Translations under genes and position numbers: made by a program
Notes under the pieces: model-generated
Told to the model about the DNA's origin: nothing
The model's input: only the letters and a program-made list of their open reading frames with translations
The model's database searches: none
Part shown: piece by piece, positions 1 through 61,915 of the stretch
Layout of the letters: every line of letters starts with the position of its first letter
Numbering within the stretch: position 1 is the first letter of the stretch
Assembly: GCA_019114625.1 (NCBI GenBank)
Contig: DXFD01000052.1
Location: forward strand, 1 to 61,915
Reading direction: 5' to 3'
Source of the DNA: Candidatus Borkfalkia faecigallinarum
Lineage (GTDB): Bacteria; Bacillota; Clostridia; Christensenellales; Borkfalkiaceae
Length of the DNA: 61,915 nucleotides

Positions 1-621
1 GTCGTGTCCAACGGCGTCGACCCCGCCTTCGCCCCCGCCGCCGTCCCCAAGCCCGCCCAATACGCGGACAAATTCTGCATCCTCACGACGGGGCGGCTGG
101 TCAAGGAAAAGTGCCAGGAAGACCTCATCCGCGCGATCGCGCACTCCCGATACGCCGACCGCATCCAGCTGTTCATCGCGGGCAACGGCCCCCTCGAAAA
201 GGCGCTGCGCCGCGCGGGCGGCAGGCTGAAAAACCCGCCCGTCATCGGCTTCCTGCCGAAGGAGGAACTGGCGCGGACGATCAACTTCTGCGACCTGTAT
301 GTGCACCCCTCGTACGCGGAGATCGAGTCCATCGCCTGCGTCGAGGCGATCACCTGCGGGCTGGTGCCCGTCATTTCGGACAGCAGGATGTCCGCGGCGA
401 AGCACTTCGCGCTGGACGAGCACAACCTCTGCCGCGCCAACGACGTGAAGGCGCTGGCAAACGCCATCGACTTCATGATCGAGAATCCCGCCTTCCGCGC
501 CAAACAGCGGGAGGAATACATCCGCTACGCCGAGCGCTTCCGGATCGACAAGTGCATCGATAAGATGGAGGAAATGTTCGCGGACGCCGTCGCCGGCCGC
601 CACCGCGAACAGACCTGCTGA
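1..621 (+). CDS. Glycosyltransferase family 4 (GT-B), C-terminal part
   Basis: C-terminal Rossmann half of a GT-B retaining glycosyltransferase that moves a sugar from a nucleotide donor to an unknown acceptor. The frame is open at the window edge and the first visible residues already match the NGVD..F segment that joins the two domains, so the start lies upstream; the GTG at position 4 is not the true start. The donor-site EX7E motif is visible as EIESIACVE, preceded by the usual TTGRLVKEK strand and IAGNGP loop. The reading frame ends in TGA and is followed at once by a strong hairpin terminator, so it is the last gene of a rightward transcript. The acceptor cannot be told; cell-surface polysaccharide synthesis is an inference from the family. 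Confidence 0.85.
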   Translation, partial: VVSNGVDPAFAPAAVPKPAQYADKFCILTTGRLVKEKCQEDLIRAIAHSRYADRIQLFIAGNGPLEKALRRAGGRLKNPPVIGFLPKEELARTINFCDLYVHPSYAEIESIACVEAITCGLVPVISDSRMSAAKHFALDEHNLCRANDVKALANAIDFMIENPAFRAKQREEYIRYAERFRIDKCIDKMEEMFADAVAGRHREQTC

Positions 622-632
622 ACCCCGCAGGC

Positions 633-665
633 AAAAGCGGAGGACGAACCGTCCTCCGCTTTTTG
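633..665 (+). terminator. Rho-independent terminator after the glycosyltransferase
   Basis: A 9-bp GC-rich stem (637-645 with 651-659, loop 646-650) with flanking A/T pairs is followed by a T run. The A run on the other side means it could also stop transcripts of the leftward HAD phosphatase gene, so it probably serves both converging genes. Confidence 0.85.
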
Positions 666-683
666 ATTTGTGATGAAAGAAAT

Positions 684-1337
684 TTACATTGCGAGCAGGA
701 TGCCCTGCAATTCGGCATAGCTGCGGGCGAATCGCTCGGCGCCCGCGGCGCGCAGTTCCGCCTCCCCGCGATACCCCCAGAGCACGCTCACCGAGCGCAT
801 CCCCGCGTTTTTCGCCGTCTGCACGTCCGTCTCGCCGTCGCCGACGAAGGCCGCCTCCGCGGGGGCGACGCCCAGCTCCTTCAATGCGAGGAGGGCGAGG
901 GTCGGGTCGGGCTTGACGGGGACGCCGTCGCGGTTGCCGAAGACGGCGGAAAAGCCGTACGGCTGCAGGAGCGTCGCGCCCAGCTCGTCCGCCGCGCGCT
1001 GGCTCTTGTTGGTGACAACGGCGAGCCGCATCCCCGCATCCCGCAGCGCCGCCAGGCATTCCCCCTCCCCCGCGAAGGGGCGGGTGCGCTCGTTTTTGCA
1101 GCCAAAATGCACGGGACAATAGACGTCTTTATAGAAATGTTCCGCCTCGGCGCGCCGCGCGGGCGGGAGGGCGCGCTCCGCAAAGAGCAGCCCCCCGTTG
1201 CCGACGTAGCGGCGGGTCTGCTCCAAAGTGATGGCGGGGCAGCCGAACCGCGCGAGCGCCTCGTTCATACAGGCGTTGAGGTCGGGCAGCGTGTCGAGCA
1301 CGGTGCCGTCCAGGTCGAACAAAACGGCTTTTAACAT
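684..1337 (-). CDS. HAD-superfamily hydrolase, phosphoglycolate phosphatase-like
   Basis: 217-residue HAD phosphatase of the Gph/PGMB-like subfamily. All four motifs are visible: the nucleophile motif LFDLDGTVLDT near the N-terminus, VVTNKS (motif II), the lysine in VKPDP (motif III) and GDGETD (motif IV), with a helical cap between motifs I and II. Such enzymes dephosphorylate small phosphometabolites such as 2-phosphoglycolate; the exact substrate cannot be read from sequence. ATG at 1337 is preceded by a GAAGGA ribosome site. It starts 15 nt after the DUF6054 gene ends and the two probably share a transcript. Confidence 0.85.
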   Translation of the reverse strand: MLKAVLFDLDGTVLDTLPDLNACMNEALARFGCPAITLEQTRRYVGNGGLLFAERALPPARRAEAEHFYKDVYCPVHFGCKNERTRPFAGEGECLAALRDAGMRLAVVTNKSQRAADELGATLLQPYGFSAVFGNRDGVPVKPDPTLALLALKELGVAPAEAAFVGDGETDVQTAKNAGMRSVSVLWGYRGEAELRAAGAERFARSYAELQGILLAM

Positions 1338-1352
1338 GATCTTCCTTCTTTA

Positions 1353-1685
1353 TCAGAGTTTTTCGATCGCCCGGACGACGGTGTCGAGGAAGGCGCTCTC
1401 GCCCACCCGATTGACCTTGAAAAAGACCGCCCGGCTGCCGCCCGAAGTGACGGCGGTGACTTTGTACTTCCCGTTCGCTCCCGCGACGGCGAGCACCATG
1501 CTGACGCGGTTGCCGCCGAACCAGGAGTACCGCTCGTACACGCGCACGGCGCAGTCGTAGCCGTCGCCGCTCATGTCGCTCTCCTCCTCGAAGGAAGCGG
1601 AAGCGCTGCCGTCCATCACGGCAGCGTGCAGCGCATCGACGATGGTCTTGAAATCCCCTTCCACCGCGCGTTCAAACTTTGCCAT
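1353..1685 (-). CDS. DUF6054-family small protein
   Basis: 110-residue protein without signal peptide or membrane segment. It resembles the small cytosolic family DUF6054 of Clostridia (N-terminal MAKFE, central VRVYERYSWFGGNRVS, C-terminal TSGGSRAVFFK). No function is established for the family. AGGAGGGGAT directly precedes the ATG. It is 15 nt upstream of the HAD phosphatase gene and downstream of a repeat element that separates it from argS. The family name is from memory of the conserved strings, so it carries moderate confidence; the coding call itself is firm. Confidence 0.75.
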   Translation of the reverse strand: MAKFERAVEGDFKTIVDALHAAVMDGSASASFEEESDMSGDGYDCAVRVYERYSWFGGNRVSMVLAVAGANGKYKVTAVTSGGSRAVFFKVNRVGESAFLDTVVRAIEKL

Positions 1686-1751
1686 ATCCCCTCCTGAAAA
1701 TCGGCTCCCCCGCCAAAGATCCGCCGAGATCCGTCGGCACGGCGAGATTTT

Positions 1752-1950
1752 CGTGCGTTCATTCCCGAAAAAGGCAAAACCACGCTTTTGCGCAGCGCGA
1801 CCCTATTTGGCAATCCCTTGCCTTTCGCAGGAAAGGTGAAGCCGCCGCGCGCTTTCAAAGGTGTGCCCTTATTCGCGCAAAAAGAGGGCAGAGCCCTCAA
1901 AAATCGCAGGATCTCGCAGGCAGCAGCCTGCCGAGAGATCCGCGAGAGCA
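1752..1950 (-). repeat. Modular hairpin repeat, copy R1
   Basis: Spacer between argS and the DUF6054 gene. Read on the minus strand it shows the same order of modules as the blocks at 4889-5590, 17085-17372 and 22690-23180: a GCAGGCTGCTGCCTGC hairpin, GAGGGCTCTGCCCTC, the line GGGCACACCTTT, a TTCACC box, and a hairpin of the GCAAAAGC.GTTTTGC type. No gene is visible. It runs in the direction of argS transcription, so the hairpins could act as its terminator. Confidence 0.75.
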
Positions 1951-1952
1951 TT

Positions 1953-3638
1953 TCACATCTTCTCCGGCACGCCGATGCCGAGCAGGCCGAGCGCGTTTTT
2001 CAGCGTGATCAGCGTCGCCTCGGTCAGCGCGAGGCGGAAGGCGCGCGTGCCCTCTTCCTCCGCGTTCAAAATGGAGCAGTCGAAGTAGAACTTGTTAAAC
2101 ACCTGCGCCAGATCGACCGCATAGCGGGCGACGTAGCAGGGCTCGTACTTTTCCAGCGCGTCGTGCAGCGTCGCGGGGAAGTCGGCGAGGCGCTTGACCA
2201 GCTCGAACTCCTGCGGGCAGACGGACGCAGCCGCGGGCGCGGCGTACCCGCCCGCCTTTTCCAGCACGCTGCGCGCGCGGGCGCAGGTGTACTGCACATA
2301 GCAGGAGGTCTCCCCTTCAAAATTGAGGACTTTGTCGTAGGAGAAGGTGATGTCCTTGATCTTGTTATTGTACAGCGCGCCGAAGATGACCGCGCCGACG
2401 CCCACCGTTTTGGCGACTTCCGCGCGGTTTTCGAGGTCGGGATTTTTTTCCGCGATGACGGCGGACGCCTTTTCGATGCACTTTTGGATGACGTCCTCGA
2501 GGTAGACGACCCGCCCCTTGCGGGTGGACATGGAACCGTCCTCGAGCGAGACCATGCCGTACGCGACGTGGACGAGGTCCTTCGCCCACTCCTTGCCCAT
2601 CAGCTCCAACACTTTGAAGAACTGGCGGAAGTGCAGGTTCTGCTGGTAGGCGACGACGTACAGGCACTTATAAAAATCGTAGGTGTTTTTGCGGTAGACG
2701 GCGGCGGCGATGTCGCGCGTGGCGTACAGCGAAGCGCCGTCCGAGCGCAGGATGATGCAGGGCGGCATATCGTACGCGGAGAGGTCGACGATCTGCGCGC
2801 CCTCGCTCTCGACGAGCAGGCCCTTTTCGCGCAATTCGTCGACGACGGGCTCCATCTTGTCGTTGTAAAAGCTCTCGCCCGCCCAGCTGTCGAAATGCAC
2901 GTCGAGCATGTCGTAGATCCTGCCCACGTCTTTGAGGGTGAGTTCTTTGAACCACTCGAACAGGGCGACGCTTTCGGGGTCCTTCTCCTCGATCTTTTTG
3001 AAGAAGGCGCGCGCCTCGTCGTTGAGGGAGGGGTCCTTTTCCGCCTCTTCATGGAAGCGCACATACAGCGCGTTGAGGGCGCGCAAGCCCCCCTGCTCGA
3101 TGACGGAACGGCTGCCCCAGCGCTTGTACGCGGAGATGAGCTTGCCGAACTGGGTGCCGTAGTCGCCCAAGTGGTTGATGCCGACGGGCGTGTAGCCGAG
3201 GAATTTGTGCAGTTTGTACAGCGCGCTGCCGAGGACGGTCGTCGAGAGATGGCCGATGTGGAAGGGCTTGGCGATGTTGACCGACGAATAGTCGATGCAG
3301 ACGGTCTTGCCCCTGCCCTCGTCCGAAGAGCCGTACTTCTCCCGCTCGGTCAGGATGCGCGTGAGCGTCTGCCTCGCCCAGAAGGCGCGGTCGATGCGGA
3401 AGTTGACGTACGCGCCGACGGCGGACGCCTCGGTGACGACCTCGTCGACGGGATAGGAAGCCGCGATCTCCTGCGCGATGAGCGCGGGCGCCTTGCGCAG
3501 CGCCTTTGCCAGGCGGAAGCAGGGGAAGGCGTAGTCGCCCATTTCCGTGTTGGGAGGGAGGGCGATCGCCGAATAGATCTCCTCCTGCGTGAGTTCGCCC
3601 GCGCGCAGGCGGGCGGCGATGTGGCGTTTGAAGTCCAT
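1953..3638 (-). CDS. argS: Arginyl-tRNA synthetase
   Basis: Class I synthetase that charges tRNA-Arg, 561 residues, the usual length. The ATP-binding HIGH motif is at residues 127-130 (PFHIGH), followed by the NHLGDYGTQFG segment typical of ArgRS; the second signature appears as SMSTRKGRVV near residue 370; the C-terminal DALR-type anticodon-binding region ends in GIGVPEKM. I chose the ATG at 3638 because GAAGAGG lies just upstream and the protein then begins MDFKRHIAARL as in homologues; a longer frame reaching 3740 has no such support. It is divergent from ychF. The window also encodes a tRNA-Arg(ACG), which this enzyme would charge. Confidence 0.95.
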   Translation of the reverse strand: MDFKRHIAARLRAGELTQEEIYSAIALPPNTEMGDYAFPCFRLAKALRKAPALIAQEIAASYPVDEVVTEASAVGAYVNFRIDRAFWARQTLTRILTEREKYGSSDEGRGKTVCIDYSSVNIAKPFHIGHLSTTVLGSALYKLHKFLGYTPVGINHLGDYGTQFGKLISAYKRWGSRSVIEQGGLRALNALYVRFHEEAEKDPSLNDEARAFFKKIEEKDPESVALFEWFKELTLKDVGRIYDMLDVHFDSWAGESFYNDKMEPVVDELREKGLLVESEGAQIVDLSAYDMPPCIILRSDGASLYATRDIAAAVYRKNTYDFYKCLYVVAYQQNLHFRQFFKVLELMGKEWAKDLVHVAYGMVSLEDGSMSTRKGRVVYLEDVIQKCIEKASAVIAEKNPDLENRAEVAKTVGVGAVIFGALYNNKIKDITFSYDKVLNFEGETSCYVQYTCARARSVLEKAGGYAAPAAASVCPQEFELVKRLADFPATLHDALEKYEPCYVARYAVDLAQVFNKFYFDCSILNAEEEGTRAFRLALTEATLITLKNALGLLGIGVPEKM

Positions 3639-3667
3639 AGTTACCTCTTCCGATTCTTTTCCGAAAC

Positions 3668-3696
3668 AGTTTAGCACATTTTTGCGATTTTGACAA
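3668..3696 (-). promoter_or_regulatory. Putative argS promoter
   Basis: TTGTCA (3696-3691) and TAAACT (3673-3668) separated by 17 nt, about 30 nt before the argS start codon. The -10 is only a moderate match. Confidence 0.45.
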
Positions 3697-3725
3697 CTTT
3701 TTCGCTTTTCGCCCGCCCTTTTATT

Positions 3726-3753
3726 TTGATTCTCCGCCAAATTGTACTATAAT
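3726..3753 (+). promoter_or_regulatory. ychF promoter
   Basis: TTGATT (3726-3731) and a perfect TATAAT (3748-3753) with a 16-nt spacer, about 37 nt before the ychF start. It is divergent from the argS promoter with about 30 bp between the two -35 boxes. Confidence 0.7.
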
Positions 3754-3790
3754 GGATTTTGAACGAAACCAAAACAGAGGATGCAAAACC

Positions 3791-4888
3791 ATGAAACTGG
3801 GAGTCGTAGGCCTGCCGAACGTCGGCAAATCCACCCTGTTCAACGCCATCACCCACGCGGGCGCCGAGGCGGCGAACTACCCCTTCTGCACCATCGAGCC
3901 CAACGTGGGCGTCGTCGCCGTGCCGGACGAGCGGCTGGACAAGCTCGCCGCCCTGTACGACAGCAAGAAGATCACCCCCGCCGTCATCGAGTTCGTGGAC
4001 ATCGCGGGGCTGGTCAAGGGCGCCTCGCACGGCGAGGGGCTGGGGAATAAATTCCTCTCGCACATCCGCGAGGTGGACGCCATCGTACACGTCGTGCGCT
4101 GCTTCGAGGACGAGAACGTGACGCACGTGGAAAACTCGGTCGACCCCGTGCGCGACATCGCGACCATCAATTTGGAGCTCATCCTCGCCGACATGGAGAC
4201 GGTGCAAAAGCGACTCGACCGCGCGAAGAACTCCGCCAAGGGCGGCGACAAGAAGTTCCTCGTCGAGGCGGAATTTTTGCAGCGGGTGTACGACCACCTC
4301 TCCCGGGAACAATGCGCGCGCACCATGGCTTTGACGGAGGAGGAAAAGGAGCAGATGCGCGAGCTCTTCCTTCTGACCGCCAAGCCGGTCATCTACGCCG
4401 CGAACATCTCCGAAAAGGATATGGGCAAGGCGGAGGCCGATCTGCCCCTCGTCAAAGCGGTGGAGGCGTTCGCCGCCAAGGAAGGGAGCGAGGTGCTCGT
4501 CATCTGCGCCAAGACGGAGGAGGAACTGTCGCAGCTGCCGCCCGACGAGGCGCAGATGTTCCTCGAAGAGCTGGGGCTGCAGGAGAGCGGCCTCGACCGG
4601 CTCATCAAAAAGTCTTATTCGCTGCTGGGGCTGATCAGTTACCTGACCGCGGGCGAAAAGGAGACGCGCGCTTGGACGATCGCCAAGGGCACCAAGGCGC
4701 CGCAGGCGGCGGGCAAGATCCACACCGATTTTGAGAAGGGCTTCATCCGCGCCGAGGTCGTCGACTGGGAGACGCTGCTCGAATGCGGCAACTACAACGC
4801 CGCCAAAGAGAAGGGCAAAGTGCGCTCGGAAGGCAAGGACTACGTCATCAAGGACGGCGACGTCGTGCTGTTTCGGTTTAATGTGTAA
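3791..4888 (+). CDS. ychF: Ribosome-binding GTPase/ATPase YchF
   Basis: 365-residue Obg-family P-loop NTPase, full length. The P-loop GLPNVGKST is at residues 7-15, then FCTIEPNVGVV and the Walker B segment FVDIAGLVKGAS; the fourth motif is NISE instead of NKxD, which is the known hallmark that lets YchF proteins prefer ATP. A coiled-coil insert and a C-terminal TGS domain (TKAPQAAGKIHTDFEKGFIRAEV) follow. ATG 3791 is used because CAGAGG precedes it; the in-frame ATG at 3752 lies inside the -10 box. It is a single-gene transcript followed by the hairpin repeat block. Confidence 0.95.
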   Translation: MKLGVVGLPNVGKSTLFNAITHAGAEAANYPFCTIEPNVGVVAVPDERLDKLAALYDSKKITPAVIEFVDIAGLVKGASHGEGLGNKFLSHIREVDAIVHVVRCFEDENVTHVENSVDPVRDIATINLELILADMETVQKRLDRAKNSAKGGDKKFLVEAEFLQRVYDHLSREQCARTMALTEEEKEQMRELFLLTAKPVIYAANISEKDMGKAEADLPLVKAVEAFAAKEGSEVLVICAKTEEELSQLPPDEAQMFLEELGLQESGLDRLIKKSYSLLGLISYLTAGEKETRAWTIAKGTKAPQAAGKIHTDFEKGFIRAEVVDWETLLECGNYNAAKEKGKVRSEGKDYVIKDGDVVLFRFNV

Positions 4889-5590
4889 CCCCTCGGGAAT
4901 TTCTCGGCAGGCTGCTGCCTGCGAAATTCTCCGATCATACAAGACAACCCCGCGGGCACGCGCAAGCGCCGGCCGCGGGGTTTTCCTCGGCGCGGCATTT
5001 TTCAGGGCACACCTTTGAGAAATGCCGCGCCTTCACCTTTCCCCTTTCGCCGCCCCACGCGGCGCAATGGGCAAAAGCCAAAAGTGTGATTTTGGCTTTT
5101 GCGAAATTTTATAAACGGGGTTCACGAAAAAAGTTTTAAGCTGTTAAAACTTTTTCCCGTGAGAGAGAGGGCGCTGCCCTCTGCGCCGCGCTTGGAAGGG
5201 CACACCTTTGCGAACGCGCGGCGCATTCACCCGCTGAGGTCGCAGGTATGCGACAAATGGAGTGCGCTTTGCCAAAAGTGCGATTTTGGCACGCGCAGTA
5301 AGTTTTAAGAAAGTGTTCACGAAAAGTGTTCACGAAAAAAGTTTTAAGCTGTTAAAACTTTTTCCCGTGAGCGGGAGGGAAAACCCGCCGTTCGCGTTGC
5401 TCGGCGGCCGGTTTTCCCTCTTTGCGGCATAATAAGGGCACACCTTTAAGGAATGCCGCAAATTCACCCTTTCCGCAAAAGCCTTGCGGCAAATCGGGGG
5501 CAAAAGCCAAAAGTGTAATTTTGGCTTTTGCAAAATTTTATAAATGGAGTTCACGAAAATCTCGGCGAGCTGACGCCTGCGATTTTTTGT
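4889..5590 (+). repeat. Modular hairpin repeat block R2, about three units
   Basis: An 860-bp gene-free space follows ychF, and most of it is repeated DNA. Two copies carry an identical 12-bp stem with GCTG loop (5128-5155 and 5336-5363), and two carry a 13-bp stem of the GCAAAAGCCAAAA type (5071-5102 and 5500-5531). The line GGGCACACCTTT recurs at about 5007, 5199 and 5427, each followed by a TTCACC box. Modules end in GTTCACGAAAA. A separate GC hairpin with T run at about 4949-4984 looks like the ychF terminator. No coding sequence is supported. Confidence 0.85.
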
Positions 5591-5605
5591 GAGTTGGAAA
5601 AGTCT

Positions 5606-5635
5606 GCCGCCCGCTCCGAAACGGAGCGGGCGGCG
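5606..5635 (-). terminator. GC hairpin downstream of the small membrane gene
   Basis: A 12-bp stem closing on a GAAA-type loop, 115 nt past the stop codon of the leftward gene at 5751. The same 30 nt occur without change at 6565-6594 downstream of the first leucine-rich-repeat gene. Confidence 0.6.
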
Positions 5636-5750
5636 ATGTACTGTGCGGGAACATAGAAACTATTTCTGTTTGCGAAAATACGGCCGAAAGAAAATCTTCC
5701 TCCCCGCCGACTTCCCACCGCGGCTCGCGGGCACGGAGCCGATCCGCCTG

Positions 5751-6230
5751 TCAGCGATCGATCGGTTCGGATGCCGCGGACAGATAGGGAAGCAGCGCCG
5801 CGATCAGTTTTGATGCCTCTTCTTCTCCGCCGATCAACGCTCCGCGGGTCTCATTGACCTGCACGGTGCCGTCGCAAGCAATGTCGACGGTGTACAGCAT
5901 CTGTTCGTCGCCCTCGCCGAGCAAAACGGAAACGCTGATCTCCGGATAACATCTTTTGAATGTAAAATTTCTGCGATATTGCTGCTCTTGTAAAAGCTCC
6001 GAAACCTCCGCCGCCTGCTGCGTCTGCGGCTGGAAATCGACGACGCGCGGACGGACAACACCTTGCTCGTCGCTTTCATAGTGGGTGATCAGAAGAATGG
6101 ATATATCTTCTCTTTCAAAAGAAGCGAGCGGATGAGCGACGAAGTTGACCGTCAGCCACGCCGCGAGCCCGCCGACGATCCCGACGAGCAAAACGATCGC
6201 AATGATTCGGGTAATGACTCTTTTGACCAT
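5751..6230 (-). CDS. Small membrane-anchored protein of unknown function
   Basis: 159 residues. After a basic N-terminus (MVKRVITR) there is one hydrophobic segment (about residues 6-29) ending in AAWLTVNF, then a soluble part rich in beta-strand-like stretches; this looks like a signal anchor with an extracytoplasmic domain. No known domain is recognised. I place the start at 6230, not 6257, because AAAGAGGA sits upstream of 6230 while nothing precedes 6257. It has its own promoter about 200 nt upstream and lies beside two anchored leucine-rich-repeat proteins on the same strand, so a shared envelope role is possible but unproven. Confidence 0.7.
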   Translation of the reverse strand: MVKRVITRIIAIVLLVGIVGGLAAWLTVNFVAHPLASFEREDISILLITHYESDEQGVVRPRVVDFQPQTQQAAEVSELLQEQQYRRNFTFKRCYPEISVSVLLGEGDEQMLYTVDIACDGTVQVNETRGALIGGEEEASKLIAALLPYLSAASEPIDR

Positions 6231-6438
6231 CTTCGATTTCCTCTTTACATCATTCAATATAAAACTGCCGGCAACGGATAAAACTGAAATTGCAAATAGA
6301 TTTCTGTTCCCTCTATGACTTCTGTAATACCAGGGATAGAATCGATCATTGGATATCCGGAAACGTATTTATGCTCGCGATTTTCTCTAAAAAAACTGAT
6401 CGCATGATTAATATTGTCATAATAGATTTTGTAACTTT

Positions 6439-6467
6439 ATTATACCACAGCTTTTGCCTCCATTCAA
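6439..6467 (-). promoter_or_regulatory. Promoter reading toward the small membrane gene
   Basis: TTGAAT (6467-6462), 17-nt spacer, TATAAT (6444-6439) with a TGG extension. It would give a leader of about 200 nt before the gene at 6230; no riboswitch is recognised in that leader. Confidence 0.65.
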
Positions 6468-6564
6468 TATTCAATTGTAATATATTTGTCATATTTTTGT
6501 AATAAGCAAAAAGCTTGCCGCGATTTGCGGGAACGTGTGTCCTTTCGAAACGACCAAAACGCCC

Positions 6565-6594
6565 GCCGCCCGCTCCGAAACGGAGCGGGCGGCG
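6565..6594 (-). terminator. GC hairpin downstream of the first leucine-rich-repeat gene
   Basis: Same 30-nt inverted repeat as at 5606-5635, 57 nt past the stop of the gene at 6652. There is no long T run, so its efficiency is uncertain. Confidence 0.55.
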
Positions 6595-6651
6595 AACCGA
6601 CCAAAGCAACCAACGGGCGGCACGGCCGAAGCAAACGGCGGGCCGCGGTTT

Positions 6652-8631
6652 TTAATTTTGTCGCTCCCACCGGCATTCGCCATAGGTGTCGTACAGCAAT
6701 GCGGCGGCCGCGGCGGGGTCGCGCAGCGTGTCGGCGGGGACAAAGACGCGCTCGTCCGCGGCGATCGCCGTCCAGCCCTGCGGCTGCGCGAAGACCGCTT
6801 CCGAAAGCCAGCTCTGCCAGAACGCCCTTTCTCCGATATATGTGACGGATGCGGGGATCACGACGGAAAACCGATCGGCATCGCCGCAGTTTGCAAACGC
6901 CGCGCCGCCGATCCGCTCGAGGGTGTCCGGCAAAATCAGCTCCCGCAGCGCGCCGCACCCCGCAAACGCATCGCTGCCGACGGACGTGATGCCCGCCTCG
7001 AGCGCGACCCTTTCGAGCGCGCCGCAACTCGCAAAGGTATACTCCTCAATCTGCCCGATGCCGCCGGGGACGGCGACCGAGCGGAGAGAGGCGCAATCGC
7101 GGAAGGCGCCCGCGCCCAACCCCGTCAGGGAGGCAGGGAGATCGACCTGCGCGAGGGCGGCGCAGCCCCGGAAGGCCCCTTCTCCGATGGTGCGCAGCCC
7201 CTGCGGCAGACGGATCTGCTGCAGCCGGCTGCAATACAGGAAGGCCCTGTTCCCAACGGACGTGACGGACGAGGGGAGTTCGGCCGCGGTGAGCGGAGTG
7301 TTGGCAAAGGCAAGTTCGCCAATGGAGGTGACTCCCTGCGGAATGGTTATCTCGCGCAAGGAGGTCGCACTGAAGGCATAATCGCCGACAGATGTAACGG
7401 ACGCGGGCAGCTCGATCTGTTCGAGGCTGGAGCAGGCTTCAAAAAGAAAGGCATCGATCTCCCTCAATCCTGCCGGCAGGCGCACCGAACGCAGCGAAGT
7501 ACAGTAGGAAAAAGCGGAGTAACCGATCGTCTGCACACTGTCGGGGATGACGATCTCCTCCAGCCGGTCACAGCCTTCAAAGGCACCGGGGCCGATCTCC
7601 CGCAGGGAAGCGGGCAGTTCGACCGCCTGCAGCGCAGAACAGCGGCTGAATGCCCAATCGGAGATGCTCTCCAGCGAGGCCGGCAGGCGTATGCTCTCCA
7701 GCGACATGCAATCGGCAAAGGCGCTGCTCTCGATGGTGCGCAAGCCATTCGGCAAAGAAACTTCGCGCAGCGAATAGCAGCCGTTCAACAGACTTTCGGG
7801 AACGGTTTCTGCCGCATAATCGAAAACGGCGGATTCTATGACGCTGCGATCGAAACCGCTGTGAAGGAAAGCCTGCGCTCCCGCATCCGAGAGGATGTGC
7901 AGCTCGAACTCGGGCGTGATGTACCAGTCCTCCCCTTCTCCGTAGTTGCCCGACTGCGAACCGATAAAAACTTCCGCCGCGCAGCGGTTGCCGAAGCGGT
8001 CGTCCCACTCTACCCGCCTGGTCGTGCCGAAATCGTCGCTGCGGTAGCTCGCGCGCGCGATGCCCATATAGTAACTGCCGTCCGTATATTCGGCGGCGTA
8101 CCACAGGTCGGTCTCCGCAAAGGGCTCGACGGTATCCGTCAGGAGGCGGCATTCCCGCAGCGTCTTGTTCTTTGCCACCCCTGCCTTGGGGCAGTCGGTA
8201 TCCAGCAGCACGCCGACGACTTTGCCGAACGAATCCATCTCGATCGCGATATACGGAAGGTCCCAGCGGCGCAGCAGCCAGTCGTACACGTCGACGACCG
8301 AAAGGCGCGGGCCGTAGTGGAGGAGGTCCTCCGCGGCGGGGATGCGCCAAAAGTGCGCCCCGCGGTATTCGAGCAGCGTACGGGAGGAATCGGGATCCGG
8401 CTCGCCGAGCAATTCGACGACCTCCGCGCGCGTGTCGCCCGGGCGGATCTTGCCCACCGTATCCGCATGGAACTTATCCAGCGCGGAAAAGAGGACGGGC
8501 AGCAGGAGCATCGCCAGCAGAGCGGCAGATAAGGCCGCCAGCAGGATCAGCCCGTTTCTGACCCGCCTGCCGCGCGGCGGCTGCGGCGCGCGCCCCTCCT
8601 TCCATGCCGCGAATACTTTTTCCTCGTCCAT
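6652..8631 (-). CDS. BspA-type leucine-rich-repeat protein with N-terminal anchor
   Basis: 659 residues. A short cytoplasmic tail and one membrane segment (about 26-50, GLILLAALSAALLAMLLLPV) are followed by a domain of about 190 residues with the line KIRPGDTRAEVVELLGEPD, which resembles the BamE/SmpA-like fold motif, then about 14 repeats of 22-23 residues of the LRR_5 type (pattern IG..AF..C..L..I.LP) up to about residue 620. It is therefore a surface-displayed, probably binding, protein. The start at 8631 has GAGGAGGG upstream. It is a paralogue of the next gene upstream (8714-10132), sharing the N-terminal architecture but with more repeats. The ligand is unknown. Confidence 0.85.
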   Translation of the reverse strand: MDEEKVFAAWKEGRAPQPPRGRRVRNGLILLAALSAALLAMLLLPVLFSALDKFHADTVGKIRPGDTRAEVVELLGEPDPDSSRTLLEYRGAHFWRIPAAEDLLHYGPRLSVVDVYDWLLRRWDLPYIAIEMDSFGKVVGVLLDTDCPKAGVAKNKTLRECRLLTDTVEPFAETDLWYAAEYTDGSYYMGIARASYRSDDFGTTRRVEWDDRFGNRCAAEVFIGSQSGNYGEGEDWYITPEFELHILSDAGAQAFLHSGFDRSVIESAVFDYAAETVPESLLNGCYSLREVSLPNGLRTIESSAFADCMSLESIRLPASLESISDWAFSRCSALQAVELPASLREIGPGAFEGCDRLEEIVIPDSVQTIGYSAFSYCTSLRSVRLPAGLREIDAFLFEACSSLEQIELPASVTSVGDYAFSATSLREITIPQGVTSIGELAFANTPLTAAELPSSVTSVGNRAFLYCSRLQQIRLPQGLRTIGEGAFRGCAALAQVDLPASLTGLGAGAFRDCASLRSVAVPGGIGQIEEYTFASCGALERVALEAGITSVGSDAFAGCGALRELILPDTLERIGGAAFANCGDADRFSVVIPASVTYIGERAFWQSWLSEAVFAQPQGWTAIAADERVFVPADTLRDPAAAAALLYDTYGECRWERQN

Positions 8632-8713
8632 GATACCCTCCTCTTTTACCGCGAAGCACTCGCCGTCCGCCGTCCCGCCGCTGCGCACGCCTCCTTTACG
8701 ACAAAGGTGCCGA

Positions 8714-10132
8714 CTACGCGCGGAACCACTTCCAATCGACATACGTCTTGCACAGAAGCCGCGCCGCCGTGGCAGGGTCGGAAAGCTGCTCGACAGAAAA
8801 ATTGCAAAGCTGCGAATAGTTCAGATGAGCACTCCACCCCGCCGGTTCTGAAAAGACGACGCTCTCCAGCGCGGCGCAGCCTTGCAGGCTGCCGGTCTCG
8901 ATCAGGGAGACGGAAGCGGGGATGCGCAGTTCGCGCAGCGATACACAGTCCGCAAAGGCGCCGCTCCCGATCTCTTGCAGCCCTTCCGACAACTCCACCT
9001 CCGTAAGAGAACTGCATCCTTCAAAAGTGCCCGAACCGATCGCCGCGACGCCCGCCGGGACGACGACCTTCTCCAGCGCGGCACAATCCTCAAAGGCTCC
9101 GTAGCCGATCTCCCGCAGCGAAGAGGGAAGCCTGACTTCCCGCAAGTCGCAGCCGACAAATGCCATGACGCCGATCCGTTCCAGCCCCTCCGGGAGGACG
9201 ATCCGTGTCAGCGTCGTACAGCCGAAAAATGCGGAGTCGCCGATCGTCCGCACACTGTCCGGCACGACAAACTCTTCCAGCAAAGTATCGTTCTGAAAAC
9301 TGCCCATGAACCCGCTCGGGATCTCCTCGATCTCATAATCGAAGCACACATGTTGGATCAGGCTGCAGTCGATGTCATACGCATCATAACTAAACTCATC
9401 GATACCGGCGTCCGAGAGAAAATGCAGTTCGCGGTCATAAGACAGATACCAGTCATCCCCGCGAAAGAAGCACGCAACGCGATTGGCGACGGAAAGTTCG
9501 CCCCTGCAGGCGTTGCCGAAAGGGTCCTCCCACTCGAGCGAAGCAATTCCGGCTGTCCGGCGATAAAAATCCGCCTGTGCGACGCCCATATAATAGCTGC
9601 CGTCCCAATAGGTCGCGGCGTAGAATATGTCTGTGCGCTCATATGTATAGGCTTGCTCGGTGAGCAGCCGACAGCTGCGCAGCCGTTTGTTCTGCTGCCG
9701 ATCTTGCTCTTCCCTCCACAAATCTCCTTCCGTATCCAACAGAACGCTGCAGACCCCCTCCTCCGCAAAGTCGACGGTCACAAAGTACGCCCGCCCTGCA
9801 TGCAGCGCGGCATACACGGGCCCGGCCAAGCCGCCGACGCCCAACAATTCGCCCGCGCGGCTGACCGCATACCGATACGCGGAAAGATCTCCCCTGACCG
9901 CATCCGGCTCGCCGAGCAATTCGACGACGCGCTCATGGCTGTCGCCCGGCGCGATCTCATACGCCCCCGCTACCTGTCGGCGGCCGATCGCTCCTGCCGT
10001 GACGGGCAGCGCAATGCCGAGCAGGATCATGGTTATACTGATGCCGAGGATCAGCGCGAGCTTCCACCCGCGCAGCGCCCCTTTGGCCGACGGCTCTGTC
10101 TTCCCGGCAGTCCTGTTTCCTTTTCCTCGCAT
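8714..10132 (-). CDS. BspA-type leucine-rich-repeat protein, shorter paralogue
   Basis: 472 residues. The membrane anchor is at about residues 24-48, then the line IAPGDSHERVVELLGEPD that it shares with its neighbour, a region of about 200 residues, and 6 or 7 LRR_5 repeats (for example EGLQEIGSGAFADC). AAGGAGGGG precedes the ATG at 10132. The stop is TAG. It lies 82 nt upstream of its longer paralogue and 89 nt downstream of the NERD gene, all on one strand. The pair probably arose by tandem duplication followed by gain or loss of repeats. Confidence 0.85.
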   Translation of the reverse strand: MRGKGNRTAGKTEPSAKGALRGWKLALILGISITMILLGIALPVTAGAIGRRQVAGAYEIAPGDSHERVVELLGEPDAVRGDLSAYRYAVSRAGELLGVGGLAGPVYAALHAGRAYFVTVDFAEEGVCSVLLDTEGDLWREEQDRQQNKRLRSCRLLTEQAYTYERTDIFYAATYWDGSYYMGVAQADFYRRTAGIASLEWEDPFGNACRGELSVANRVACFFRGDDWYLSYDRELHFLSDAGIDEFSYDAYDIDCSLIQHVCFDYEIEEIPSGFMGSFQNDTLLEEFVVPDSVRTIGDSAFFGCTTLTRIVLPEGLERIGVMAFVGCDLREVRLPSSLREIGYGAFEDCAALEKVVVPAGVAAIGSGTFEGCSSLTEVELSEGLQEIGSGAFADCVSLRELRIPASVSLIETGSLQGCAALESVVFSEPAGWSAHLNYSQLCNFSVEQLSDPATAARLLCKTYVDWKWFRA

Positions 10133-10221
10133 ATTCCCCTCCTTTTTTCCCGCGAAGCACTCGCTGTCTGCGCACCGTTTTGCCGTTCCTCACCGCTCCT
10201 TATGCGATATCGGCGGCTTTT

Positions 10222-10947
10222 TTATTTTTTCTTAAACGTACAGCTCGGATAATTTTCACATCCGTAAAAATACCCGTATTTTCCGTTGCGCAGGATCAGC
10301 TTCCCTCCGCACCGCGGACATCGGCCTTCCGCGATCGTCTCCTGCATACGCCGGATATTCTGCAGATGTTCTTCCTTTTTCAGCGTATCTGCGCGCGCAT
10401 TTTTCAGTGCCAACAGCGCGCTTTCCATCTGCTCGGTCGTCAGCTTCGGTACTCTGCAAATGTGAATGACTTGCAATAAACGGGCAAGCGGGACTGCCGT
10501 GCGCGATTGCAGAAATTGCGTATTGTTTTGAACGAACACGACCACCGGAAAGAGAGGTATCCCCTGCGGCAATACTTTCCGTAAGCGATATACATGCGTA
10601 TCGTTTTGTTTGACGGGATTATAGAACTTATTTTTGACTTTCCCGTGCGCGAGGACCTGCGTCCACTTCTGTTGCTCGTCCGAACCGTAAATGCGACCCG
10701 AATAGTTTTTTGTCTCGATGACAAAAACACCATTCTCATTGATCAAAATATGGTCTATTTGGCAGGATGTCTCCCCGTCAACCAGCTTATAATTATTCAG
10801 CACATATTGAACACCCGGACGTGTCGCGCCGAGGACCCGCCGCACTGTCCTTTCCCCCTGCCACCCGCGTATCGTCGGCGACTTTTGGCATATCTTAAAA
10901 ATGATCGCGGCAAAAAAAATGATCACGATCCCATAAAAAACAATCAT
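10222..10947 (-). CDS. NERD-domain protein with C-terminal zinc ribbon
   Basis: 241 residues. One N-terminal membrane segment (about 2-19) is followed by a NERD nuclease-related domain: GWQGERTVRRVL, then QIDHILINENGVFVIETKNY with the D..E.K arrangement of this fold. The C-terminus has a four-cysteine zinc ribbon like those of topoisomerase I tails (CPRCGGKL... GCENYPSC). NERD proteins are thought to act on DNA or RNA, but no function is settled. GAGGGG and GGGCAA precede the ATG. It has its own promoter at 11027-11055 and may lead the transcript into the leucine-rich-repeat genes. Confidence 0.85.
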   Translation of the reverse strand: MIVFYGIVIIFFAAIIFKICQKSPTIRGWQGERTVRRVLGATRPGVQYVLNNYKLVDGETSCQIDHILINENGVFVIETKNYSGRIYGSDEQQKWTQVLAHGKVKNKFYNPVKQNDTHVYRLRKVLPQGIPLFPVVVFVQNNTQFLQSRTAVPLARLLQVIHICRVPKLTTEQMESALLALKNARADTLKKEEHLQNIRRMQETIAEGRCPRCGGKLILRNGKYGYFYGCENYPSCTFKKK

Positions 10948-11026
10948 TTGCCCTTTCCCCTCTCTTATTCTTTGTTTCGGCGCCTATCTTTCCGCGCGAT
11001 AGGCAGCCCGCTGTATGATCATTGCG

Positions 11027-11055
11027 ATTATATCATATCCTGCCGTAAAAAGCAA
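11027..11055 (-). promoter_or_regulatory. Promoter of the NERD gene
   Basis: TTGCTT (11055-11050), 17 nt, TATAAT (11032-11027) with TGA extension; the start codon is about 75 nt further on. The rest of 10948-11227 holds nothing recognisable. Confidence 0.65.
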
Positions 11056-11227
11056 TGGCTCTTCCCAAACCATATAATTTTTCGACAAAGATCGTTCATT
11101 CCGACGCCGCGCACCGATCGAACGCCGCGCGGCAAACGCCCGCCGCCCTGCCCGCGCCGCGCTTAGGGCGCGGACACAAGCGACACAAAAAAGCAGCCCC
11201 GCCCCATCCATAAAAGATCCAAACGGA

Positions 11228-11256
11228 AAAAGGCCGCCCTTACGGGCGGCCCTCCG
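11228..11256 (-). terminator. Terminator of ilvBN
   Basis: The 8-bp stem GGCCGCCC / GGGCGGCC with a four-base loop is followed on the minus strand by a T run; it lies about 30 nt past the ilvN stop. Confidence 0.85.
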
Positions 11257-11281
11257 GCGGCGCGGGGGGCTTCCTCTCCGT

Positions 11282-11800
11282 TCAGCGGTCGGATAGGCTG
11301 AGCGACTCGATGGCGACCGAGCCGCCGCGCACCGCTTCCATGCGCGAGAGGAAATACTTTTTATAATAGCGGAGCACTTCGTCGTTCTCCGACTCCGTCT
11401 TGACGCTCTCCAAAAGGAGGCTGTTTTTATCGTAATCGGAGACGGCGACGCCGAACACGGACGCCGAGCGGAACACGTCCTCCATCTCGTCGCGGCGGAG
11501 GCTGTGCAGCTTGATGAACAAGATCTCCTTTTTATGGATGGCAAGGTCGGTAAAGTCGAGCACCTTGATGACCTCGACCGAGCGGTTGAGCTGCTTTTTG
11601 ACCTGTTCGAAGGTCTTGTCGTCGCCGACGAGGCTGATGGTCATGCGCGAGACGGTGGGATCCTCCGTCTCGCCGACGGTGAGGCTCAAAAGGTTGTACG
11701 ATTTGCCGGAAAACAGCCCGGAGATCTTGGCGAGGACGCCGACGTCGTTCTCGACGTACAGGGAGATCCAGCGCTTTCTGGGACGGTCGGAAAAAGTCAT
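11282..11800 (-). CDS. ilvN: Acetolactate synthase regulatory subunit
   Basis: 172 residues, the size of the small subunit that confers valine feedback inhibition on acetolactate synthase. An ACT domain opens with ISLYVENDVGVLAKISGLF and the C-terminal ALS_ss domain follows. Its ATG begins 1 nt past the ilvB stop, with AAGGAGGGC upstream, so the pair is translationally coupled. The gene sits at the end of the T-box-controlled transcript, before a strong terminator. Confidence 0.95.
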   Translation of the reverse strand: MTFSDRPRKRWISLYVENDVGVLAKISGLFSGKSYNLLSLTVGETEDPTVSRMTISLVGDDKTFEQVKKQLNRSVEVIKVLDFTDLAIHKKEILFIKLHSLRRDEMEDVFRSASVFGVAVSDYDKNSLLLESVKTESENDEVLRYYKKYFLSRMEAVRGGSVAIESLSLSDR

Positions 11801-11801
11801 C

Positions 11802-13544
11802 TCACTTGCCCTCCTTTTTGTATTCGGTGATCATATCGGACAGGGCGTTGCCGCCGGGGACCATCGGCAGAATGTCCGCCTCGCGGTCGATGATGCACTC
11901 GATGAGCGTGGGCGCCTTCGTGTTGGACTTGGCGCGCGCGAAGGCGTCGGCAAGCTGCCCGCGCTCGGTCACGCGGATGCCCTCGATGCCGTAGCTCGCC
12001 GCAAGCTTGATAAAGTCCGGCACATAGGGCGGGCATTTTGCCGAGGGGGAAGAACACCACGGCCCGCAGCTCCTGCGCTTGCGCAGGCAGGTGCAGGAAT
12101 ACCTGCCGCCGTAGAACATCTCCTGCCACTGGCGCACGTTGCCGAGATAGGAATTGTTGAGGATGACGATGGTGACGGGCAGCTCCTCGCACACGGCGGT
12201 GGCGAGCTCCTGCTCGTTCATCTGGAAGCCGCCGTCGCCCGCGATGCAGACGACGGGCAGGTCGGGGCGGCCGAGCCCGGCGCCGATGGCGGCGGGGAGC
12301 CCGTAGCCCATCGTGCCCAGCCCGCCCGAGGTGAGCAGACGGCTCTCCCCTTTCAGCTGCAAAAACTGCGTCGCCCACATCTGGTTCTGCCCCACGTCCG
12401 TGGTGAATACGGCCTCGGGAAAGGCCGCGTCGATCGCCTCCATGACGTCCTGCGGACAGAGGTCTCCCGTCCGCTCCATCGCGAGAGGGGTCTGCGCTTT
12501 GAGCGCGCGCAGCCGCTCCGCCCAGCCCTCCGCGTGTTTGGGCGGGAGAGCGATCTCGGCGAGCTTTTCGATCGCCTCCTTCGCGTCCGCCACGATGGGG
12601 ACGTCCACGACGATGTTGCGGGAGATGGAGGCGGCGTCGATGTCGATGTGCACGATCTTCGCGCCCTTGGCGAACTCCTCGATCTTGCCCGTGATGCGGT
12701 CGTTGAAGCGGGTGCCGATGGAAAAGAGCAGGTCGCACTCGGACACCGCCGTGTTGGACGCGACGTTGCCGTGCATACCCATGTTGCCGATGTACAGCGG
12801 GTGGTCGGCGGGGAGCGCGCCCTTGCCCATGATGGTCGTCACGACGGGCACGCCCAGCCGCTCGGCGAGCGCGGTCATGGCCTTGCCCGCCCCCGCGACG
12901 AGCACGCCGCCGCCCAGCAAAAAGAGGGGTCTGCGCGCGCCTTCGAGCATGGCGGCCGCCTTTTTCAGCTGCCCCATATGCACGCCCGTGGAGGGCTTGT
13001 AGCCGCGGATGGCGACCTCCGCCGGGTACTCGTCCGGCCCGAGCGCGTTCTGCACGTCCTTGGGCAGGTCGACGAGCACCGGCCCCGGCTTGCCCGTGCG
13101 GGCGATGTAGAACGCCTCTTTGATGATGCGGCCGAGATCCTCCCGGCGGCGCACGGTGACGGCGTATTTGCAGATGTTGCGGCAGATGCCGACGATATCC
13201 ACCTCCTGAAAGGCGTCGTTGCCGATGAGGTTGGTCGGCACCTGGCCGGTGAAGCAGACGAGGGGGACGCTGTCGTAGTTGGCGGTGGCGATGCCGGTGA
13301 CGAGGTTGGTCGCGCCCGGGCCGCTCGTGACGAGGCAGACGCCCGTCTTGCCCGTCGCGCGGGCGTAGCCGTCCGCCGCGTGGATCAGCCCCTGCTCGTG
13401 GCGGGGCAGCACGACGCGGAAATCCTCCTCGCCGTAGAGGGCGTCAAACAGGTCGATCGCCATGCCGCCGGGATAGGCGAACAGCGTATCCACCCCCTCG
13501 GCGACGAGCGCCTTGACGAACAGCCGTGTTCCTTTGATCTTCAT
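11802..13544 (-). CDS. ilvB: Acetolactate synthase catalytic subunit
   Basis: 580-residue ThDP enzyme that joins two pyruvates (or pyruvate and 2-oxobutyrate) in branched-chain amino acid synthesis. The catalytic glutamate lies in PRHEQGLIHAADGYARATG, and the ThDP motif is GDGGFQMN...LNN. The start at 13544 has GGAGGT upstream. Oddity: between GGRYS and PDFIKLAASYG (about residues 479-500) there is a segment of about 20 residues with five cysteines (CTC...C...C...C) that textbook AHAS proteins lack; the frame is unbroken on both sides. A T-box leader precedes the gene. Confidence 0.95.
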   Translation of the reverse strand: MKIKGTRLFVKALVAEGVDTLFAYPGGMAIDLFDALYGEEDFRVVLPRHEQGLIHAADGYARATGKTGVCLVTSGPGATNLVTGIATANYDSVPLVCFTGQVPTNLIGNDAFQEVDIVGICRNICKYAVTVRRREDLGRIIKEAFYIARTGKPGPVLVDLPKDVQNALGPDEYPAEVAIRGYKPSTGVHMGQLKKAAAMLEGARRPLFLLGGGVLVAGAGKAMTALAERLGVPVVTTIMGKGALPADHPLYIGNMGMHGNVASNTAVSECDLLFSIGTRFNDRITGKIEEFAKGAKIVHIDIDAASISRNIVVDVPIVADAKEAIEKLAEIALPPKHAEGWAERLRALKAQTPLAMERTGDLCPQDVMEAIDAAFPEAVFTTDVGQNQMWATQFLQLKGESRLLTSGGLGTMGYGLPAAIGAGLGRPDLPVVCIAGDGGFQMNEQELATAVCEELPVTIVILNNSYLGNVRQWQEMFYGGRYSCTCLRKRRSCGPWCSSPSAKCPPYVPDFIKLAASYGIEGIRVTERGQLADAFARAKSNTKAPTLIECIIDREADILPMVPGGNALSDMITEYKKEGK

Positions 13545-13598
13545 GCTCTGTACCTCCGATTTGGATTTGCGGGCCTGGCGCCGCCGCGCCCCTCGCGG

Positions 13599-13876
13599 AA
13601 AAAAATCGCCCCGAACGGCCGTATAGGCCGTTCGGGGCGATCCAAAGACCGTGTTACCACCCGAATTCGGGAATATCCCGCACTCTGTGCCGCCGCGCGG
13701 CGCGCGGCCATGCCTTCCGATAACGGCGGAACGCCGTCGGCGCCTACAAGGTCTCCCCTTCGGGCCACCGCTCGGGAGCGACCTTCCGCGCCGCCTCGCA
13801 GGGACTTGCACCGTCCGTCCCCTCTCTGCGGCCAAAGCGCGCGCGTACTCTTCTCCGTCGTTGCGTTTGCTCCTTT
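13599..13876 (-). promoter_or_regulatory. T-box riboswitch of ilvBN, probable valine specifier
   Basis: The leader carries the T-box sequence GGGTGGTAACACGG (13650-13663 region, minus strand) followed by a terminator with a 16-bp stem and T run (13599-13636). Stem I has the AGTA motif, AGAGAG bulge and a GGGAC/GTCCC helix with the conserved apical loop. The triplet after GGAAG, before GCTCCCGAG, is GTC (13782-13780), where the specifier normally sits; this predicts tRNA-Val. Uncharged tRNA would favour the antiterminator and so allow ilvBN expression. The T-box call is firm; the specifier is read by eye from the motif. Confidence 0.88.
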
Positions 13877-13882
13877 GCTGTT

Positions 13883-13911
13883 ATCATAGCACACGAAGGC
13901 GCGCTTGTCAA
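13883..13911 (-). promoter_or_regulatory. ilvBN promoter
   Basis: Consensus TTGACA (13911-13906), 17-nt spacer, TATGAT (13888-13883). It places transcription start at about 13876, directly in front of the T-box. Confidence 0.85.
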
Positions 13912-13942
13912 TCCTTTTGGAAAGATTTTGCGCGCCGCCCGC

Positions 13943-14012
13943 CGCAAAGGATCGGCCCGTCCCCTGCGAAAGGATCGGCCCGCCCGACGCGAAAGGGTCA
14001 GTCCGCCTGCCC
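13943..14012. repeat. Short tandem array running into the 3' end of engB
   Basis: About three units of 22-24 bp built on GAAAGGATCGGCCCG; the third unit, more diverged, contains the engB stop codon. No other feature is seen between the ilvBN promoter and engB. Confidence 0.6.
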
Positions 14013-14624
14013 GTCCGCGTCCTCCGGCGCGGGGCGCTCCCGCCAACGGGCGCAGACGCCGTCCAGCACGGCGAGCACCTCGTCCCGCCCCCGCTTGGTC
14101 TGCGCGGAGACGGCGATGACGTTCCCCTCCCCCGTGCGCAGCGCCGCCGCCACCTTGCGCACGCCGTCGCGGACGCGCGTCTTGGCGAGCTTGTCCGCCT
14201 TGGTCGCGATGACGGTGAACGGGATGCGCGACGCGTGGAGGAAGTCCACCATCATCCGGTCGTCCGCAGTCGGCTCGTGGCGGATATCCGCGAGGGCGAA
14301 AACGTGCGCGATCTTCCCGCTTTGGGCGAAAAAGTCGTCCAGAAGGCGCGCCCACTTCTGTTTTTCCGCCTGCGAGACGCGCGCGAACCCGTAGCCGGGC
14401 AGGTCGGCGAGCACAAATTCGCCGAAATCGAAATAGTTGACGAGGCGGGTACGGCCGGGCTCTGCCGAGGTGCGCGCCAGCCCGCCGCGGCCGGCGAGCA
14501 GGTTGATGAAGGAGCTCTTGCCCACGTTCGAACGGCCGCTGACGGCGACGACCGGTTTGTCCGTCTCCCAAAATCCGCGGCGGTCGGCCGCCGAGGTCAC
14601 AAACTTCACGTCCCGGATGATCAT
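13998..14624 (-). CDS. engB: Ribosome-biogenesis GTPase EngB (YsxC)
   Basis: 209-residue TrmE-Era-EngA-EngB GTPase needed late in 50S assembly. G1 is SGRSNVGKSS, the G2/G3 region is TRLVNYFDF...DLPGYGFA, G4 is TKADK. The ATG at 14624 is 5 nt past the lon stop; a GTG overlapping the lon stop (GTGA) is an alternative start three codons upstream. The order lon-engB is the conserved arrangement of Bacillota, and the two genes are evidently cotranscribed. Confidence 0.93.
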   Translation of the reverse strand: MIIRDVKFVTSAADRRGFWETDKPVVAVSGRSNVGKSSFINLLAGRGGLARTSAEPGRTRLVNYFDFGEFVLADLPGYGFARVSQAEKQKWARLLDDFFAQSGKIAHVFALADIRHEPTADDRMMVDFLHASRIPFTVIATKADKLAKTRVRDGVRKVAAALRTGEGNVIAVSAQTKRGRDEVLAVLDGVCARWRERPAPEDADGQAD

Positions 14625-14629
14625 GGCGC

Positions 14630-16951
14630 TCACAACCCCACGATGGCGTTCTCGAACACGGTGCCGACGTCGGACGCCGGGATGAAGTGCAGGTCCTCGC
14701 GCACGTTGGCGGGGATCTCCTCCTCGTCGCGCACGTTGTCCTGCGGGATGATGATATTTTTGATGCCGATGCGGTGCGCCGCCAGCGCCTTCTCCTTCAA
14801 CCCGCCGATGGGCAGCACCTTGCCGCGCAGGGTGATCTCGCCCGTCATGGCGATGTCCTTGCGGACGGGCTTGTGCGTGAAGGCGGAGAGGATGGCAGTC
14901 GCCATCGTGATGCCCGCGCTGGGGCCGTCCTTCGGGGTCGCGCCCTCGGGGACGTGGATGTGGATGTCCGTCTCCGCGAACGCCTCGGGCGGGATGCCGT
15001 AGCGGTCGGCATGGGCGCGGATGTAGCTGATCGCCGCGCGGGCGGACTCCTTCATCACGTCGCCCAGCTTGCCCGTGAGCAGGATCTCCCCCTTGCCGGG
15101 CATGGCGGAGACCTCGATGGTCAGCGTGGTGCCGCCGAAGCTGGTCCACGCGAGGCCGGTCGCCGCGCCCACTTCGTTGCCGTCCAGGCGGGCGGGGTCG
15201 TCCTGATAGCGGCGCACGCCGAGCAGCTCGGGGATCTCCTTCTCGGTGACGACCTGCTTTTCGAGCGCGCGGTCCTCGGCGTAGCGGACGGCGATCTTGC
15301 GGCAGACGGAGCCGATCTGCCGCTCGAGGTTGCGCACGCCCGCCTCCATCGTATATCCCTCGATGACGGCGGTGATCGCGCCGTCGGTCATCTCGAGGAT
15401 CGCGGGCGTGAGGCCGTTTTCGGCGATCTTTTTGGGGATGAGGTAGCGGCGTGCGATCTCCCGCTTTTCGTCCAGCGTGTAGCCGTTCAGCTCGATCAGC
15501 TCCATGCGGTCGAGCAGGGGCGCGGGGATGGTCTCCACCGTGTTCGCCGTGGTGACGAACAGCACCTTGGACAGATCGTACGGGACTTCGAGGAAGCGGT
15601 CGCGGAAGGTGGCGTTCTGCTCGGGGTCGAGCACTTCCAGCAGGGCGGACGCGGGGTCGCCGCGCATATCGGAGGAAACTTTATCGATCTCGTCCAGCAA
15701 AAAGACGGGGTTGATGCTGCCCGCCTGGCGCATCGCGTAGATGATGCGGCCGGGGATGGCGCCGACGTAGGTGCGGCGGTGGCCGCGGATCTCCGCCTCG
15801 TCCTTGACTCCGCCCAGGCTCATGCGCACGAACTTGCGGCCGAGCGCGCGGGCGATGGACTTGGCGATGGAGGTCTTGCCCACGCCGGGCGGGCCCACGA
15901 AGCAGAGGATGGGCGCGTTCATGCTCTTGGTCAGCTGCAGCACGGCGAGGTACTCGGTGATGCGCGTCTTGACCTTTTCGAGGCCGTAGTGGTCCTCGTC
16001 CAGGATCTTCTGCGCGTCGGACAGTTTTTCGGTGTCCTGCGTCTCCTCCGCCCAGGGCAGATCGATCAGCCAGTCGAGGTAGTTGCGGATGACGGTGTAC
16101 TCGGGCGAGGAGGGGGGCATCTTGTCGGTGCGGGCGATCTCTTTGAGCGCCTTTTCCTCCACCTCGGCGGGCATATGCTTGGCTTTGATCTTTTCGGTGA
16201 GGGTGTCCCGCTCGGCGACGTCGTCGCCCAGCTCGTTGTGGATGGCCTTGAGCTGCTCGCGCAGGAAGTACTCCTTCTGGTTTTTGTCGATATTCTGGCG
16301 CACGGCGGCGCTGATCTTCTTTTCCAGCTTGGCGATCTCGAGCTCGTCGTTGAGGCAGCGCTCGAACATCTTGAGCCGCTCGACCACGCCCACCGTTTCG
16401 AGCAGCTTCTGCTTGGTCTCCTCCTTGATGTGCAGATACAGCAGCGCGTTGCCGATGTAGGCGTCCGGGTCGGTGATGTTTTCCAGCGCGGCGGCCGCCT
16501 CTTTGGGGAAGCGGGGGTCGCTGTTCTGGATGTCGCGCATCACGTCGCGGGCGGTGCGGAAGTACGCCTCTTCGAGCACGGAGTCGCCGTGGACCGCCTT
16601 GAGCTCGTACACGTCGGCATACAGGCTGCCCTCCTCCTCGTATATCTCCTCCGCCTTCGCGCGGCAGATGCCCGCGACGGTCAGCCGCAGGTTGCCGGAG
16701 GGCAGTTTGGCGATCTGGCGGATGCGCACGACGGTGCCGACGGCGCAGACGTCGTCCGCGGCGATCTCGTCCTTGGCGGGGTCCTTCTGCATACTGACGA
16801 ACAGCGTCATCTCCCGCTCGGACGCGCGCGAAACGGCGGCGAGCGAAATGATGCGCCCGACGTCGAAGGAGTTGACGGTATCCGGGAAGATGACCTTGCC
16901 GCGCACGGCGACGAGGGGGTAACGGACGATCTTTTTGGTTGACTTTGGCAT
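14630..16951 (-). CDS. lon: ATP-dependent protease Lon (LonA)
   Basis: 773 residues, full-length LonA: an N-terminal substrate-binding domain (YPLVAVRGKVIFPDTV), a coiled-coil linker, an AAA+ module with Walker A GPPGVGKTS near residue 352, and a C-terminal Ser-Lys protease with DGPSAGITMA (Ser near 679) and the Lys in GGLKEKALAAH (near 722). It degrades misfolded and regulatory proteins in the cytoplasm. The start at 16951 has AAGGAT upstream and the usual MPKSTKK opening. Its own promoter lies at 16987-17015. Confidence 0.96.
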   Translation of the reverse strand: MPKSTKKIVRYPLVAVRGKVIFPDTVNSFDVGRIISLAAVSRASEREMTLFVSMQKDPAKDEIAADDVCAVGTVVRIRQIAKLPSGNLRLTVAGICRAKAEEIYEEEGSLYADVYELKAVHGDSVLEEAYFRTARDVMRDIQNSDPRFPKEAAAALENITDPDAYIGNALLYLHIKEETKQKLLETVGVVERLKMFERCLNDELEIAKLEKKISAAVRQNIDKNQKEYFLREQLKAIHNELGDDVAERDTLTEKIKAKHMPAEVEEKALKEIARTDKMPPSSPEYTVIRNYLDWLIDLPWAEETQDTEKLSDAQKILDEDHYGLEKVKTRITEYLAVLQLTKSMNAPILCFVGPPGVGKTSIAKSIARALGRKFVRMSLGGVKDEAEIRGHRRTYVGAIPGRIIYAMRQAGSINPVFLLDEIDKVSSDMRGDPASALLEVLDPEQNATFRDRFLEVPYDLSKVLFVTTANTVETIPAPLLDRMELIELNGYTLDEKREIARRYLIPKKIAENGLTPAILEMTDGAITAVIEGYTMEAGVRNLERQIGSVCRKIAVRYAEDRALEKQVVTEKEIPELLGVRRYQDDPARLDGNEVGAATGLAWTSFGGTTLTIEVSAMPGKGEILLTGKLGDVMKESARAAISYIRAHADRYGIPPEAFAETDIHIHVPEGATPKDGPSAGITMATAILSAFTHKPVRKDIAMTGEITLRGKVLPIGGLKEKALAAHRIGIKNIIIPQDNVRDEEEIPANVREDLHFIPASDVGTVFENAIVGL

Positions 16952-16986
16952 CGTTTTTATCCTTGGAGGGAAACTTCCCTTATAAC

Positions 16987-17015
16987 AGTATAACACAAGC
17001 GCGCGCATTTTACAA
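16987..17015 (-). promoter_or_regulatory. lon promoter
   Basis: TTGTAA (17015-17010), 17 nt, TATACT (16992-16987), about 36 nt before the start codon. No CIRCE or CtsR-like inverted repeat was seen. Confidence 0.7.
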
Positions 17016-17084
17016 GCCCTTTTCGGGGCGGACTTTTTCCGCCCCCCGCCGAAAGCGCGCCTCTCCCCTCCGCAAAAAAATACG

Positions 17085-17372
17085 CCCCCGCTTTGCCGCA
17101 AGGCTTCCGGGAAGAGGGTGAATTTCCGCGATCATAAAAAAGTGTGCCCTTAACCATAGGGCTCCCAAAAAGGTGCGAAGAACTTTTTATAAAAACTTTC
17201 GCGCAAGCAAAACGACGCTTTTGCGCCGCGCAACTCAATTTGCGCGCAAGCGCCTCAGCGGGTGAATTTGCGGCTTTTATGAAAGGCGTGCCCCTAAAAT
17301 AAGCCGCAAAGAGGGCAGAGCCCTCCCACTCACGGAAATTTGTTTCGTCAGCTCGAAACAAATTTCGTGAAA
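17085..17372 (-). repeat. Modular hairpin repeat, copy R3
   Basis: Gene-free space between spoVM and lon. On the minus strand it carries two units: a hairpin GAAATTTGTTTCG with its complement (about 17334-17369), GGGAGGGCTCTGCCCTC (about 17304), GGGGCACGCC, TTCACCC, the sentence AATTGAGTTGCGCGGCGC, a GCAAAAGCGTCGTTTTGC hairpin (about 17207-17226), and a second GGGCACACTTTT / TTCACCC pair near 17150 and 17115. It is oriented with spoVM transcription. Confidence 0.8.
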
Positions 17373-17377
17373 GACTT

Positions 17378-17404
17378 CCCGCCCGCGGCAAAGCCGCGGG
17401 CGGG
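17378..17404 (-). terminator. Terminator of rpe-thiN-spoVM
   Basis: A perfect 12-bp GC stem with three-base loop, 27 nt past the spoVM stop, followed by a weak T-rich stretch. Confidence 0.7.
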
Positions 17405-17430
17405 GCAAATTTCTTCTTTAGACTGGGGCT

Positions 17431-17508
17431 TCAGCCGCTCCTGCGGCAGGCGAGGCGCAGCAGCGCCCGCACCGCGCGCGGCGGCCGGATGCAGATGATG
17501 GTCACCAT
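17431..17508 (-). CDS. spoVM: Stage V sporulation protein M, divergent
   Basis: 25-codon gene (MVTIICIRPPRAVRALLRLA, then CRRSG) with GGGAGGAAG upstream of its ATG. In Bacillus the amphipathic-helix peptide SpoVM (26 residues) is encoded directly after thiN and recruits SpoIVA to the outer forespore membrane; the order rpe-thiN-spoVM is the same here. The peptide keeps the length, a proline at position 9, and a basic amphipathic C-terminal half, but shows little identity otherwise. It overlaps the thiN stop by 7 nt, which implies coupled translation. The call rests on synteny, length and character rather than on sequence identity. Confidence 0.72.
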   Translation of the reverse strand: MVTIICIRPPRAVRALLRLACRRSG

Positions 17509-18185
17509 GTCGCTTCCTCCCGCACTTCAAATACAAAGAGCGTCCCCGCATCGCAGAGGATGCGCGCCTCGTCCGCCGCGATCACGTTGCTGATGCCGCG
17601 GCAGCTGCCCGCACGCAGCGTCAGGTCGCAAAGCGGATACTTGAGCCCTTCACTCTCTATTATATGCGCCCGCTCCCCCGCCGGTGCCAGGGAAAGGGTG
17701 CGCCCGCGCAGACCGCGCCAGCACACCTGCCCGCGGGCGCAATAGGCGTCCACATAGTTGGTGTGCATAACGGTGAAAGCGCCGCGGCGAAACCCCGCGA
17801 GCAGCAGCTGCAGGTTGCCGAAGAGGTGGTCCTCCCGCCCGCCGCCCGCGCCGTAGATGTCGATGCGGGTACAGCCGCGCCCGAGCAGGAGTTCGAGCGC
17901 GATCTCGCCGTCGGTGAAGTTCTTTTCGGCGGGATAGGTGAGTGCGCCCTCCGGCACGAAGCCGAGTGAGTCGAAATCGCCCGCCTTCACGTCGATGTGC
18001 GCCCGGCCCTCCGCCCAGCGCAGCGCGCCGTCGCAGCAGACGGTGAAAGCGCCCGCGCAGTCCATCGCCCCGCGATAGGGCTCGCCGTTGAGGAAGATGA
18101 CGCCCCGCTCCGCGCGCGGCGTTTCTTCCCCGCGCGCGTCCGGCTTTATGCGCGCCTTTTCTTCCCCGCGCGCGTCCGGCTTCAT
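17502..18185 (-). CDS. thiN: Thiamine pyrophosphokinase
   Basis: 227 residues; transfers pyrophosphate from ATP to thiamine, giving TDP. The GDFDSLG motif and VCCDGALRWAE segment match the N-terminal catalytic domain (about residues 27-145), and the C-terminal TPK domain follows (LSLAPAGERAHI). The ATG overlaps the rpe stop as ATGA. The first 24 residues are a duplicated KPDARGEE element produced by a 36-bp tandem duplication in the DNA (18122-18193), so the ancestral start probably lay 12 codons later. It is translationally coupled to rpe upstream and spoVM downstream. Confidence 0.9.
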   Translation of the reverse strand: MKPDARGEEKARIKPDARGEETPRAERGVIFLNGEPYRGAMDCAGAFTVCCDGALRWAEGRAHIDVKAGDFDSLGFVPEGALTYPAEKNFTDGEIALELLLGRGCTRIDIYGAGGGREDHLFGNLQLLLAGFRRGAFTVMHTNYVDAYCARGQVCWRGLRGRTLSLAPAGERAHIIESEGLKYPLCDLTLRAGSCRGISNVIAADEARILCDAGTLFVFEVREEATW

Positions 18186-18193
18186 GCGCGCGC
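18122..18193. repeat. 36-bp tandem duplication over the rpe-thiN junction
   Basis: Two adjacent 36-bp copies (18122-18157, 18158-18193). The copy nearer rpe holds the rpe stop and thiN ATG; in the other copy the equivalent ATG has become ATA. The duplication keeps frame and adds 12 codons to thiN. Confidence 0.85.
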
Positions 18194-18844
18194 CTCGCGC
18201 AGCGCGCGGATGGTCGCCGCCTTGTCGGGCGAGCGGAACACGGTGTTGCCCGCGACGAGGATGTTCACCCCCGCAGCCTGCACGGCGGCGGCGTTCTCCT
18301 CGTTGATGCCGCCGTCCATCTCGATGTCCTTGTCCATGCCGTGGCTTGCAAAGAAGTTTTTCGCCTCCTCCGCCTTGGCGAGGGTGCGCTCGAGCAATTT
18401 CTGCCCGCCGCGCCCGGGATACACGCTCATCACGAGCAGCATATCCGCCTCCTCCATGCTGCGGAACAGCCCGCGCAGCGGGGTGTCCGGGCTGACGGCG
18501 ATGCCCGCGCGCACGCCGAAGGAGCGGATGTAGCGCAGGACGGCGCACAGGTCCTTGCCGCACGCCTCGGCATGGACGGTGACGATGTCCGCGCCCGCGC
18601 GGATAAAGTCCTCCGCCTTGACGAGCGGGTTGACGCACATGAGGTGTACGTCCAGCGGCAGGGCGGTATGGCGGCGGACCGCCGCGATCATATCCGAGCC
18701 GAAGGTGATCTTGGGGACGAAGCTCCCGTCCATCACGTCGCAATGGATGAGGTCGGCGCCGCAGCGTTCCAGCTCTTCGACCGCCGCCCCCATCTCCGCA
18801 AAGTCCGCCGACAGAATGGACGGAGCCACGCATATCTTCTGCAT
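18182..18844 (-). CDS. rpe: Ribulose-phosphate 3-epimerase
   Basis: 220-residue TIM-barrel enzyme of the pentose phosphate pathway. It opens VAPSILSADFAEMG, carries the metal-site lines HCDVMDGSFVPKITFG and DVHLMC, and the second catalytic aspartate in EMDGGINEENA, with the phosphate loop VAGNTVF. ATG 18844 has GGAGGAA 11 nt upstream; a TTG three codons earlier would be too close to that site. It is first in the rpe-thiN-spoVM transcript. Confidence 0.95.
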   Translation of the reverse strand: MQKICVAPSILSADFAEMGAAVEELERCGADLIHCDVMDGSFVPKITFGSDMIAAVRRHTALPLDVHLMCVNPLVKAEDFIRAGADIVTVHAEACGKDLCAVLRYIRSFGVRAGIAVSPDTPLRGLFRSMEEADMLLVMSVYPGRGGQKLLERTLAKAEEAKNFFASHGMDKDIEMDGGINEENAAAVQAAGVNILVAGNTVFRSPDKAATIRALREARA

Positions 18845-18906
18845 TTTTCGCAATTCCTCCGCGCCGCCCGCCTTTCCCGGCAGGACGGCTGCATTCTTAC
18901 TGCATC

Positions 18907-18935
18907 AATATAGCAGAGTGCGCCCCGTTTGTCAA
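18907..18935 (-). promoter_or_regulatory. rpe-thiN-spoVM promoter
   Basis: Consensus TTGACA (18935-18930), 17 nt, TATATT (18912-18907) with TGC extension, about 55 nt before the rpe start. Confidence 0.8.
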
Positions 18936-18972
18936 GGGATACGGCGGCCGCGGGGCGGGTTTCGCTCCTCCG

Positions 18973-19009
18973 AAAAAAATTTCCGCCGCCCTCCGTACGG
19001 AGGGCGGCG
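18973..19009 (-). terminator. Terminator of the two-component operon
   Basis: An 11-bp stem (18984-18994 with 18999-19009) closed by GTAC, followed on the minus strand by GAAATTTTTTT. It is 75 nt past the histidine kinase stop. Confidence 0.85.
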
Positions 19010-19084
19010 TGCATCTCGCAAAAAAATCAAACGGCGCGCCATTCTTCGGCGAGGCGGCGCTTTCGAAATCGGCCGAACGGCGCG

Positions 19085-20386
19085 TCATTCCTCGCTTTTG
19101 CGGAATTCTTCGGGCAGGGGAATGACCGCCAGCACCGTGAACAGCCCGCCCTCCGACCGGAAGGAGATCTCCCCGCCGTAGAAGCGCACGACGTTCTGCA
19201 TACTCTTGATGCCGTACCCGTGGTTCTGCGCGTCCGCCTTGCTCGTCTTGGGGATGCCGTTCTCGAACACGATGGGCGCTGCCGTGCGGTTGCTGACCTT
19301 GATCAGGCACATATCCCGCTCGCGCACGATCGACGCGACCAGCTCGCGCTCTTCCGCGCGCTCCAGCTTTTGCAGGCTCTCGATCGCGTTGTCCAGCGCG
19401 TTGCCGATAAAGGAATAGATGTGGTAGGAGCGCATGAAGGCGATCGCCTTCCCGTCCGCCGTGCAGACGAAGCGGATGCCCGCGTGCTCGCACTGGATCG
19501 CCTTTTCCGTCAGGATGATGTCCAGAGCGCGGTTGCCCGTAAAGAAGAGGAAGTTGATCAGCTCCCCTTCCATGCCGCCCTGGGCGATCTCCGGATAGTT
19601 GAGGATGCCCTGGCTCTCCCATTTTTTGAGGTCGTGGTATTTGACCTGGATCTTCTCGTTGTTGAGCTTGGCCTGCTCGTACTGCTGCTTGTCCTTTTCC
19701 AGCAGCAGGCGCAGGATGGTGTTTTCCTGTTCCAGGCTCTTTTTGTTCCGGTTGAAAAAGCACAGGGCGAGCGTGACCAGCGCATAGAAGCAGGAGATCA
19801 GCCGGAAGCAGATGTTGGCGACGGCGGAAGCCCGGCTCGCCGCCTGGCCGTAGTGCGTGAGGAAGATCGCCACGACCCAGAAGATCACGGCGGTATAGAT
19901 GAGGCTGGGGTAACCGAACGACCACGCGGACAGGTCGGTGACCCGGCGCGCCAGCAGGACATACGCCAAAGGCAGGACGATCGCGAGGACGACGAGCATC
20001 ACGATGTAATAGGCGTCGAACGGGACGCCGAGCAGCATCAGCGCGTAGATGGCCGAATAGGACACCGTGCTGACGATGTGCTGCAAACAGTAGATGCACA
20101 GCCCGAGGAAGATCGCCTGGACGACGTCGCAGCGGTAGCAGATCAGCACCGCCACGATGACGAGGCAGGCCTGGATCAGATAGTTCCAGGGGACGATCTC
20201 GCGGCCGATGGCCAGCAGGCCGTGCTCCACGCCGATCATGCAGACGGCGCAGCCGATGTAGCGCAGCGCGAACAGAGAGCGCTTCTCGCACCCCAAAAAG
20301 AGCAGCCCCACCACCAGGAGCTGAAAGAGGAATTCATCCCCGAACAGATAGAAAATATCCCGGATAACGTCAGCAAACTCAGACAT
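19085..20386 (-). CDS. Sensor histidine kinase, AgrC/GHKL type
   Basis: 433 residues. The N-terminal half is a polytopic membrane domain with about six or seven hydrophobic segments up to about residue 210. A short helical linker leads to the phospho-acceptor H251 in YHDLKKWES, and a GHKL ATPase follows with the N-box in FIGNALDNAIES and a glycine-rich GYGIKSMQNVVRFYGG. This is the AgrC-like family that pairs with LytTR regulators and senses peptides or membrane stress. The ATG overlaps the regulator stop by 8 nt, so they are coupled. No AgrB or AgrD-like gene is nearby, so the signal is unknown. Confidence 0.88.
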   Translation of the reverse strand: MSEFADVIRDIFYLFGDEFLFQLLVVGLLFLGCEKRSLFALRYIGCAVCMIGVEHGLLAIGREIVPWNYLIQACLVIVAVLICYRCDVVQAIFLGLCIYCLQHIVSTVSYSAIYALMLLGVPFDAYYIVMLVVLAIVLPLAYVLLARRVTDLSAWSFGYPSLIYTAVIFWVVAIFLTHYGQAASRASAVANICFRLISCFYALVTLALCFFNRNKKSLEQENTILRLLLEKDKQQYEQAKLNNEKIQVKYHDLKKWESQGILNYPEIAQGGMEGELINFLFFTGNRALDIILTEKAIQCEHAGIRFVCTADGKAIAFMRSYHIYSFIGNALDNAIESLQKLERAEERELVASIVRERDMCLIKVSNRTAAPIVFENGIPKTSKADAQNHGYGIKSMQNVVRFYGGEISFRSEGGLFTVLAVIPLPEEFRKSEE

Positions 20387-21119
20387 TGACCCCGCCCTGC
20401 TCGTCGATATACTTCATGAAATGCGTCATAAATTCCTTCTGCGACTTGCGGCTGATGAACAGCACGACGCCGCCGGCGCACTCGATCTTGGATTTGTTGA
20501 TCGCCGTTATGTAATTCATGTTGATGAGATAGCAGGCGCTGCACTTGGCGAAGTTCATCTCTTTGAGGGCGTCGTACATCTCGCGCATGGTGCCGCGGGT
20601 GCGGATCGACTTGATGCCCTCCGCCGTCATGATATGGAAATACAGGTTGTGCCGCTCGACTTCGATATAGACGATGTCGGACGCGCGCACGACGAGCTGC
20701 CCGTCCTTCGACTTGATGAGCAGCTTGAGCTGCTGCTTGCGCCACAAAAATTTCAGCGCCTTGTCGAGGTTGTGCTCTAAGGAGAGCTTGGTCACCGGCT
20801 TGATCAGATACCCGAGCGCGCTGACCTCGTACCCGCTGATGGCATACTGCGGATAGTTGGTGCAGAAGATGATGACCGCGTCCGGATTGTCCCCTTTTGC
20901 CCGGATCTCTTTGGCGACCTGGATGCCGTTGTTGCCCGGCATATTGATGTCCAGAAGGACGATGTCGTAATCGGAGCAGCCCGATTGGAGGAAGCTGTCG
21001 CCGTTTTCAAATTCCTCGATCCGGAGATCGAGCTCCCGCTCCGCCGCATAGGTCTGCAGCATCTCTTTCAGTCCGTCGGCGACGCTCTTTTCGTCCTCGA
21101 CGATCACGATCTTATACAT
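20379..21119 (-). CDS. LytTR-family response regulator, AgrA-like
   Basis: 246 residues. Receiver domain with the acidic pair in VIVEDE (8-10), phospho-acceptor D57 in VLLDINMPGNNG, and conserved lysine in LIKPVT; then a LytTR DNA-binding domain (IVYIEVERHNLYFH ... NFAKCSACYLINMNYI). It would be phosphorylated by the kinase encoded just downstream and bind promoter DNA. The ribosome site is modest: AAGGGGAT about 16 nt before the ATG. It is first in the two-gene operon. Confidence 0.9.
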   Translation of the reverse strand: MYKIVIVEDEKSVADGLKEMLQTYAAERELDLRIEEFENGDSFLQSGCSDYDIVLLDINMPGNNGIQVAKEIRAKGDNPDAVIIFCTNYPQYAISGYEVSALGYLIKPVTKLSLEHNLDKALKFLWRKQQLKLLIKSKDGQLVVRASDIVYIEVERHNLYFHIMTAEGIKSIRTRGTMREMYDALKEMNFAKCSACYLINMNYITAINKSKIECAGGVVLFISRKSQKEFMTHFMKYIDEQGGVNV

Positions 21120-21181
21120 TCGTTTTTATGTAGATCCCCTTCCCGAAATTGCGAAAAAATATATTTCACGCATTCTCTATC

Positions 21182-21209
21182 ATTTTAACACATTCTCAAA
21201 ATATTGCAA
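21182..21209 (-). promoter_or_regulatory. Putative promoter of the two-component operon
   Basis: TTGCAA (21209-21204), 16 nt, TAAAAT (21187-21182), in an A/T-rich stretch 65-90 nt before the regulator start. Confidence 0.5.
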
Positions 21210-21354
21210 GATGATTTTGGAAAAACGGCACAAGTGGAAGGATTTGCGGCACATATAGTCGGTTTTTCGGCACGGATGGCAGCGCGCTCCGCCGCGGCGG
21301 GCCCGCTTCGGCAAAGCGGAGCGCCCGCAGGCGCCCCGCCGTCCGTCCGGAAGA

Positions 21355-21876
21355 TCATAGGACGGCGAGCAAAACTTTCCGCCCGCCGTAAAAGTCGCGC
21401 GAGAGGCCCGCCAGCACGGCGCGCCCGACGATGTCCTCCGTCGCGATGCCGCCCGGGACGGTGCGGCGGACGGTCAAAACGAGCGTATTCCCCTCCCCCG
21501 CCGACAGGTCCTCCACCCGCAGGCGGCAGGAGCCGCTCTCGTTCGGGAAATAGGCGACGAGAAGCACGTTTTCGGCAAAGTACGCCTCGTCGAGGTCGGC
21601 GACGCTCTCCTCCAGCGAGGGGAGCTCGGCGTACGCCTGCCCGAAGGCGCTCGCCGGAAAGCGGGCGCAGAACGATTCCTGCTCCTTGACCGAACGGAGG
21701 ACGGTCAGCTCGTTTTCCCCCTCCTCCGAGCCTTCGAACCACCCGACGTGCGCATAGCGGACGAACCCGTCCTTCCAAACAAAAGGCGGCTCGTACGGAC
21801 CGGCGCAGCCGATCGAAAAAAACCATGCGAGCGCGACACACAGCACCGCGCAGGCGCCCCTGCAAAATGTACGCAT
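21355..21876 (-). CDS. Putative lipoprotein of unknown function
   Basis: 173 residues. It has a basic start, a hydrophobic core and a lipobox-like end (SIGC) near residue 24, which points to a lipid-anchored extracytoplasmic protein. The C-terminal half (FAENVLLVAYFPNESGS ... VLTVRRTVPGG) is faintly like the PrcB C-terminal beta domain, which is only a suggestion. The start at 21876 has GGAGG 8 nt upstream; the in-frame GTG at 21885 is too close to that site. It stands alone between the PHP gene and the two-component operon. Confidence 0.68.
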   Translation of the reverse strand: MRTFCRGACAVLCVALAWFFSIGCAGPYEPPFVWKDGFVRYAHVGWFEGSEEGENELTVLRSVKEQESFCARFPASAFGQAYAELPSLEESVADLDEAYFAENVLLVAYFPNESGSCRLRVEDLSAGEGNTLVLTVRRTVPGGIATEDIVGRAVLAGLSRDFYGGRKVLLAVL

Positions 21877-21948
21877 CCCGTTCACCTCCGCGTCTTTTAT
21901 CCTTATGACGCGCGAGAGGCGCGTTTTGCTCGCCGCCGCAAAAACTTT

Positions 21949-21980
21949 GCCGCCCGCTTCCCCCCAAGGGAGCGGGCGGC
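21949..21980 (-). terminator. Terminator of the PHP gene
   Basis: A 10-bp GC stem (21949-21958 with 21971-21980) followed on the minus strand by AAAGTTTTTG, 15 nt past the PHP stop. Confidence 0.75.
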
Positions 21981-21994
21981 TCTGCGGCGCGGCG

Positions 21995-22687
21995 CTACTT
22001 TCGCTCCGCCATCCGCCGCAGGGCCGCGAACACGCCGTGCGCCGAGCAGGTGTCCGCCTCGATCCAATGCTCCGCCTCCGCGATGTCCCAAAGGTAGTGG
22101 GCGTCCGAGTCGACGATGCGCGGCAGATCGACGACGCCCTCGCGCGCGCACTCGACGAGGGTGAAGCCCAAGGACGGGTCGAACGCGCCCAGCACCGCCA
22201 GCAGAGAGTTGGCGGGCTTGTCGATGTGGGCGGGGATGGCGATGCCGCCGAAGCCCGCGACGAGGCCCGCCGCCTCCTCCACCGAGACGCCGCTGCTGAC
22301 GATGAGCAGGTCCTCCTCTTCCCCGATCGGCTCGTCGTTTTCGTCGAGGATGCGCTGCCGCCCGAAGATGTGCGGCTTGTTTTTGACGCGCAGGCGGGTG
22401 CGGGCGATGTGCGCTTCCAGCTTTTGCAAGTCCTCGTACCGCTCGAACAGGCAGAGGACGTGGATGTCCTCGGCTGTGGTCAGCTCCATGCCCGGCAGGA
22501 CGACCAATCCGTTCTTTTTGCCGACCGCCATCGCCGCCGGGCAGTTTTTGCCGGTGTTGTGGTCGGCGAGGGCGATGACGTTCAGCCCCTTGATGAGCGC
22601 CATGTTGACGATGTTGTTGGGGGTGCTGTCCTCGTCCCCGCAGGGGCTCAGGCAGGAATGGATGTGGAAGTCGTAGAAGAGTTTCAT
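21995..22687 (-). CDS. PHP-domain metal-dependent phosphoesterase
   Basis: 230 residues of the PHP superfamily. Metal-site histidines are visible in FYDFHIHSCLSPCGDED, ALADHN, GMELTTAEDIHVLC and IVDSDAHY. It has an internal segment (residues 105-130) with charged loops. In many Clostridia a PHP gene of this type accompanies DRTGG and hydrogenase-like genes, as here. The substrate is unknown. I start at 22687 (MKLFYDFHIHS) by homology; the ribosome site is weak. The gene is separated from the rest of the cluster by a 500-bp repeat block and may have its own promoter there. Confidence 0.85.
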   Translation of the reverse strand: MKLFYDFHIHSCLSPCGDEDSTPNNIVNMALIKGLNVIALADHNTGKNCPAAMAVGKKNGLVVLPGMELTTAEDIHVLCLFERYEDLQKLEAHIARTRLRVKNKPHIFGRQRILDENDEPIGEEEDLLIVSSGVSVEEAAGLVAGFGGIAIPAHIDKPANSLLAVLGAFDPSLGFTLVECAREGVVDLPRIVDSDAHYLWDIAEAEHWIEADTCSAHGVFAALRRMAERK

Positions 22688-22689
22688 AA

Positions 22690-23180
22690 AAAATTTCTCG
22701 CAATTCTCGCGCAAAGGCGCTGCGAATTGCCGAGAGGGAGGGCTCTGCCCTCGGCTTGCGCCTCTTTCGGGGCTTTATTTTTATTTATGGCGCAAGCCTC
22801 ACCAATTTCTTCACGGAAAAAAAGTTTTAAGCTGTTAAAACTTTTTTCCGTGATTTGGAAGGGAAACCCGAACGGTTTTCCCCTCGGCGCTCGTCGTCGC
22901 TCGCCGCTATTTGCGGGCGGCACGCGATACGCGCTCCGCCCCGCTCGGCGCGGCGGCTCCTCCTCTTCCCAAAAAGTTCTTCGATACTTTTTGGGAGCCC
23001 TATGTTCGGGGCACGCCTTACATAACGCGCACCGCTTTCACCCCTTCCGTGAGCCGAGGTGTCGGCAAATTGAGTTGCGCGGCGCAAAAGCGCGGTTTTG
23101 CTTGCGCGAAAGTTTTTATAAAGAGTTTATCAAAAAGTTCTTCACGCCTTTTGGGGAGCCCTGTATTATTCCGCTCACTG
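22690..23180 (+). repeat. Modular hairpin repeat block R4
   Basis: Gene-free 526-bp space inside the hydrogenase-like cluster. It carries GGGAGGGCTCTGCCCTC at about 22736, an 18-bp stem with GCTG loop at 22812-22852 (same core as 5128-5155), GGGCACGCC plus TTTCACCCC near 23010-23045, AATTGAGTTGCGCGGCGC near 23065, the GCAAAAGCGCGGTTTTGC hairpin near 23078, and two CCCAAAAAGTT / GGGAGCCCT stretches near 22974 and 23135. The block is oriented against the surrounding genes. Confidence 0.8.
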
Positions 23181-23213
23181 CTGTTGGCGGGGCGGCGCAC
23201 CCCGCCAAAGCGA

Positions 23214-23543
23214 TCACACCCCGCACAGGCGGGCGACCGTTTTGGCGGCTTCAAAGACGTTCTCGTTGGCGCCCAAGATCCAGATGCCGAGCGACTCGGC
23301 GCGCTTGTACAGCGCCTCGTCCGGCTCGACGCCCTCGCACAAGATGATGCAGGCGCAGTCGATCAGCGTCGCGACCGCCGCGACGTTGACGTTGTTCATC
23401 ACCGTCAGCAACGCACAGGCGTCCGTCGCGCGCGAGATGATGTTGCTCAAAAAATCCCCGCAGTAGCCCGTTTCGATCGCGCGGTCCTCACCCTTGGTGA
23501 ACACGGCGTAGCCGGACTCCCTGGAAAACTCGGAAACGGTCAT
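23214..23543 (-). CDS. DRTGG-domain protein
   Basis: 109 residues, one DRTGG-like alpha/beta domain as found between the CBS or HPr-kinase modules of other proteins. Stretches such as CALLTVMNNVNVAAVATLIDCACIILCEG and KRAESLGIWILG match the fold. The ATG overlaps the stop of the hydrogenase-like gene (ATGA), so the two are coupled. It is a paralogue of the gene at 25239-25577, which opens the same operon. The function of stand-alone DRTGG proteins is unknown; they recur beside electron-transfer genes in Clostridia. Confidence 0.8.
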   Translation of the reverse strand: MTVSEFSRESGYAVFTKGEDRAIETGYCGDFLSNIISRATDACALLTVMNNVNVAAVATLIDCACIILCEGVEPDEALYKRAESLGIWILGANENVFEAAKTVARLCGV

Positions 23544-24775
23544 TCCTTCTCCTCCATCAGTTTGACGCAATGCAGGCGTCCGCCGCTCTGCACCACGTCC
23601 TCCGCATGGCAGCGGCAGGTGGGCGCGCCGCACGCGCCGCAGTCGATGCCGGGCAGCTTTTTGAGATATTCTTCCACCTGCATCAGCTTCTGCATCGCCG
23701 CAAAGCGGTCGGTGTCCAGCTGGAAGGAGGTGGACGGCGCGGGAGCTTTATCCCAGATGAAGAAGCTCTCGTCCAGTCCGTATTGCTCCATCGTCGCGGG
23801 GGGGATCTTCATCCTGTCCGCGAGCTGGCGCATCCGGTTGCGCGCGATGAAGGGGTTCTCGACGTTGAGCACGCCCCCCACGCACCCGCCCGGGCACATA
23901 TTCAGCTCCACGAAATCCGCCCCGTCCAGCTTGCCGTCGCTCATCTCGCGCAGCAGGCCGAGCACGTTGCGCACGCCCGAGCAATGGATGTAATTGCCCA
24001 GCCCCAACGAATTGCTCTCCCCGCCCGAAGAGCCCCAGCCGATGCCCGAATACCCGCACTTGCTCAGCTTGCGCGGGCTGCGGACCTTGTTCATCTTCTC
24101 CACCAGGCGGAAGTAGACGTCGCTTTGGGAGAGGACGCCGGAGATATACTTCTCGTTGGAGACCTCCTCCTTGTGCAGCGAATACACCTTGGCGGGGCAG
24201 GGGGAGATGAAAAAGATGCCGATGTCGTCGGCGGGGATCCCCTTTTCCGTCGCCTGCTTTTTGGCGAGCTTGGCGGCCACTTTGGCGGGCGCGTAGACGT
24301 TGAGCAGCTGGTCGGCAAGTTCATGGAATTTGAGCAGGATCAGCTCCACGATCGCGGGGCAGGCGGTGCTGATGACCGGGCGCGGCAGCGCGCGCTTTTC
24401 CATCAGCTTCTTGGTGCAGTCGGTGACCAGCTCCGCCGCGAGGCCGACCTCGAACACCTCGTCGAACCCCAGCGCCAAAAGCCCCTCGATGACGTAGTTG
24501 GGATCGTCCAGGTTGTTGAATTGCCCGAACAGGGAGGGCGAGGGCAGGGCGATCTTGTAGCCGTAGCTGGCGACGAGGTCGAAACTGTCGTACACCGGCC
24601 GCTTGGCGCCCCCCTTGCAGCTGCGCACGCATTCGCCGCAGTTGATGCACTTTTCGTATAAAATTTTCGCTTTTCCGTTTTCGATGCGGATGGCCTCCGT
24701 CGGACAGCGGCGCATACAGGTGATGCACCCGATGCACTTTTCGCTGTCGAGGACGACCGTCTTCAGCGTTGGCAT
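23540..24775 (-). CDS. [FeFe]-hydrogenase-like iron-sulfur protein
   Basis: 411 residues. Two [4Fe-4S] ferredoxin motifs (CIGCITCMRRCP and CINCGECVRSCK) are followed by the H-cluster domain. The cluster ligands are all present: one Cys in TACP (L1), one in SPCPAK (L2) and two in MCPGGC (L3). The cysteine that relays protons in true hydrogenases (first Cys of TSCCP) is Ala here. The C-terminus adds another Fe-S motif (GIDCGACGAPTCRCH). This is the architecture of the putatively sensory hydrogenase groups rather than of a bulk H2 producer. It is coupled to the DRTGG gene downstream and follows the ATPase gene. Confidence 0.85.
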   Translation of the reverse strand: MPTLKTVVLDSEKCIGCITCMRRCPTEAIRIENGKAKILYEKCINCGECVRSCKGGAKRPVYDSFDLVASYGYKIALPSPSLFGQFNNLDDPNYVIEGLLALGFDEVFEVGLAAELVTDCTKKLMEKRALPRPVISTACPAIVELILLKFHELADQLLNVYAPAKVAAKLAKKQATEKGIPADDIGIFFISPCPAKVYSLHKEEVSNEKYISGVLSQSDVYFRLVEKMNKVRSPRKLSKCGYSGIGWGSSGGESNSLGLGNYIHCSGVRNVLGLLREMSDGKLDGADFVELNMCPGGCVGGVLNVENPFIARNRMRQLADRMKIPPATMEQYGLDESFFIWDKAPAPSTSFQLDTDRFAAMQKLMQVEEYLKKLPGIDCGACGAPTCRCHAEDVVQSGGRLHCVKLMEEKE

Positions 24776-24813
24776 ACTCTACCCCCTCGCGCGCCGATGC
24801 CGGCGCGCCCTTC

Positions 24814-25236
24814 TTAAAAGCAGATGCGCAGGAACACCGTCGTCCCCACGCCGACGGCGGTGTCGATCTTCATTTCATCGCTGTATTTTTTCATGTTGGG
24901 AAGCCCCATGCCCGCGCCGAAGCCCAGGCTGCGGATGTTCTCCGTCGCCGTGGAGTACCCCGCGCGCATCGCGAGGTCGACGTCGGCGATGCCGGGGCCG
25001 GTATCCTTGAGATAGATGTCGATGCGGTCGGGATAGATCTCGGCGAGCGCCCTGCCGCCGTGGGCATGGATGACCATGTTGATCTCCCCCTCATACATCG
25101 CGATGGAGACGCGGCGGACGGACGCGGGCGAGACGCCCATCTGTTTGAGCGTGCGCTTGACGCTCTCGCTGGCGTGGCCGGCCGAGGCAAAGTTCTCCCC
25201 GTCGACTTCGTATTCGAGACGGATGCACTCGCCCAT
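24814..25236 (-). CDS. GHKL ATP-binding protein, anti-sigma-factor-like
   Basis: 140 residues, a single HATPase domain like those of serine-kinase anti-sigma factors. N-box SIAMYEGEINMVIHAHG, G1 box DTGPGIADVDLA, G2 box GFGAGMGLPNMKKYSD. It would bind ATP and could phosphorylate or bind a partner protein; in this conserved cluster the partner may be one of the DRTGG or hydrogenase-like proteins. It begins 2 nt after the first DRTGG gene ends and ends 38 nt before the hydrogenase-like gene. Confidence 0.85.
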   Translation of the reverse strand: MGECIRLEYEVDGENFASAGHASESVKRTLKQMGVSPASVRRVSIAMYEGEINMVIHAHGGRALAEIYPDRIDIYLKDTGPGIADVDLAMRAGYSTATENIRSLGFGAGMGLPNMKKYSDEMKIDTAVGVGTTVFLRICF

Positions 25237-25238
25237 GA

Positions 25239-25577
25239 TCAGCCGCCCAACCCGTTGGTATAGAGGATGCCGCAGGCGACGAACAGGCGCTTTTCGGTCG
25301 AGAGCAGCACGATCCCCTTCGACTGCGCGAGGTCGATGACGGCCTGCTCCGGCTTTTTGCCGCGCACGAACACGATGCACAGCATGTCCATCATCTCCGC
25401 CGTGCGCACGACCTGCGGGTTCAGCAGCCCCGTCAGCAGCACGGACTGGTCCTTGACATACGCGAGGACGTCGCTCATCATGTCCGAGCCGCATGCGGTG
25501 TGGATCTCGGTGTCGAGGTTGTCCTCCCCGCACAGGATCTCCGCGTCGAGCAATTTGACCACTTCTCTGATCGTCAT
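25239..25577 (-). CDS. DRTGG-domain protein, first gene of the hydrogenase-like cluster
   Basis: 112 residues; a DRTGG-like domain with MTIREVVKLLDAEILCG at the N-terminus (as in serine-kinase-like HPr regions) and IVFVRGKKPEQAVIDLA. GGGAGAA precedes the ATG. Paralogue of 23214-23543. It heads the operon DRTGG-ATPase-hydrogenase-like-DRTGG, with its promoter at 25623-25651. Confidence 0.8.
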   Translation of the reverse strand: MTIREVVKLLDAEILCGEDNLDTEIHTACGSDMMSDVLAYVKDQSVLLTGLLNPQVVRTAEMMDMLCIVFVRGKKPEQAVIDLAQSKGIVLLSTEKRLFVACGILYTNGLGG

Positions 25578-25600
25578 ACAAAATTCTCCCGAAAATAGTT

Positions 25601-25614
25601 GGCGGCGCGCCGCC
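25601..25614. promoter_or_regulatory. Perfect 14-bp palindrome between promoter and first gene
   Basis: GGCGGCGCGCCGCC lies between the -10 box (25623-25628) and the ribosome site of the operon, a position expected for an operator. In GC-rich DNA a chance palindrome is possible. Confidence 0.35.
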
Positions 25615-25622
25615 TTTGTACT

Positions 25623-25651
25623 ATCATACCATACATCCGCACGCTTTTCAA
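25623..25651 (-). promoter_or_regulatory. Promoter of the DRTGG-hydrogenase-like operon
   Basis: TTGAAA (25651-25646), 17 nt, TATGAT (25628-25623) with TGG extension, about 45 nt before the start codon. Confidence 0.75.
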
Positions 25652-25739
25652 TCGATTTTTGCGATTTTTGCGGCTTCTTCACATTTTTTGTTGCAAAATC
25701 AAGCGCCGACGGCCTGTCCGCGGCGCTTGGGCGCAAAAC

Positions 25740-25768
25740 GCGCGCCGCGGCAAATTGCCGCGGCGCGC
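25740..25768 (-). terminator. Terminator of the metal permease gene
   Basis: A very stable inverted repeat, about 13 bp, with short loop, followed on the minus strand by GTTTTGCG; 30 nt past the permease stop. Confidence 0.65.
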
Positions 25769-25798
25769 GGAAAGGACGAAAATGGCAAAAAAGGGCGC

Positions 25799-26683
25799 TC
25801 ACGCCGGAGCGAACAGCTGCATCCCGCCGAGCACGAGATAGCCCGCCGCGACGCCGACCGCGTACATGACGGCGAGCACGGCGAAGGTGCGGCCGATCTT
25901 TTTGGCGTTTTTGAACAGCAGCAGAAAGCCCAGCCCCGCGTTGGCGCACACCCCCGCGACCAACCCGCCGAAGGACAGCCCCCCGAGCACATACGCCTGC
26001 GAGACGAGCACGCTCGCCGCGCAGTTGGGGATCAGCCCGACCGCCGCCGCGACGAGCGGCTGGAACCAGTACCCGCCCTGCAAAAAGGCGGAGATGGCGT
26101 CCGACGCGTAGTGCATCGCGAAGCCAAACGCGAGGTTGACGGCGAGGATGTAGGCGAAGATCTCCAGCGCGTGCAGCAGCGGATGCACGAGGTAGCGGCG
26201 CAGGGCGCCGTCTTCCTCGTGGTCGTGGCCGCAGCGGGTGCCGTGGACGGATTCCCCTTCCCCCAGCTCCGCGAGCTTTTCCCGGCGCAGGAGGGCGTTG
26301 CACAGGTACCCCGCCCCCGTCGCCGTGACGAACAGGATCGCCACGAGGGGCATGACGGAGAAGGCCTTGGAGCCATCCCCCGCCGTCAAAAGGAGCACGA
26401 TCGCCTCGTCGCTCGTCGCGATAAATACGGACAAAAGGGTGCCCGTGCGGATGAGGCGGCGGTCGTACAGCTTTGCCGCCATGACCGAAAACCCGCATTG
26501 CGGGATGATGCCCGTCGCCGCGCCGAGCAGGGGCGCGAGCCCGCCGCGCAGCACGTTGCTCTGCCGCGTGACGGCGGTGCGCCGTTCGAGCAGCTCGATG
26601 AGCACATACATCAGGAATAAAAAGGGAAAGACGCGCACACTGTCCCACAGCGCGTCCGAAAGGATATCCAAAATTTCTCCCAC
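25799..26683 (-). CDS. Putative metal exporter, ArsP_2 (10-TM) family
   Basis: 294-residue polytopic membrane protein, with about eight to ten hydrophobic segments in two similar halves. The line IIPQCGFSVMAAKLYDRRLI with ATSDEAIVLL in the first half and GLIPNCAASVLVSQ in the second are the repeated signatures of the ArsP_2 family (often annotated putative manganese transporter). A central soluble loop has a His/Asp-rich stretch (RCGHDHEED) that could bind metal. The start codon is GTG at 26683 with GGAGGTACGCC upstream. The transported ion cannot be told. Confidence 0.82.
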   Translation of the reverse strand: MGEILDILSDALWDSVRVFPFLFLMYVLIELLERRTAVTRQSNVLRGGLAPLLGAATGIIPQCGFSVMAAKLYDRRLIRTGTLLSVFIATSDEAIVLLLTAGDGSKAFSVMPLVAILFVTATGAGYLCNALLRREKLAELGEGESVHGTRCGHDHEEDGALRRYLVHPLLHALEIFAYILAVNLAFGFAMHYASDAISAFLQGGYWFQPLVAAAVGLIPNCAASVLVSQAYVLGGLSFGGLVAGVCANAGLGFLLLFKNAKKIGRTFAVLAVMYAVGVAAGYLVLGGMQLFAPA

Positions 26684-26715
26684 GGCGTACCTCCTCTCCG
26701 TTCAAGCCGCGGTCT

Positions 26716-26744
26716 ATTATAGCGCGAACGCGCGGAAAGCGCAA
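26716..26744 (-). promoter_or_regulatory. Promoter of the metal permease gene
   Basis: TTGCGC (26744-26739), 17 nt, TATAAT (26721-26716). The -35 is the edge of the first tandem-repeat unit. Confidence 0.6.
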
Positions 26745-26850
26745 CCGTTTTTTGCCGCCCGCGGGCGGTTTTCCGCCGAAAGCGCAACCGTTTTTTGCCG
26801 CCTGCGGGCGGTTTTCTGCCGAAAGCGCAACCGCCTCGACGCGCCGCAGA
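26739..26850. repeat. 43-bp tandem array upstream of the permease gene
   Basis: Units at 26739-26781 and 26782-26824, nearly identical, plus a partial third from 26825. Each holds a small GC hairpin after a T run. The remaining space to the next gene contains only GC-rich low-complexity sequence. Confidence 0.85.
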
Positions 26851-26977
26851 CGGCAAAAGCGGAAAAAGCGCGGCAAAAGGCGGCACAAAAGGCGGCGGCG
26901 CGGCAAAGCGCATAAAAAGAGGCATGGCAAAAGGCGGCCCCGCGCCGCGGAGCCGCCCCGACAAACTTATCAAATAT

Positions 26978-27097
26978 GCGCGCCGCGCCCCGTCGAACTT
27001 ACCGGGTGCGCGCGCGTTACGCCGCGCCCCGTTCGGGCTGTCCGATCGTGCGCGCGCCGCGCCCCGTCAAACTGACCGGATGCGCGCGCGTTACGCC
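26978..27097. repeat. 46-bp direct repeat overlapping the 3' end of the MsmK-type gene
   Basis: Copies at 26978-27023 and 27052-27097 differ at four positions. The second copy includes the stop codon and last residue codon of the ABC ATPase gene. Confidence 0.8.
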
Positions 27098-28395
27098 TCG
27101 CCCCCGTCCGGGCGGGCGGGACGGGCGCGGCGGAATAGCCCCTCGCGCGCGGGCGAAACCTTGCCGAGCTTGGCGCGCATCTCCTGCAGGGTCAGCGGCA
27201 CGAAGGACGCCTCCTGCTCGTTTTCGGGCACGGCCTCGTAATCCTCGTCGTGCGAGAGCAGGGAAAGCTCCGTCTCCGCGTCGAAGAGGTGGATATGGCG
27301 GGCGTCGACGGCCAGTTCCGCCACGTCGCCCCGGGCGATGTTGCTGCGCGGGTCGACGCGCACGACCATGTCGGAAGAGCGGATGCCCTCCTCCTTCCCG
27401 GCATCCAGGCGGCAGCACAGGTGGGTATCCGAGCCGAGCTTTTCCACGACCTCGACCAGCGCTTCGATGACGGTGTCGGGCGAGGCGGCGAGGAAGTTCT
27501 CCTCGTCGTGGATGTCCTCCGGGCGGATGCCGAGGATGAGCGGCTTGTCGGTATCGACGTACGCTTCCGCGTTGCGGATGCGCATTTCCACCGAGCGGGG
27601 CAGCGCGATGCGCTTGCCGGCAAACGCGACGCACACGCGGTCGCGGATGCGCACGAGGCGGGCGTCGAAAAAGTTCATCTGCGGCGAGCCGATCAGCCCG
27701 GCGACGAATTTATTGATGGGATAGTCGTACAGGTTCTGCGGGGTGTCCGCCTGCTGCATGAACCCCTCGCGCATGACGACGACGCGGGAGCCCATCGTCA
27801 TCGCCTCGACCTGGTCGTTGGTGACGTAGAGGAAGGTGGTGCCCAGCCGCGCGTGCAGCTTGGCGATCTCGGTGCGCATCTGCGCGCGCAGGCGGCCGTC
27901 CAGATTGGAGAGCGGCTCGTCCAGCAGAAAGACCTTCGGCTCGCGCACGAGCGCGCGGCCGAGCGCGACGCGCTGGCGCTGCCCGGCGGAGAGCGTCTTG
28001 GGCTTGCGCATGAGGCAGTCGGTCAGCCCGAGCACGGCCGCCGCCTCGCGCACGCGGCTGTCGATGTCCTGCTTGGAGACCTTGCGCAGCTTGAGGCCGA
28101 ACGCCATGTTGTCGTACACCGTCAGGTGGGGGGACAGCGTGTACCCCTGCGAGAGCATCGCCACGTCGCGGTCCTTCGTTTCGACGTCGTTGACCTTCTT
28201 TCCGTCGATATACAGCTCGCCCGCGGTGATCTCTTCCAGCCCGGCGATCATGCGCAGCACCGTCGATTTGCCGCACCCGGACGGGCCGACCAGCACGACG
28301 AACTCGCCGTCGCGGATATTCAGGCTGAGATCGGTCACCGCGGCGACGCCGGACGGGTACACCTTCCCCAACCCCTTGAGCGATAGTCTTGCCAT
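27091..28395 (-). CDS. Sugar ABC transporter ATPase, MsmK/UgpC family
   Basis: 434 residues: ABC ATPase domain (1-235) and a C-terminal TOBE/OB regulatory domain with the family line ILGIRPEDIHD. Walker A GPSGCGKST (37-45) and Walker B FLLDEP are intact, the Q-loop glutamine is kept (MLSQGY). Two departures: the signature is LSAGQ instead of LSGGQ, and the H-loop histidine is Asn at residue 193 (VTNDQVEAMT). No permease or binding protein is adjacent, as for MsmK proteins that energise several sugar importers. ATG 28395 has GGAGGAA upstream. A C-terminal basic tail follows the regulatory domain. Confidence 0.88.
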   Translation of the reverse strand: MARLSLKGLGKVYPSGVAAVTDLSLNIRDGEFVVLVGPSGCGKSTVLRMIAGLEEITAGELYIDGKKVNDVETKDRDVAMLSQGYTLSPHLTVYDNMAFGLKLRKVSKQDIDSRVREAAAVLGLTDCLMRKPKTLSAGQRQRVALGRALVREPKVFLLDEPLSNLDGRLRAQMRTEIAKLHARLGTTFLYVTNDQVEAMTMGSRVVVMREGFMQQADTPQNLYDYPINKFVAGLIGSPQMNFFDARLVRIRDRVCVAFAGKRIALPRSVEMRIRNAEAYVDTDKPLILGIRPEDIHDEENFLAASPDTVIEALVEVVEKLGSDTHLCCRLDAGKEEGIRSSDMVVRVDPRSNIARGDVAELAVDARHIHLFDAETELSLLSHDEDYEAVPENEQEASFVPLTLQEMRAKLGKVSPAREGLFRRARPARPDGGEA

Positions 28396-28675
28396 ATGCA
28401 AAATTTCCTCCGTACCTTCGTTGTTTTCGTTTGCTCACTCTATTTTATACTATTTTGCCGCAAAAAGCAACGGCAAAGCGCAACAATTTTTGCGAGGAAG
28501 CGCATCCGTTTTGCCAAGTTTTGCGCGTGCGGCGCGCCCGCCGCCCCTTTTTGTCCTCCTCGCCCCTTTTATGCTCCTCTCCCGTTTTTGCCCTTCCGCC
28601 CGCCCCGCGCGCGGCGGGGGCGCGCCCCCGGGCGGCTCCCTTTGCCCGGCTTTGCGCGCAAGCGCCGCCGAACGC
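28396..28675. other. Gene-free GC-rich spacer
   Basis: The space between the divergent ABC ATPase and argF genes. Apart from a possible weak leftward promoter near 28450 and the argF promoter, only low-complexity pyrimidine-rich sequence is seen. Confidence 0.5.
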
Positions 28676-28704
28676 TTGTTTTTTCGGCGCGCATCTGCTA
28701 TAAT
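28676..28704 (+). promoter_or_regulatory. argF promoter
   Basis: TTGTTT (28676-28681), 17 nt, TATAAT (28699-28704) with TGC extension, giving a leader of about 85 nt. No ArgR box was identified by eye. Confidence 0.75.
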
Positions 28705-28795
28705 GAAGACGCGCAGGGAGTATCCCGCGCGCGATGCCGCCCCTTTCCCGCGGCGGCGAAACCGAATCCGCGCGCGGCCCGTGTGCCTTATCCGT

Positions 28796-29737
28796 ATGGA
28801 CATCAATAAATACGATCCGAAATTCCGGCTGCACCGGCGCGACCTGCTGGGGCTGACCGACCTGACGCCCGAGGAGATCTTTGAGCTTCTCTACGCCGCC
28901 AAGGCGATGAAAAAGAAGTTCCGCGTGCATGAAAACAGCGCCTTCCTGCGCGGAAAGACGGTCGCGCTGCTGTTCGGCAGCGCCTCCACCCGCACGCGCG
29001 TCTCCTTTGAAATGGGCATCCGCCAGATGGGCGGCGACTATATCTACCTCTCCAAATCGGAGACGCAGCTCGCGCGCGGGGAATCCATCAAGGACACCGC
29101 CGCGATGCTGGGCCGCTACGGCCTCTCCGCCGTGGTGCTGCGCGCGCTGACCGAGGCGCAGACGCACGAATTTGCCTCGTACAGCGACATCCCCGTCATC
29201 AACGGCATCACCGAGGTCTCCCACCCGCTGCAGATCCTCTCCGACCTGTTCACGATCTGGGAGGTGAAGGGCAGGCTGGACAACCTCAAACTCGCGTACA
29301 TCGGCGACGGGAACAACATCGCCAACTCGCTGATCATGGGCTGTTCGAAGGTGAACATGAACATGGCGATCGCCAGCCCGCACGGGTACAGCCCGGCGCG
29401 CGCGCTGGTCGAGCGGGCGATGCAGTTCGGCGACGTGCTCATCACCGACGACGTCGCCGAGGCGGTGGCAAACGCCGACGTCGTCTATACGGACGTGTTC
29501 ATCTCCATGAACGAGGAGGACGACACCGAAAAGAAGCGCATCCTCTCCCGCTACCGCGTGACGAACGAAGTGATGAAGCTCGCCAAGCCGGACGCCGTGT
29601 TCATGCACTGTATGCCCGTGCACCGCGGCGAGGAAGTTTCGGCGGAGGTGGTGGACGGGCCGCAGTCCATCTTCTACGACCAGGCCGAAAACCGCCTGCA
29701 CCTGAACAAGGCGGCGCTCGCGCTGCTGACGAAATAA
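28796..29737 (+). CDS. argF: Ornithine carbamoyltransferase family protein
   Basis: 313 residues. Carbamoyl-phosphate site SASTRTRVSFE (STRT at 64-67) and the C-terminal HCMP at 271-274 followed by HRGEEV identify a transcarbamylase of the OTC group, which makes citrulline from ornithine. Two conserved loops differ from common OTCs: HPLQ (143-146) instead of HPCQ, and SMN (237-239) instead of the ornithine-binding SMG. The ATG at 28796 gives the family N-terminus, but no Shine-Dalgarno is visible before it; an in-frame upstream ATG overlaps the -10 box. An alternative substrate such as another diamino acid cannot be excluded. Confidence 0.82.
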   Translation: MDINKYDPKFRLHRRDLLGLTDLTPEEIFELLYAAKAMKKKFRVHENSAFLRGKTVALLFGSASTRTRVSFEMGIRQMGGDYIYLSKSETQLARGESIKDTAAMLGRYGLSAVVLRALTEAQTHEFASYSDIPVINGITEVSHPLQILSDLFTIWEVKGRLDNLKLAYIGDGNNIANSLIMGCSKVNMNMAIASPHGYSPARALVERAMQFGDVLITDDVAEAVANADVVYTDVFISMNEEDDTEKKRILSRYRVTNEVMKLAKPDAVFMHCMPVHRGEEVSAEVVDGPQSIFYDQAENRLHLNKAALALLTK

Positions 29738-29740
29738 ACG

Positions 29741-29772
29741 CCCCCGCCCGCTGCGGAACGCAGCGGGCGGGG
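29741..29772 (+). terminator. Hairpin between argF and the peptidase gene
   Basis: A GC stem of 10-12 bp (CGCCCGCTGC and complement) directly after argF, without a T run; it may attenuate rather than end transcription into the next gene. Confidence 0.5.
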
Positions 29773-29790
29773 CCTGTCGAGGCAAACGAT

Positions 29791-31086
29791 ATGCACAGGG
29801 ACATCGAAAGTTATCTGGAAGCGTGCGCGGGCAGCATCGCCGAGCTCGTCCGGATCGACAGCTCGCAGGCCGACCCGCTGCCCGGCAAGCCCTTCGGCGA
29901 GGGGGCGGCGCAGGCGCTGCGCCGCTTTTTGCTTTTGGCGGAGAGCTTTGGCTTCGCAACGCGCAATTACGACAACTACGTCGGGGAAGTGATCTTCGGC
30001 AGCGGCGAGCCCTTCGCCATCCTCTGCCACCTCGACGTCGTGCCCGCCGGCAGCGGCTGGACGCACGACCCCTTCGGCGGGGAGATCGCCGACGGGAAGA
30101 TCTACGGCCGCGGCGCCACCGACGACAAGGGCCCCGCCGTGATCTGCCTGTACTGCCTCAAAGCGCTCAAAGACGCCGGCTTCGCGCCCGCGCGCACCAT
30201 CAAGCTGATCGCGGGCTGCAACGAGGAGACGGGCTGGAAGTGCATCGAACACTACAACGCCTGCGCCGAAATGCCGAAGGAGGGATTCTCCCCGGACGCG
30301 GACTTCCCCGTCATCTATGCGGAGAAGGGCATCCTGCACATCCGGCTGGACTACCCGCTCGCGGACGCGCCCTTCACCGCGCTCCGCGGCGGCGAGCGCG
30401 AAAACATGGTCTGCGACTATGCCCGCGCCGAAGGCGCCGCCTTCGACCCCGCGCGCGGGGAAAAATACGGCGTCGCGGCGGAGGGGGACGGCATCGCCGC
30501 GCACGGCCGTGCGGCGCACGCCTCCACCCCCGAAGCGGGCGAGAACGCGCTGGAAAAGCTGCTGCGCTACTTTGCGGAGGAGAGCGAGGGCGCCGCGCGC
30601 GTCGCGGCGGACCTGTTCGACGACCGCCTCGGCCTCAGACAACTGCGCGACGAGACGGGCTCCCTCACCCTCTCGCCCGACGTGGCGAGCTACCGCGAGG
30701 GCGTGCTGTCCGTCCTCGCCGACATCCGCTACCCCGCGTCCATGCGCCGCGAAGAGATCCTCGGCAGGCTGGAAGAGCTGGGCGTCCCCTGCACGGTGCT
30801 GCACGCCCAGGCGCCGCTGCTGAGCGAAAAGGAGGGCGCGCTCGTCTCCACCCTGCGGCGGGTGTACGAGCAGGAGACGGGGCAGGCGGCGGAGCCGATC
30901 GCGATCGGCGGCGGCACCTACGCGCGCGCGCTCGAACGGGGCGCGGCGTTCGGCCCCGAGTTCCCCGGCGAACCCTCCACCATCCACCAAAAGGACGAGT
31001 ATATCTCCCTCGACAACGTGCGCCGGCTGCTGCGCATCTACTGCGCCGCCATCCGCGCGCTGACCGAGGGGGAAAAGAAGGGCTGA
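29791..31086 (+). CDS. M20 dipeptidase, PepV/Sapep-like
   Basis: 431-residue zinc aminopeptidase of family M20A. Metal and catalytic residues are visible in ILCHLDVVPAG, GRGATDDKGP and GCNEETGWKC, then a lid domain inserted at about residues 180-330 and the final histidine in STIHQKDE. Such enzymes split dipeptides in the cytoplasm (no signal peptide). CGAGGCAAACGAT precedes the ATG. It is 53 nt downstream of argF on the same strand and could be partly cotranscribed with it. Confidence 0.88.
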   Translation: MHRDIESYLEACAGSIAELVRIDSSQADPLPGKPFGEGAAQALRRFLLLAESFGFATRNYDNYVGEVIFGSGEPFAILCHLDVVPAGSGWTHDPFGGEIADGKIYGRGATDDKGPAVICLYCLKALKDAGFAPARTIKLIAGCNEETGWKCIEHYNACAEMPKEGFSPDADFPVIYAEKGILHIRLDYPLADAPFTALRGGERENMVCDYARAEGAAFDPARGEKYGVAAEGDGIAAHGRAAHASTPEAGENALEKLLRYFAEESEGAARVAADLFDDRLGLRQLRDETGSLTLSPDVASYREGVLSVLADIRYPASMRREEILGRLEELGVPCTVLHAQAPLLSEKEGALVSTLRRVYEQETGQAAEPIAIGGGTYARALERGAAFGPEFPGEPSTIHQKDEYISLDNVRRLLRIYCAAIRALTEGEKKG

Positions 31087-31132
31087 CCGCGCCCCGACGG
31101 GGGCGGCGCAGCGCCGCCCCCCCGGATACGAT

Positions 31133-31162
31133 GCGCGCCCTCCCCTTACGGGAAGGGCGCGC
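31133..31162. terminator. Bidirectional GC hairpin between converging genes
   Basis: The inverted repeat GCGCGCCCT with complement around TTAC lies between the peptidase and plsC stops. Other GC palindromes surround it (31098-31121 and 31198-31222). T runs are short. Confidence 0.45.
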
Positions 31163-31272
31163 GCCCCGCGGCGGCAGCCGCAAAAGCTGAGCGAAAGGGC
31201 GCGTCCCGCGGATCGCGGGGCGTGCCCTCCTTTTGTTCCGGCTCCGCCGCCCCGACGGGGCGGCGGAGATCT

Positions 31273-32298
31273 TCATGCGTTTTCGGGCAGGGGCGGCGGC
31301 TCCCCGAACGGGGCGTCCTCCGCATAGGAAGCGCCGTCCGCGCGGGAAGCGCCTTCGGCATATGCGGCGCTTTGCGCACGCGCGGCATCCGCCGCGCGGG
31401 AAGCGCCCGCGTTCCTCCGTTCCGCCGCGGCGCGCCGGCCCTCCGCGCGCGGGGCGTCCGTCTCCCCCGCCGCGCCCGCCGCAGCGGCGCCCGCCTGCAC
31501 GAAGTCGGCCGCGCGCACCTCCTTCCCGTACAGGCGGCAGCCCGCGGCACGCATCGCCTCGAACACGGCGTCCGAGAGCGCCTGCGTGCGCTCGTGCAGC
31601 GTCTCGCCCGCGACCGACGCGGGGTCCACCGCGGGCAGGATATGGATGATGACCTTCTTTTTTCCGTGCAGGAGACGGCGCAGCTTGGTCTCGCGAAATT
31701 CGATGAAGAGGGGCAGCACGGGGACGCCGAACTTGGCGGCGTAGCGGAAGGCGCCCGACTGGAAGGGGCGCAGCTTTTCGTACTGCGGCCAGAGGGCGTG
31801 TTCGGGATAGAAGTTGACGATCTTGCCCCGCGCGACCAGCTCGCCGACGGCGTCCTGCAGATTTTTGATGTCGCGGAAGCGCGTGCCGACGGGCAGGAAC
31901 CCGCCCGCCTTGAAGATGCGGCCGAGCGCCCCGCGCTTCAAGAGATAGTAGGAGCCGGTATGGAAGGTGCGGAAGGGCCCGAGCGCGTTTTTGACCATGA
32001 GCGTGTCCAGCGTGTGGACGTGGTTGCACACGGAGATCGCCCCGCCGCGCACCGCGCGCAGGTTCTCCTTCCCCTCCACGCGCGCGCCCTGCGCGAACCA
32101 GGTCACGACCGGGCCGAGCGCCGCGACGATCGACAGGATGACCGCCCGCCGCACCCGCTCGAGCGGCTTTTCCGGCAGATAGTCGTATCCCCGATCGATG
32201 TCCAGCGCGTCGAAGGTGCGGTGCTTTTCATTCATATCGGTCGCGAACTTCCCCTGCTTTTCCAGCAGGGCCTGCCGCGCGCGCAGCTTTTTTGTCAT
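31273..32298 (-). CDS. 1-acyl-glycerol-3-phosphate acyltransferase family protein
   Basis: 341 residues. PlsC-type domain: HX4D motif in CNHVHTLDTLM, motif II region FHTGSYYLLKRG...GFLPVGTR, motif III FYPEHALWP (in place of the common FPEGTRS), and VLPLFIEF. One membrane segment (about 45-70) anchors it. The reaction is acyl transfer to a lysophospholipid or related acceptor. The last 75 residues or so are a low-complexity Ala/Arg/Glu tail absent from the family. ATG 32298 has GGGAGAAGCGT upstream, better than 32319. It has its own promoter. Confidence 0.85.
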   Translation of the reverse strand: MTKKLRARQALLEKQGKFATDMNEKHRTFDALDIDRGYDYLPEKPLERVRRAVILSIVAALGPVVTWFAQGARVEGKENLRAVRGGAISVCNHVHTLDTLMVKNALGPFRTFHTGSYYLLKRGALGRIFKAGGFLPVGTRFRDIKNLQDAVGELVARGKIVNFYPEHALWPQYEKLRPFQSGAFRYAAKFGVPVLPLFIEFRETKLRRLLHGKKKVIIHILPAVDPASVAGETLHERTQALSDAVFEAMRAAGCRLYGKEVRAADFVQAGAAAAGAAGETDAPRAEGRRAAAERRNAGASRAADAARAQSAAYAEGASRADGASYAEDAPFGEPPPLPENA

Positions 32299-32332
32299 AC
32301 GCTTCTCCCGTATTGTCATTCCTTTCTATTAT

Positions 32333-32361
32333 ATTATACCACGGCGGCGGAAATTATGCAA
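32333..32361 (-). promoter_or_regulatory. plsC-like gene promoter
   Basis: TTGCAT (32361-32356), 17 nt, TATAAT (32338-32333) with TGG extension. Confidence 0.7.
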
Positions 32362-32389
32362 CCGCCGCGCGCCCCTGCCCGCAAAAAAA

Positions 32390-32971
32390 TCACAGGGCGT
32401 CCATCTCGTCGAGGGTGAGCAGGAAGGCGGGGATGAAATGCTCCATAAAATAGCGCAGGCAGGGCAGGTCGCGCGCGCGCAGGTCCGCCTCGATGGTCTC
32501 CTTCGCCTTTTTGAACTCGGCGTTGCCGCCCTTGAGTTCTTCGAGGCACTTGACGTAGGCGGAGAGCTTGTCCGCCGCCTTGACCAGCTTGTATTCGTAG
32601 GCGGCGGTGTCCGCCTTGACGCAGGGGGCGAAGGCGGGCGCGAGTTCGGCGGGGAGCATGGCGAGCAGCTTTTCGCAGGCGAGATCCTCCAGCTTGCCGT
32701 ACGCGCCGCGGATCTCGCCGTTGAAGTACTTGACGGGGGTGGGGAGGTCGCCCGTCATCACCTCCGCGCTCTCGTGGTACAGCGCCCAAAGCACCGTCTT
32801 TTGGATGTCGGGCGCGTTGCGGAAGATCTCGGTGTCGATGACGGCGAGCGCGTGGGCGAACATCGCCACCTGCTGGGAGTGCTCCATGATGTTTTCGTCG
32901 CGCGCCGAGCGCATGAGCGACCAGCGGCGGATGTACTTCATGCGATCCAAAAAGGCAAAAAAGTGATACAT
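32390..32971 (-). CDS. HD-domain 5'-deoxynucleotidase, YfbR-like
   Basis: 193 residues. The family lines RWSLMRSARDENIMEHSQQVAMFAHAL and TGDLPTPVKYFNGEIRGAY are clear, with the last metal aspartate in VKAADKLSAY. In the central HD pair the aspartate is Glu here (LYHESAEVM), which changes the metal ligand but keeps the charge. YfbR enzymes remove phosphate from dNMPs. GAGGAAACGGAT precedes the ATG at 32971. It is divergent from the thiamine transporter with overlapping promoters. Confidence 0.85.
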   Translation of the reverse strand: MYHFFAFLDRMKYIRRWSLMRSARDENIMEHSQQVAMFAHALAVIDTEIFRNAPDIQKTVLWALYHESAEVMTGDLPTPVKYFNGEIRGAYGKLEDLACEKLLAMLPAELAPAFAPCVKADTAAYEYKLVKAADKLSAYVKCLEELKGGNAEFKKAKETIEADLRARDLPCLRYFMEHFIPAFLLTLDEMDAL

Positions 32972-32999
32972 ATCCGTTTCCTCAAACAAAGTTGCCTTT

Positions 33000-33028
33000 A
33001 TTGTAGCATAAAATCCGTTGACTTTCAA
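33000..33028 (-). promoter_or_regulatory. yfbR-like gene promoter
   Basis: TTGAAA (33028-33023), 17 nt, TACAAT (33005-33000) with TGC extension. Its -35 box shares a base with the -35 box of the divergent thiT promoter. Confidence 0.8.
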
Positions 33029-33046
33029 TCGCTTTTACTCTATAAT
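33018..33046 (+). promoter_or_regulatory. thiT promoter
   Basis: TTGACT (33018-33023), 17 nt, TATAAT (33041-33046). Transcription would start near 33053, giving a leader of about 220 nt that contains the TPP riboswitch. Confidence 0.85.
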
Positions 33047-33112
33047 TGAAATTGCATTTTTCGACACGGCCTTCGCGCCCCCGCCGGGGCGCGCGAAGTT
33101 TGTGAATACAAC

Positions 33113-33240
33113 CGCATATCCGCCGGGGGTGCTGTAAAAGGCTGAGATCATACCCTTTGAACCGGACAGGATAATACCTGAACGGGAGGTTTCAAAGATA
33201 CGTTTCGGCTCGCCCCGCAGGGGCGAGCCGTCTTTTTTAT
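33113..33240 (+). promoter_or_regulatory. TPP (thiamine pyrophosphate) riboswitch with terminator
   Basis: The thi-box elements are present in order: GGGGGTGCT, GGCTGAGATCATACCCTTTG, AACC, GGATAATACCTG and the closing helix (about 33122-33193). An 11-bp stem (33206-33230) with T run follows and acts as expression platform: TPP binding should favour termination and so shut off the transporter. Confidence 0.93.
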
Positions 33241-33272
33241 GACGTCGTTCGGCGGAAAAACAAGGAGGTTTT

Positions 33273-34511
33273 ATGTCTCTTACCAACCTGCTGAGCGCCT
33301 ATGTCGGCACGCAGGAGACGCCCGAAGGCGAGACGCTGTACATCTACAACGGTGTATGGACGTCATTTGCCAAAGACGCGCTTTCCAACGTGTTCTTGTA
33401 TCTTGCGCTCACCGCATTGGCCGTTTTGATCCTGGTCGGTATCTTTGTACGGCTCAAAAAACCTGCGTTTTTCGGCACATTCGTCAAATTTGCCGTCGCC
33501 TTTGCCGCGGGGCTGGCGTCCGTCATTCTCGTGACCATGCTCGCCCTCGAGTTTTTCGACATGCAGGAAAACGGCTATCTGTTTGATCTCGTACTTTGGC
33601 CGACCGTCGCTGCGGGCGTCGTCATCGTTTTAGGCATTGCCGCTTGTTATGTGTGCAGCCTGTACTCTCCCAAGGCTTTTCGCGCCACGCTGATCATTTC
33701 CGTCGTCGCGCTCATAGCCGCCGTGATTGCCCTGTTCGTCTGTTTGAGCGTATACTTTACTTCGGGCGACGCTGCCGAAAACAACGGCGTGTCACAAGAA
33801 TCCATCGACAGCCTCGGCCTCTATCTTTCTTCCGCCGGCCTCATCGTCGTGATCGCTATATTAACTTTTCTGCTCGGCCGCCGGGATAAAAAGGGCTTCG
33901 ACACCCGCACGATCGCCTATGCCGCCGTCTGTATCGCCATGAGTTTTGCCCTGTCCTATATCACGCTGTGGAAGATGCCGCAGGGCGGATCGATCACGCT
34001 GGCCAGCTTGCTGCCGCTCATGCTCTACTCGTACATGTTCGGCGTCAAAAAAGGCGTGTTCGCCGGGCTCATCTACGGCTTTTTACAGGCAGTACAGGAC
34101 CCTTGGCTCATCCACGCCGCGCAGTTCCTGCTCGACTATCCCGTCGCCTTTGCAGCCATCGGACTGGCCGGGATGTTCCGCAACGTCAAAGCGTTTGAAA
34201 ACAAGCCGCAGCTCGGTTTCGCGCTCGGCGGCGTTATCGCTTCCGTTTTTCGCTATCTGTCGCACCTTTTCTCGGGCGTGTTTGCCTTTTCCGAATATGC
34301 GACGAGCGACAATGTTTGGCTGTACAGTCTCGGATATAACTCCTTCGTATTTGTCGACATCGCCATCGTCATCATACTGGGCGTGATCGTATTTTCGTCC
34401 AAATCGTTCATGACTGTCGTCAACCGCTATGCCGCGCCCACCGCGGGCAACCCGGCCGCCGCAGGCAAGCAGGACGCCAAAACGAGCGAGCCCGCCGCCG
34501 AAAACAAATAA
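33273..34511 (+). CDS. thiT: Thiamine ECF transporter S-component ThiT with extra N-terminal membrane domain
   Basis: 412 residues. The C-terminal 200 residues are ThiT: IAMSFALSYITLWKMPQGGS with the substrate-binding WKMPQGGS line, LMLYSYMFGVKKGVFAGL and FLLDYPVAFAAIGLAGMF. ThiT proteins are usually about 190-200 residues; here an additional membrane domain of about 200 residues with five or so hydrophobic segments precedes it. AAGGAGG stands before the ATG. The TPP riboswitch directly upstream supports the substrate. The C-terminal tail is Ala/Lys-rich. The energising ECF module is not in the window. Confidence 0.9.
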   Translation: MSLTNLLSAYVGTQETPEGETLYIYNGVWTSFAKDALSNVFLYLALTALAVLILVGIFVRLKKPAFFGTFVKFAVAFAAGLASVILVTMLALEFFDMQENGYLFDLVLWPTVAAGVVIVLGIAACYVCSLYSPKAFRATLIISVVALIAAVIALFVCLSVYFTSGDAAENNGVSQESIDSLGLYLSSAGLIVVIAILTFLLGRRDKKGFDTRTIAYAAVCIAMSFALSYITLWKMPQGGSITLASLLPLMLYSYMFGVKKGVFAGLIYGFLQAVQDPWLIHAAQFLLDYPVAFAAIGLAGMFRNVKAFENKPQLGFALGGVIASVFRYLSHLFSGVFAFSEYATSDNVWLYSLGYNSFVFVDIAIVIILGVIVFSSKSFMTVVNRYAAPTAGNPAAAGKQDAKTSEPAAENK

Positions 34512-34525
34512 ACTTTCCTCCGATA

Positions 34526-34572
34526 GCAAAACCGCCGCGGCGCACATTCGTGCGCCGCGGCGTCCTTTTTAT
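34526..34572 (+). terminator. thiT terminator
   Basis: A long stem of GCCGCGGCGCAC with its complement around ATTC, followed by CCTTTTT, 20 nt past the stop codon. Confidence 0.8.
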
Positions 34573-34630
34573 CATAAGAAATCGTTTTTATCCGGCGTCC
34601 TTTTTATCATAAGAAATCGTTTTTATCCGG
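34561..34630. repeat. Perfect 35-bp tandem duplication
   Basis: Units 34561-34595 and 34596-34630 are identical; the unit includes the T run of the thiT terminator. It is a recent duplication in the thiT-era spacer. Confidence 0.9.
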
Positions 34631-34652
34631 CGCCGTTTTTTGCAAAGGGAGA

Positions 34653-35549
34653 TCACTGCGCGTCCCCGTCGTCGTAGCCGTATTCCTTCAAAAGGTTCGC
34701 CTTGTCCCGCCAGTCGTCCTTGACCTTGACGTAAGCGGTCAGAAATACCTTGCTCCCCAAAAAGGATTCCATCCCATTGCGGGCGCGCGAGAGCGTCTCT
34801 TTGAGCGCCTTCCCCTGCTTGCCGATCAGGATGGCCTTGTGGTTCGCCTTTTCGCAGATGATGTCGAGGTCGACGTCGTAGATGTCCCCTTCCTCCCGTT
34901 TTTGGAACTTGTTGACCAGCACCGCGACGCCGTGCGGGATCTCCTTGTCGTATTGCAGGAGGATCTTCTCGCGCATGATCTCGGCGATCATGAATTTTTC
35001 GCTCTTGTCCGAGAGGACGTTTTCGGGGAAGAGGGGCTCTCCTTCGGGCAAAAGCGCGGCGATCGCGCCCAGCAGCTTGCCGATGTTGCGGCCGCGGCGG
35101 GCGGAGACGGGTACGACGTCGCAGTCGACGCCCTCCTCAAACAGCTTCTTCGCGTCCGCGGGGATGTTTTCGGCGGGCATGATGTCCGTCTTGGTATAGG
35201 CGATGAGCATGGGGATGCCGAAGGAGCGGTAGTGCTTCATCAGCGACACGTCCTCGTCCGAGACGCCCTTATGCCCGTCGTGCACGAAGAGGATGACGTC
35301 CACGTCGCGGGCGGAGCTCTCGGCGGTGCGCATCATGCGGTCGGACAGCGCCGTCCTCGACTTATAGATGCCGGGCGTGTCCGCGAAGACGATCTGCGCG
35401 TCCTCGGTGTTAAGGACGCCGAGGATGCGGTCGCGCGTGGTCTGCGGCTTGGGGGAGACGATGGCGACCTTTTCCCCCACCAGCACGTTGACGAGGGTGC
35501 TCTTGCCCGCGTTGGCGCGGCCGATGACCGCGACGGTGCCGCTTCTCAT
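34653..35549 (-). CDS. era: GTPase Era
   Basis: 298 residues, full length. G1 GRANAGKST, G3 DTPGIYK, G4 TKTD, then a C-terminal KH domain with the line ILIGKQGKALKE that binds the 3' end of 16S rRNA. It is needed for 30S maturation. The ATG overlaps the ybeY stop (ATGA). It is the last gene of the six-gene yqfC-to-era operon, an order conserved in Bacillota. Confidence 0.95.
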   Translation of the reverse strand: MRSGTVAVIGRANAGKSTLVNVLVGEKVAIVSPKPQTTRDRILGVLNTEDAQIVFADTPGIYKSRTALSDRMMRTAESSARDVDVILFVHDGHKGVSDEDVSLMKHYRSFGIPMLIAYTKTDIMPAENIPADAKKLFEEGVDCDVVPVSARRGRNIGKLLGAIAALLPEGEPLFPENVLSDKSEKFMIAEIMREKILLQYDKEIPHGVAVLVNKFQKREEGDIYDVDLDIICEKANHKAILIGKQGKALKETLSRARNGMESFLGSKVFLTAYVKVKDDWRDKANLLKEYGYDDGDAQ

Positions 35550-36025
35550 TCCGCGTCCCTCCCGATGCCCATGTCCGCGAGGACGCGCTCCTCGCGCGCG
35601 CGCATGGCGGCCTTGTCCGCCTCCCCCTCGTGGTCGTAGCCGAGCAGATGGCACAGCCCGTGCACGGCGAGGTAATACAGCTCCCGCCGCAGCGAATGGC
35701 CGTACTCCGCCGCCTGCTCCGCCGCCCGTTCGCGGCAGATGACGACGCTGCCCAAAAACAGGTTGCCTTCCTCGTCCGCGTCGAAGGGGAAGTCCGCCCG
35801 GCGGATCGGCCTGCCGAGGATGCCGTCCAGGTTGGGGAAGCTGAGCACGTCGGTCACGGCGTCCTTGCCGCGCTCTTTGGCGTTGAGGGCGCGGATGTCC
35901 TCCCCGCCGCAAAAGACAAGTTCCGCCGCGAGCGGGGCGTCGCTGTCGATATCCGCCGCCGCATACTGCTCGAGCGGGGAGACGTCAAACCCTTCCTCCC
36001 CGCATTCGACGATCAGTTTTGCCAT
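35546..36025 (-). CDS. ybeY: Endoribonuclease YbeY
   Basis: 159-residue zinc-dependent endoribonuclease of 16S rRNA maturation and ribosome quality control. The zinc motif HGLCHLLGYDH is intact, preceded by TDVLSFPN and LGSVVIC. It begins 1 nt past the pgpH stop and overlaps era by 4 nt. The order phoH-pgpH-ybeY-era is conserved. Confidence 0.95.
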   Translation of the reverse strand: MAKLIVECGEEGFDVSPLEQYAAADIDSDAPLAAELVFCGGEDIRALNAKERGKDAVTDVLSFPNLDGILGRPIRRADFPFDADEEGNLFLGSVVICRERAAEQAAEYGHSLRRELYYLAVHGLCHLLGYDHEGEADKAAMRAREERVLADMGIGRDAE

Positions 36026-36026
36026 A

Positions 36027-37541
36027 TCACTTTTTATCTCCCGTAGATTTATCCTCCGCGGCGTCCGCCTCGCGGCGCTTGAGCTTGAGCTTGGGGTACT
36101 GCACGCGGCTGTGATAGACGCCCGTCAGGCAGCTGACGATCGCCTCCTTGATGACGGTGAGGTCGCGCATGGTGATGTCGCACTCGGCGAACTGGTCGAG
36201 GTCGACGCGCTCCTCGATGATCTCGCGCACGGCCGCCTCCACCTTTTCGGGCGAACGCACGGGCAGGGTGCGGGAGATCGCCTCGCTCGCGTCGCAGATC
36301 ATCACGACGGCGGCGATCTTGGTCTGCGGCTTGGGGCCGCTGTACGAGAACTCCTCGATGTTGACGTCGCCGTCCGACATCTTCAGCGCCTTCGCGTAGA
36401 AGTACTTGACGGGCAGCGTGCCGTGGTGCTGCAGCGCCACGTCCGCGAGGATCTTGGGCAGGCGGCGGGAACGGATGAGGTCGTACCCGTCCTTCGCGTG
36501 CGAGCGGATGATGTCGACGGACAGCTCGGGCGTCAGCTCGCTGTGCGGGTTGAAGCCGGACTGGTTCTCGGTGAAATATTCGGGCTGGCGCAGCTTGCCG
36601 ACGTCGTGGTAGTAGGCGGCGGCGCGGGCGAGGGCGGTGTCCTCGTTGAGCGCGATGGCGCACGCCTCCGCGAGGTGCGCGACGACGATGCTGTGGTTGA
36701 AGGTGCCGAAGGCGCGGTCCTTGAGTTCGCGCATGAGCGGCGCGTCGTGGTCGGTCAGCTCGCGCAGGCGGTAGTCGGTGATGCAGTTGAAGAGCGCCTC
36801 GAACACGGGCAGGAGCGCCATGAACAGGATGGCGGAGAGCACGCCCGCTTCCAGCCCGTACAGCAGCAGCCAGAGAAGCTGCAAGCCGCGGTTGTATTCG
36901 AGGCAGGCGATCATGACCAGGATGGGCACGCAGACGGCGAATCCGGTCAAAAAGGAGCGGATGCGCGTCTTGACCTTGCTGCCCACAAAGATGGCGACCA
37001 TGCCCGCCGAAAAGATGAGCAGCGGCGTGCTGCTGAGCGCGTTGGCGTACTCGTTGAGGACGGCGAAGTTGGAAAAATGGTCGATGGAATAGAGCATCAG
37101 CGCGAAGATGATGTTCAAAAAGATGGCGTCCCGGCGGCCGAACAGCAGCAGCGCCAGAAGCGCCAGGAGCGCGATCGGGCGGGAATAGATGTTGAAGAAC
37201 AGCCCGAAGAAATAGCAGATGACCAGGCAGGTGTCTAAAAGCAGAAAGAGCAGCCAGATGCTTTTGGGGGTGGCGAGGATGCTCTTGTCCTCGAAGATAT
37301 AGTAAAAATAGACGGTGAGGAAGAGCATGAACAGGCTCGCCGCCAGATAGATGAGGGTGTTGAAGCCGGACACGATGTAGTCGGTAAAGCTCTGCCCCTC
37401 GATGTGCAGGGTGTTGACCCAGATAAAGAGCACGACCAGCGCCATGAGCAGGATATAGTTGCCCAAAAAGATCAGGACGCTCTTGACGCACTCGTTTTTG
37501 CCGAAGACCTTGTTGGTCGCGGCGGGATCTGCATACCTCAT
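36027..37541 (-). CDS. Membrane HD-domain phosphohydrolase, PgpH/YqfF family, short form
   Basis: 504 residues. The N-terminal half has about seven membrane segments (7TM-7TMR_HD), and the C-terminal HD domain starts with FNHSIVVAHLAEAC and carries YYHDVGKL, ALQHHGT and VMICDASEA. PgpH hydrolyses cyclic-di-AMP. In Bacillus and Listeria the protein is about 700 residues because of an extracellular 7TMR-HDED sensor domain; that domain is missing here, since the first membrane segment starts near residue 20 and no long ectodomain follows. The ATG overlaps the phoH stop by 4 nt. Confidence 0.88.
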   Translation of the reverse strand: MRYADPAATNKVFGKNECVKSVLIFLGNYILLMALVVLFIWVNTLHIEGQSFTDYIVSGFNTLIYLAASLFMLFLTVYFYYIFEDKSILATPKSIWLLFLLLDTCLVICYFFGLFFNIYSRPIALLALLALLLFGRRDAIFLNIIFALMLYSIDHFSNFAVLNEYANALSSTPLLIFSAGMVAIFVGSKVKTRIRSFLTGFAVCVPILVMIACLEYNRGLQLLWLLLYGLEAGVLSAILFMALLPVFEALFNCITDYRLRELTDHDAPLMRELKDRAFGTFNHSIVVAHLAEACAIALNEDTALARAAAYYHDVGKLRQPEYFTENQSGFNPHSELTPELSVDIIRSHAKDGYDLIRSRRLPKILADVALQHHGTLPVKYFYAKALKMSDGDVNIEEFSYSGPKPQTKIAAVVMICDASEAISRTLPVRSPEKVEAAVREIIEERVDLDQFAECDITMRDLTVIKEAIVSCLTGVYHSRVQYPKLKLKRREADAAEDKSTGDKK

Positions 37542-38527
37542 CGTTTTTTCCTCTCCTCTCGCGCGCTTTCGCGGCGGGCGCCGTCCCGCTCGTACGCGCG
37601 CACGATCGCCATGACCAGCGGGTGGCGGACGACGTCTTTGGCGGTCAGCGTGACGACCTCGATCCCCTCGATGTTTCTGAGGACGGACACCGCGTGTTTG
37701 AGACCGCTGCGCTTGCCGGCGGGCAGGTCGATCTGCGTCACGTCGCCGGTGACGACGACCTTGCTGCCGTCGCCCATGCGGGTGAGAAACATCTTCATCT
37801 GTTCGCAGGTGGTGTTCTGCGCCTCGTCGAGGATGATGAAGGCGTTGGACAGCGTGCGCCCGCGCATATAGTCGAGCGGCGCCACCTCGATGACGCCCTT
37901 TTCCATCAGCTTGGCGTAGCTCTCCGGCCCGAACATCTCCTGCAGCGCGTCGTACAGCGGGCGCAGGTAGGGGTCCACCTTCGTCTGCAGGTCGCCCGGC
38001 AGAAAGCCGAGCTTTTCCCCCGCCTCCACGGCGGGGCGGGTGAGGACGATCTTTTCCACCTGCTTGGCCTTAAAGGCGCTCACCGCCAGGCAGACGGCGA
38101 GATAGGTCTTGCCCGTGCCGGCGGGGCCGATGCCGAACACGACGGTGTTCTTTTTGATCGCGTCGACGTACTTCTTCTGCCCGAGCGTCTTGCACTTGAC
38201 CGGCTTACCGCGGGAGGTGAAGGCGACGACGTTGCCCATGACCTCCTCGATGCCGTCCAGCCCGCCCTCGCGCGCGAGCTCGATACAGTAGGCGATGCGG
38301 GACTTGTCCACCCCCTCGCCCGCGCGGACGAGGCGGAGCATCCCTTCCAGCACGCGCTGCGCGCAGGCGACGTCCCCTTCCTCCCCCGCGATGCGGATGT
38401 TCGTCCCCTCGACGGAAAGGAACACGTTCAGCTCGCGGGCGACGATATTCAGATTTTCATCCAATGTGCCGAGCAGCTTCTGGAGGGTGTCCAGATCGCC
38501 CGCTTCGACGATCGTTTTTGTCTGCAT
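37538..38527 (-). CDS. phoH: PhoH-family ATPase
   Basis: 329 residues. An N-terminal KH-like part is followed by the ATPase with Walker A GPAGTGKTYLA and Walker B FIILDEAQNTT, and VVTGDVTQIDLP. PhoH proteins are cytoplasmic ATPases linked to RNA metabolism. ATG 38527 with AGGAAAG about 11 nt upstream. It follows yqfD after 41 nt and overlaps the pgpH gene. Confidence 0.93.
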   Translation of the reverse strand: MQTKTIVEAGDLDTLQKLLGTLDENLNIVARELNVFLSVEGTNIRIAGEEGDVACAQRVLEGMLRLVRAGEGVDKSRIAYCIELAREGGLDGIEEVMGNVVAFTSRGKPVKCKTLGQKKYVDAIKKNTVVFGIGPAGTGKTYLAVCLAVSAFKAKQVEKIVLTRPAVEAGEKLGFLPGDLQTKVDPYLRPLYDALQEMFGPESYAKLMEKGVIEVAPLDYMRGRTLSNAFIILDEAQNTTCEQMKMFLTRMGDGSKVVVTGDVTQIDLPAGKRSGLKHAVSVLRNIEGIEVVTLTAKDVVRHPLVMAIVRAYERDGARRESAREERKKR

Positions 38528-38568
38528 TCTTTCGATTCTTTCCTGCTTTCTTTGCTCTTGCCCCGCGC

Positions 38569-39486
38569 TCAGCCGGAGCCGCCCAGATTGACCGCGACGC
38601 GCACCCGCACGACGAGGGACACGGCGCAGACATAGCTGCCCGCCCGCTCCCGCACGGTGCAGGAAGCGGACACGAGCTCGCCGCCCGCCCGCAGCCGCGC
38701 CGCCGCGACCGACCGGGCGCGGAACTGTTCGCTGTCCGCCGCGCCGACAAATTCCGCCTCGTAGCCGCACAGCAGGCTGCACCGCGCGACGGCGGGCGTC
38801 GGACGGCGCTCCCCCTCCTCGGTCACAAAATACCCGCCGACCAGCTCCCGGCCCGCGGCGACCGATTCCCCTTCCGCGGCGAGCGGGGTGCCGCGCAGGA
38901 CGGTCAGCTCCTCCACGACGCCCGCGCGCGGGGCGACCAGCGCGGACGCCTGCGCGGGGGCGGGGGCCTCGGCGCTCTCTTCCAGCGTGACGGTGAGCAC
39001 GCACCCCGCCTTGCCCACGGACGCGAACACGACGCCGGGCAGGGACAGCAGCGCGGCTTCCGCCGCGTCCGCCGCCTCCGCGCGGTACAGCGAGAAGGGG
39101 GAAAGCCCCGCCTCCGCCAGGATCTCCTCCGCGCGCGCGGCATAGCGGGACGCCGAGCCGACGACGCGCACGCGCAGCACGAACAGATCGCCCGCGGCCG
39201 CCAGCGCGAGCGCGGCGAGCGCCCCCGCGAGGATGCCCGGCCTGCGGCGCAAAAAGGCGGCGGCGCGCGTCAGCCCGACGCTCTCTTTTCTGGTTACAGT
39301 ATAACACGAACGGGCGAAAATTGCAAAAATTTTTTCGGTTTCTTTGGATTTTACACAGAAATTCAGCCGCGCGGGCCCCGTTTTGCGCACGTCGCGCACG
39401 CGGATGCCCGCCGCCGCCAGCTTTTCGAGCGCGCGCAGCGGCGCCGCGCCCGCAAGCTCCATCCGCACGCCGAAGAGCGGCGTCAT
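38569..39486 (-). CDS. yqfD: Sporulation protein YqfD
   Basis: 305 residues. N-terminal soluble part, one membrane segment (about 82-105, PGILAGALAALALAAAGDLF), then an extracytoplasmic region with VRVVGSASRY and TLEESAEA lines typical of the sporulation protein YqfD. Its place between yqfC and phoH is the conserved one. In Bacillus yqfD is under the mother-cell sigma factor SigE. The ATG overlaps the yqfC stop (ATGA). Sequence is GC-biased and Ala-rich compared with Bacillus, so identification leans on synteny. Confidence 0.85.
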   Translation of the reverse strand: MTPLFGVRMELAGAAPLRALEKLAAAGIRVRDVRKTGPARLNFCVKSKETEKIFAIFARSCYTVTRKESVGLTRAAAFLRRRPGILAGALAALALAAAGDLFVLRVRVVGSASRYAARAEEILAEAGLSPFSLYRAEAADAAEAALLSLPGVVFASVGKAGCVLTVTLEESAEAPAPAQASALVAPRAGVVEELTVLRGTPLAAEGESVAAGRELVGGYFVTEEGERRPTPAVARCSLLCGYEAEFVGAADSEQFRARSVAAARLRAGGELVSASCTVRERAGSYVCAVSLVVRVRVAVNLGGSG

Positions 39487-39755
39487 GCCCCTTCTCCCCC
39501 GAATTCGACGCGCCGCACGTCGCCGCGCAGCAGCAGGTCTCCCCCGCCGTAGCGCGCCACGCGCAGCCCTTCCCCCTCCACGCGCACCTCGCCCTCCCGC
39601 ACGCGCAGGGTGATCGAGGAAGGGGAAAACGCCGCGATGCCCTTCACATTCTCAAAATAGGCGCACCGCCCCGCGTACACCACCGCCTTGCCGCCGCCGA
39701 ACGCGACGTCCTCGTCCGCGCCGATGCGCGAAAGAATTTCGTCAAACAGCCGCAT
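39483..39755 (-). CDS. yqfC: Sporulation protein YqfC (YabP/YqfC family)
   Basis: 90 residues, a small beta-rich protein of the YabP/YqfC family: GKAVVYAGRCAYFENVKGIAAF followed by ITLRVREGEVRVEGEGL. GGGAGGTGG precedes the ATG at 39755. First gene of the operon yqfC-yqfD-phoH-pgpH-ybeY-era. YqfC and YqfD are needed for normal sporulation in Bacillota. No clear promoter was found in the GC-rich upstream DNA; a SigE-type one would be hard to see by eye. Confidence 0.87.
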   Translation of the reverse strand: MRLFDEILSRIGADEDVAFGGGKAVVYAGRCAYFENVKGIAAFSPSSITLRVREGEVRVEGEGLRVARYGGGDLLLRGDVRRVEFGGEGA

Positions 39756-40007
39756 CGTTCCACCTCCCTTCCGCGCCGCCTTTGCTCCGGCTTTACACCA
39801 ACTCTGCGCCCGCGCGCCGTTCCTTTGCGCCGCTTGCGCGCGGCAGCCTTTTCCCGCCGGGCGGGCGGGACGCCTTTGCGCCGCCTTTGCGCCGACTTCC
39901 CGCCGCCTTTGCGCCGGCTTCCCGCCGGACAGCCGGGCGCACGGCCGCGCCCCATAGTGTATGCGCCGCAAAATCCTTTTATGAGCCGCGCAACCGTGCA
40001 GCGCCGC
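39756..40007. other. Gene-free spacer with CCGCCTTTGCGCC repeats
   Basis: Low-complexity GC-rich DNA in which the phrase CGCCTTTGCGCCG followed by CTTCCCGCCG recurs at about 39878-39928. Nothing else is seen before the promoter at 40008. Confidence 0.5.
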
Positions 40008-40036
40008 TTGTAAAACGCGCAAAAATCTGCTATACT
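40008..40036 (+). promoter_or_regulatory. Promoter of the 40104 membrane-protein gene
   Basis: TTGTAA (40008-40013), 17 nt, TATACT (40031-40036) with TGC extension, 68 nt before the start codon. Confidence 0.75.
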
Positions 40037-40103
40037 ATATCTGTCTTTCCAAAAAACCGTCGGCGGCCCCGCACGGGCGGAGCCGCGCCAAAGGAGGAAG
40101 CGT

Positions 40104-40946
40104 TTGTCAACGATCCGTTCGGCGCGCACGCGCCGCAAACTGCCGCCGCTGCGCCTGTTCGTATTCGCGGCGTCCGCCGTCCTGTTCCTGTCGATGATCG
40201 CCATCATCTTCCGCCGCCATGCCGCGGGGACGCTGGAGGGGCGCTTCGTCGTGCTGGCGGGCAACGCGCTGCTGTGGCTGGTGCCCTTTGCCGGGCGCGC
40301 CATCTTCCGCGACAAGATCGGGGACGCGATGTGGGCGATCTTCGTCATCTTCGCCTTCCTCGCCTCCTTTTTGGGGTCGGTGGAAGGGCTGTACGGGAGC
40401 GTATGGTGGTGGGACCTCGCGATGCACACCGCGTTCGGCTATCTCGGCTGCTTTGTGGGATTGTTCTTCGCCTGCAAGCTCGCGGACGTCGCCAAGCTGC
40501 GGCCGCTGTTCGTGATCCTGTTCTGCTTCGCGGTGTCGCTGATGTTCGGCGCGCTGTGGGAGATCTTCGAATTTTCGGGCGATCAGCTGCTGGGCAACAC
40601 GGCGCAGGGGCCGCACATCCCCGACGGCGAGGGCGGCTGGTTCATCGACGTGCGGGACACGATGGAGGATATCCTCTGCAACACGGCGGGCGCGCTCGTC
40701 TTCGTGCTGCACTACGCCGCCCACGCGCTGAGCGGGCGCTCGCTGCTGCTGGACGGAATCAAGCGCGACTTCGCCCCCGCGGGCAAAGCCGCCCCCGCGG
40801 CGGATCTTCCCCCGCAAAAAGCCGACGCGGCGGAACTGCCGCAGGACGCCGACGCGGCGGAACTGCCGCAGGACGCCGACGCGCGGGAACTGCCGCAGGA
40901 CGCCGACGCGCGTGCGGGCGGCGAACGAGAGAAAAAGGAGGCGTAA
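40104..40946 (+). CDS. Polytopic membrane protein of unknown function
   Basis: 280 residues with a TTG start, chosen because AAAGGAGGAAGCGT stands just before it. About five or six hydrophobic segments cover residues 15-210. The conserved-looking lines WWWDLAMHTAFGYLGCFVGL and FGALWEIFEFSGDQLLG recall the YjdF/DUF2238 type of membrane protein, which has no known function. The C-terminal tail (about residues 235-270) is a repeat of nine residues (ADAAELPQD) encoded by 27-bp tandem units. It is followed 2 nt later by the FmdB-like gene, so they form an operon. Confidence 0.78.
   Translation: MSTIRSARTRRKLPPLRLFVFAASAVLFLSMIAIIFRRHAAGTLEGRFVVLAGNALLWLVPFAGRAIFRDKIGDAMWAIFVIFAFLASFLGSVEGLYGSVWWWDLAMHTAFGYLGCFVGLFFACKLADVAKLRPLFVILFCFAVSLMFGALWEIFEFSGDQLLGNTAQGPHIPDGEGGWFIDVRDTMEDILCNTAGALVFVLHYAAHALSGRSLLLDGIKRDFAPAGKAAPAADLPPQKADAAELPQDADAAELPQDADARELPQDADARAGGEREKKEA
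40821..40912. repeat. 27-bp coding tandem repeat
   Basis: Three near-identical 27-bp units (40821-40847, 40848-40874, 40875-40901) and a partial fourth, in frame, encoding nine-residue repeats at the C-terminus of the membrane protein. Confidence 0.88.
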
Positions 40947-40948
40947 AA

Positions 40949-41146
40949 ATGCCGATCTTACAATACAAATGCCCGCAATGCGGGAAAAAATTTGAGGAAC
41001 TTGTGGCAAAATTCGACGACCCCGTCCCCTGCCCCGCCTGCGGGACGCGGGCCGAACGGGACTGGAGCGGGGAGATGTTCTCCTCGACGGGAAAAAAGAG
41101 CGCGCATTGCAGCGGCAACTGCAAGACGTGCGGCGGCTGCCATTGA
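40949..41146 (+). CDS. FmdB-like zinc-ribbon protein
   Basis: 65 residues. MPILQYKCPQCGKKFEELV and a second CPACG form the FmdB/CxxC zinc ribbon of regulatory small proteins; a second cysteine group lies at the C-terminus (CSGNCKTCGGCH). AAAAAGGAGGCG precedes the ATG, 2 nt past the stop of the membrane-protein gene. A strong terminator follows. The function is unknown. Confidence 0.85.
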   Translation: MPILQYKCPQCGKKFEELVAKFDDPVPCPACGTRAERDWSGEMFSSTGKKSAHCSGNCKTCGGCH

Positions 41147-41153
41147 CGCCGCC

Positions 41154-41202
41154 CCGAGATCGCGCCCGCGCGGGTGACCCCGCGCGGGCGCGATCTCTTT
41201 TC
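41154..41202 (+). terminator. Terminator after the FmdB-like gene
   Basis: A very long stem, GAGATCGCGCCCGCGCGG with its complement around GTGA, followed by CTTTT. Confidence 0.85.
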
Positions 41203-41266
41203 GGCCGCCCTGCCGGGGCGGTTGCGGCGACGCAAAACGGCGCACAAGCACCCCCGCGATCTCTTT

Positions 41267-42709
41267 TTATAAGACGGCGGTGCCGTCCGCAAAGGAGCGC
41301 ACGATGCCCGCCGCCCCCGCGCTCGCAAAGGAGGCGGCGAGATCCTCCGGGCGGGCGATCTTGCCGCAAAACGAAGCGTAGTAGCGGCGCAGCCCCGCAA
41401 AAAACCGCCTCTCCCCCAGCGCCTCGCGCAGCGTTTCAAACAGCAGGAGGCCCTTGTCGTAGGTGAGGCAGGCGTAGGCGAGCTCCCCCGGGAAGTCGGC
41501 GAGCGGGCGGCTGAGCGAGGTGTCCGCCCGCCCGAACACCTGCTGCTGCACGCTGCAATAGGCGTCGAGGGCGCGACGCGCCCCGTCCACGATCTGCTCC
41601 CGCGTAAAGCCCCACGCGGGCGCGCGCTCGAAGAAGAGGAGGGTGGAATACTCCGCCAGCCCCTCGTCCATCCACGCCTCGCGCGTCTGGTCGCTGCCGA
41701 CGGCGGCATACCACCACTGGTGCGCCGTCTCGTGCACCGCCGCGTAGAGGGCGTCCTGCCCGCTCGCCGCGTCGGACACGAAGGCGAGGGCGGGGTACTC
41801 CATCCCCCCGTAGCAAAACCCCGTCTGCACGAGCGAATAGCACGGGTACAGATACTTCCCGAAGCGGGCGGAAAAGAAGCCGAAACACTCCCCCAGCAGG
41901 CGGAGGGTGCGCGCGGGGTCGGCGTCGTCGTAATAGTAATAGCGCAGCGCGACGCCCTCCCGCTCTGTCTGCAGGACGGAAAACCCCTCGCCGAGGACCA
42001 GCGCGAAGTCGCGCGCGTTTTCCAGCCGATAGGCGCACCGCTTTTTGCCGCCCGACTCCTCCGCCGAGACCGGCTCCCCCGAGGCGGCGACGGTGTACGA
42101 GGCGGGCAGCGTGAGGGCGACCTCGTAGTCGGCGCAGGCGCTGTAAAAGGGATCGCCGTTGGAGCTGTACACGCACGCGGCAAAGCCGCGCCCCTCCTCG
42201 TACACGCACAGCACGGGATAGAAGTTGCCGAGGTTGACGGCGCGGCGGGCGATGCCGGTGCGGTGCTCCACCCGCGCCAGCCGCAGGCGGTAGCGGATGT
42301 CGAGGGTGACTCCGTCGCCGGGGAACAGGCTCTCGCGCAGGTGGACGCGCAGCACGTTCTCGTCCTCGCCGCACACCTCCCAGCGGTCGCAGGGCGTCAC
42401 GGAGAGGATGTCCGTCCCGCCCTCGCTCGCGCCGTCGTAATATGCGCGGGACGCGTAGGCGGCGGAGACGGGCGAATACTTCGCCCCCGCGCGGTAGGCG
42501 TTGCCGTAGAGGTTGAAGTCGATGTACGTCAGCTCGGTGTCCGCGCGGTTGGTGAAGGTGCATTGCATGGCGGCGGAGAGCACGCCGTCCGCGTACTCCG
42601 CCTCGATGACGTACCGGTCGCGCGGCTCCCCCTGCGCGGCGCACCCCGCAAAGGGGAACGAGGCGAACAGAAGGAGGAGAGCCGCCGTCAGGCAGACGAT
42701 CTTCCGCAT
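41267..42709 (-). CDS. M1-family metallopeptidase, lipoprotein
   Basis: 480 residues. Signal peptide with lipobox (FPFAGC) near residue 23, so it is exported and lipid-anchored. The zinc site HETAHQWW lies near residue 323 with the third ligand in DEGLAEY, and the substrate-binding line is YGGMEYP (GxMEN in classical M1 enzymes). The N-terminal beta domain is complete but the long C-terminal helical domain of aminopeptidase N is absent, as in short bacterial members. AAAGGAG precedes the ATG. Likely role: trimming of peptides outside the cell. Confidence 0.88.
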   Translation of the reverse strand: MRKIVCLTAALLLLFASFPFAGCAAQGEPRDRYVIEAEYADGVLSAAMQCTFTNRADTELTYIDFNLYGNAYRAGAKYSPVSAAYASRAYYDGASEGGTDILSVTPCDRWEVCGEDENVLRVHLRESLFPGDGVTLDIRYRLRLARVEHRTGIARRAVNLGNFYPVLCVYEEGRGFAACVYSSNGDPFYSACADYEVALTLPASYTVAASGEPVSAEESGGKKRCAYRLENARDFALVLGEGFSVLQTEREGVALRYYYYDDADPARTLRLLGECFGFFSARFGKYLYPCYSLVQTGFCYGGMEYPALAFVSDAASGQDALYAAVHETAHQWWYAAVGSDQTREAWMDEGLAEYSTLLFFERAPAWGFTREQIVDGARRALDAYCSVQQQVFGRADTSLSRPLADFPGELAYACLTYDKGLLLFETLREALGERRFFAGLRRYYASFCGKIARPEDLAASFASAGAAGIVRSFADGTAVL

Positions 42710-42786
42710 CCCGAAAAATCTCCTTTTTGCCTATCGTATGCGCGGCGGGCGCGCCGTATGCCGGAAACGGCAAAAACCCGCCGCCC

Positions 42787-42920
42787 CGCCCGCCCGAACA
42801 AGCGGCAAACGCGCCCCGCCCGAACAAACGGCGGGCGCGCCCCGCCCGAAAAAACGGCAACCGCGCCCCGCCCGAACAAGCGGCGGGCGCGCTCTGTCCG
42901 TTCAAAAAACGGCGGGCGCG
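42787..42920. repeat. 26-bp tandem array between the M1 peptidase and bile salt hydrolase genes
   Basis: About five units built on CGCGCCCCGCCCGAACAA and CGGCGGG, with small variations. No gene is seen in 42710-43045. Confidence 0.8.
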
Positions 42921-42948
42921 CCCGATTCGGATCGGGACGCACTTTCCG

Positions 42949-43033
42949 CCCCCGCCCTGCGGGCGGGGGCGGAAAGAAAAAATCGCCCCTCCGCCGACGA
43001 AGCCGAAAGCGGCTCCGAAGAGGGGCGAAAACG
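42949..43033 (-). terminator. Terminators of the bile salt hydrolase gene
   Basis: Two hairpins in series. The first past the stop codon pairs TCGCCCCTC near 43025 with its complement near 42990 and is followed by a T run (about 42979-43033); the second is a 12-bp stem at 42949-42976. Confidence 0.8.
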
Positions 43034-43045
43034 ACGGGCGCGGCG

Positions 43046-44014
43046 TCAGGGGCAGGGCACCCGCTCGATGCCGCTCTCCGACGGCTGCGCGAATACGGTC
43101 AGCCGCTCCCCCTCCGTCCACGCGAGGGCGTAGGCGCGGATGCGGCCGCTCCCGTATTCCTTGCGGTAATAGATGCCGGCGTCCGCGTCCATACAGCAGG
43201 CGTAGCGCGTCTCCTCCCGCTCCCCGCCGCCGCCGAGCGCGCCGCCGCGCACCGCCTCGACGCTGCCGAGGATATGGAAAAAGTGGAGCGCTTCCTGCTC
43301 TGGGCTCTCCCCCGCGCCGCCCGCGTTGGCGCGGTAAAAGGCGGCCCGCACGAAGCGGGAAGCGGAGGTGAGGTCGCCCGGCAGCCCGAAGCCGCCCGCC
43401 CCGAATCCGTACGGCGCGAGGGGGATGCCGCAGCGGGAGGCGGGGTAAGCGGCCGTGCAGTTCAGGTAATGGCGGATGTTTTCGGCATGGAAGGGGAAGG
43501 GCGGTTCGTTGGCGAGCACGCCGAAGGGGTCGTCCTCGATGTGCAGCCCGTCCGCGCGCGGCTCGACGGCGAAGCAGGCGGTGCGGTCGGCGACCAGCCA
43601 GTGCAGCGGCGCGACGGGCAGCGCGCCGAACGGCTCGCCGACGACGCAGGTGTTTTGCAGCAGCAGCTTTGCCTGCGCGGCGTTGGCGCAGCGGCAGAGC
43701 AGCCAGGCGATCATCTCGTGCGGGGCGACGTTGTACATCCCCTCCCGCCGCCCGCCGTAGACGGCGCTCTCCGGGAAGTTCAGCCCCGCGGCGCACAGGC
43801 CGCGCTCGTTCATCGCCTCGGCATACAGCGGGAACAGCCCCTCGGCCGCCGCCGTGCCGATCATCGCGTAGTGCGCGCCCGACGACGGCTGCGCCGCAAA
43901 GCGCAGCTCGAACCCGCGCGGCGTGACGGTGACCCGCTCGCCGAACGAACGGGCGAGGTCTAAATTGCGCCCGAAGTAAAAGTGTTTGCCCTGCATGGTG
44001 ATCGCCGTACACAT
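43046..44014 (-). CDS. Bile salt hydrolase / choloylglycine hydrolase family amidase
   Basis: 322-residue Ntn hydrolase. After removal of Met1 the nucleophile is Cys2 (MCTAIT). The other catalytic positions of bile salt hydrolases are all visible: R16 and D19 in FGRNLDL, N79 in AAGLNF, N169 in FGVLANEPP and R220 in SASRF. No signal peptide, so cytoplasmic. It would cleave the amide of conjugated bile acids, though penicillin V or N-acyl homoserine lactone amidases share these residues. AGGAGGGGA precedes the ATG. It forms its own transcription unit. This gene is the best single hint of an intestinal habitat. Confidence 0.87.
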   Translation of the reverse strand: MCTAITMQGKHFYFGRNLDLARSFGERVTVTPRGFELRFAAQPSSGAHYAMIGTAAAEGLFPLYAEAMNERGLCAAGLNFPESAVYGGRREGMYNVAPHEMIAWLLCRCANAAQAKLLLQNTCVVGEPFGALPVAPLHWLVADRTACFAVEPRADGLHIEDDPFGVLANEPPFPFHAENIRHYLNCTAAYPASRCGIPLAPYGFGAGGFGLPGDLTSASRFVRAAFYRANAGGAGESPEQEALHFFHILGSVEAVRGGALGGGGEREETRYACCMDADAGIYYRKEYGSGRIRAYALAWTEGERLTVFAQPSESGIERVPCP

Positions 44015-44076
44015 GATCGTCTCCCCTCCTGCGGCAGCCCGCACCACAAGCGTGCGCATTGCGCGCAAAAAATATG

Positions 44077-44116
44077 CGCCCCCGCCGCCATGCCTCGGCA
44101 TGGCGGCGGGGGCGCT
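44077..44116 (-). terminator. Terminator of the Sir2 gene
   Basis: A 16-bp GC stem around a four-base loop, followed on the minus strand by CATATTTTTTG. The rest of 44120-44299 holds GC-rich repeats of GCGCAGGCGCATAAA type only. Confidence 0.75.
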
Positions 44117-44299
44117 TTTCAACGTCCGCCGTCTTTTCGGGTCGCGCCCGCACGGGGCGCAGGCGCATAAACGCCCGCGCGGGACGGGGCGCGCCAAGAC
44201 AAAACGCGCCAAAACAGAACGCAAAGCGCACCCGGGCGGGGTGCGCGTGTGAAAGTCCGCGCGCGGCGCAGGCGCATAAAAGCCCGCGCGGGGCGCGTT

Positions 44300-45028
44300 C
44301 TATAAGGCGGAAAAGACCTCGCCGATCTTCCCGTTCACGAACAGGCAGCCGGGCACCGCGCGCGCGGGCGCGCCGCGGTTGACCACGACCAGCCGATCCC
44401 CTTCAAAATAGTCGATCAGCCCCGCCGCGGGATAGACGTTGAGGGAGGTGCCGCCCACGATGAGCACGTCCGCCGCGCGGATGGCGCGCACCGCCCCCTC
44501 GAGCGTGGCGGCGTCCAGCGGCTCCTCATACAGGACGACGTCCGGCTTGATGACGCCGCCGCAGGCGCAGCGGGGGATGCCCGTCCCTTCCGCGACCGCG
44601 GATACGGGATAGCTCCGGCCGCAGTCCATGCAGAAGTTGCGCAGCACGCTGCCGTGCAGCTCGAACACGCGGCGGCTGCCCGCCTTTTGATGCAGGCCGT
44701 CGATGTTCTGCGTGACGACGGCGGCGAGCTTCCCCTCCGCCTCCCACCGCGCGAGCTTTTTGTGCGCGGCGTTGGGCTCGGCCGAGAGACAGAGCATCTT
44801 GTCCCGATAAAATGCAAAAAACTCCGCCGTATGGCGGTCGAAAAAGGTGCGCGAGAGGATGGTCTCGGGCGGATATTTGTATTTTTGGCGGTACAGCCCG
44901 TCCTGCGAGCGGAAATCGGGAATGCCGCTCTCCGTGCTCACCCCCGCGCCGCCGAAAAAGACGCCGCGCTTCATCCCCGCCACGATCTGCCGCAGCCGCT
45001 CCGTCCCTTCTCTCTGCTCTTCGTCCAT
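44300..45028 (-). CDS. cobB: NAD-dependent protein deacylase, Sir2 family
   Basis: 242 residues. NAD motifs GAGVSTESGIPDFRS and TQNIDGLHQKAG, catalytic histidine in ELHGSVL, and a four-cysteine zinc site (CMDC ... CAC). It removes acyl groups from lysines using NAD. GGGGGGATC precedes the ATG at 45028. Stop codon TAG. It lies 155 nt downstream of the DUF1858 gene. Confidence 0.92.
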   Translation of the reverse strand: MDEEQREGTERLRQIVAGMKRGVFFGGAGVSTESGIPDFRSQDGLYRQKYKYPPETILSRTFFDRHTAEFFAFYRDKMLCLSAEPNAAHKKLARWEAEGKLAAVVTQNIDGLHQKAGSRRVFELHGSVLRNFCMDCGRSYPVSAVAEGTGIPRCACGGVIKPDVVLYEEPLDAATLEGAVRAIRAADVLIVGGTSLNVYPAAGLIDYFEGDRLVVVNRGAPARAVPGCLFVNGKIGEVFSAL

Positions 45029-45116
45029 GCCGATCCCCCCTTTTTTGGATGATGTTCCTTTCCCGCGGGCGCGGCCTGCGGGCGGGCGGCGCCGACAAAG
45101 GCGCGGCCGCCCCTTA

Positions 45117-45148
45117 CGGCAAAGCGCGCCCTTCCGGGCGCGCTTTTG
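45117..45148 (-). terminator. Terminator of the DUF1858 gene
   Basis: An 11-bp stem (AAAGCGCGCCC and complement, loop GGAA), 36 nt past the stop. Confidence 0.65.
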
Positions 45149-45183
45149 CTCGGTCCGCGCCCAAGCGCGGCCCTTCCCGATCG

Positions 45184-45384
45184 TCAGTCCTCGACGCCCG
45201 CGTTGAGCTTTTCGAGCAGTTCGTCGAGATCCTTGCCGTGTACGCTGACGGCCTCGCCGATCGTCTCGCCGTGCGCCATCGCGCAGCCGAGGCAGTGCAT
45301 GCCGTAGGACATGAGGATCTCCGCCGAGTTGGGATTGAGGCGCAGGCATTCCATGATGAGGGTGTCCGCCGTGATCTTAGCCAT
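45184..45384 (-). CDS. DUF1858-domain protein
   Basis: 66 residues; the whole protein is the DUF1858 (ScdA-N-like) domain: ITADTLIMECLRLNPNSAEILMSYGMHCLGCAMAHGETI. Two cysteines in CLGC may bind metal or undergo redox change. Members are often found near hybrid-cluster and Fe-S repair proteins; none is adjacent here. Own promoter at 45453-45481. Confidence 0.88.
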   Translation of the reverse strand: MAKITADTLIMECLRLNPNSAEILMSYGMHCLGCAMAHGETIGEAVSVHGKDLDELLEKLNAGVED

Positions 45385-45452
45385 GTTCGTTTTCTCCTTT
45401 TTGCAAGATATTCCCGCCGCCCCGCAGCGGGTGCGGCGCTCACTTCTCCCTT

Positions 45453-45481
45453 ATTATAGCACCCGCCCGCCCAAAAAACAA
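45453..45481 (-). promoter_or_regulatory. DUF1858 gene promoter
   Basis: TTGTTT (45481-45476), 17 nt, TATAAT (45458-45453) with TGC extension. Confidence 0.75.
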
Positions 45482-45541
45482 CCGATTTTGTCCGATCTTT
45501 TCACAGAAATCCCCTCTCTTCGGCGGCCGCCGCACCGCGCG

Positions 45542-45837
45542 TGTGGATAAGCCTGTGCACAAGTGTGGATAAGTGCGGGTTATGCACACGATTTTGCCCC
45601 TTTTTCGCCTTCCGACAGCGGATGCGAACATAAGATCGAAAAAGTTATCCACAATGTACGCACATATATCCACTTTTTCCCCATTTTTCGGGGGATTTCT
45701 GCCCGCGCCCTCCCGTATTTTTTGAAAAGTCAAGAAAAATTGTCAACAATTCTTCGCGCGTTTGTTTATAAATCCCCCCAAACAGACAAATCACGGCGGC
45801 ATAACCGGGGAACGCGCCGCCCTGCCTTTGTGGATAA
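45542..45837. other. Cluster of DnaA boxes
   Basis: Four perfect TTATCCACA boxes (minus at 45542-45550, 45564-45572 and 45829-45837; plus at 45645-45653), one TTATGCACA (plus, 45580-45588), and two weaker sites (45554-45562, 45666-45674) lie within 300 bp together with an A/T-rich stretch and the inverted repeat AATTGT-CA-ACAATT (about 45738-45752). No gene lies in 45385-45944. Perfect boxes at this density are expected only at oriC or at DnaA-titrating clusters. Neither dnaA nor dnaN is in the window. Confidence 0.85.
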
Positions 45838-45891
45838 CCGAGGGGGCAACAAAGTTTTTCCAACTTTTTGAGCCGCAGGGCGCAAAAATTA

Positions 45892-45919
45892 TTGACAAAT
45901 CCTTAAAATCTGCTATACT
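45892..45919 (+). promoter_or_regulatory. tRNA-Arg promoter
   Basis: TTGACA (45892-45897), 16 nt, TATACT (45914-45919) with TGC extension, 26 nt before the mature tRNA. Confidence 0.8.
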
Positions 45920-45944
45920 ATTTAGGTACGCTGCAAAGCGGCAT

Positions 45945-46021
45945 GCGCCCTTAGCTCAATTGGATAGAGCGTTGGTCTACGGAACCAAAGGTTAGGGATT
46001 CGAGCTCCTTAGGGCGCGCCA
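45945..46021 (+). tRNA. tRNA-Arg (anticodon ACG)
   Basis: Cloverleaf is complete: acceptor GCGCCCT / AGGGCGC, D arm, anticodon stem TTGGT / ACCAA with loop CTACGGA (anticodon ACG at 45979-45981), T arm with TTCGAGC, and encoded CCA (46019-46021). The ACG anticodon is read after A34-to-inosine editing and serves CGU, CGC and CGA. Confidence 0.95.
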
Positions 46022-46057
46022 CAAAAAACCACGGACTTTTGTCCGTGGTTTTTTGTT
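46022..46057 (+). terminator. tRNA-Arg terminator
   Basis: A 14-bp stem (AAAAAACCACGGAC and complement) with a TTTT loop and a T run. Confidence 0.9.
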
Positions 46058-46059
46058 TG

Positions 46060-46403
46060 GTGCGCCGTCAAGGAGCTCGAGTCGGTTGTCGCACGGCGGC
46101 AAGCTATTCGTGCACGCAGTGCTTTGCTCCCGCAGGGAGCAAGCCTCCTTCGGGCGCGCAACGCCCGCCATTTCTTATCCGCCAAAACAAGCTCGAGTCG
46201 GTTGCCGCACAGCGGCAAGCTATTCGTGCACGCAGTGCTTTGCCCCCATCGGGGGCAAGCCTCCTTCGGGCGCGCAGCATCCGCCTTTTTTGTCCGTCAA
46301 AAGCAGGCCCGCGTCGGTTGCGCCAAAGGCGCAAGCTATTCGTGCACGCAGTGCTTTGCTCCCGCAGGGAGCAAGCCTCCTTCGGGCGCGCACCGCCCCT
46401 CTC
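46060..46403. repeat. Three direct repeats of about 115 bp beside tRNA-Arg
   Basis: Units start near 46072, 46189 and 46305. Each contains GTCGGTTG, a small GC hairpin, the invariant AAGCTATTCGTGCACGCAGT, a hairpin GCTCCC..GGGAGC, and CCTCCTTCGGGCGCGCA. The first unit is preceded by GGTGCGCC..AAGGAGCTCGAGTC (from 46062), which resembles the reverse complement of the tRNA 3' end just upstream. No credible gene is seen. Confidence 0.85.
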
Positions 46404-46499
46404 CGAAACGCCGCCCGCGCCCAAAGCGCAGATCGCTTCCGACGCGCCGCGAGCCCGCCCGCGGGCGGACCCGGAACACGGGAGGCGGCGGGCCGCCCG

Positions 46500-46754
46500 T
46501 TACAGGATCAGGAAAATAATGAGCAGCACGACGACGCCCGGGATGCCGAACAGGCCGGAGACCAGCCCCGTCCACCAGGTGAGCGGGATCTCCACGCCCG
46601 GGATCATGTTGAGCAAAAAGATGAGCGCGATGCCGACGGCGGCGTTGACGATAAAGCCGAGGATGCCCTTGATGCTGACCTTCAGCAATTTCAGGACGAG
46701 GGCGATCAGGACGATCGCGACGGCGCCGACGAGGAGCGTCTGTAAAATTTCCAT
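46500..46754 (-). CDS. bofA: BofA-like pro-sigma-K processing inhibitor
   Basis: 84 residues, two or three membrane segments. The C-terminal line VEIPLTWWTGLVSGLFGIPGVVVLLI and the preceding FIVNAAVGIALIFLLN fit the BofA family, which in Bacillus holds back the SpoIVFB protease that activates sigma-K. AGGAGAGG precedes the ATG. Its usual partner recR is not adjacent. A phage-holin-like small membrane protein is the main alternative, but the GIPGVV ending favours BofA. Confidence 0.78.
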   Translation of the reverse strand: MEILQTLLVGAVAIVLIALVLKLLKVSIKGILGFIVNAAVGIALIFLLNMIPGVEIPLTWWTGLVSGLFGIPGVVVLLIIFLIL

Positions 46755-46817
46755 AGAGGCCTCTCCTTTTTTCGAAAATTTCGGTCCGCGGCGCACTTTC
46801 CGCGCCCCGGTCCCTAT

Positions 46818-46827
46818 AGTATAACAC
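46818..46827 (-). promoter_or_regulatory. Extended -10 promoter before bofA
   Basis: TGTTATACT with the hexamer at 46823-46818; no good -35 at standard spacing. It could be an extended -10 promoter or a promoter for a sporulation sigma factor. Confidence 0.4.
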
Positions 46828-46916
46828 TTTTCGGTCGGTTTTTGTCGGCATTTTCGGCGGTTTCTTTGTTGTTTTGATGAAATTTTGCCCAAACGCCCCG
46901 CCGCCCTCTCGGAAAA

Positions 46917-46992
46917 GCCGCGCCCTGACCGCTTCGCCACGCCGCCTTCCGAACGCCGCGCCCTGACCGCTTCGCCGCGCCGCCTTCCGAAC
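46917..46992. repeat. 38-bp tandem duplication
   Basis: Units 46917-46954 and 46955-46992 differ at one base; a shorter fragment follows. No gene is seen between bofA and the terminator at 47067. Confidence 0.85.
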
Positions 46993-47066
46993 GCCGCCTG
47001 AACGCCGCCGCCCCCATCAAAGCCGCGCCCGCCGCCCTCATCCATATCGCCCGTACAGGACATGAA

Positions 47067-47100
47067 AAAATGCGCCGATCGCTCGGCGCATTTTTTTTGG
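47067..47100 (-). terminator. Terminator of the rex-adhE-kinase transcript
   Basis: A 10-bp stem (ATGCGCCGAG and complement, short loop) with A and T runs on both sides. Confidence 0.8.
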
Positions 47101-47109
47101 TAAAAAGTC

Positions 47110-47856
47110 TTATTCGTAGTCCACGACGTTGACCCACTTGGCCAAAAACTCCTTTTCTTCGGGGACGGCCTTGGTGGTCTGGCTGGCGGCGACGATCGGC
47201 ATCGCCTTCTGGATCAGCTGCTTGGCGATGCCCGTCTTTTCGCAGAATAGCCTGAGGTACTCTTCGGCGATGTCGTCCTTGCCTTCCAGCTTGAACAGGA
47301 GGTAGGTGCGGGCGGCGTCGCAGCGGGCGTTGCCCTGGGTCGCGTGCGCCCAGTCGATGATGAACTTGCGGCCGTCCGGGCTGACGATGATGTTGCCGGG
47401 GTTGAAGTCGCCATGACAGAGCTTGTCGTGCGCGGGCAGCGAGTCGAGCAGGATGTGCAGATCGTAGCGGGTCGTCTTGTCAAAGCCGGTCGCGGAGATC
47501 TTGCGGTGCATCTTGTCCTTCAGCTTGGTGAGCAGCGGCACTTTCTGGCTGAGGACTTCGACCTGCAGGTCGACGAACTCTTCCAGGTACTGCGGCATCT
47601 TGTCCGGTTCTTCATCCATCAGCTGCTGCATGGTCTTGCCGTCGACGAAATCGAGCACGATCGCCCATTCGCCGTTGACTTTGGTGACCTCATGCACGGC
47701 GGGAACATTGAGGGAGGTGCCCTCTTCGACGCGCGCGGTGTTGAGCGCCTCGTTCAGGACGTCCGACTTCGGGTACTCGCTGTTGAACAGCTTGACGAGC
47801 GTCTTGCCCTCGCGGTAGATGGTCTTTTTGCTGGTTTTCTGAATGATTTCTGCCAT
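47110..47856 (-). CDS. Phosphotransferase of the aminoglycoside/choline kinase superfamily
   Basis: 248 residues with a protein-kinase-like fold. The catalytic loop is CHGDFNPGNIIV and the metal-binding aspartate lies in FIIDWAHATQGN; the hinge ILDFVDGKTM precedes. The substrate could be a sugar, amino alcohol or antibiotic; nothing points to resistance. GGAGGGGAATTACC precedes the ATG. It starts 14 nt past the adhE stop, so it is in the rex-adhE transcript, which suggests a metabolic role tied to fermentation. Confidence 0.82.
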   Translation of the reverse strand: MAEIIQKTSKKTIYREGKTLVKLFNSEYPKSDVLNEALNTARVEEGTSLNVPAVHEVTKVNGEWAIVLDFVDGKTMQQLMDEEPDKMPQYLEEFVDLQVEVLSQKVPLLTKLKDKMHRKISATGFDKTTRYDLHILLDSLPAHDKLCHGDFNPGNIIVSPDGRKFIIDWAHATQGNARCDAARTYLLFKLEGKDDIAEEYLRLFCEKTGIAKQLIQKAMPIVAASQTTKAVPEEKEFLAKWVNVVDYE

Positions 47857-47870
47857 GGTAATTCCCCTCC

Positions 47871-50471
47871 TTATTTACCGTAATAGCACTTGAGATACAT
47901 TTCTTTGATCTCGGAAATGAGCGGGTAGCGGGGGTTCGCGCCGGTGCACTGGTCGTCGAACGCCTGCTCGCACATCTCGTCGAGGCGGTCGAGGAAGTTC
48001 TGCTCGTCCACGCCGTATTCCTTGATGGTCTTTTTGATGCCGACTTTCGCCTTCAGGTCCTCGATCGCCTTGATCAGGTTCTTGACCTTCGCGTCGTCGT
48101 CGCGGCCGCCCAGGCCGAGGAAGTCGGCGATCTCCGCATAGCGGTGCTTGGCCTGCGGGTATGCGTACTGCGGGAAGGTGCCCATCTTGGTGGGAACGTC
48201 CGCGCTGTTGAAGCGGATGACTTCGCTGATCATGAGGGCGTTGGCGATGCCGTGCGGGATGTGGTGGAACGCGCCCAGCTTATGCGCCATGGAATGGCAG
48301 ACGCCAAGGAATGCGTTCGCGAAGGCGATACCGGCCATGCAGGAGGCATCCGCCATCTTTTCGCGCGCTTCGGGGTCGTTGGCGCCGTTCTCGTACGAGC
48401 GGGGCAGGTACTGGAAGATGAGCTTGAGCGCGACGAGCGCTTCGCCGTCGGTGTACGGGGTCGCCATGATGGAAGCGTACGCTTCGAGGGCGTGCGTCAT
48501 CGCGTCGATACCCGTCGCAGCGGTAAGGCCGCGCGGCATGCTCATCATGAAGTCGGCGTCGATGATCGCCATCTTCGGGAGCAGCTCATAGTCTGCCAGA
48601 GGATACTTGATGCCCGTCGTCTCGTCGGTGATGACGGCGAACGGGGTGACTTCGGAACCGGTACCGGCGGACGTCGGGATGGCGATGAAGTACGCCTTTT
48701 CGCCCATCTTCGGGAAGGTGTAGACCCTCTTGCGGATGTCCATGAAGCGCATCGCCATGTCGAGGAAGTCCACTTCCGGATGCTCGTACAGCACCCACAT
48801 GATCTTGCCGGCGTCCATCGCGGAGCCGCCGCCGAGCGCGATGATCACGTCCGGCTGGAAGTCGGTCATCAGCTTCGCGCCTTCCTTCGCGCAGGCGAGG
48901 TTCGGGTCCGGAGCGACGTTGTAGAAGCAGGTATAACGGATGCCCATTTCGTCCAGTTTGTCGGTGATGGGCTTGATATAGTTGTTCTTGTACAGGAATT
49001 CGTCGGTGACGATGAAGGCGCGCTTCTTGTCCATGACGTTTTTCAGCTCGTCGAGGGCGACGGGCAGGCAGCCGCGCTTATGGTAAACTTTTTCAGGCAA
49101 TCTCAGCCACAACATATTTTCTTTCCTCTCCGCTAAGGTCTTGATGTTCAGAAGGTGCTTCACGCCGACGTTTTCCGAAACCGAGTTGCCGCCCCACGAG
49201 CCGCAGCCGAGGGTGAGCGAAGGGTTGAGTTTGAAGTTGTAGATGTCGCCGATCGCGCCCTGCGAGGAAGGCATATTGATGATCATGCGGCAGGTCTTCA
49301 TCGCTTCCTGCCACTTCGCGATCTTGTCCTTGCCCTTGACGACGTCGATGTGCAGGGATGCGGTGTGGCCGTAGCCGCCGTCCGCGATCAGGCGCTCGGC
49401 CTTGGCTACCGCCTCGTCAAAGTCCTTCGCGCGGTACAGCGCGAGCACCGGGGAGAGCTTTTCGTGCGCGAAAGCCTCTTCCAGCTCGACGCTCTCGACC
49501 TCGCCGATGAGGATCTTCGCCGTGTCGGGCACGGAGAAGCCGCAGATCTCGGCGATCTTCGGCGCGCGCTGGCCGACGATCTTGGCGTTGAGCGAGCCGT
49601 TGATGATCATCGTGCTGCGCACTTTATCCTTCTCCTCGTCGTTGAGGATATAGCAGCCGCGCTTGATGAACTCCGCCTTGACCGCGTCATAGACCGCGTC
49701 CTCCGCGATGACCGACTGCTCGGACGCGCAGATGAGGCCGTTGTCGAAGGTCTTGGAATGGATGATGGAGTTGACGGCGACGGTGACGTTGGCCGTCTCG
49801 TCGATGATGGCGGGGGTGTTGCCCGCGCCGACGCCGAGGGCGGGTTTGCCCGAGCTGTACGCGCTGCGGACCATGCCGGGGCCGCCCGTGGCGAGGATGA
49901 TGTCCGCCGTCTTCATCAGGGTGTTGGTCATTTCCAGCGAAGGCACGTCGATCCAGCCGATGATGCCCTCGGGCGCGCCCGCCTTGACGGCGGCTTCCAG
50001 GACGACCTTCGCCGCGGCGATGGTGCAGCCCTTGGCGCGCGGGTGCGGGGAGATGATGATGCCGTTGCGCGTCTTGAGGCAGATGAGCGTCTTGAAGATG
50101 GCCGTGGAGGTCGGGTTGGTGGTCGGGATGACCGCCGCGACGACGCCGATCGGCTCGGCGATCTTTTTGACGCCGAAGGAGGCGTCCTCTTCGATCACGC
50201 CGACCGTCTGCATATTCTTGTACTTGTTGTAGATATACTCGGCGGCATAGTGGTTTTTGATGACCTTGTCCTCCACGATGCCCATGCCGGTCTCCGCGAC
50301 TGCCATCTTTGCCAGAGGGATACGCTGGTTGTTGGCAGCGAGTGCGGCCGCCCGGAAGATCTTATCGACCTGTTCCTGGCTGTAGGTTGCGAAAATTTCC
50401 TGTGCTTTTCTGACCTGCTCGATCTTCCGCATCAATGCTTCGACCGAATCGACGATCTGTTCGTTGTCCAT
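47871..50471 (-). CDS. adhE: Bifunctional acetaldehyde-CoA / alcohol dehydrogenase
   Basis: 866 residues, full-length AdhE. The N-terminal aldehyde dehydrogenase half has the CoA-acylating nucleophile in NGLICASEQSV (near residue 247) and IPTTNPTSTAIFK; the C-terminal iron-dependent alcohol dehydrogenase half has GGGSAMDAGK and the metal-site lines HALEAYAS and CHSMAHKLGAFHHIPHG. It reduces acetyl-CoA to ethanol with two NADH and forms spirosomes in other bacteria. It lies 18 nt downstream of rex, the redox repressor that commonly controls it. Confidence 0.96.
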   Translation of the reverse strand: MDNEQIVDSVEALMRKIEQVRKAQEIFATYSQEQVDKIFRAAALAANNQRIPLAKMAVAETGMGIVEDKVIKNHYAAEYIYNKYKNMQTVGVIEEDASFGVKKIAEPIGVVAAVIPTTNPTSTAIFKTLICLKTRNGIIISPHPRAKGCTIAAAKVVLEAAVKAGAPEGIIGWIDVPSLEMTNTLMKTADIILATGGPGMVRSAYSSGKPALGVGAGNTPAIIDETANVTVAVNSIIHSKTFDNGLICASEQSVIAEDAVYDAVKAEFIKRGCYILNDEEKDKVRSTMIINGSLNAKIVGQRAPKIAEICGFSVPDTAKILIGEVESVELEEAFAHEKLSPVLALYRAKDFDEAVAKAERLIADGGYGHTASLHIDVVKGKDKIAKWQEAMKTCRMIINMPSSQGAIGDIYNFKLNPSLTLGCGSWGGNSVSENVGVKHLLNIKTLAERKENMLWLRLPEKVYHKRGCLPVALDELKNVMDKKRAFIVTDEFLYKNNYIKPITDKLDEMGIRYTCFYNVAPDPNLACAKEGAKLMTDFQPDVIIALGGGSAMDAGKIMWVLYEHPEVDFLDMAMRFMDIRKRVYTFPKMGEKAYFIAIPTSAGTGSEVTPFAVITDETTGIKYPLADYELLPKMAIIDADFMMSMPRGLTAATGIDAMTHALEAYASIMATPYTDGEALVALKLIFQYLPRSYENGANDPEAREKMADASCMAGIAFANAFLGVCHSMAHKLGAFHHIPHGIANALMISEVIRFNSADVPTKMGTFPQYAYPQAKHRYAEIADFLGLGGRDDDAKVKNLIKAIEDLKAKVGIKKTIKEYGVDEQNFLDRLDEMCEQAFDDQCTGANPRYPLISEIKEMYLKCYYGK

Positions 50472-50489
50472 GTGACCTTCTCCTTCAAA

Positions 50490-51146
50490 TTATTTTTCGT
50501 TGTTTAATATTTCAGCGAGGCGCTGGGACAGGATCGCGAGCGATGCCGCCATGTCCTCGTTTTTGACTGCGATGTTTTCGGGCAGAGACAGATGCACGGG
50601 CGCGAAGTTCCATACCGCCCTTACGCCCCCTTCCGCGAGCTCGTCCGCCACCTGCTGCGCCGCGGCCTTCGGCACCGCGATGATGCCGATGCGCACGTTC
50701 ATGCGCCGCACGAGATGCTGCAGCTCCCGCACGTCGTACACGCGCACGCCGCCGATCTGCCTGCCGATGCGGGCGGGGTCGCAGTCGAACGCGGCGACGA
50801 TGTTCAGCCCGTAATTCTTGAACCCGTCGTAGCCGACCAGCGCGCTGCCCAATCCCCCCGCGCCGACGAGCACGGCGTCGGAGACGTTGTCGTACCCGAG
50901 GAGGCGGTCGATGTCCGCGATCAGATCCCCGACGTCAAACCCCAGCTTGGGCTTGCCCGCCGCGGAACTGATGGCGGCAAGGTCCTTGCGCACCTGCACG
51001 GCGCTCAGATGCAGCGCCTCGGCGATGGCCGTGGAGGAGACCGTCCGCTCCCCTTCCGCCTTCTTCTCCGTCAGATACCGGTGGTACGCGGGCAGACGGC
51101 CGATCGTGGCTTTGGAGATGTTCGCCATTTCTTTGTTGTTGCCCAT
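50490..51146 (-). CDS. rex: Redox-sensing transcriptional repressor Rex
   Basis: 218 residues: an N-terminal winged helix (ATIGRLPAYHRYLTEKKAEG, VRKDLA) and a Rossmann domain with the NAD-binding line VGAGGLGSALV, then NFAPVHL near the C-terminus. Rex binds DNA when NAD exceeds NADH and releases it when NADH accumulates. GGAAGGGCGGAAC precedes the ATG. It heads the rex-adhE-kinase operon, so it probably regulates its own transcript. Confidence 0.95.
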   Translation of the reverse strand: MGNNKEMANISKATIGRLPAYHRYLTEKKAEGERTVSSTAIAEALHLSAVQVRKDLAAISSAAGKPKLGFDVGDLIADIDRLLGYDNVSDAVLVGAGGLGSALVGYDGFKNYGLNIVAAFDCDPARIGRQIGGVRVYDVRELQHLVRRMNVRIGIIAVPKAAAQQVADELAEGGVRAVWNFAPVHLSLPENIAVKNEDMAASLAILSQRLAEILNNEK

Positions 51147-51162
51147 GTTCCGCCCTTCCGAT

Positions 51163-51200
51163 AATCGATATTTTTTTATTGATATCTTTTTATCGATAAA
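51163..51200. promoter_or_regulatory. Three TATCRAT direct repeats at 14-bp spacing (candidate Rex operator)
   Basis: On the minus strand TATCGAT, TATCAAT and TATCGAT recur with exactly 14-bp spacing, linked by A-rich heptamers, directly after the -10 box. The first is part of a 14-bp palindrome TTTTATCGATAAAA. This differs from the usual Rex site TTGTTAA..TTAACAA, so the link to Rex is inferred from position only. Confidence 0.45.
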
Positions 51201-51229
51201 ATAATAGCAGATATGCGGCCGGTTGTCAA
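51201..51229 (-). promoter_or_regulatory. rex-adhE proximal promoter
   Basis: Consensus TTGACA (51229-51224), 17 nt, TATTAT (51206-51201) with TGC extension. Confidence 0.82.
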
Positions 51230-51319
51230 ATGCTGAAAATATTTTTTTGAAAAGGCTCGATTTTTATGAATGCGCACGCATTTTGTGCGTTTTTGACATA
51301 CGAAGCAGTCTACACTTTT

Positions 51320-51348
51320 ATGATACCACGCTTTTACAAACTTTTCAA
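51320..51348 (-). promoter_or_regulatory. Possible distal rex promoter
   Basis: TTGAAA (51348-51343), 17 nt, TATCAT (51325-51320) with TGG extension, also reading toward rex, about 120 bp upstream of the proximal promoter. Confidence 0.55.
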
Positions 51349-51413
51349 CCGTTTGGCGAAAAAAATCCGCCGAAATCTCTTCCGGCGGCGAGGCGGCCCC
51401 GCACGGGGCGCCG

Positions 51414-52313
51414 CTATTTTGTGAAGTCTTCGATGATCGAGCGGACGATCTCCTCCGCCTCGGCGCAGATGCGCGCCTCCTCGCCCTGCGGCGTGGAACC
51501 GGCGCGCGCGTTGCGGCTCTTGGCGATGCGCGCCCGCACGAAGCGGTTGGTGCAGACGGCCAGCACGACCAAAAGCACCAGCGCGACGGCGAGGCAGACC
51601 ACGGCGGGGATGAGGATCTGCAAGCCGGGCACGAGGTTGATCAGCCCCGCGAGGACGCCGCCCGCGACGGCGAACGCCGCAAACAGCAGCAGGACCGCCG
51701 CGAACAGGCGGAGGGCGACGCGGTATTCCCGCCGGACGGCGGGGCGCGCCTCGGCGCGGATGCGCTCGTCCTCGGCGTTGAGCCGCTCCTGACGCACGGC
51801 GTAATCCTCCGCGCGGCGCTCCAGCCCGGGGACGTAGCGCGCGGCGATGGCGGCGCGCTCCTCCGGCTTCATGCGGCGCAGCGCCTTGTCGTACGCCTGC
51901 TGGCAGTCGTAGATGGCGGAAAAATCGGTGAAGTCGCGCGTCTGCACGCGCACCACGCCGAACCACGGACGCCAGTCCGCGCCGTACAGCGCGCCGCTGT
52001 CCAGGTACTTTTCCCCGGCGGCGTCCAGCTCGCCCGCGGCGTACAGCTCTTCCGCCTCCTCGTACAGGCGGCGGGCACGGGCGCGGCGGTCCTCCCGCTC
52101 GGCGGCATACCCCGCCTCGGCCTCCGCGGGCGCGACGAACGTCGCCCCGCCCGCGGCTCCCTCGCCCGCCTTGTCCTGCGGCAGGGGAAAGTCGGGGACG
52201 TCGACGATGATCTCGTCGGGCGAGCCCTCTTCGGCGGGCAGGATGCCCCTATTCTTGCGCAGACGGATCTTGCCGTCGGCGCTGTCGTCCAGATCCAGTT
52301 CTCTCTCTTCCAT
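51414..52313 (-). CDS. Membrane protein of unknown function with acidic N-terminus
   Basis: 299 residues. An acidic N-terminal third (ELDLDDSADGK, DEIIVDVPDFPLP) is followed by a helical TPR-like stretch (ARARRLYEEAEELYAAGELDAAGEKYLDSG) and two adjacent membrane segments (about 205-255), then a short cytoplasmic tail. No family is recognised with confidence. The ATG overlaps the ispE stop (TAATG), with GGAGGAATA upstream. The gene ends in TAG. It is cotranscribed with ispE. Confidence 0.72.
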   Translation of the reverse strand: MEERELDLDDSADGKIRLRKNRGILPAEEGSPDEIIVDVPDFPLPQDKAGEGAAGGATFVAPAEAEAGYAAEREDRRARARRLYEEAEELYAAGELDAAGEKYLDSGALYGADWRPWFGVVRVQTRDFTDFSAIYDCQQAYDKALRRMKPEERAAIAARYVPGLERRAEDYAVRQERLNAEDERIRAEARPAVRREYRVALRLFAAVLLLFAAFAVAGGVLAGLINLVPGLQILIPAVVCLAVALVLLVVLAVCTNRFVRARIAKSRNARAGSTPQGEEARICAEAEEIVRSIIEDFTK

Positions 52314-53242
52314 TATTCCTCCGTTTTGTCTTGCCCGGACGCCTGCCCGAGCGCAAAGGGATTGGGCAGAACGCGCCGCCTCTCGCCCGGTACGAGCGTA
52401 TGCACGACGCGCGCGCGCATCTTCCCCTTCCAACGGCTGTGCGCCCAGCGGCACAGCTCTTCGCTCTCGAACAGCGCGAACACGGCGCTGCCCGAGCCCG
52501 TCACCGCGTACGCGGCGGGGGAAAAGGATGCGGCGGCCTCCAGCGCCGCGGCGACTTCCGCGTTCAGCTCGCACGCGGGCCGCTGCAGCGCGTTGTAGAC
52601 GTTGGCTGCCACCCCGCCGAAGTCGCCCGCCTGCAGGGCGGAGGCGAGCCGCGCGCTGTCCGCGCGGAGCGGGTCGGGCGCGGCGTCGTAGCGGCGGTAA
52701 CACTCCGCCGTGGAGACGGGGCTCGCGGGCAGGAACAAAAGCATGTCGTAGCGGCGGGGAGAGGCGAGCGGCTGCACGCGCGTGCCGCGCCCGCTCAGGC
52801 GGGCGAACCCGCCGCCGAGCATATAGCCGGTATCGCTGCCCAGCCCGTCCGCGAGCGCCTTGAGCGCCGCGCGGTCGCCGACCCCGTATAACTTTGCCAG
52901 CGCGTTGAGCACGCCCGCGGCGTCCGCCGAGGAGCCGCCCAGCCCCGCGCCGACGGGGATATCCTTGTCGATCTCGATATCCGCGCCCCGGCTGCCGAAC
53001 GCCGCGACGAACGCTTCGCCCGCGCGGACGGCGTGGTTGCGCTCGGGCGGGATGCGCTCGCTCCCGCAGCCGCGCATATAGACGTTGATCCGCTCGTCCC
53101 GACGGGCGCGCACGCGCACGGCATCGCACAGATCGATGCTCGCGACGACGCTGTCGATGGCGTGATAGCCCCCCTGCACGCCGGATATGTTCAGCGACAG
53201 GTTGACTTTGGCATAGCTTTTGACGGTAACGGAATACACCAT
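52313..53242 (-). CDS. ispE: 4-diphosphocytidyl-2-C-methyl-D-erythritol kinase
   Basis: 309-residue GHMP kinase of the MEP isoprenoid pathway. N-terminal SYAKVNLSLNI with the conserved Lys, ATP loop PVGAGLGGSSADAAG and C-terminal VTGSGSAVFALF. ispE lies near sipL and veg as in several Clostridia. The start at 53242 gives the family N-terminus with GCGAGG upstream. The last 20 or so residues are extra. Confidence 0.94.
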   Translation of the reverse strand: MVYSVTVKSYAKVNLSLNISGVQGGYHAIDSVVASIDLCDAVRVRARRDERINVYMRGCGSERIPPERNHAVRAGEAFVAAFGSRGADIEIDKDIPVGAGLGGSSADAAGVLNALAKLYGVGDRAALKALADGLGSDTGYMLGGGFARLSGRGTRVQPLASPRRYDMLLFLPASPVSTAECYRRYDAAPDPLRADSARLASALQAGDFGGVAANVYNALQRPACELNAEVAAALEAAASFSPAAYAVTGSGSAVFALFESEELCRWAHSRWKGKMRARVVHTLVPGERRRVLPNPFALGQASGQDKTEE

Positions 53243-53271
53243 GCGCCTCGCGGGAATGTTCTTACAGTATT

Positions 53272-53300
53272 ATAGCATGATTTTCCGAAAAAGTAAACGT
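53272..53300 (-). promoter_or_regulatory. ispE promoter
   Basis: TATAAT with TGC extension (about 53275-53270 region) and TTTACT 17 nt upstream, about 30 nt before the start codon. Confidence 0.6.
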
Positions 53301-53350
53301 CGGGCCGCGCCATTCGGTGAAAGATTTATGAGAAAGGGGCAAAAAGCGCG

Positions 53351-53501
53351 CGCTCTCCGCCGCGGCGCGCAAAAAAACGGGGCGGCGCGGACCGCGGGAT
53401 GCGAACAGACGGGCGGCGCGGGCCGCAAGACGGGAACGGGCGGACCCGCCGCCGCGGCGGCGGCAGGTGCGCTCTCCGCCGCGGCGCGCAAAAAAACGGG
53501 G
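53351..53501. repeat. Pair of 32-bp direct repeats 119 bp apart
   Basis: Identical 32-bp copies at 53351-53382 and 53470-53501, each with a GC palindrome (CGCCGCGGCG) followed by a run of seven A. The whole spacer 53243-53539 holds no gene. Confidence 0.85.
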
Positions 53502-53539
53502 CGCTCGGCTCCCCGCCGGATGCCCCGCATCCCTCTCCT

Positions 53540-54175
53540 TTAGCGGACGTGTACCCCGAACGCCGCGCAGAAGGCGCAGAATCCGCCCGCATCCCCGACC
53601 GTGAAGGCGTCCTCGGCGACGATGTTCGCCTGCTGTTTGGCGAGATAAATGACGACGTAGCCGCGGCGGCGCTCCAGCGCATAGAGGGAGGCGATCTCCC
53701 TCCAGACGGTCGAGATCGGCGCGCCGCCCCGCGTCAGATACATGCAGAGGCGCTCCCCCTCGACGCGAATGCCGATGCGCGTGCCCGGCTGCGCGAGGCT
53801 GCGGGCGGAGCGGCGGCTCAAAAAGAAAACCGAACACCCGACCGCCGGCCCCGCGACGAGCCCGACGGCGAGGCAGACGATGCCGACGACGAGATTTCTT
53901 TCCAAAAGCCCGAAGAACAGCGCGAACGCGACGCCCGCCAGAAAGGCGGTGACGCCCACCATGACGGCGAGGCGGAAGGAGACCGCGTCCGAGGCGACGT
54001 CCGCCGCCCGCTCGTCGAAGGGGCACTCCGCCGCAAAGGCCACCGCCCGGGGCGCGGCCTCTCCCGCTCGCTCCACCCGTTCGTAAGCCTGATTTTCCGC
54101 CCGCTCCGATCCTTCGACGGCGGGCTCTCCCGCACTTTCCGGCCGCGCGGGCGCCCTGTTTTCCGCATCCGCCAT
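53540..54175 (-). CDS. Membrane protein with C-terminal YcxB-like domain, unknown function
   Basis: 211 residues. After an acidic Ala/Glu-rich N-terminus there are two membrane segments (about 72-95 and 97-120, typical of YcxB-like proteins), then a beta-rich soluble domain (RIGIRVEGERLCMYLTRGG ... YVVIYLAKQQANIVAEDAF). The start at 54175 has GGAGGAAAACAGTC upstream. It lies between sipL and ispE on the same strand, 64 nt downstream of sipL. The role is unknown. Confidence 0.75.
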   Translation of the reverse strand: MADAENRAPARPESAGEPAVEGSERAENQAYERVERAGEAAPRAVAFAAECPFDERAADVASDAVSFRLAVMVGVTAFLAGVAFALFFGLLERNLVVGIVCLAVGLVAGPAVGCSVFFLSRRSARSLAQPGTRIGIRVEGERLCMYLTRGGAPISTVWREIASLYALERRRGYVVIYLAKQQANIVAEDAFTVGDAGGFCAFCAAFGVHVR

Positions 54176-54239
54176 GACTGTTTTCCTCCGTTTTTTTACA
54201 GTATAGCACAAGCGGAGGGAAAAGGCAAGGGAACGGCGG

Positions 54240-55733
54240 TCATTGCTCCTTCCGCCGCCAGAGGATGATGCGCTCGCCGCCCGCGAGCGGGAAGGAGAGG
54301 CCGGGCGCGGCGGCGCCGATCTCTTCGGGCGGGCGGTCCAACTTTTTGGCGACCTGCCAGAGGGTGTCGCCCGCGGCGGGGAAGAAGACGGTCACGGCGC
54401 CCGCGGCTTCATCCGCGGGCGCGCCGACGGCGAGGTCGGAAACGTACTCCCCTTCTTCCGACCCGTACAGGGTGACGAACAGTTTGAGCGAACCCTCCGC
54501 CTCCGGCTCGCCGCGGCGGCGGACGGACACGCCGCAGCAGAGGGCGGTGACGACGGCGCGGTCCCCCGCCCGGGCGCGGTCGCTGCGGACGGGGAAGGCG
54601 AAGGGCAGGCTGACGCGCGCGCTCGCGGGGGCGCCCTCCGCGTCCCTGCCGAACACGACGGCGTCCAGCACCCCCTCGCAGGCGACCGAGCCGTCCGAAA
54701 CGGTGGCGGCGATCTGCACGCCGCACAGCGCCGCCGCCTGCAGCGCCTCGGCGAGCGGGCCGTCCGACGCGGCGCTGCCCGACACCCGCTCCGCCGCCGT
54801 GAAGGCGCAGACGGGCTCCTCCGCCGAGACCTTGCCGCGCACGGGCGCGCTCCCGAAGCCGGGGCAGAAGGCGTCGCGCGGCATGAGCACCTCTTCCGCG
54901 CGGTACACCCTGCCCGCGACGCGCAGCTCGATGCGGGCGAGGATGCGGCAGCGGCCGTGCTCCTCGTCGCAGGTCGCGGAGAGGTTGGCGGAGACCACCT
55001 CGGCGCGGGCGTCGCAGGGCAGCCCGCCCGCCGCTTCGTCGCAGGGGATCTCGGCGCGGAAGGGGATCAGCCGCTCGTAGGAGACGACCTCGTTCTCCCC
55101 CTCCTTTTTGGCGAGGACGGAGAGGTTCACCTCGCCTGCGACGTCCAGACTGCCCGGCTCGGCGACGACGCGGGACAGGCACACCTGCTCGCTGTGCAGG
55201 AGGATGTCGCCGACGTAATCGGTCTCAAATTCCTCCTCCTGCGCGAAGACGCCCTCGCAGGGGAAGGTGCGCACGACGCGCACGGGGCTGCGGTCGCACA
55301 CGACCCCGTCGCCGCCGGAGAGATAGCGCAGCTGCACGGGCGCGTACAGCGCGATGTCCGCCGTGACGATCGCGGAGAGGATGAGCGAGCGCCCCTCGAG
55401 GCGGTACTCCGCCTTTTCGACGTGCAGGGCGACCTCCGCCCGCTGCGCGGGGGCGGCGTCCTCGCAGGGGGCGCGGTGGGAAAACTCCGCCCCCCGCTCC
55501 ACCCCCGCGACGGAGCCGTCCGGCGAGGCGAGGACGGCGGAGAAAAAGAGCTTGCCGCCGTAGCGGACCTCCCCCGAGAGCACCTCCGCGCCGCCGTACA
55601 CGACGCGCGGCGAAAGCGCGAGCAGGCGGTCGTCCGCCCGCCCCTCCAGGCGGCACTCGACGATGGACTGCGCGCGCAGGACGGGGCCGCGGGCGGTATA
55701 TTCGTACGTTTCGTATTGCGGGCTGACTGACAT
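54240..55733 (-). CDS. sipL: SipL-like SPOCS/LysM spore-coat protein
   Basis: 497 residues: repeated SPOCS (DUF3794) beta-domains over residues 1-440 (for example VNLSVLAKKEGENEVVSYE with IPFRAEI, and FAFPVRSDRARAG) and a C-terminal LysM domain (FFPAAGDTLWQVAKKLD). In Clostridioides SipL uses the LysM to bind SpoIVA and is essential for coat localisation; it is encoded near ispE there too. Together with spoVM this gives two partners of the same coat-anchoring system in one window. ATG 55733 has GGAGG 10 nt upstream; an in-frame GTG lies two codons earlier. It is divergent from veg. Confidence 0.87.
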   Translation of the reverse strand: MSVSPQYETYEYTARGPVLRAQSIVECRLEGRADDRLLALSPRVVYGGAEVLSGEVRYGGKLFFSAVLASPDGSVAGVERGAEFSHRAPCEDAAPAQRAEVALHVEKAEYRLEGRSLILSAIVTADIALYAPVQLRYLSGGDGVVCDRSPVRVVRTFPCEGVFAQEEEFETDYVGDILLHSEQVCLSRVVAEPGSLDVAGEVNLSVLAKKEGENEVVSYERLIPFRAEIPCDEAAGGLPCDARAEVVSANLSATCDEEHGRCRILARIELRVAGRVYRAEEVLMPRDAFCPGFGSAPVRGKVSAEEPVCAFTAAERVSGSAASDGPLAEALQAAALCGVQIAATVSDGSVACEGVLDAVVFGRDAEGAPASARVSLPFAFPVRSDRARAGDRAVVTALCCGVSVRRRGEPEAEGSLKLFVTLYGSEEGEYVSDLAVGAPADEAAGAVTVFFPAAGDTLWQVAKKLDRPPEEIGAAAPGLSFPLAGGERIILWRRKEQ

Positions 55734-55859
55734 GGACACAGCACCTCCGATGCTTTTTCTCTTTCATCGTATGCCGCGCCCGCCCCGATTATGACGCTTT
55801 TCCTCCGCCGCCGTTCGCCCGTCTTCGGGCAGGGACGCCGCTTCCGCTTTCGGAAGCGC

Positions 55860-56030
55860 TCTCCTCTCGCTCTGCCTGTCTTTCGGGGGATGCGCTCCCC
55901 GTTCGCCCCTCTTTCCTGTCGGGAGATGCGCTCCCCGTTCGCCCCTCTTTCCGGTCAAGGGGGGATGCGCTCCCCGTTCGCCCCGCCTGTCTTTCGGGGA
56001 GATGCGCTCCCTTTTGCTTCCGCCGCGTAT
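55860..56030. repeat. Tandem array between sipL and veg
   Basis: The phrase GATGCGCTCCC, mostly continuing CGTTCGCCCC, recurs four times (near 55889, 55926, 55966 and 56002) with linkers of 15-20 bp built on CTTTC and CGGG. It covers the space where both divergent promoters should lie; a possible -10 (TATAAC) for veg is at about 56029. Confidence 0.8.
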
Positions 56031-56062
56031 AACGGGCGGAAAAGAGGGCAAACTAACCGTAC

Positions 56063-56102
56063 AGGAGGCGCCCCCGCCCGCGCGCGGGGGCGGACAGACG
56101 AT
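56063..56102 (+). promoter_or_regulatory. veg Shine-Dalgarno set apart by a hairpin
   Basis: AGGAGG (56063-56068) lies 34 nt before the veg ATG, too far to work directly. A perfect 9-bp stem (56069-56077 with 56084-56092) lies exactly between; folding it leaves 10 nt between SD and ATG. Confidence 0.55.
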
Positions 56103-56363
56103 ATGATCCGACCCCGCAACGACATCAACGCCGTCAAGGCGCAGATCCGCCGCTTCCGCGACCGGCCCGTGCGCGTCCACGTCAACCTCGGGCGCAACAA
56201 GTGCGCCGACTTTACGGGCAGGCTGACGGGCATCTACCCCGCCCTGTTCACCGTCCGCCCCGACGACGCCGCCTACCGCGGCAAGACGGCGTGGTCCTAC
56301 GCGGAGATCCTGTGCGGCAGCGTGCAGGTGCGCCCCGCCGCAGCCATGCCGCCCCGCGCCTGA
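56103..56363 (+). CDS. veg: Veg-family protein
   Basis: 86 residues. The line VHVNLGRNKCADFTGRLTGIYPALFTVRP and AWSYAEILCGSVQV match Veg (DUF1021), an SH3-like small protein highly expressed in Bacillus, where it affects biofilm formation and spore outgrowth. In Bacillus veg lies just upstream of ispE; here it is divergent from the sipL-ispE genes. Unusual ribosome site upstream (separate entry). A 17-bp tandem duplication starts at its stop codon. Confidence 0.85.
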   Translation: MIRPRNDINAVKAQIRRFRDRPVRVHVNLGRNKCADFTGRLTGIYPALFTVRPDDAAYRGKTAWSYAEILCGSVQVRPAAAMPPRA

Positions 56364-56500
56364 CCCGAAAGCGCGCCCGACCCGAAAGCGCACCCGCCGC
56401 AAAGAGCGCCCCGGGCGCGGGGGATACGCCCGCCGCAAGGAACGCCCCGGGCGCGGGGGATACGCCCGACAAGGAGCGCCCCGGGCGCGGAGGGCGCGCG
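56358..56500. repeat. Tandem arrays starting at the veg stop codon
   Basis: First a 17-bp unit twice (56358-56374 containing the TGA stop, and 56375-56391), then a unit of 34-36 bp three times (56404-56439, 56440-56473, 56474 onward) built on CGCCCCGGGCGCGG. Confidence 0.88.
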
Positions 56501-56509
56501 GCGGACGCA

Positions 56510-56545
56510 AAAGCCGCCCGCAGCCGTTTGGCTGCGGGCGGCTCG
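56510..56545. terminator. Bidirectional terminator between veg and the zinc-ribbon gene
   Basis: A 14-bp GC stem closing on GTTT; the plus-strand side is followed by CTCGTATTTCATTTTTT. Confidence 0.7.
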
Positions 56546-56567
56546 TATTTCATTTTTTCCGCGGCGA

Positions 56568-56795
56568 TCAGAAATCGTCGTCCTCGTCCTCTTCGTCGTC
56601 CTCGTCTTCCTCGTCGTCGAAGTCGTCGTAGTCGGCGTCGTAGTCGAAAGCGTCCGCGCTCTCGCTCTCCGCGTCGTCGACGTAGCCGTCCTCCGCCTCC
56701 TCGTCGAAGTCGTCCAAAAAGTCCTCGCCGATGTCGATGCCGTCGCTCTCGAGCGAGAGGTCGTCCGTCTCCTCGTCGAGGTAGTTGCGCCACTC
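56568..56795 (-). other. In-frame acidic continuation after the amber codon of the zinc-ribbon gene
   Basis: Directly past the TAG at 56798-56796 the same frame stays open for 75 codons to a TGA (56570-56568). It begins EWRNYLDEETDDLSLESDG and becomes almost entirely Asp/Glu (ends DEEDEDDEEDEDDDF). Codon use (GAC, GAG, TAC, TTC) is like that of coding DNA in this window, and there is no start codon or ribosome site for an independent gene. Confidence 0.75.
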
Positions 56796-57062
56796 CTAGT
56801 CCTTTTCGGGGTCGATGTCCTCTTCCTCTGCATAGTTATCCGCGTTCTGCCTGCACTCGTCACACATCTTTTCGCCGGGGCGCATATAATTTTCGCCGCA
56901 GACGGGGCAGAGTTCGGTCTTTTCCACCTCTTCCTCGTCCTCTTCCAGGTCCGCAAAGCGCAGCTTGCCGCCCTGCATCTCGGCCAGGCAGACGTCGCAA
57001 TAGTCCTTATCCTCTTCGATATAGTTGAGTTCGCAACGGGGGCATTTTTTGTACTTAGGCAT
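56796..57062 (-). CDS. Double zinc-ribbon protein, ends at an in-frame amber codon
   Basis: 88 residues to the TAG. Two CxxC pairs form the first zinc ribbon (CPRCELNY...CDVC), two more the second (CPVCGENY...CDEC), separated by an acidic linker. CGAGGTGAAAGATC precedes the ATG. Beyond the TAG the frame continues into a 75-residue acidic tail (separate entry), so the natural product is either this short form, a read-through form of 164 residues, or a recently broken gene. Function unknown; small ribbon proteins of this kind are common in Clostridia. Confidence 0.8.
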   Translation of the reverse strand: MPKYKKCPRCELNYIEEDKDYCDVCLAEMQGGKLRFADLEEDEEEVEKTELCPVCGENYMRPGEKMCDECRQNADNYAEEEDIDPEKD

Positions 57063-57282
57063 GATCTTTCACCTCGGCCCGCGGCGCACGGCGGCGCGCG
57101 GGGTCCTTTCCTTTACAAATATATACCGGCGGCAGGTACTATGTGCAGTCCGCGGGAGAAAAATACGCCCCGCCGCAAAATTTTTTCGGTGGTTATTATA
57201 CTAATTCGGGACAGGTTTGTAAAGCGTTTTCGCCGCGCGAAAGCAACTTTTTATGCAAGTTTGCACACTTTTCGCATAAAAT

Positions 57283-57313
57283 AGAAAAGGCGGAAAAACT
57301 TCCGCCTTTTGCT
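57283..57313 (-). terminator. Terminator of the large lipoprotein gene
   Basis: An 11-bp stem (AAAAGGCGGAA and complement) with flanking A and T runs, 25 nt past the stop. The remaining spacer to 57063 shows nothing else. Confidence 0.8.
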
Positions 57314-57337
57314 GTCCGTATTTTTCGGCCTGCGGGC

Positions 57338-59308
57338 TCACTCTTCCGCGTCGGGATCGGTGAGGATCAGATCGTCGACGAGCGTATCGGCGAGGGTCTC
57401 CGCGTCCTCTTCGCTCATCTTGCCGATGCGGCCGTAGAAGTAGCTCTGCTCGTTGGCGGGCGTACCCGCGGCGTCTTTGAGCACGGTGAAGTCGTAGCCG
57501 TGGATGTCCGCGGCGCAGGCGACGAAGCCGTCGATGACGTCAAAGTCCTCTTCCTCGTACTCGCTCTTGTGCTTCTCCTCCTCGCGGAGGAGGTCGATGC
57601 TGCCCGTGTAGAAGTAGTACTGGATCGCCTTCGAGGCGTCGGCGAACTTCGCCGAGACGTCGGTGAACATGCCCAGCACTTCCTCGTACAGGTCGTTCAT
57701 CTCCTTCAATTCGGTGTTGGTCACGCTGTTGTCGAAGGCGTACACATAGCTCTCCGCATAGTCCTCGACGTTGGAGAAGAAGAGGTAGCCGCCCACCACT
57801 TCGGGCGCGAACCAGCTGTCGTTGTAGTCGATCTGCAGATACTGGGTGGGCTTGTACTCTTCGGGCGTTTCGCTCTCGTTGCCGAAGGAGACATAATCGC
57901 TCTTGGCGCCGTCATAGCGGATGCGCCAGAGGGACTTGCCGCTGGTGCCTGCCATGGAGTAGTACAGGTAGCCGCCGTCCAGATACAGCAGCGTTGCCCC
58001 CGACTGCGCGCGGGCGAGATAGGTCGTCTCGCGGACGTAGTCGACGTCGGCGGCGCTGTCCGAAACTTCGGCGCGGGTGATCGCGCTGTCCGAACCGAGG
58101 TAGAGATAGTACAGGGTATCGTTCTGCTTATAATAGAGGGCGGACGCCGTCGCGTTGGCGGAGGAGATGGCGATGGGCGTCAGCGCGCCGCTGTCGCTCG
58201 CGCCGGGGTTGGCGGCGATGCTGCTCCAGCCGTCGGAAAGGTCCGTATCCTCGAGCGCGTACACGAACGCCGTGGACGCGTCCCGGTTGGTGACGGAGAG
58301 GACGGCGATCCCGTTCATATACTTGACGATGGAATAGGTGTAGCCGCGCGCGCTCTCGATCTGGTCGCGGTCCTGCGCCCAGTGGATGTTGAAGGGGGTC
58401 CCCTCCTTCTTCTCGCGGCCGATGCCGTCGAGCACGAGGGTGCCGAAGTTGGTGTACTCCATCTCGCGCCCTTCCTTGCCTTCGGCGATGTCGGTGTCGA
58501 TATAGCCGTCGGTCATGTCGAAGGTGTAGGCCGCCTCCGCCGCGTCGGCGCGGACGCGCCAGAGCTGGTTGTAGCTCTCCGTCTCGCTGTGGGCGTGCGC
58601 CTCTTCCGCATGATACTCGTATGTGTTCTTCTTGACGACCGACATCGTATAATAGACGTACGGGCTTTCGGGGTCCGCCTGGTCGAACGCGTAGGCGGAA
58701 TAGCCGGAGACGATGACGAGGTCCTCTCCCGTCGCGGTGTTGAGGGAGTGAAGCTCGGAATTGGCGGAATCGGCGTACAGCAGGTACACGGTGCCGTCCA
58801 CCTGCACATAGCGGTAGGCGCTCGTGTTGTCGCTCAGCTGCACATAGTTCTTGCTCGTGTCGGTGCCGTCCAGCTTGGTGCGGCGGAAGTTGAGGACGGA
58901 GTTGACCACCTCGCCGTCCATGTTGCGCGAAGTGTTCGGCGTCGCGTAATAGACGTAGTCGCCGTAGACGTAGATGCCGGAGGTGTGATCTTCGGAAACG
59001 ATCAGCTGCGGGACGACGATATCCGACTCGGAATAGTTGCCCGACGCGAGGTCGTCCGCATGGACGCGCGCGAGCGAGCCCTTGACGACGTCGCCGAACG
59101 TGTTGTCGGCGGTGTAGCTCTCCGCGCCGTTGATGAAGTAGAACCACTCATCTTTTTTGACGACGAAGCCGCCGTTGGACTCCGCGGCGCTGTCGCTCGA
59201 CGTATAGTCGAGCGGGTCGGCTTTATAAGGGTTGCAGCCTGCGAGCACGCCCAGCGTCAGCGCCAGGGCCAGCAGCAGCAACAGTATCTTTTTGCCCGAT
59301 TTCAGCAT
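57338..59308 (-). CDS. Large lipoprotein with beta-propeller-like repeats
   Basis: 656 residues. Signal peptide with lipobox LAGC (about residue 25). The body has recurrent pieces of the type YVYYATPNTSR, VYLLYADSANSELHSL, TLYYLYLGSD, GGYLYYSMAG, which look like blades of a DUF5050-type propeller. Function unknown; an extracellular binding or sensing role is likely. AAGGAG precedes the ATG at 59308. Base composition is less GC-extreme than its neighbours, with more Tyr, Ser and Asp. It is a single-gene unit with its own promoter and terminator. Confidence 0.8.
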   Translation of the reverse strand: MLKSGKKILLLLLALALTLGVLAGCNPYKADPLDYTSSDSAAESNGGFVVKKDEWFYFINGAESYTADNTFGDVVKGSLARVHADDLASGNYSESDIVVPQLIVSEDHTSGIYVYGDYVYYATPNTSRNMDGEVVNSVLNFRRTKLDGTDTSKNYVQLSDNTSAYRYVQVDGTVYLLYADSANSELHSLNTATGEDLVIVSGYSAYAFDQADPESPYVYYTMSVVKKNTYEYHAEEAHAHSETESYNQLWRVRADAAEAAYTFDMTDGYIDTDIAEGKEGREMEYTNFGTLVLDGIGREKKEGTPFNIHWAQDRDQIESARGYTYSIVKYMNGIAVLSVTNRDASTAFVYALEDTDLSDGWSSIAANPGASDSGALTPIAISSANATASALYYKQNDTLYYLYLGSDSAITRAEVSDSAADVDYVRETTYLARAQSGATLLYLDGGYLYYSMAGTSGKSLWRIRYDGAKSDYVSFGNESETPEEYKPTQYLQIDYNDSWFAPEVVGGYLFFSNVEDYAESYVYAFDNSVTNTELKEMNDLYEEVLGMFTDVSAKFADASKAIQYYFYTGSIDLLREEEKHKSEYEEEDFDVIDGFVACAADIHGYDFTVLKDAAGTPANEQSYFYGRIGKMSEEDAETLADTLVDDLILTDPDAEE

Positions 59309-59404
59309 ATAAAAGAGACTCCTTGGTCTTTGGATTTTTTCGGCGGACGCGCGGGCATACCGCACTCTCCCCATTTTTTCGGCTTTTTGCCGATATACTT
59401 CTTT

Positions 59405-59433
59405 ATTATATATCAAATCGCCCGTTTAGGCAA
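59405..59433 (-). promoter_or_regulatory. Promoter of the large lipoprotein gene
   Basis: TTGCCT (59433-59428), 17 nt, TATAAT (59410-59405). Confidence 0.75.
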
Positions 59434-59517
59434 TTAAAAAAGTACGGGAAAAGATGAAAATTTTGCGTTGATTTGCGTGCAAGCACAAAAAATGCCACGC
59501 GCGGAGGTTGGTTCGGG

Positions 59518-59811
59518 ATGGAAAAATTCGGATTGTTCCGGCTGCTGTCCGCCCTGACGGGCGAGATCGCGGCGGAAAAAGAGGCGCCGGACGCGCGGCC
59601 CGACGGCGCGGATGCGGGCGCGGCAGACGGCGCGGACGCGGCAAACGAAGCGCGCGAAGCGGGCGCGCTCGCACAGCCGGCGGGCGGAGCCGCCGCAAAC
59701 GCCGACGCGGGCGGGATCTTCAGCGGGGAAGAGCGCCGGCGGCGGGCCGAGCAGATCCTCGCGCGGCACGAGGCCGTTTCCCGCCGCATCGACAGGCGGG
59801 GCAAGACGTAA
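59518..59811 (+). CDS. Small Ala-rich protein of unknown function
   Basis: 97 residues. The N-terminus (MEKFGLFRLLSALTGEIAAE) and C-terminus (ILARHEAVSRRIDRRGK) look conserved-type, while the middle 45 residues are low-complexity Ala/Asp/Gly. Small proteins ending in RHE.ISRRID are familiar from Clostridia but have no known function. GGAGGTTGGTTCGGG precedes the ATG. It is divergent from the large lipoprotein gene. Confidence 0.68.
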   Translation: MEKFGLFRLLSALTGEIAAEKEAPDARPDGADAGAADGADAANEAREAGALAQPAGGAAANADAGGIFSGEERRRRAEQILARHEAVSRRIDRRGKT

Positions 59812-59890
59812 GAAGCGCCGCGCAAAGGCTTGCGCGGCGCACGTCTGCCGGAAAATTGCGGCGCCCTCGCGCGGGATGCGCGCGGACAAA

Positions 59891-60304
59891 TTATCTCTTC
59901 GAGAACTGCGGAGCGCGGCGAGCTTTCTTCAAGCCGTACTTCTTTCTTTCCTTGCTTCTCGGGTCGCGGGTCAAAAAGCCTTCCTTTTTGAGCGCGGGGC
60001 GAAGCTCGGGCTGCGCCTGGATGAGCGCGCGGGAGATGCCGTGGCGGATCGCGCCGGCCTGGCCGGTGTAGCCGCCGCCGCAGACGTTCACGACGATGTC
60101 GTAAGCAGCTTCCGTCTGGGTGAGAACGATCGGCTGTTTGACGATGTATTGCATGGTGCCCTGCGGGAAATAATCTTCGAGCGCGCGGTCATTGATGACG
60201 ATATTGCCGGTGCCGCCCGGAATGAGACGGACGCGGGCGATCGCCTTCTTTCTTCTGCCCGTTCCCCAGAACTGCAGTTTTTTCTTCAAAATCGGTTTAG
60301 CCAT
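59891..60304 (-). CDS. rpsI: 30S ribosomal protein S9
   Basis: 137 residues; opens with the variant [22 protein letters not shown] and ends in the diagnostic [12 protein letters not shown], which reaches the P site of the 30S subunit. It follows rplM after 12 nt in the universally conserved rplM-rpsI operon. Confidence 0.97.
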
Positions 60305-60316
60305 GTTTCCACCTCA

Positions 60317-60748
60317 TTAAAATAATTTCAATTCTTCGGGCTTCTGCGCCTCATGATTGTGTTCCGCGCCCTTGTAGACCCTGAGCTTTTTGATCATCTT
60401 TCTGCCCAGCGAATTTTTGGGAAGCATCCCGCGGATCGCCTCATAGACGGCGAGGTCGCTCTTCTCCGCGAGCAGCTTGCGGTACGCGATCTCCTTCAGC
60501 CCGCCGATATAACCGGTGTGGTATCTGTAAAATTTGTCGTCCAGCTTCTTGCCCGTGAGGAGCACTTTGTCGCTGTTGATGACGATGACGAAGTCGCCCG
60601 TGTCGACGTTGGGAGTGAACGTGGGTTTGTTTTTGCCGCGAAGAACTGCCGCAACCTTGGAAGCAAGCCTGCCCAGAGGTACGCCGGCGGCGTCGACAAC
60701 ATACCATTTTCTCTCTACCGTTTGGGCGTTTGCCATGTAGGTCTTCAT
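60317..60748 (-). CDS. rplM: 50S ribosomal protein L13
   Basis: 143 residues, standard length. [24 protein letters not shown], the [12 protein letters not shown] segment and [11 protein letters not shown] are typical. AAGGAGAACAACATC precedes the ATG. First gene of rplM-rpsI. Confidence 0.97.
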
Positions 60749-60828
60749 GATGTTGTTCTCCTTGTCTGATTTTCAAATATTGGAAAGGAGCCGCGTGCCA
60801 TAGACGCTCCCCTCTGTTTACTCAATAA
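60749..60828 (-). promoter_or_regulatory. rplM leader with hairpin, possible L13 autoregulatory site
   Basis: The 75-nt leader forms a hairpin in which GGGGAGCG pairs with the GGCTCC side about 60780-60815. L13 leaders that bind the protein are known in Bacillota; the match here is by position and shape only. Confidence 0.35.
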
Positions 60829-60857
60829 ATTTTATCGTATCTGCAAAATACTGTCAA
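60829..60857 (-). promoter_or_regulatory. rplM-rpsI promoter
   Basis: Consensus TTGACA (60857-60852), 17 nt, TAAAAT (60834-60829). Confidence 0.82.
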
Positions 60858-60859
60858 GC

Positions 60860-61110
60860 GGTTTTGCTCGCGGTTTTGCCACTTTTTTTGAAAAAAAACA
60901 GGATTGCCCGCAAAGGCCGCCCGCGCGGGCCCTTTCCGCCCGCCGCCGCCCGCACGCGGACGGAACGCCCGCCCCGCGCCGCCCGCACGCGGACCGGGCG
61001 CGCGCTTCTCCCTTTTTTTCCAAAAAAACGCCCGTCTTCGCGAAGGGAACGGGGCTTTCGACACGTTTCGGCAAAGTTCGTGCCGCTTGGACAAATTCTC
61101 CCACGCTCCC
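60860..61110. other. Gene-free GC-rich spacer with an 18-bp direct repeat
   Basis: CGCCGCCCGCACGCGGAC occurs at 60944-60961 and 60977-60994. Nothing else is seen up to the promoter at 61115. Confidence 0.6.
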
Positions 61111-61114
61111 GCCA

Positions 61115-61143
61115 TTGCCCTGCGGCGCCAAACATGATACAAT
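61115..61143 (+). promoter_or_regulatory. Promoter of the 61201 small gene
   Basis: TTGCCC (61115-61120), 17 nt, TACAAT (61138-61143) with TGA extension, 57 nt before the ATG. Confidence 0.7.
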
Positions 61144-61200
61144 ATAAATGGCCGCAGGGAGAGATCCCCGCGGTACATCCGCAAAGGAGACCGAGAACTT

Positions 61201-61383
61201 ATGAAGCACCCGAGCAACACGGAATGCAGAGGGGGCCAGACCCTCTCCAAAGAGGATTTCATCCGCTACGCAGTGCTTGCGCTGCGCGACTGCTTCGTTG
61301 CGGACGTCCGCACCGAAAAAGATGACACGATCGTGCTGTACTTTGCCACGGGAGAGCGATTCCGCCTCCGCGTGAGCAAATAA
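61201..61383 (+). CDS. Small protein of unknown function
   Basis: 60 residues (MKHPSNTECRGGQTLSKEDF at the N-terminus, then an alpha-beta pattern ending FATGERFRLRVSK). No domain is recognised and there is no membrane segment. The gene is supported by AAAGGAGACCGAG upstream, its own promoter and a strong terminator after the stop. Confidence 0.65.
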   Translation: MKHPSNTECRGGQTLSKEDFIRYAVLALRDCFVADVRTEKDDTIVLYFATGERFRLRVSK

Positions 61384-61413
61384 CGGACCGCCCCCCCCCG
61401 CGGGGACACAAGA

Positions 61414-61443
61414 AAAGGAGGCCCCCCGAAGGGCCTCCTTTTT
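61414..61443. terminator. Terminator after the small gene, probably bidirectional
   Basis: A 12-bp stem (AAAAGGAGGCCC and complement) followed by a T run; the A run serves pckG on the other strand. Confidence 0.85.
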
Positions 61444-61464
61444 CCGTCCGTACGGGCGGAAAGA

Positions 61465-61915
61465 TCACTTGTTGAGGTTGGCTTTGAGGTTCGCCAGCTC
61501 GTCGGCAAGCTCCTGCGGCAGGCGGTCGCCGAACTGCTTGTAGAACTCCTCGATGCCGTCCGCTTCCTGCTTCCAGGTCTCTTTGTCGACGGTGAGCAGC
61601 TCGCGGAGGGTCTCTTCGGAGACGTCCGTGCCCGTCAGGTCGATGTCCGCGGGGTCGGGGACATAGCCGATGGGCGTCTCGACGGCGCCGACCTTGCCCT
61701 CACAGCGCTTCACGATCCACTCGAGAACGCGCATATTCTCGCCGAAGCCAGGCCAGAGGAAATTCCCCTCGTCGTCGGTGCGGAACCAGTTGACGTTGAA
61801 GATCTTGGGCCGGTGCGCGACCTTCGTGCCCATCTCGATCCAGTGCTTGAAGTAGTCGCCCATGTGATAGCCGCAGAAGGGGCGCATCGCCATCGGGTCG
61901 CGGCGGACGACGCCG
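61465..61915 (-). CDS. pckG: Phosphoenolpyruvate carboxykinase (GTP), C-terminal part
   Basis: The last 150 codons of a GTP-dependent PEPCK; the frame runs off the window edge, so the start lies beyond 61915. PMAMRPFCGYHMGDYFKHW and IFNVNWFRTDDEGNFLWPGFGENMRVLEWIV are diagnostic of the GTP class (the nucleotide-binding Phe lines), distinct from the ATP enzyme PckA. It links PEP and oxaloacetate, and in anaerobes can run in the carboxylating direction to conserve energy. A shared terminator follows. Confidence 0.94.
   Translation of the reverse strand, partial: GVVRRDPMAMRPFCGYHMGDYFKHWIEMGTKVAHRPKIFNVNWFRTDDEGNFLWPGFGENMRVLEWIVKRCEGKVGAVETPIGYVPDPADIDLTGTDVSEETLRELLTVDKETWKQEADGIEEFYKQFGDRLPQELADELANLKANLNK

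Follow-up and report, generated by a model that had tools for sequence, protein, structure and literature searches.

A dispersed family of ordered hairpin units behind genes of Candidatus Borkfalkia resembles REP/BIME elements

The genome of Candidatus Borkfalkia faecigallinarum was found to carry, dispersed between its called genes, many copies of a unit that on the element strand consists of five hairpins, A-B-C-D-E, in fixed order and with the constant linkers TTCACCC and CAAAT. The same dispersion was observed in other genomes of this uncultured genus of gut bacteria, many species having dozens of copies. The family looks like a new, unusually complex relative of the REP/BIME palindromes. 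It is probably a composite and larger, non-autonomous element of the REP/BIME type, whose hairpins would be handled as DNA and which some enzyme would mobilise; Y1 transposases do not co-occur with it. A non-autonomous element was among the readings offered by the first-pass annotation of the window (the whole stretch analysed, 61,915 nt, which is the entire contig C47 of the draft genome G000; 1.50 Mb, 103 contigs). This reading is now the favoured one, but not with a RAYT or Y1 transposase as partner.

Architecture of the unit and arrays of the window

In hairpin A the two arms enclose a central loop that resembles AGCTG; TTCAC often precedes the hairpin and GTGA often follows it. Hairpin B reads GGGAGGGCTCTGCCCTC or has longer forms, and hairpin C is a 10-bp stem with a loop that often holds GGGCACACCTTT. 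After C come the linker TTCACCC, hairpin D, the linker CAAAT and hairpin E, whose arms surround AAAA-GYGYGR-TTTT, and then the next A. This description of the unit was made partly by eye. Each hairpin occurs with several arm alleles, at least seven in the case of hairpin A in the own genome (by eye). The unit is about 190-240 bp long, the spacing in array 2 being 193 and 239 bp, and a single hairpin A or C alone takes about 35-50 bp. Units stack as A-(BCDE-A)n at the ychF site and, tail to tail, as A-BCDE-EDCB-A.

The features of the four arrays of the window are as follows; scores are those of the covariance model R1, described below.

1763..1889, minus strand: array 1, core (C-D-E) of a degenerate unit; argS, with its stop at 1955-1953, lies upstream; R1 79.5 bits
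1909..1941, minus strand: array 1, hairpin A, GGATCTCTCGGCAGGCTGCTGCCTGCGAGATCC, starting 11 nt behind the argS stop; by eye
4892..4934, plus strand: array 2, unit 1, hairpin A, the first hairpin, 6 nt behind the ychF stop (4886-4888); by eye
4946..4985, plus strand: array 2, unit 1, hairpin B, long form; by eye
4983..5106, plus strand: array 2, unit 1, C-D-E core (C stem 4989-4998/5022-5031, E hairpin 5071-5102); R1 103.3 bits
5121..5163, plus strand: array 2, hairpin A at the junction of units 1 and 2, AAAAAAGTTTTAAGCTGTTAAAACTTTTT; by eye
5165..5181, plus strand: array 2, unit 2, hairpin B, short form GAGAGGGCGCTGCCCTC
5176..5300, plus strand: array 2, unit 2, C-D-E core; R1 109.5 bits
5329..5371, plus strand: array 2, hairpin A at the junction of units 2 and 3; by eye
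5374..5420, plus strand: array 2, unit 3, hairpin B, long form; by eye
5415..5535, plus strand: array 2, unit 3, C-D-E core (C stem 5421-5430/5453-5462, E hairpin 5500-5531); R1 121.5 bits
5550..5593, plus strand: array 2, closing hairpin A, TCTCGGCGAGCTGACGCCTGCGA, with a similar one at the same site in G016 and G031; by eye
17067..17173, minus strand: array 3, core of the second, degenerate unit, with a AAAAGTTCTTCGCACCTTTTTGGGAGCCC-type module in place of the C left arm; R1 30.2 bits
17197..17316, minus strand: array 3, C-D-E core of the first unit; R1 102.6 bits
17330..17372, minus strand: array 3, hairpin A, GAAATTTGTTTCGAGCTGACGAAACAAATTTC; by eye
22690..22803, plus strand: array 4, hairpin A, short B and a divergent C (stem GGCTTGCGCC/GGCGCAAGCC, then TCACC), with no R1 match; by eye
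22810..22853, plus strand: array 4, second hairpin A, AAAAAAAGTTTTAAGCTGTTAAAACTTTTTTC; by eye
22985..23111, plus strand: array 4, C-D-E core with a CCCAAAAAGT..ACTTTTTGGG module in place of the C left arm; R1 82 bits

It had been proposed from the window that these four loci share an ordered set of modules. This was borne out: the order is as proposed at all four, some modules being degenerate. In the core of array 1, for instance, the C left arm and the E right arm are mismatched with their partners, and arrays 1, 3 and 4 have no clean closing A. Several boxes that had been listed as modules turned out to be parts of hairpins or linkers, their order standing: hairpin C has GGGCACACCTTT as its loop and is followed by TTCACCC as a linker, GCGGCAAAT covers the right arm of D together with its linker, and GTTCACGAAAA forms the left arm of the next A. 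Stacking had been described as going up to three times; arrays contain 1-4 units in the stretches read.

A second repeat module, consisting of a CCCAAAAAGT..ACTTTTTGGG or TCCCAAAAATCGC..GCGATTTTTGGGA hairpin and about 100 bp, was seen at 22860-23010 of the window, on G008 contig C2 and at G027 loci. In several units it takes the place of the left side of B-C, at similar junctions, as if another element had been inserted there.

Copies and distribution of the family

A blastn search of the own genome with positions 4970-5590 of the window gave 56 matches. The covariance model R1, which represents the C-D-E core, was built from 28 own-genome copies; it gave 39 matches in this genome with a best E value of 6e-31, the 28 training copies matching by construction. 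Further copies had been expected from such a search if the family was real, and they were found well beyond the own genome. R1 matched 35 of 37 Candidatus Borkfalkia genomes, six of them with just 1 to 6 matches and eight of the 37 with at least 57 each; since the best 57 candidates were scored per genome in this survey, copy numbers are lower bounds. The match totals were 73 for G027 and 47 for G008. In G002 and G005, both of the same genus, R1 found no match, though many relatives carry dozens.

Across the order, matches were obtained in 34 of 396 genomes, belonging to eight of 142 genera and to five families, and in the survey that covered the genus 1 of 24 genomes of other families matched. 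A class-wide draw gave 5 matching genomes among 391. The best 8 candidates per genome were scored in the order and class surveys, so that copy numbers are again lower bounds. The only genome of the draw from beyond the order had a single match (E 2.7e-4), which is taken as chance, and a spread beyond the order was rejected on this ground. A scan of named genomes with an exact pattern returned 45 stretches, 35 of which come from uncultured Clostridia or Firmicutes, Clostridia MAGs or Ca. Borkfalkia. The other ten (L187, L190, L199, L204, L209, L217, L220, L227, L228 and L229) are single hits in cyanobacteria, acidobacteria, Rhizobium and others, and such lone hits in unrelated genomes are probably due to chance.

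Seven contigs of G027 (C2, C4, C10, C16, C20, C34 and C39) were seen to be already inside elements in their first 750 bases. Copy numbers are therefore probably undercounted, and the repeats may break assemblies.

The exact pattern had no match in viral contigs, and neither had one 621-base query in plasmid and phage collections; an origin from phages or plasmids was rejected on these results. The proposal that the repeats are neither a tandem satellite nor a known insertion sequence holds as tested, given dispersed copies and no match in Rfam at the gathering score or in the plasmid, phage and viral collections. No paper on Borkfalkia repeats or intergenic elements was found among the best-ranked titles of the literature searched, which mostly excludes subscription papers.

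Pairing and covariation of the stems

Compensatory change was evaluated on a plain MAFFT alignment of the 28 own-genome copies that was not fitted to structure (A1). All ten pairs of stem C were changed on both sides, with 91% of the cells paired. The covariation of the whole structure was 0.350, compared with 0.140 (sd 0.013) in shuffled and at most 0.177 in slid controls. Two of the five covariation measures had no clear lead over the shuffles; pairs with double changes numbered 19 against 16.7 shuffled (30 of 500 shuffles were as high), while for further pair types the figures were 32 and 37.0. On A1 the arms of D and E are out of register between alleles. Two model-fitted alignments, A3 and A4 (76 genus and 41 distant copies), gave higher covariation, which is biased towards the model.

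Stem C was also tallied in 144 of 181 genus units. Only units scoring at least 7.5 of 10 were used, and 37 of the 181 genus units and 16 of 36 distant units, with no scorable C stem, were dropped. The tally comprised 51 arm pairs, with 1403 Watson-Crick, 4 G.T, 7 A.C and 26 other positions. When the 51 arm pairs were compared with a commoner one, 17 were one concerted pair change away, 9 differed by a single-arm change and 24 by more, a comparison that favours concerted changes because badly paired stems were excluded.

Pairing that is selected in a transcript tolerates G.U and does not tolerate A.C. In 659 hairpins from the 181 units, 108 G.T and 123 A.C were counted. The units lying in the direction of the flanking genes had 58 G.T and 62 A.C, and the other units 44 and 41, arrays with missing or strand-discordant near flanking genes having been dropped from this split. 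The control was a set of 224 terminator-like hairpins with a T-rich tail, taken with the same hairpin finder from behind 549 element-free gene ends in six genomes. It is of modest size and its filter was set by ourselves; it showed 77 G.T against 46 A.C (p 0.007; p 0.005 against the element). In 13 tRNAs the count was 25 to 0, which is a weak control, as the tRNA finder counts G-T as paired and possibly leaves mismatches out of its brackets. Since G.U is no commoner than A.C in the element, unlike in the terminator-like hairpins, the constraint seems to act on DNA palindromes instead of a small RNA, and it is apparently as DNA that the near-perfect palindromes are kept. The expected compensatory changes were thus present, but by the G.U count they do not point to RNA.

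These counts also bear on the suggestion that the repeats are a source of small RNAs, which is weakened by the missing G.U excess, even in sense units. It is highly improbable that the family consists of structured non-coding RNA genes, for example a small RNA or a riboswitch-like element. Such genes would fit the conservation seen in loops (GYGYGR for E, GGGCACACC for C) and in the linker TTCACCC, as well as the strand-specific order combined with strong covariation on A1 and on the model-fitted alignments. Yet tail-to-tail arrays leave part of the units antisense, the promoter scan of array 2 returned no promoter-like site (0.3 expected), and at the gathering score Rfam found only one tRNA in the window, with the element unmatched. 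Four matches below threshold were listed for 4880-5600, the best being isrL with 22.4 bits (threshold 35; E 2.8e-4). A small RNA or riboswitch was rejected on the Rfam result at gathering score together with the G.U counts.

Orientation of the arrays and position behind genes

A census of 94 arrays from 20 genomes was carried out, with genes called by a simple codon-usage caller; 14 loci repeated in later stretches were dropped, as were own-genome matches lying beyond the fetched stretches. Units were uniform in orientation in 63 arrays and mixed in 31, and all of the latter were tail to tail. Occurrence in either orientation, as first described, was confirmed in that both are found, but orientation is not free. 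In several tail-to-tail arrays of G008 and G027 the units were seen by eye to meet at an AT-rich palindrome, ATTATTTAAATAAT, for example in L277 near 2118-2133.

Where a gene lay no more than 400 nt from the A side of a uniform array, the array was co-oriented with it in 42 of 53 cases (p 2e-5) and ran against it in 11, one of them in the window; the remaining 10 of the 63 have no gene within that distance and were left out. This p-value, like the others given, is too small by an unknown factor, because orthologous sites of related species are not independent. Array 4 lies opposite to both of its flanking genes. Divergent gene pairs flanked 3 of 67 arrays, compared with 71 of 389 element-free gaps. 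At 49 of 63 array ends, selected as those where A faces a co-oriented gene within 250 nt, other ends being dropped, the distance from the called stop to the start of the first hairpin is 2-15 nt, and in 47 of these 49 that hairpin is an A by eye. Gene 3' ends may be where the element is inserted or tolerated, insertion or survival being favoured right behind stop codons, and at such a place the transcript may come to end in the element.

The short distance leaves no room for another terminator, and bidirectional terminators had been among the first proposals. The place right behind stop codons agrees with them, but a scan of array 2 for a hairpin containing GC with a U-tract behind it found 3 terminator candidates in 4850-5660 with 2.1 expected. 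In its stronger form, which we consider unlikely, the proposal has selection acting on RNA: the arrays would serve as transcription terminators or as structures at mRNA 3' ends, in place of the intrinsic terminator of the upstream gene. It would account for the spacing at the 49 chosen ends, and two E hairpins of array 2 do fit the terminator pattern. Moreover, element-free downstream regions of ychF mostly begin with a plain terminator-like hairpin, at the site where an element stands in the own genome and in its two closest complete relatives. However, sense units do not share the G.U excess of terminator-like hairpins (58:62 vs 77:46), no U-tract follows many alleles of A, C, D and E (by eye), and hairpin A of array 3 comes after a separate GC-rich hairpin.

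Comparison of sites and exchange of modules

The ychF site holds three units in the own genome and one each in G016 and G031, the extra sequence of the own genome lying between GTTCACGAAAA and the closing A. In the genus, 17 of 19 readable downstream regions of ychF were without an element (by eye), one of them being just 68 bp long; 11 of 30 loci were unparsed and left out of this survey, among them that of G031, which was read separately. The argS site is occupied in the own genome, G016 and G031, and hairpins A, C and E differ in allele among them; in G031 the copy contains a run of N. The own-genome sites at 17.1 kb and on contig C52 are empty in G016, and one G016 site is empty in G031. 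The sites read in G008 and G027 are common to both genomes; the number of units differs and half-elements are partly kept and partly replaced (by eye). At the sites compared, neither a clean empty site that would give precise ends nor a target duplication was visible.

Exchange between modules was evaluated with the four-gamete test on 28 own-genome units. Alleles of C were found combined with different classes of D and E: the inner C stem gave 5 quartets against D and 7 against E, and 3 and 5 after dropping five units with an unpaired C stem (23 left); the D, E and C classes that yield these quartets are coarse, with boundaries set by ourselves. No quartet was obtained for D against E or for outer against inner C halves. 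With exact strings there were 0 quartets for all three module pairs, the D extraction being wrong in several rows.

Candidate mobilising enzymes

A RAYT or other transposase with matching ends had been named as a possible partner of the repeats. Matches to Y1_Tnp were found in 23 of 40 genus genomes, including the element-free G002 and G005, and showed no co-occurrence with the element. Five of the eight genus genomes with at least 57 element matches (G001, G009, G027, G032 and G035) had no Y1_Tnp match, G027 with its 73 element matches among them; the genomes are incomplete drafts. The sole PF01797 (Y1 transposase) match of the own genome, at positions 3137-3451 of contig C88 (L051), is an IS200-like open frame of 143 aa, and R1 detected no element in its 3.3-kb locus. 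Among 17 Y1_Tnp or RVT_1 loci, 13 of them Y1, a single marginal R1 match was obtained (E 0.0017), at one of the Y1 loci. A RAYT or IS200-type mobiliser was rejected on the own-genome locus and the 40-genome comparison, and a reverse transcriptase because RVT_1 matched just 4 of the 40 genomes.

The family could also be a MITE of an insertion sequence, with the outer A hairpins as terminal inverted repeats of a non-autonomous transposon. Hairpin A does stand at both ends of some arrays (ychF in three genomes; arrays of G008 and G027), filled and empty sites both exist, and dozens of copies occur in some species with none detected in two. Against this, the seven or more arm alleles counted by eye for hairpin A in the own genome are hard to square with sequence-specific ends, no target duplication was visible at the sites compared, arrays are mostly co-oriented with the upstream gene, and several of them, including three in the window, have no A at one end. 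A MITE origin is therefore regarded as quite unlikely.

Relation to known elements

REP/BIME palindromes form composites with units that alternate in orientation, and the REP palindromes of Stenotrophomonas are preserved through complementary changes (PMC2817692). REPs lie mostly between unidirectional or convergent genes, near the point where the upstream gene ends (PMC3733652). The Borkfalkia element is likewise extragenic, palindromic and of many copies (39 in the own genome, 73 in G027), and it lies between genes, behind them and seldom between divergent ones. As to orientation, which alternates between BIME units, 31 of the 94 Borkfalkia arrays are mixed, all of them tail to tail, and 63 are uniform. 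The Borkfalkia unit has five different hairpins and about 190-240 bp, a REP unit 20-40 bp. The foot of hairpin C, the hairpin covered by this count, is GTAG or CGTC in none of 144 genus and none of 26 distant stems. It is TTCAC instead in 135 of 144 and 19 of 26, a count biased upward since R1 contains TTCAC and was built on own-genome copies, so that its matches lean to this tag. Finally, REPs mobilised by a RAYT go with a RAYT/Y1 transposase gene that the repeat flanks; the Borkfalkia element shows no co-occurrence with a Y1 transposase.

REPINs are paired inverted hairpins. They are described as miniature mobile DNA built from REPs (PMC3116915), and in this respect the Borkfalkia element would resemble them; the five genomes rich in elements but with no Y1_Tnp match set it apart from REPINs with their RAYT. 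BOX elements are made of boxA, boxB and boxC sequences. The BOX element of Streptococcus pneumoniae, treated together with RUP and SPRITE, has ordered modules in variable number and a strong predicted secondary structure, with one profile per module, terminal inverted repeats and target duplications (PMC3049150). Ordered modules, their variable number and strong predicted structure are common to both. Compared by description, the Borkfalkia element differs in that each module comes in many arm alleles and a target duplication was not observed. Some arrays have an A at either end, as the terminal inverted repeats of BOX or a MITE would be, and no clean empty site was found.

The place behind genes, the palindromes, the composites and the opposite orientation of units in part of the arrays agree with REP/BIME, but the element does not fit the tagged REP superfamilies, which suggests a new variant of BIME. 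In the favoured reading, that of a composite element of REP/BIME type, the hairpins would be recognised, copied or repaired as DNA, and units would spread or be rewritten via recombination or a process on single strands, either of which would rely on the hairpins and on the constant linkers. A process reading single-stranded hairpins with a TTCAC/GTGAA foot could copy or repair arms and add units, the GTGAA/TTCAC foot beside A and C being the best candidate for a recognition tag, and recombination in the linkers could swap modules.

A more far-reaching possibility, put forward tentatively, is that the family represents a third superfamily of tagged extragenic palindromes, with the GTGAA/TTCAC foot in place of GTAG or CGTC, that has to date been seen in Christensenellales alone. 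Its arms would be rewritten together by a DNA process, and a hairpin-reading enzyme other than a Y1 transposase would spread it. The concerted rewriting might proceed by hairpin-templated copying, such as template switching. This idea draws on the 17 of 51 C-stem arm pairs that are one concerted change away from a commoner one, and on G.T being no commoner than A.C.

The family shows that strongly covarying intergenic repeats of bacteria are not necessarily functional RNAs, and the count of G.U against A.C separates the two. With 35 element-bearing genomes of one genus and shared sites of differing contents, the growth and change of BIME-like mosaics become directly testable. The family would add a large, rule-governed set of palindromes to an order for which none was found in the literature searched.
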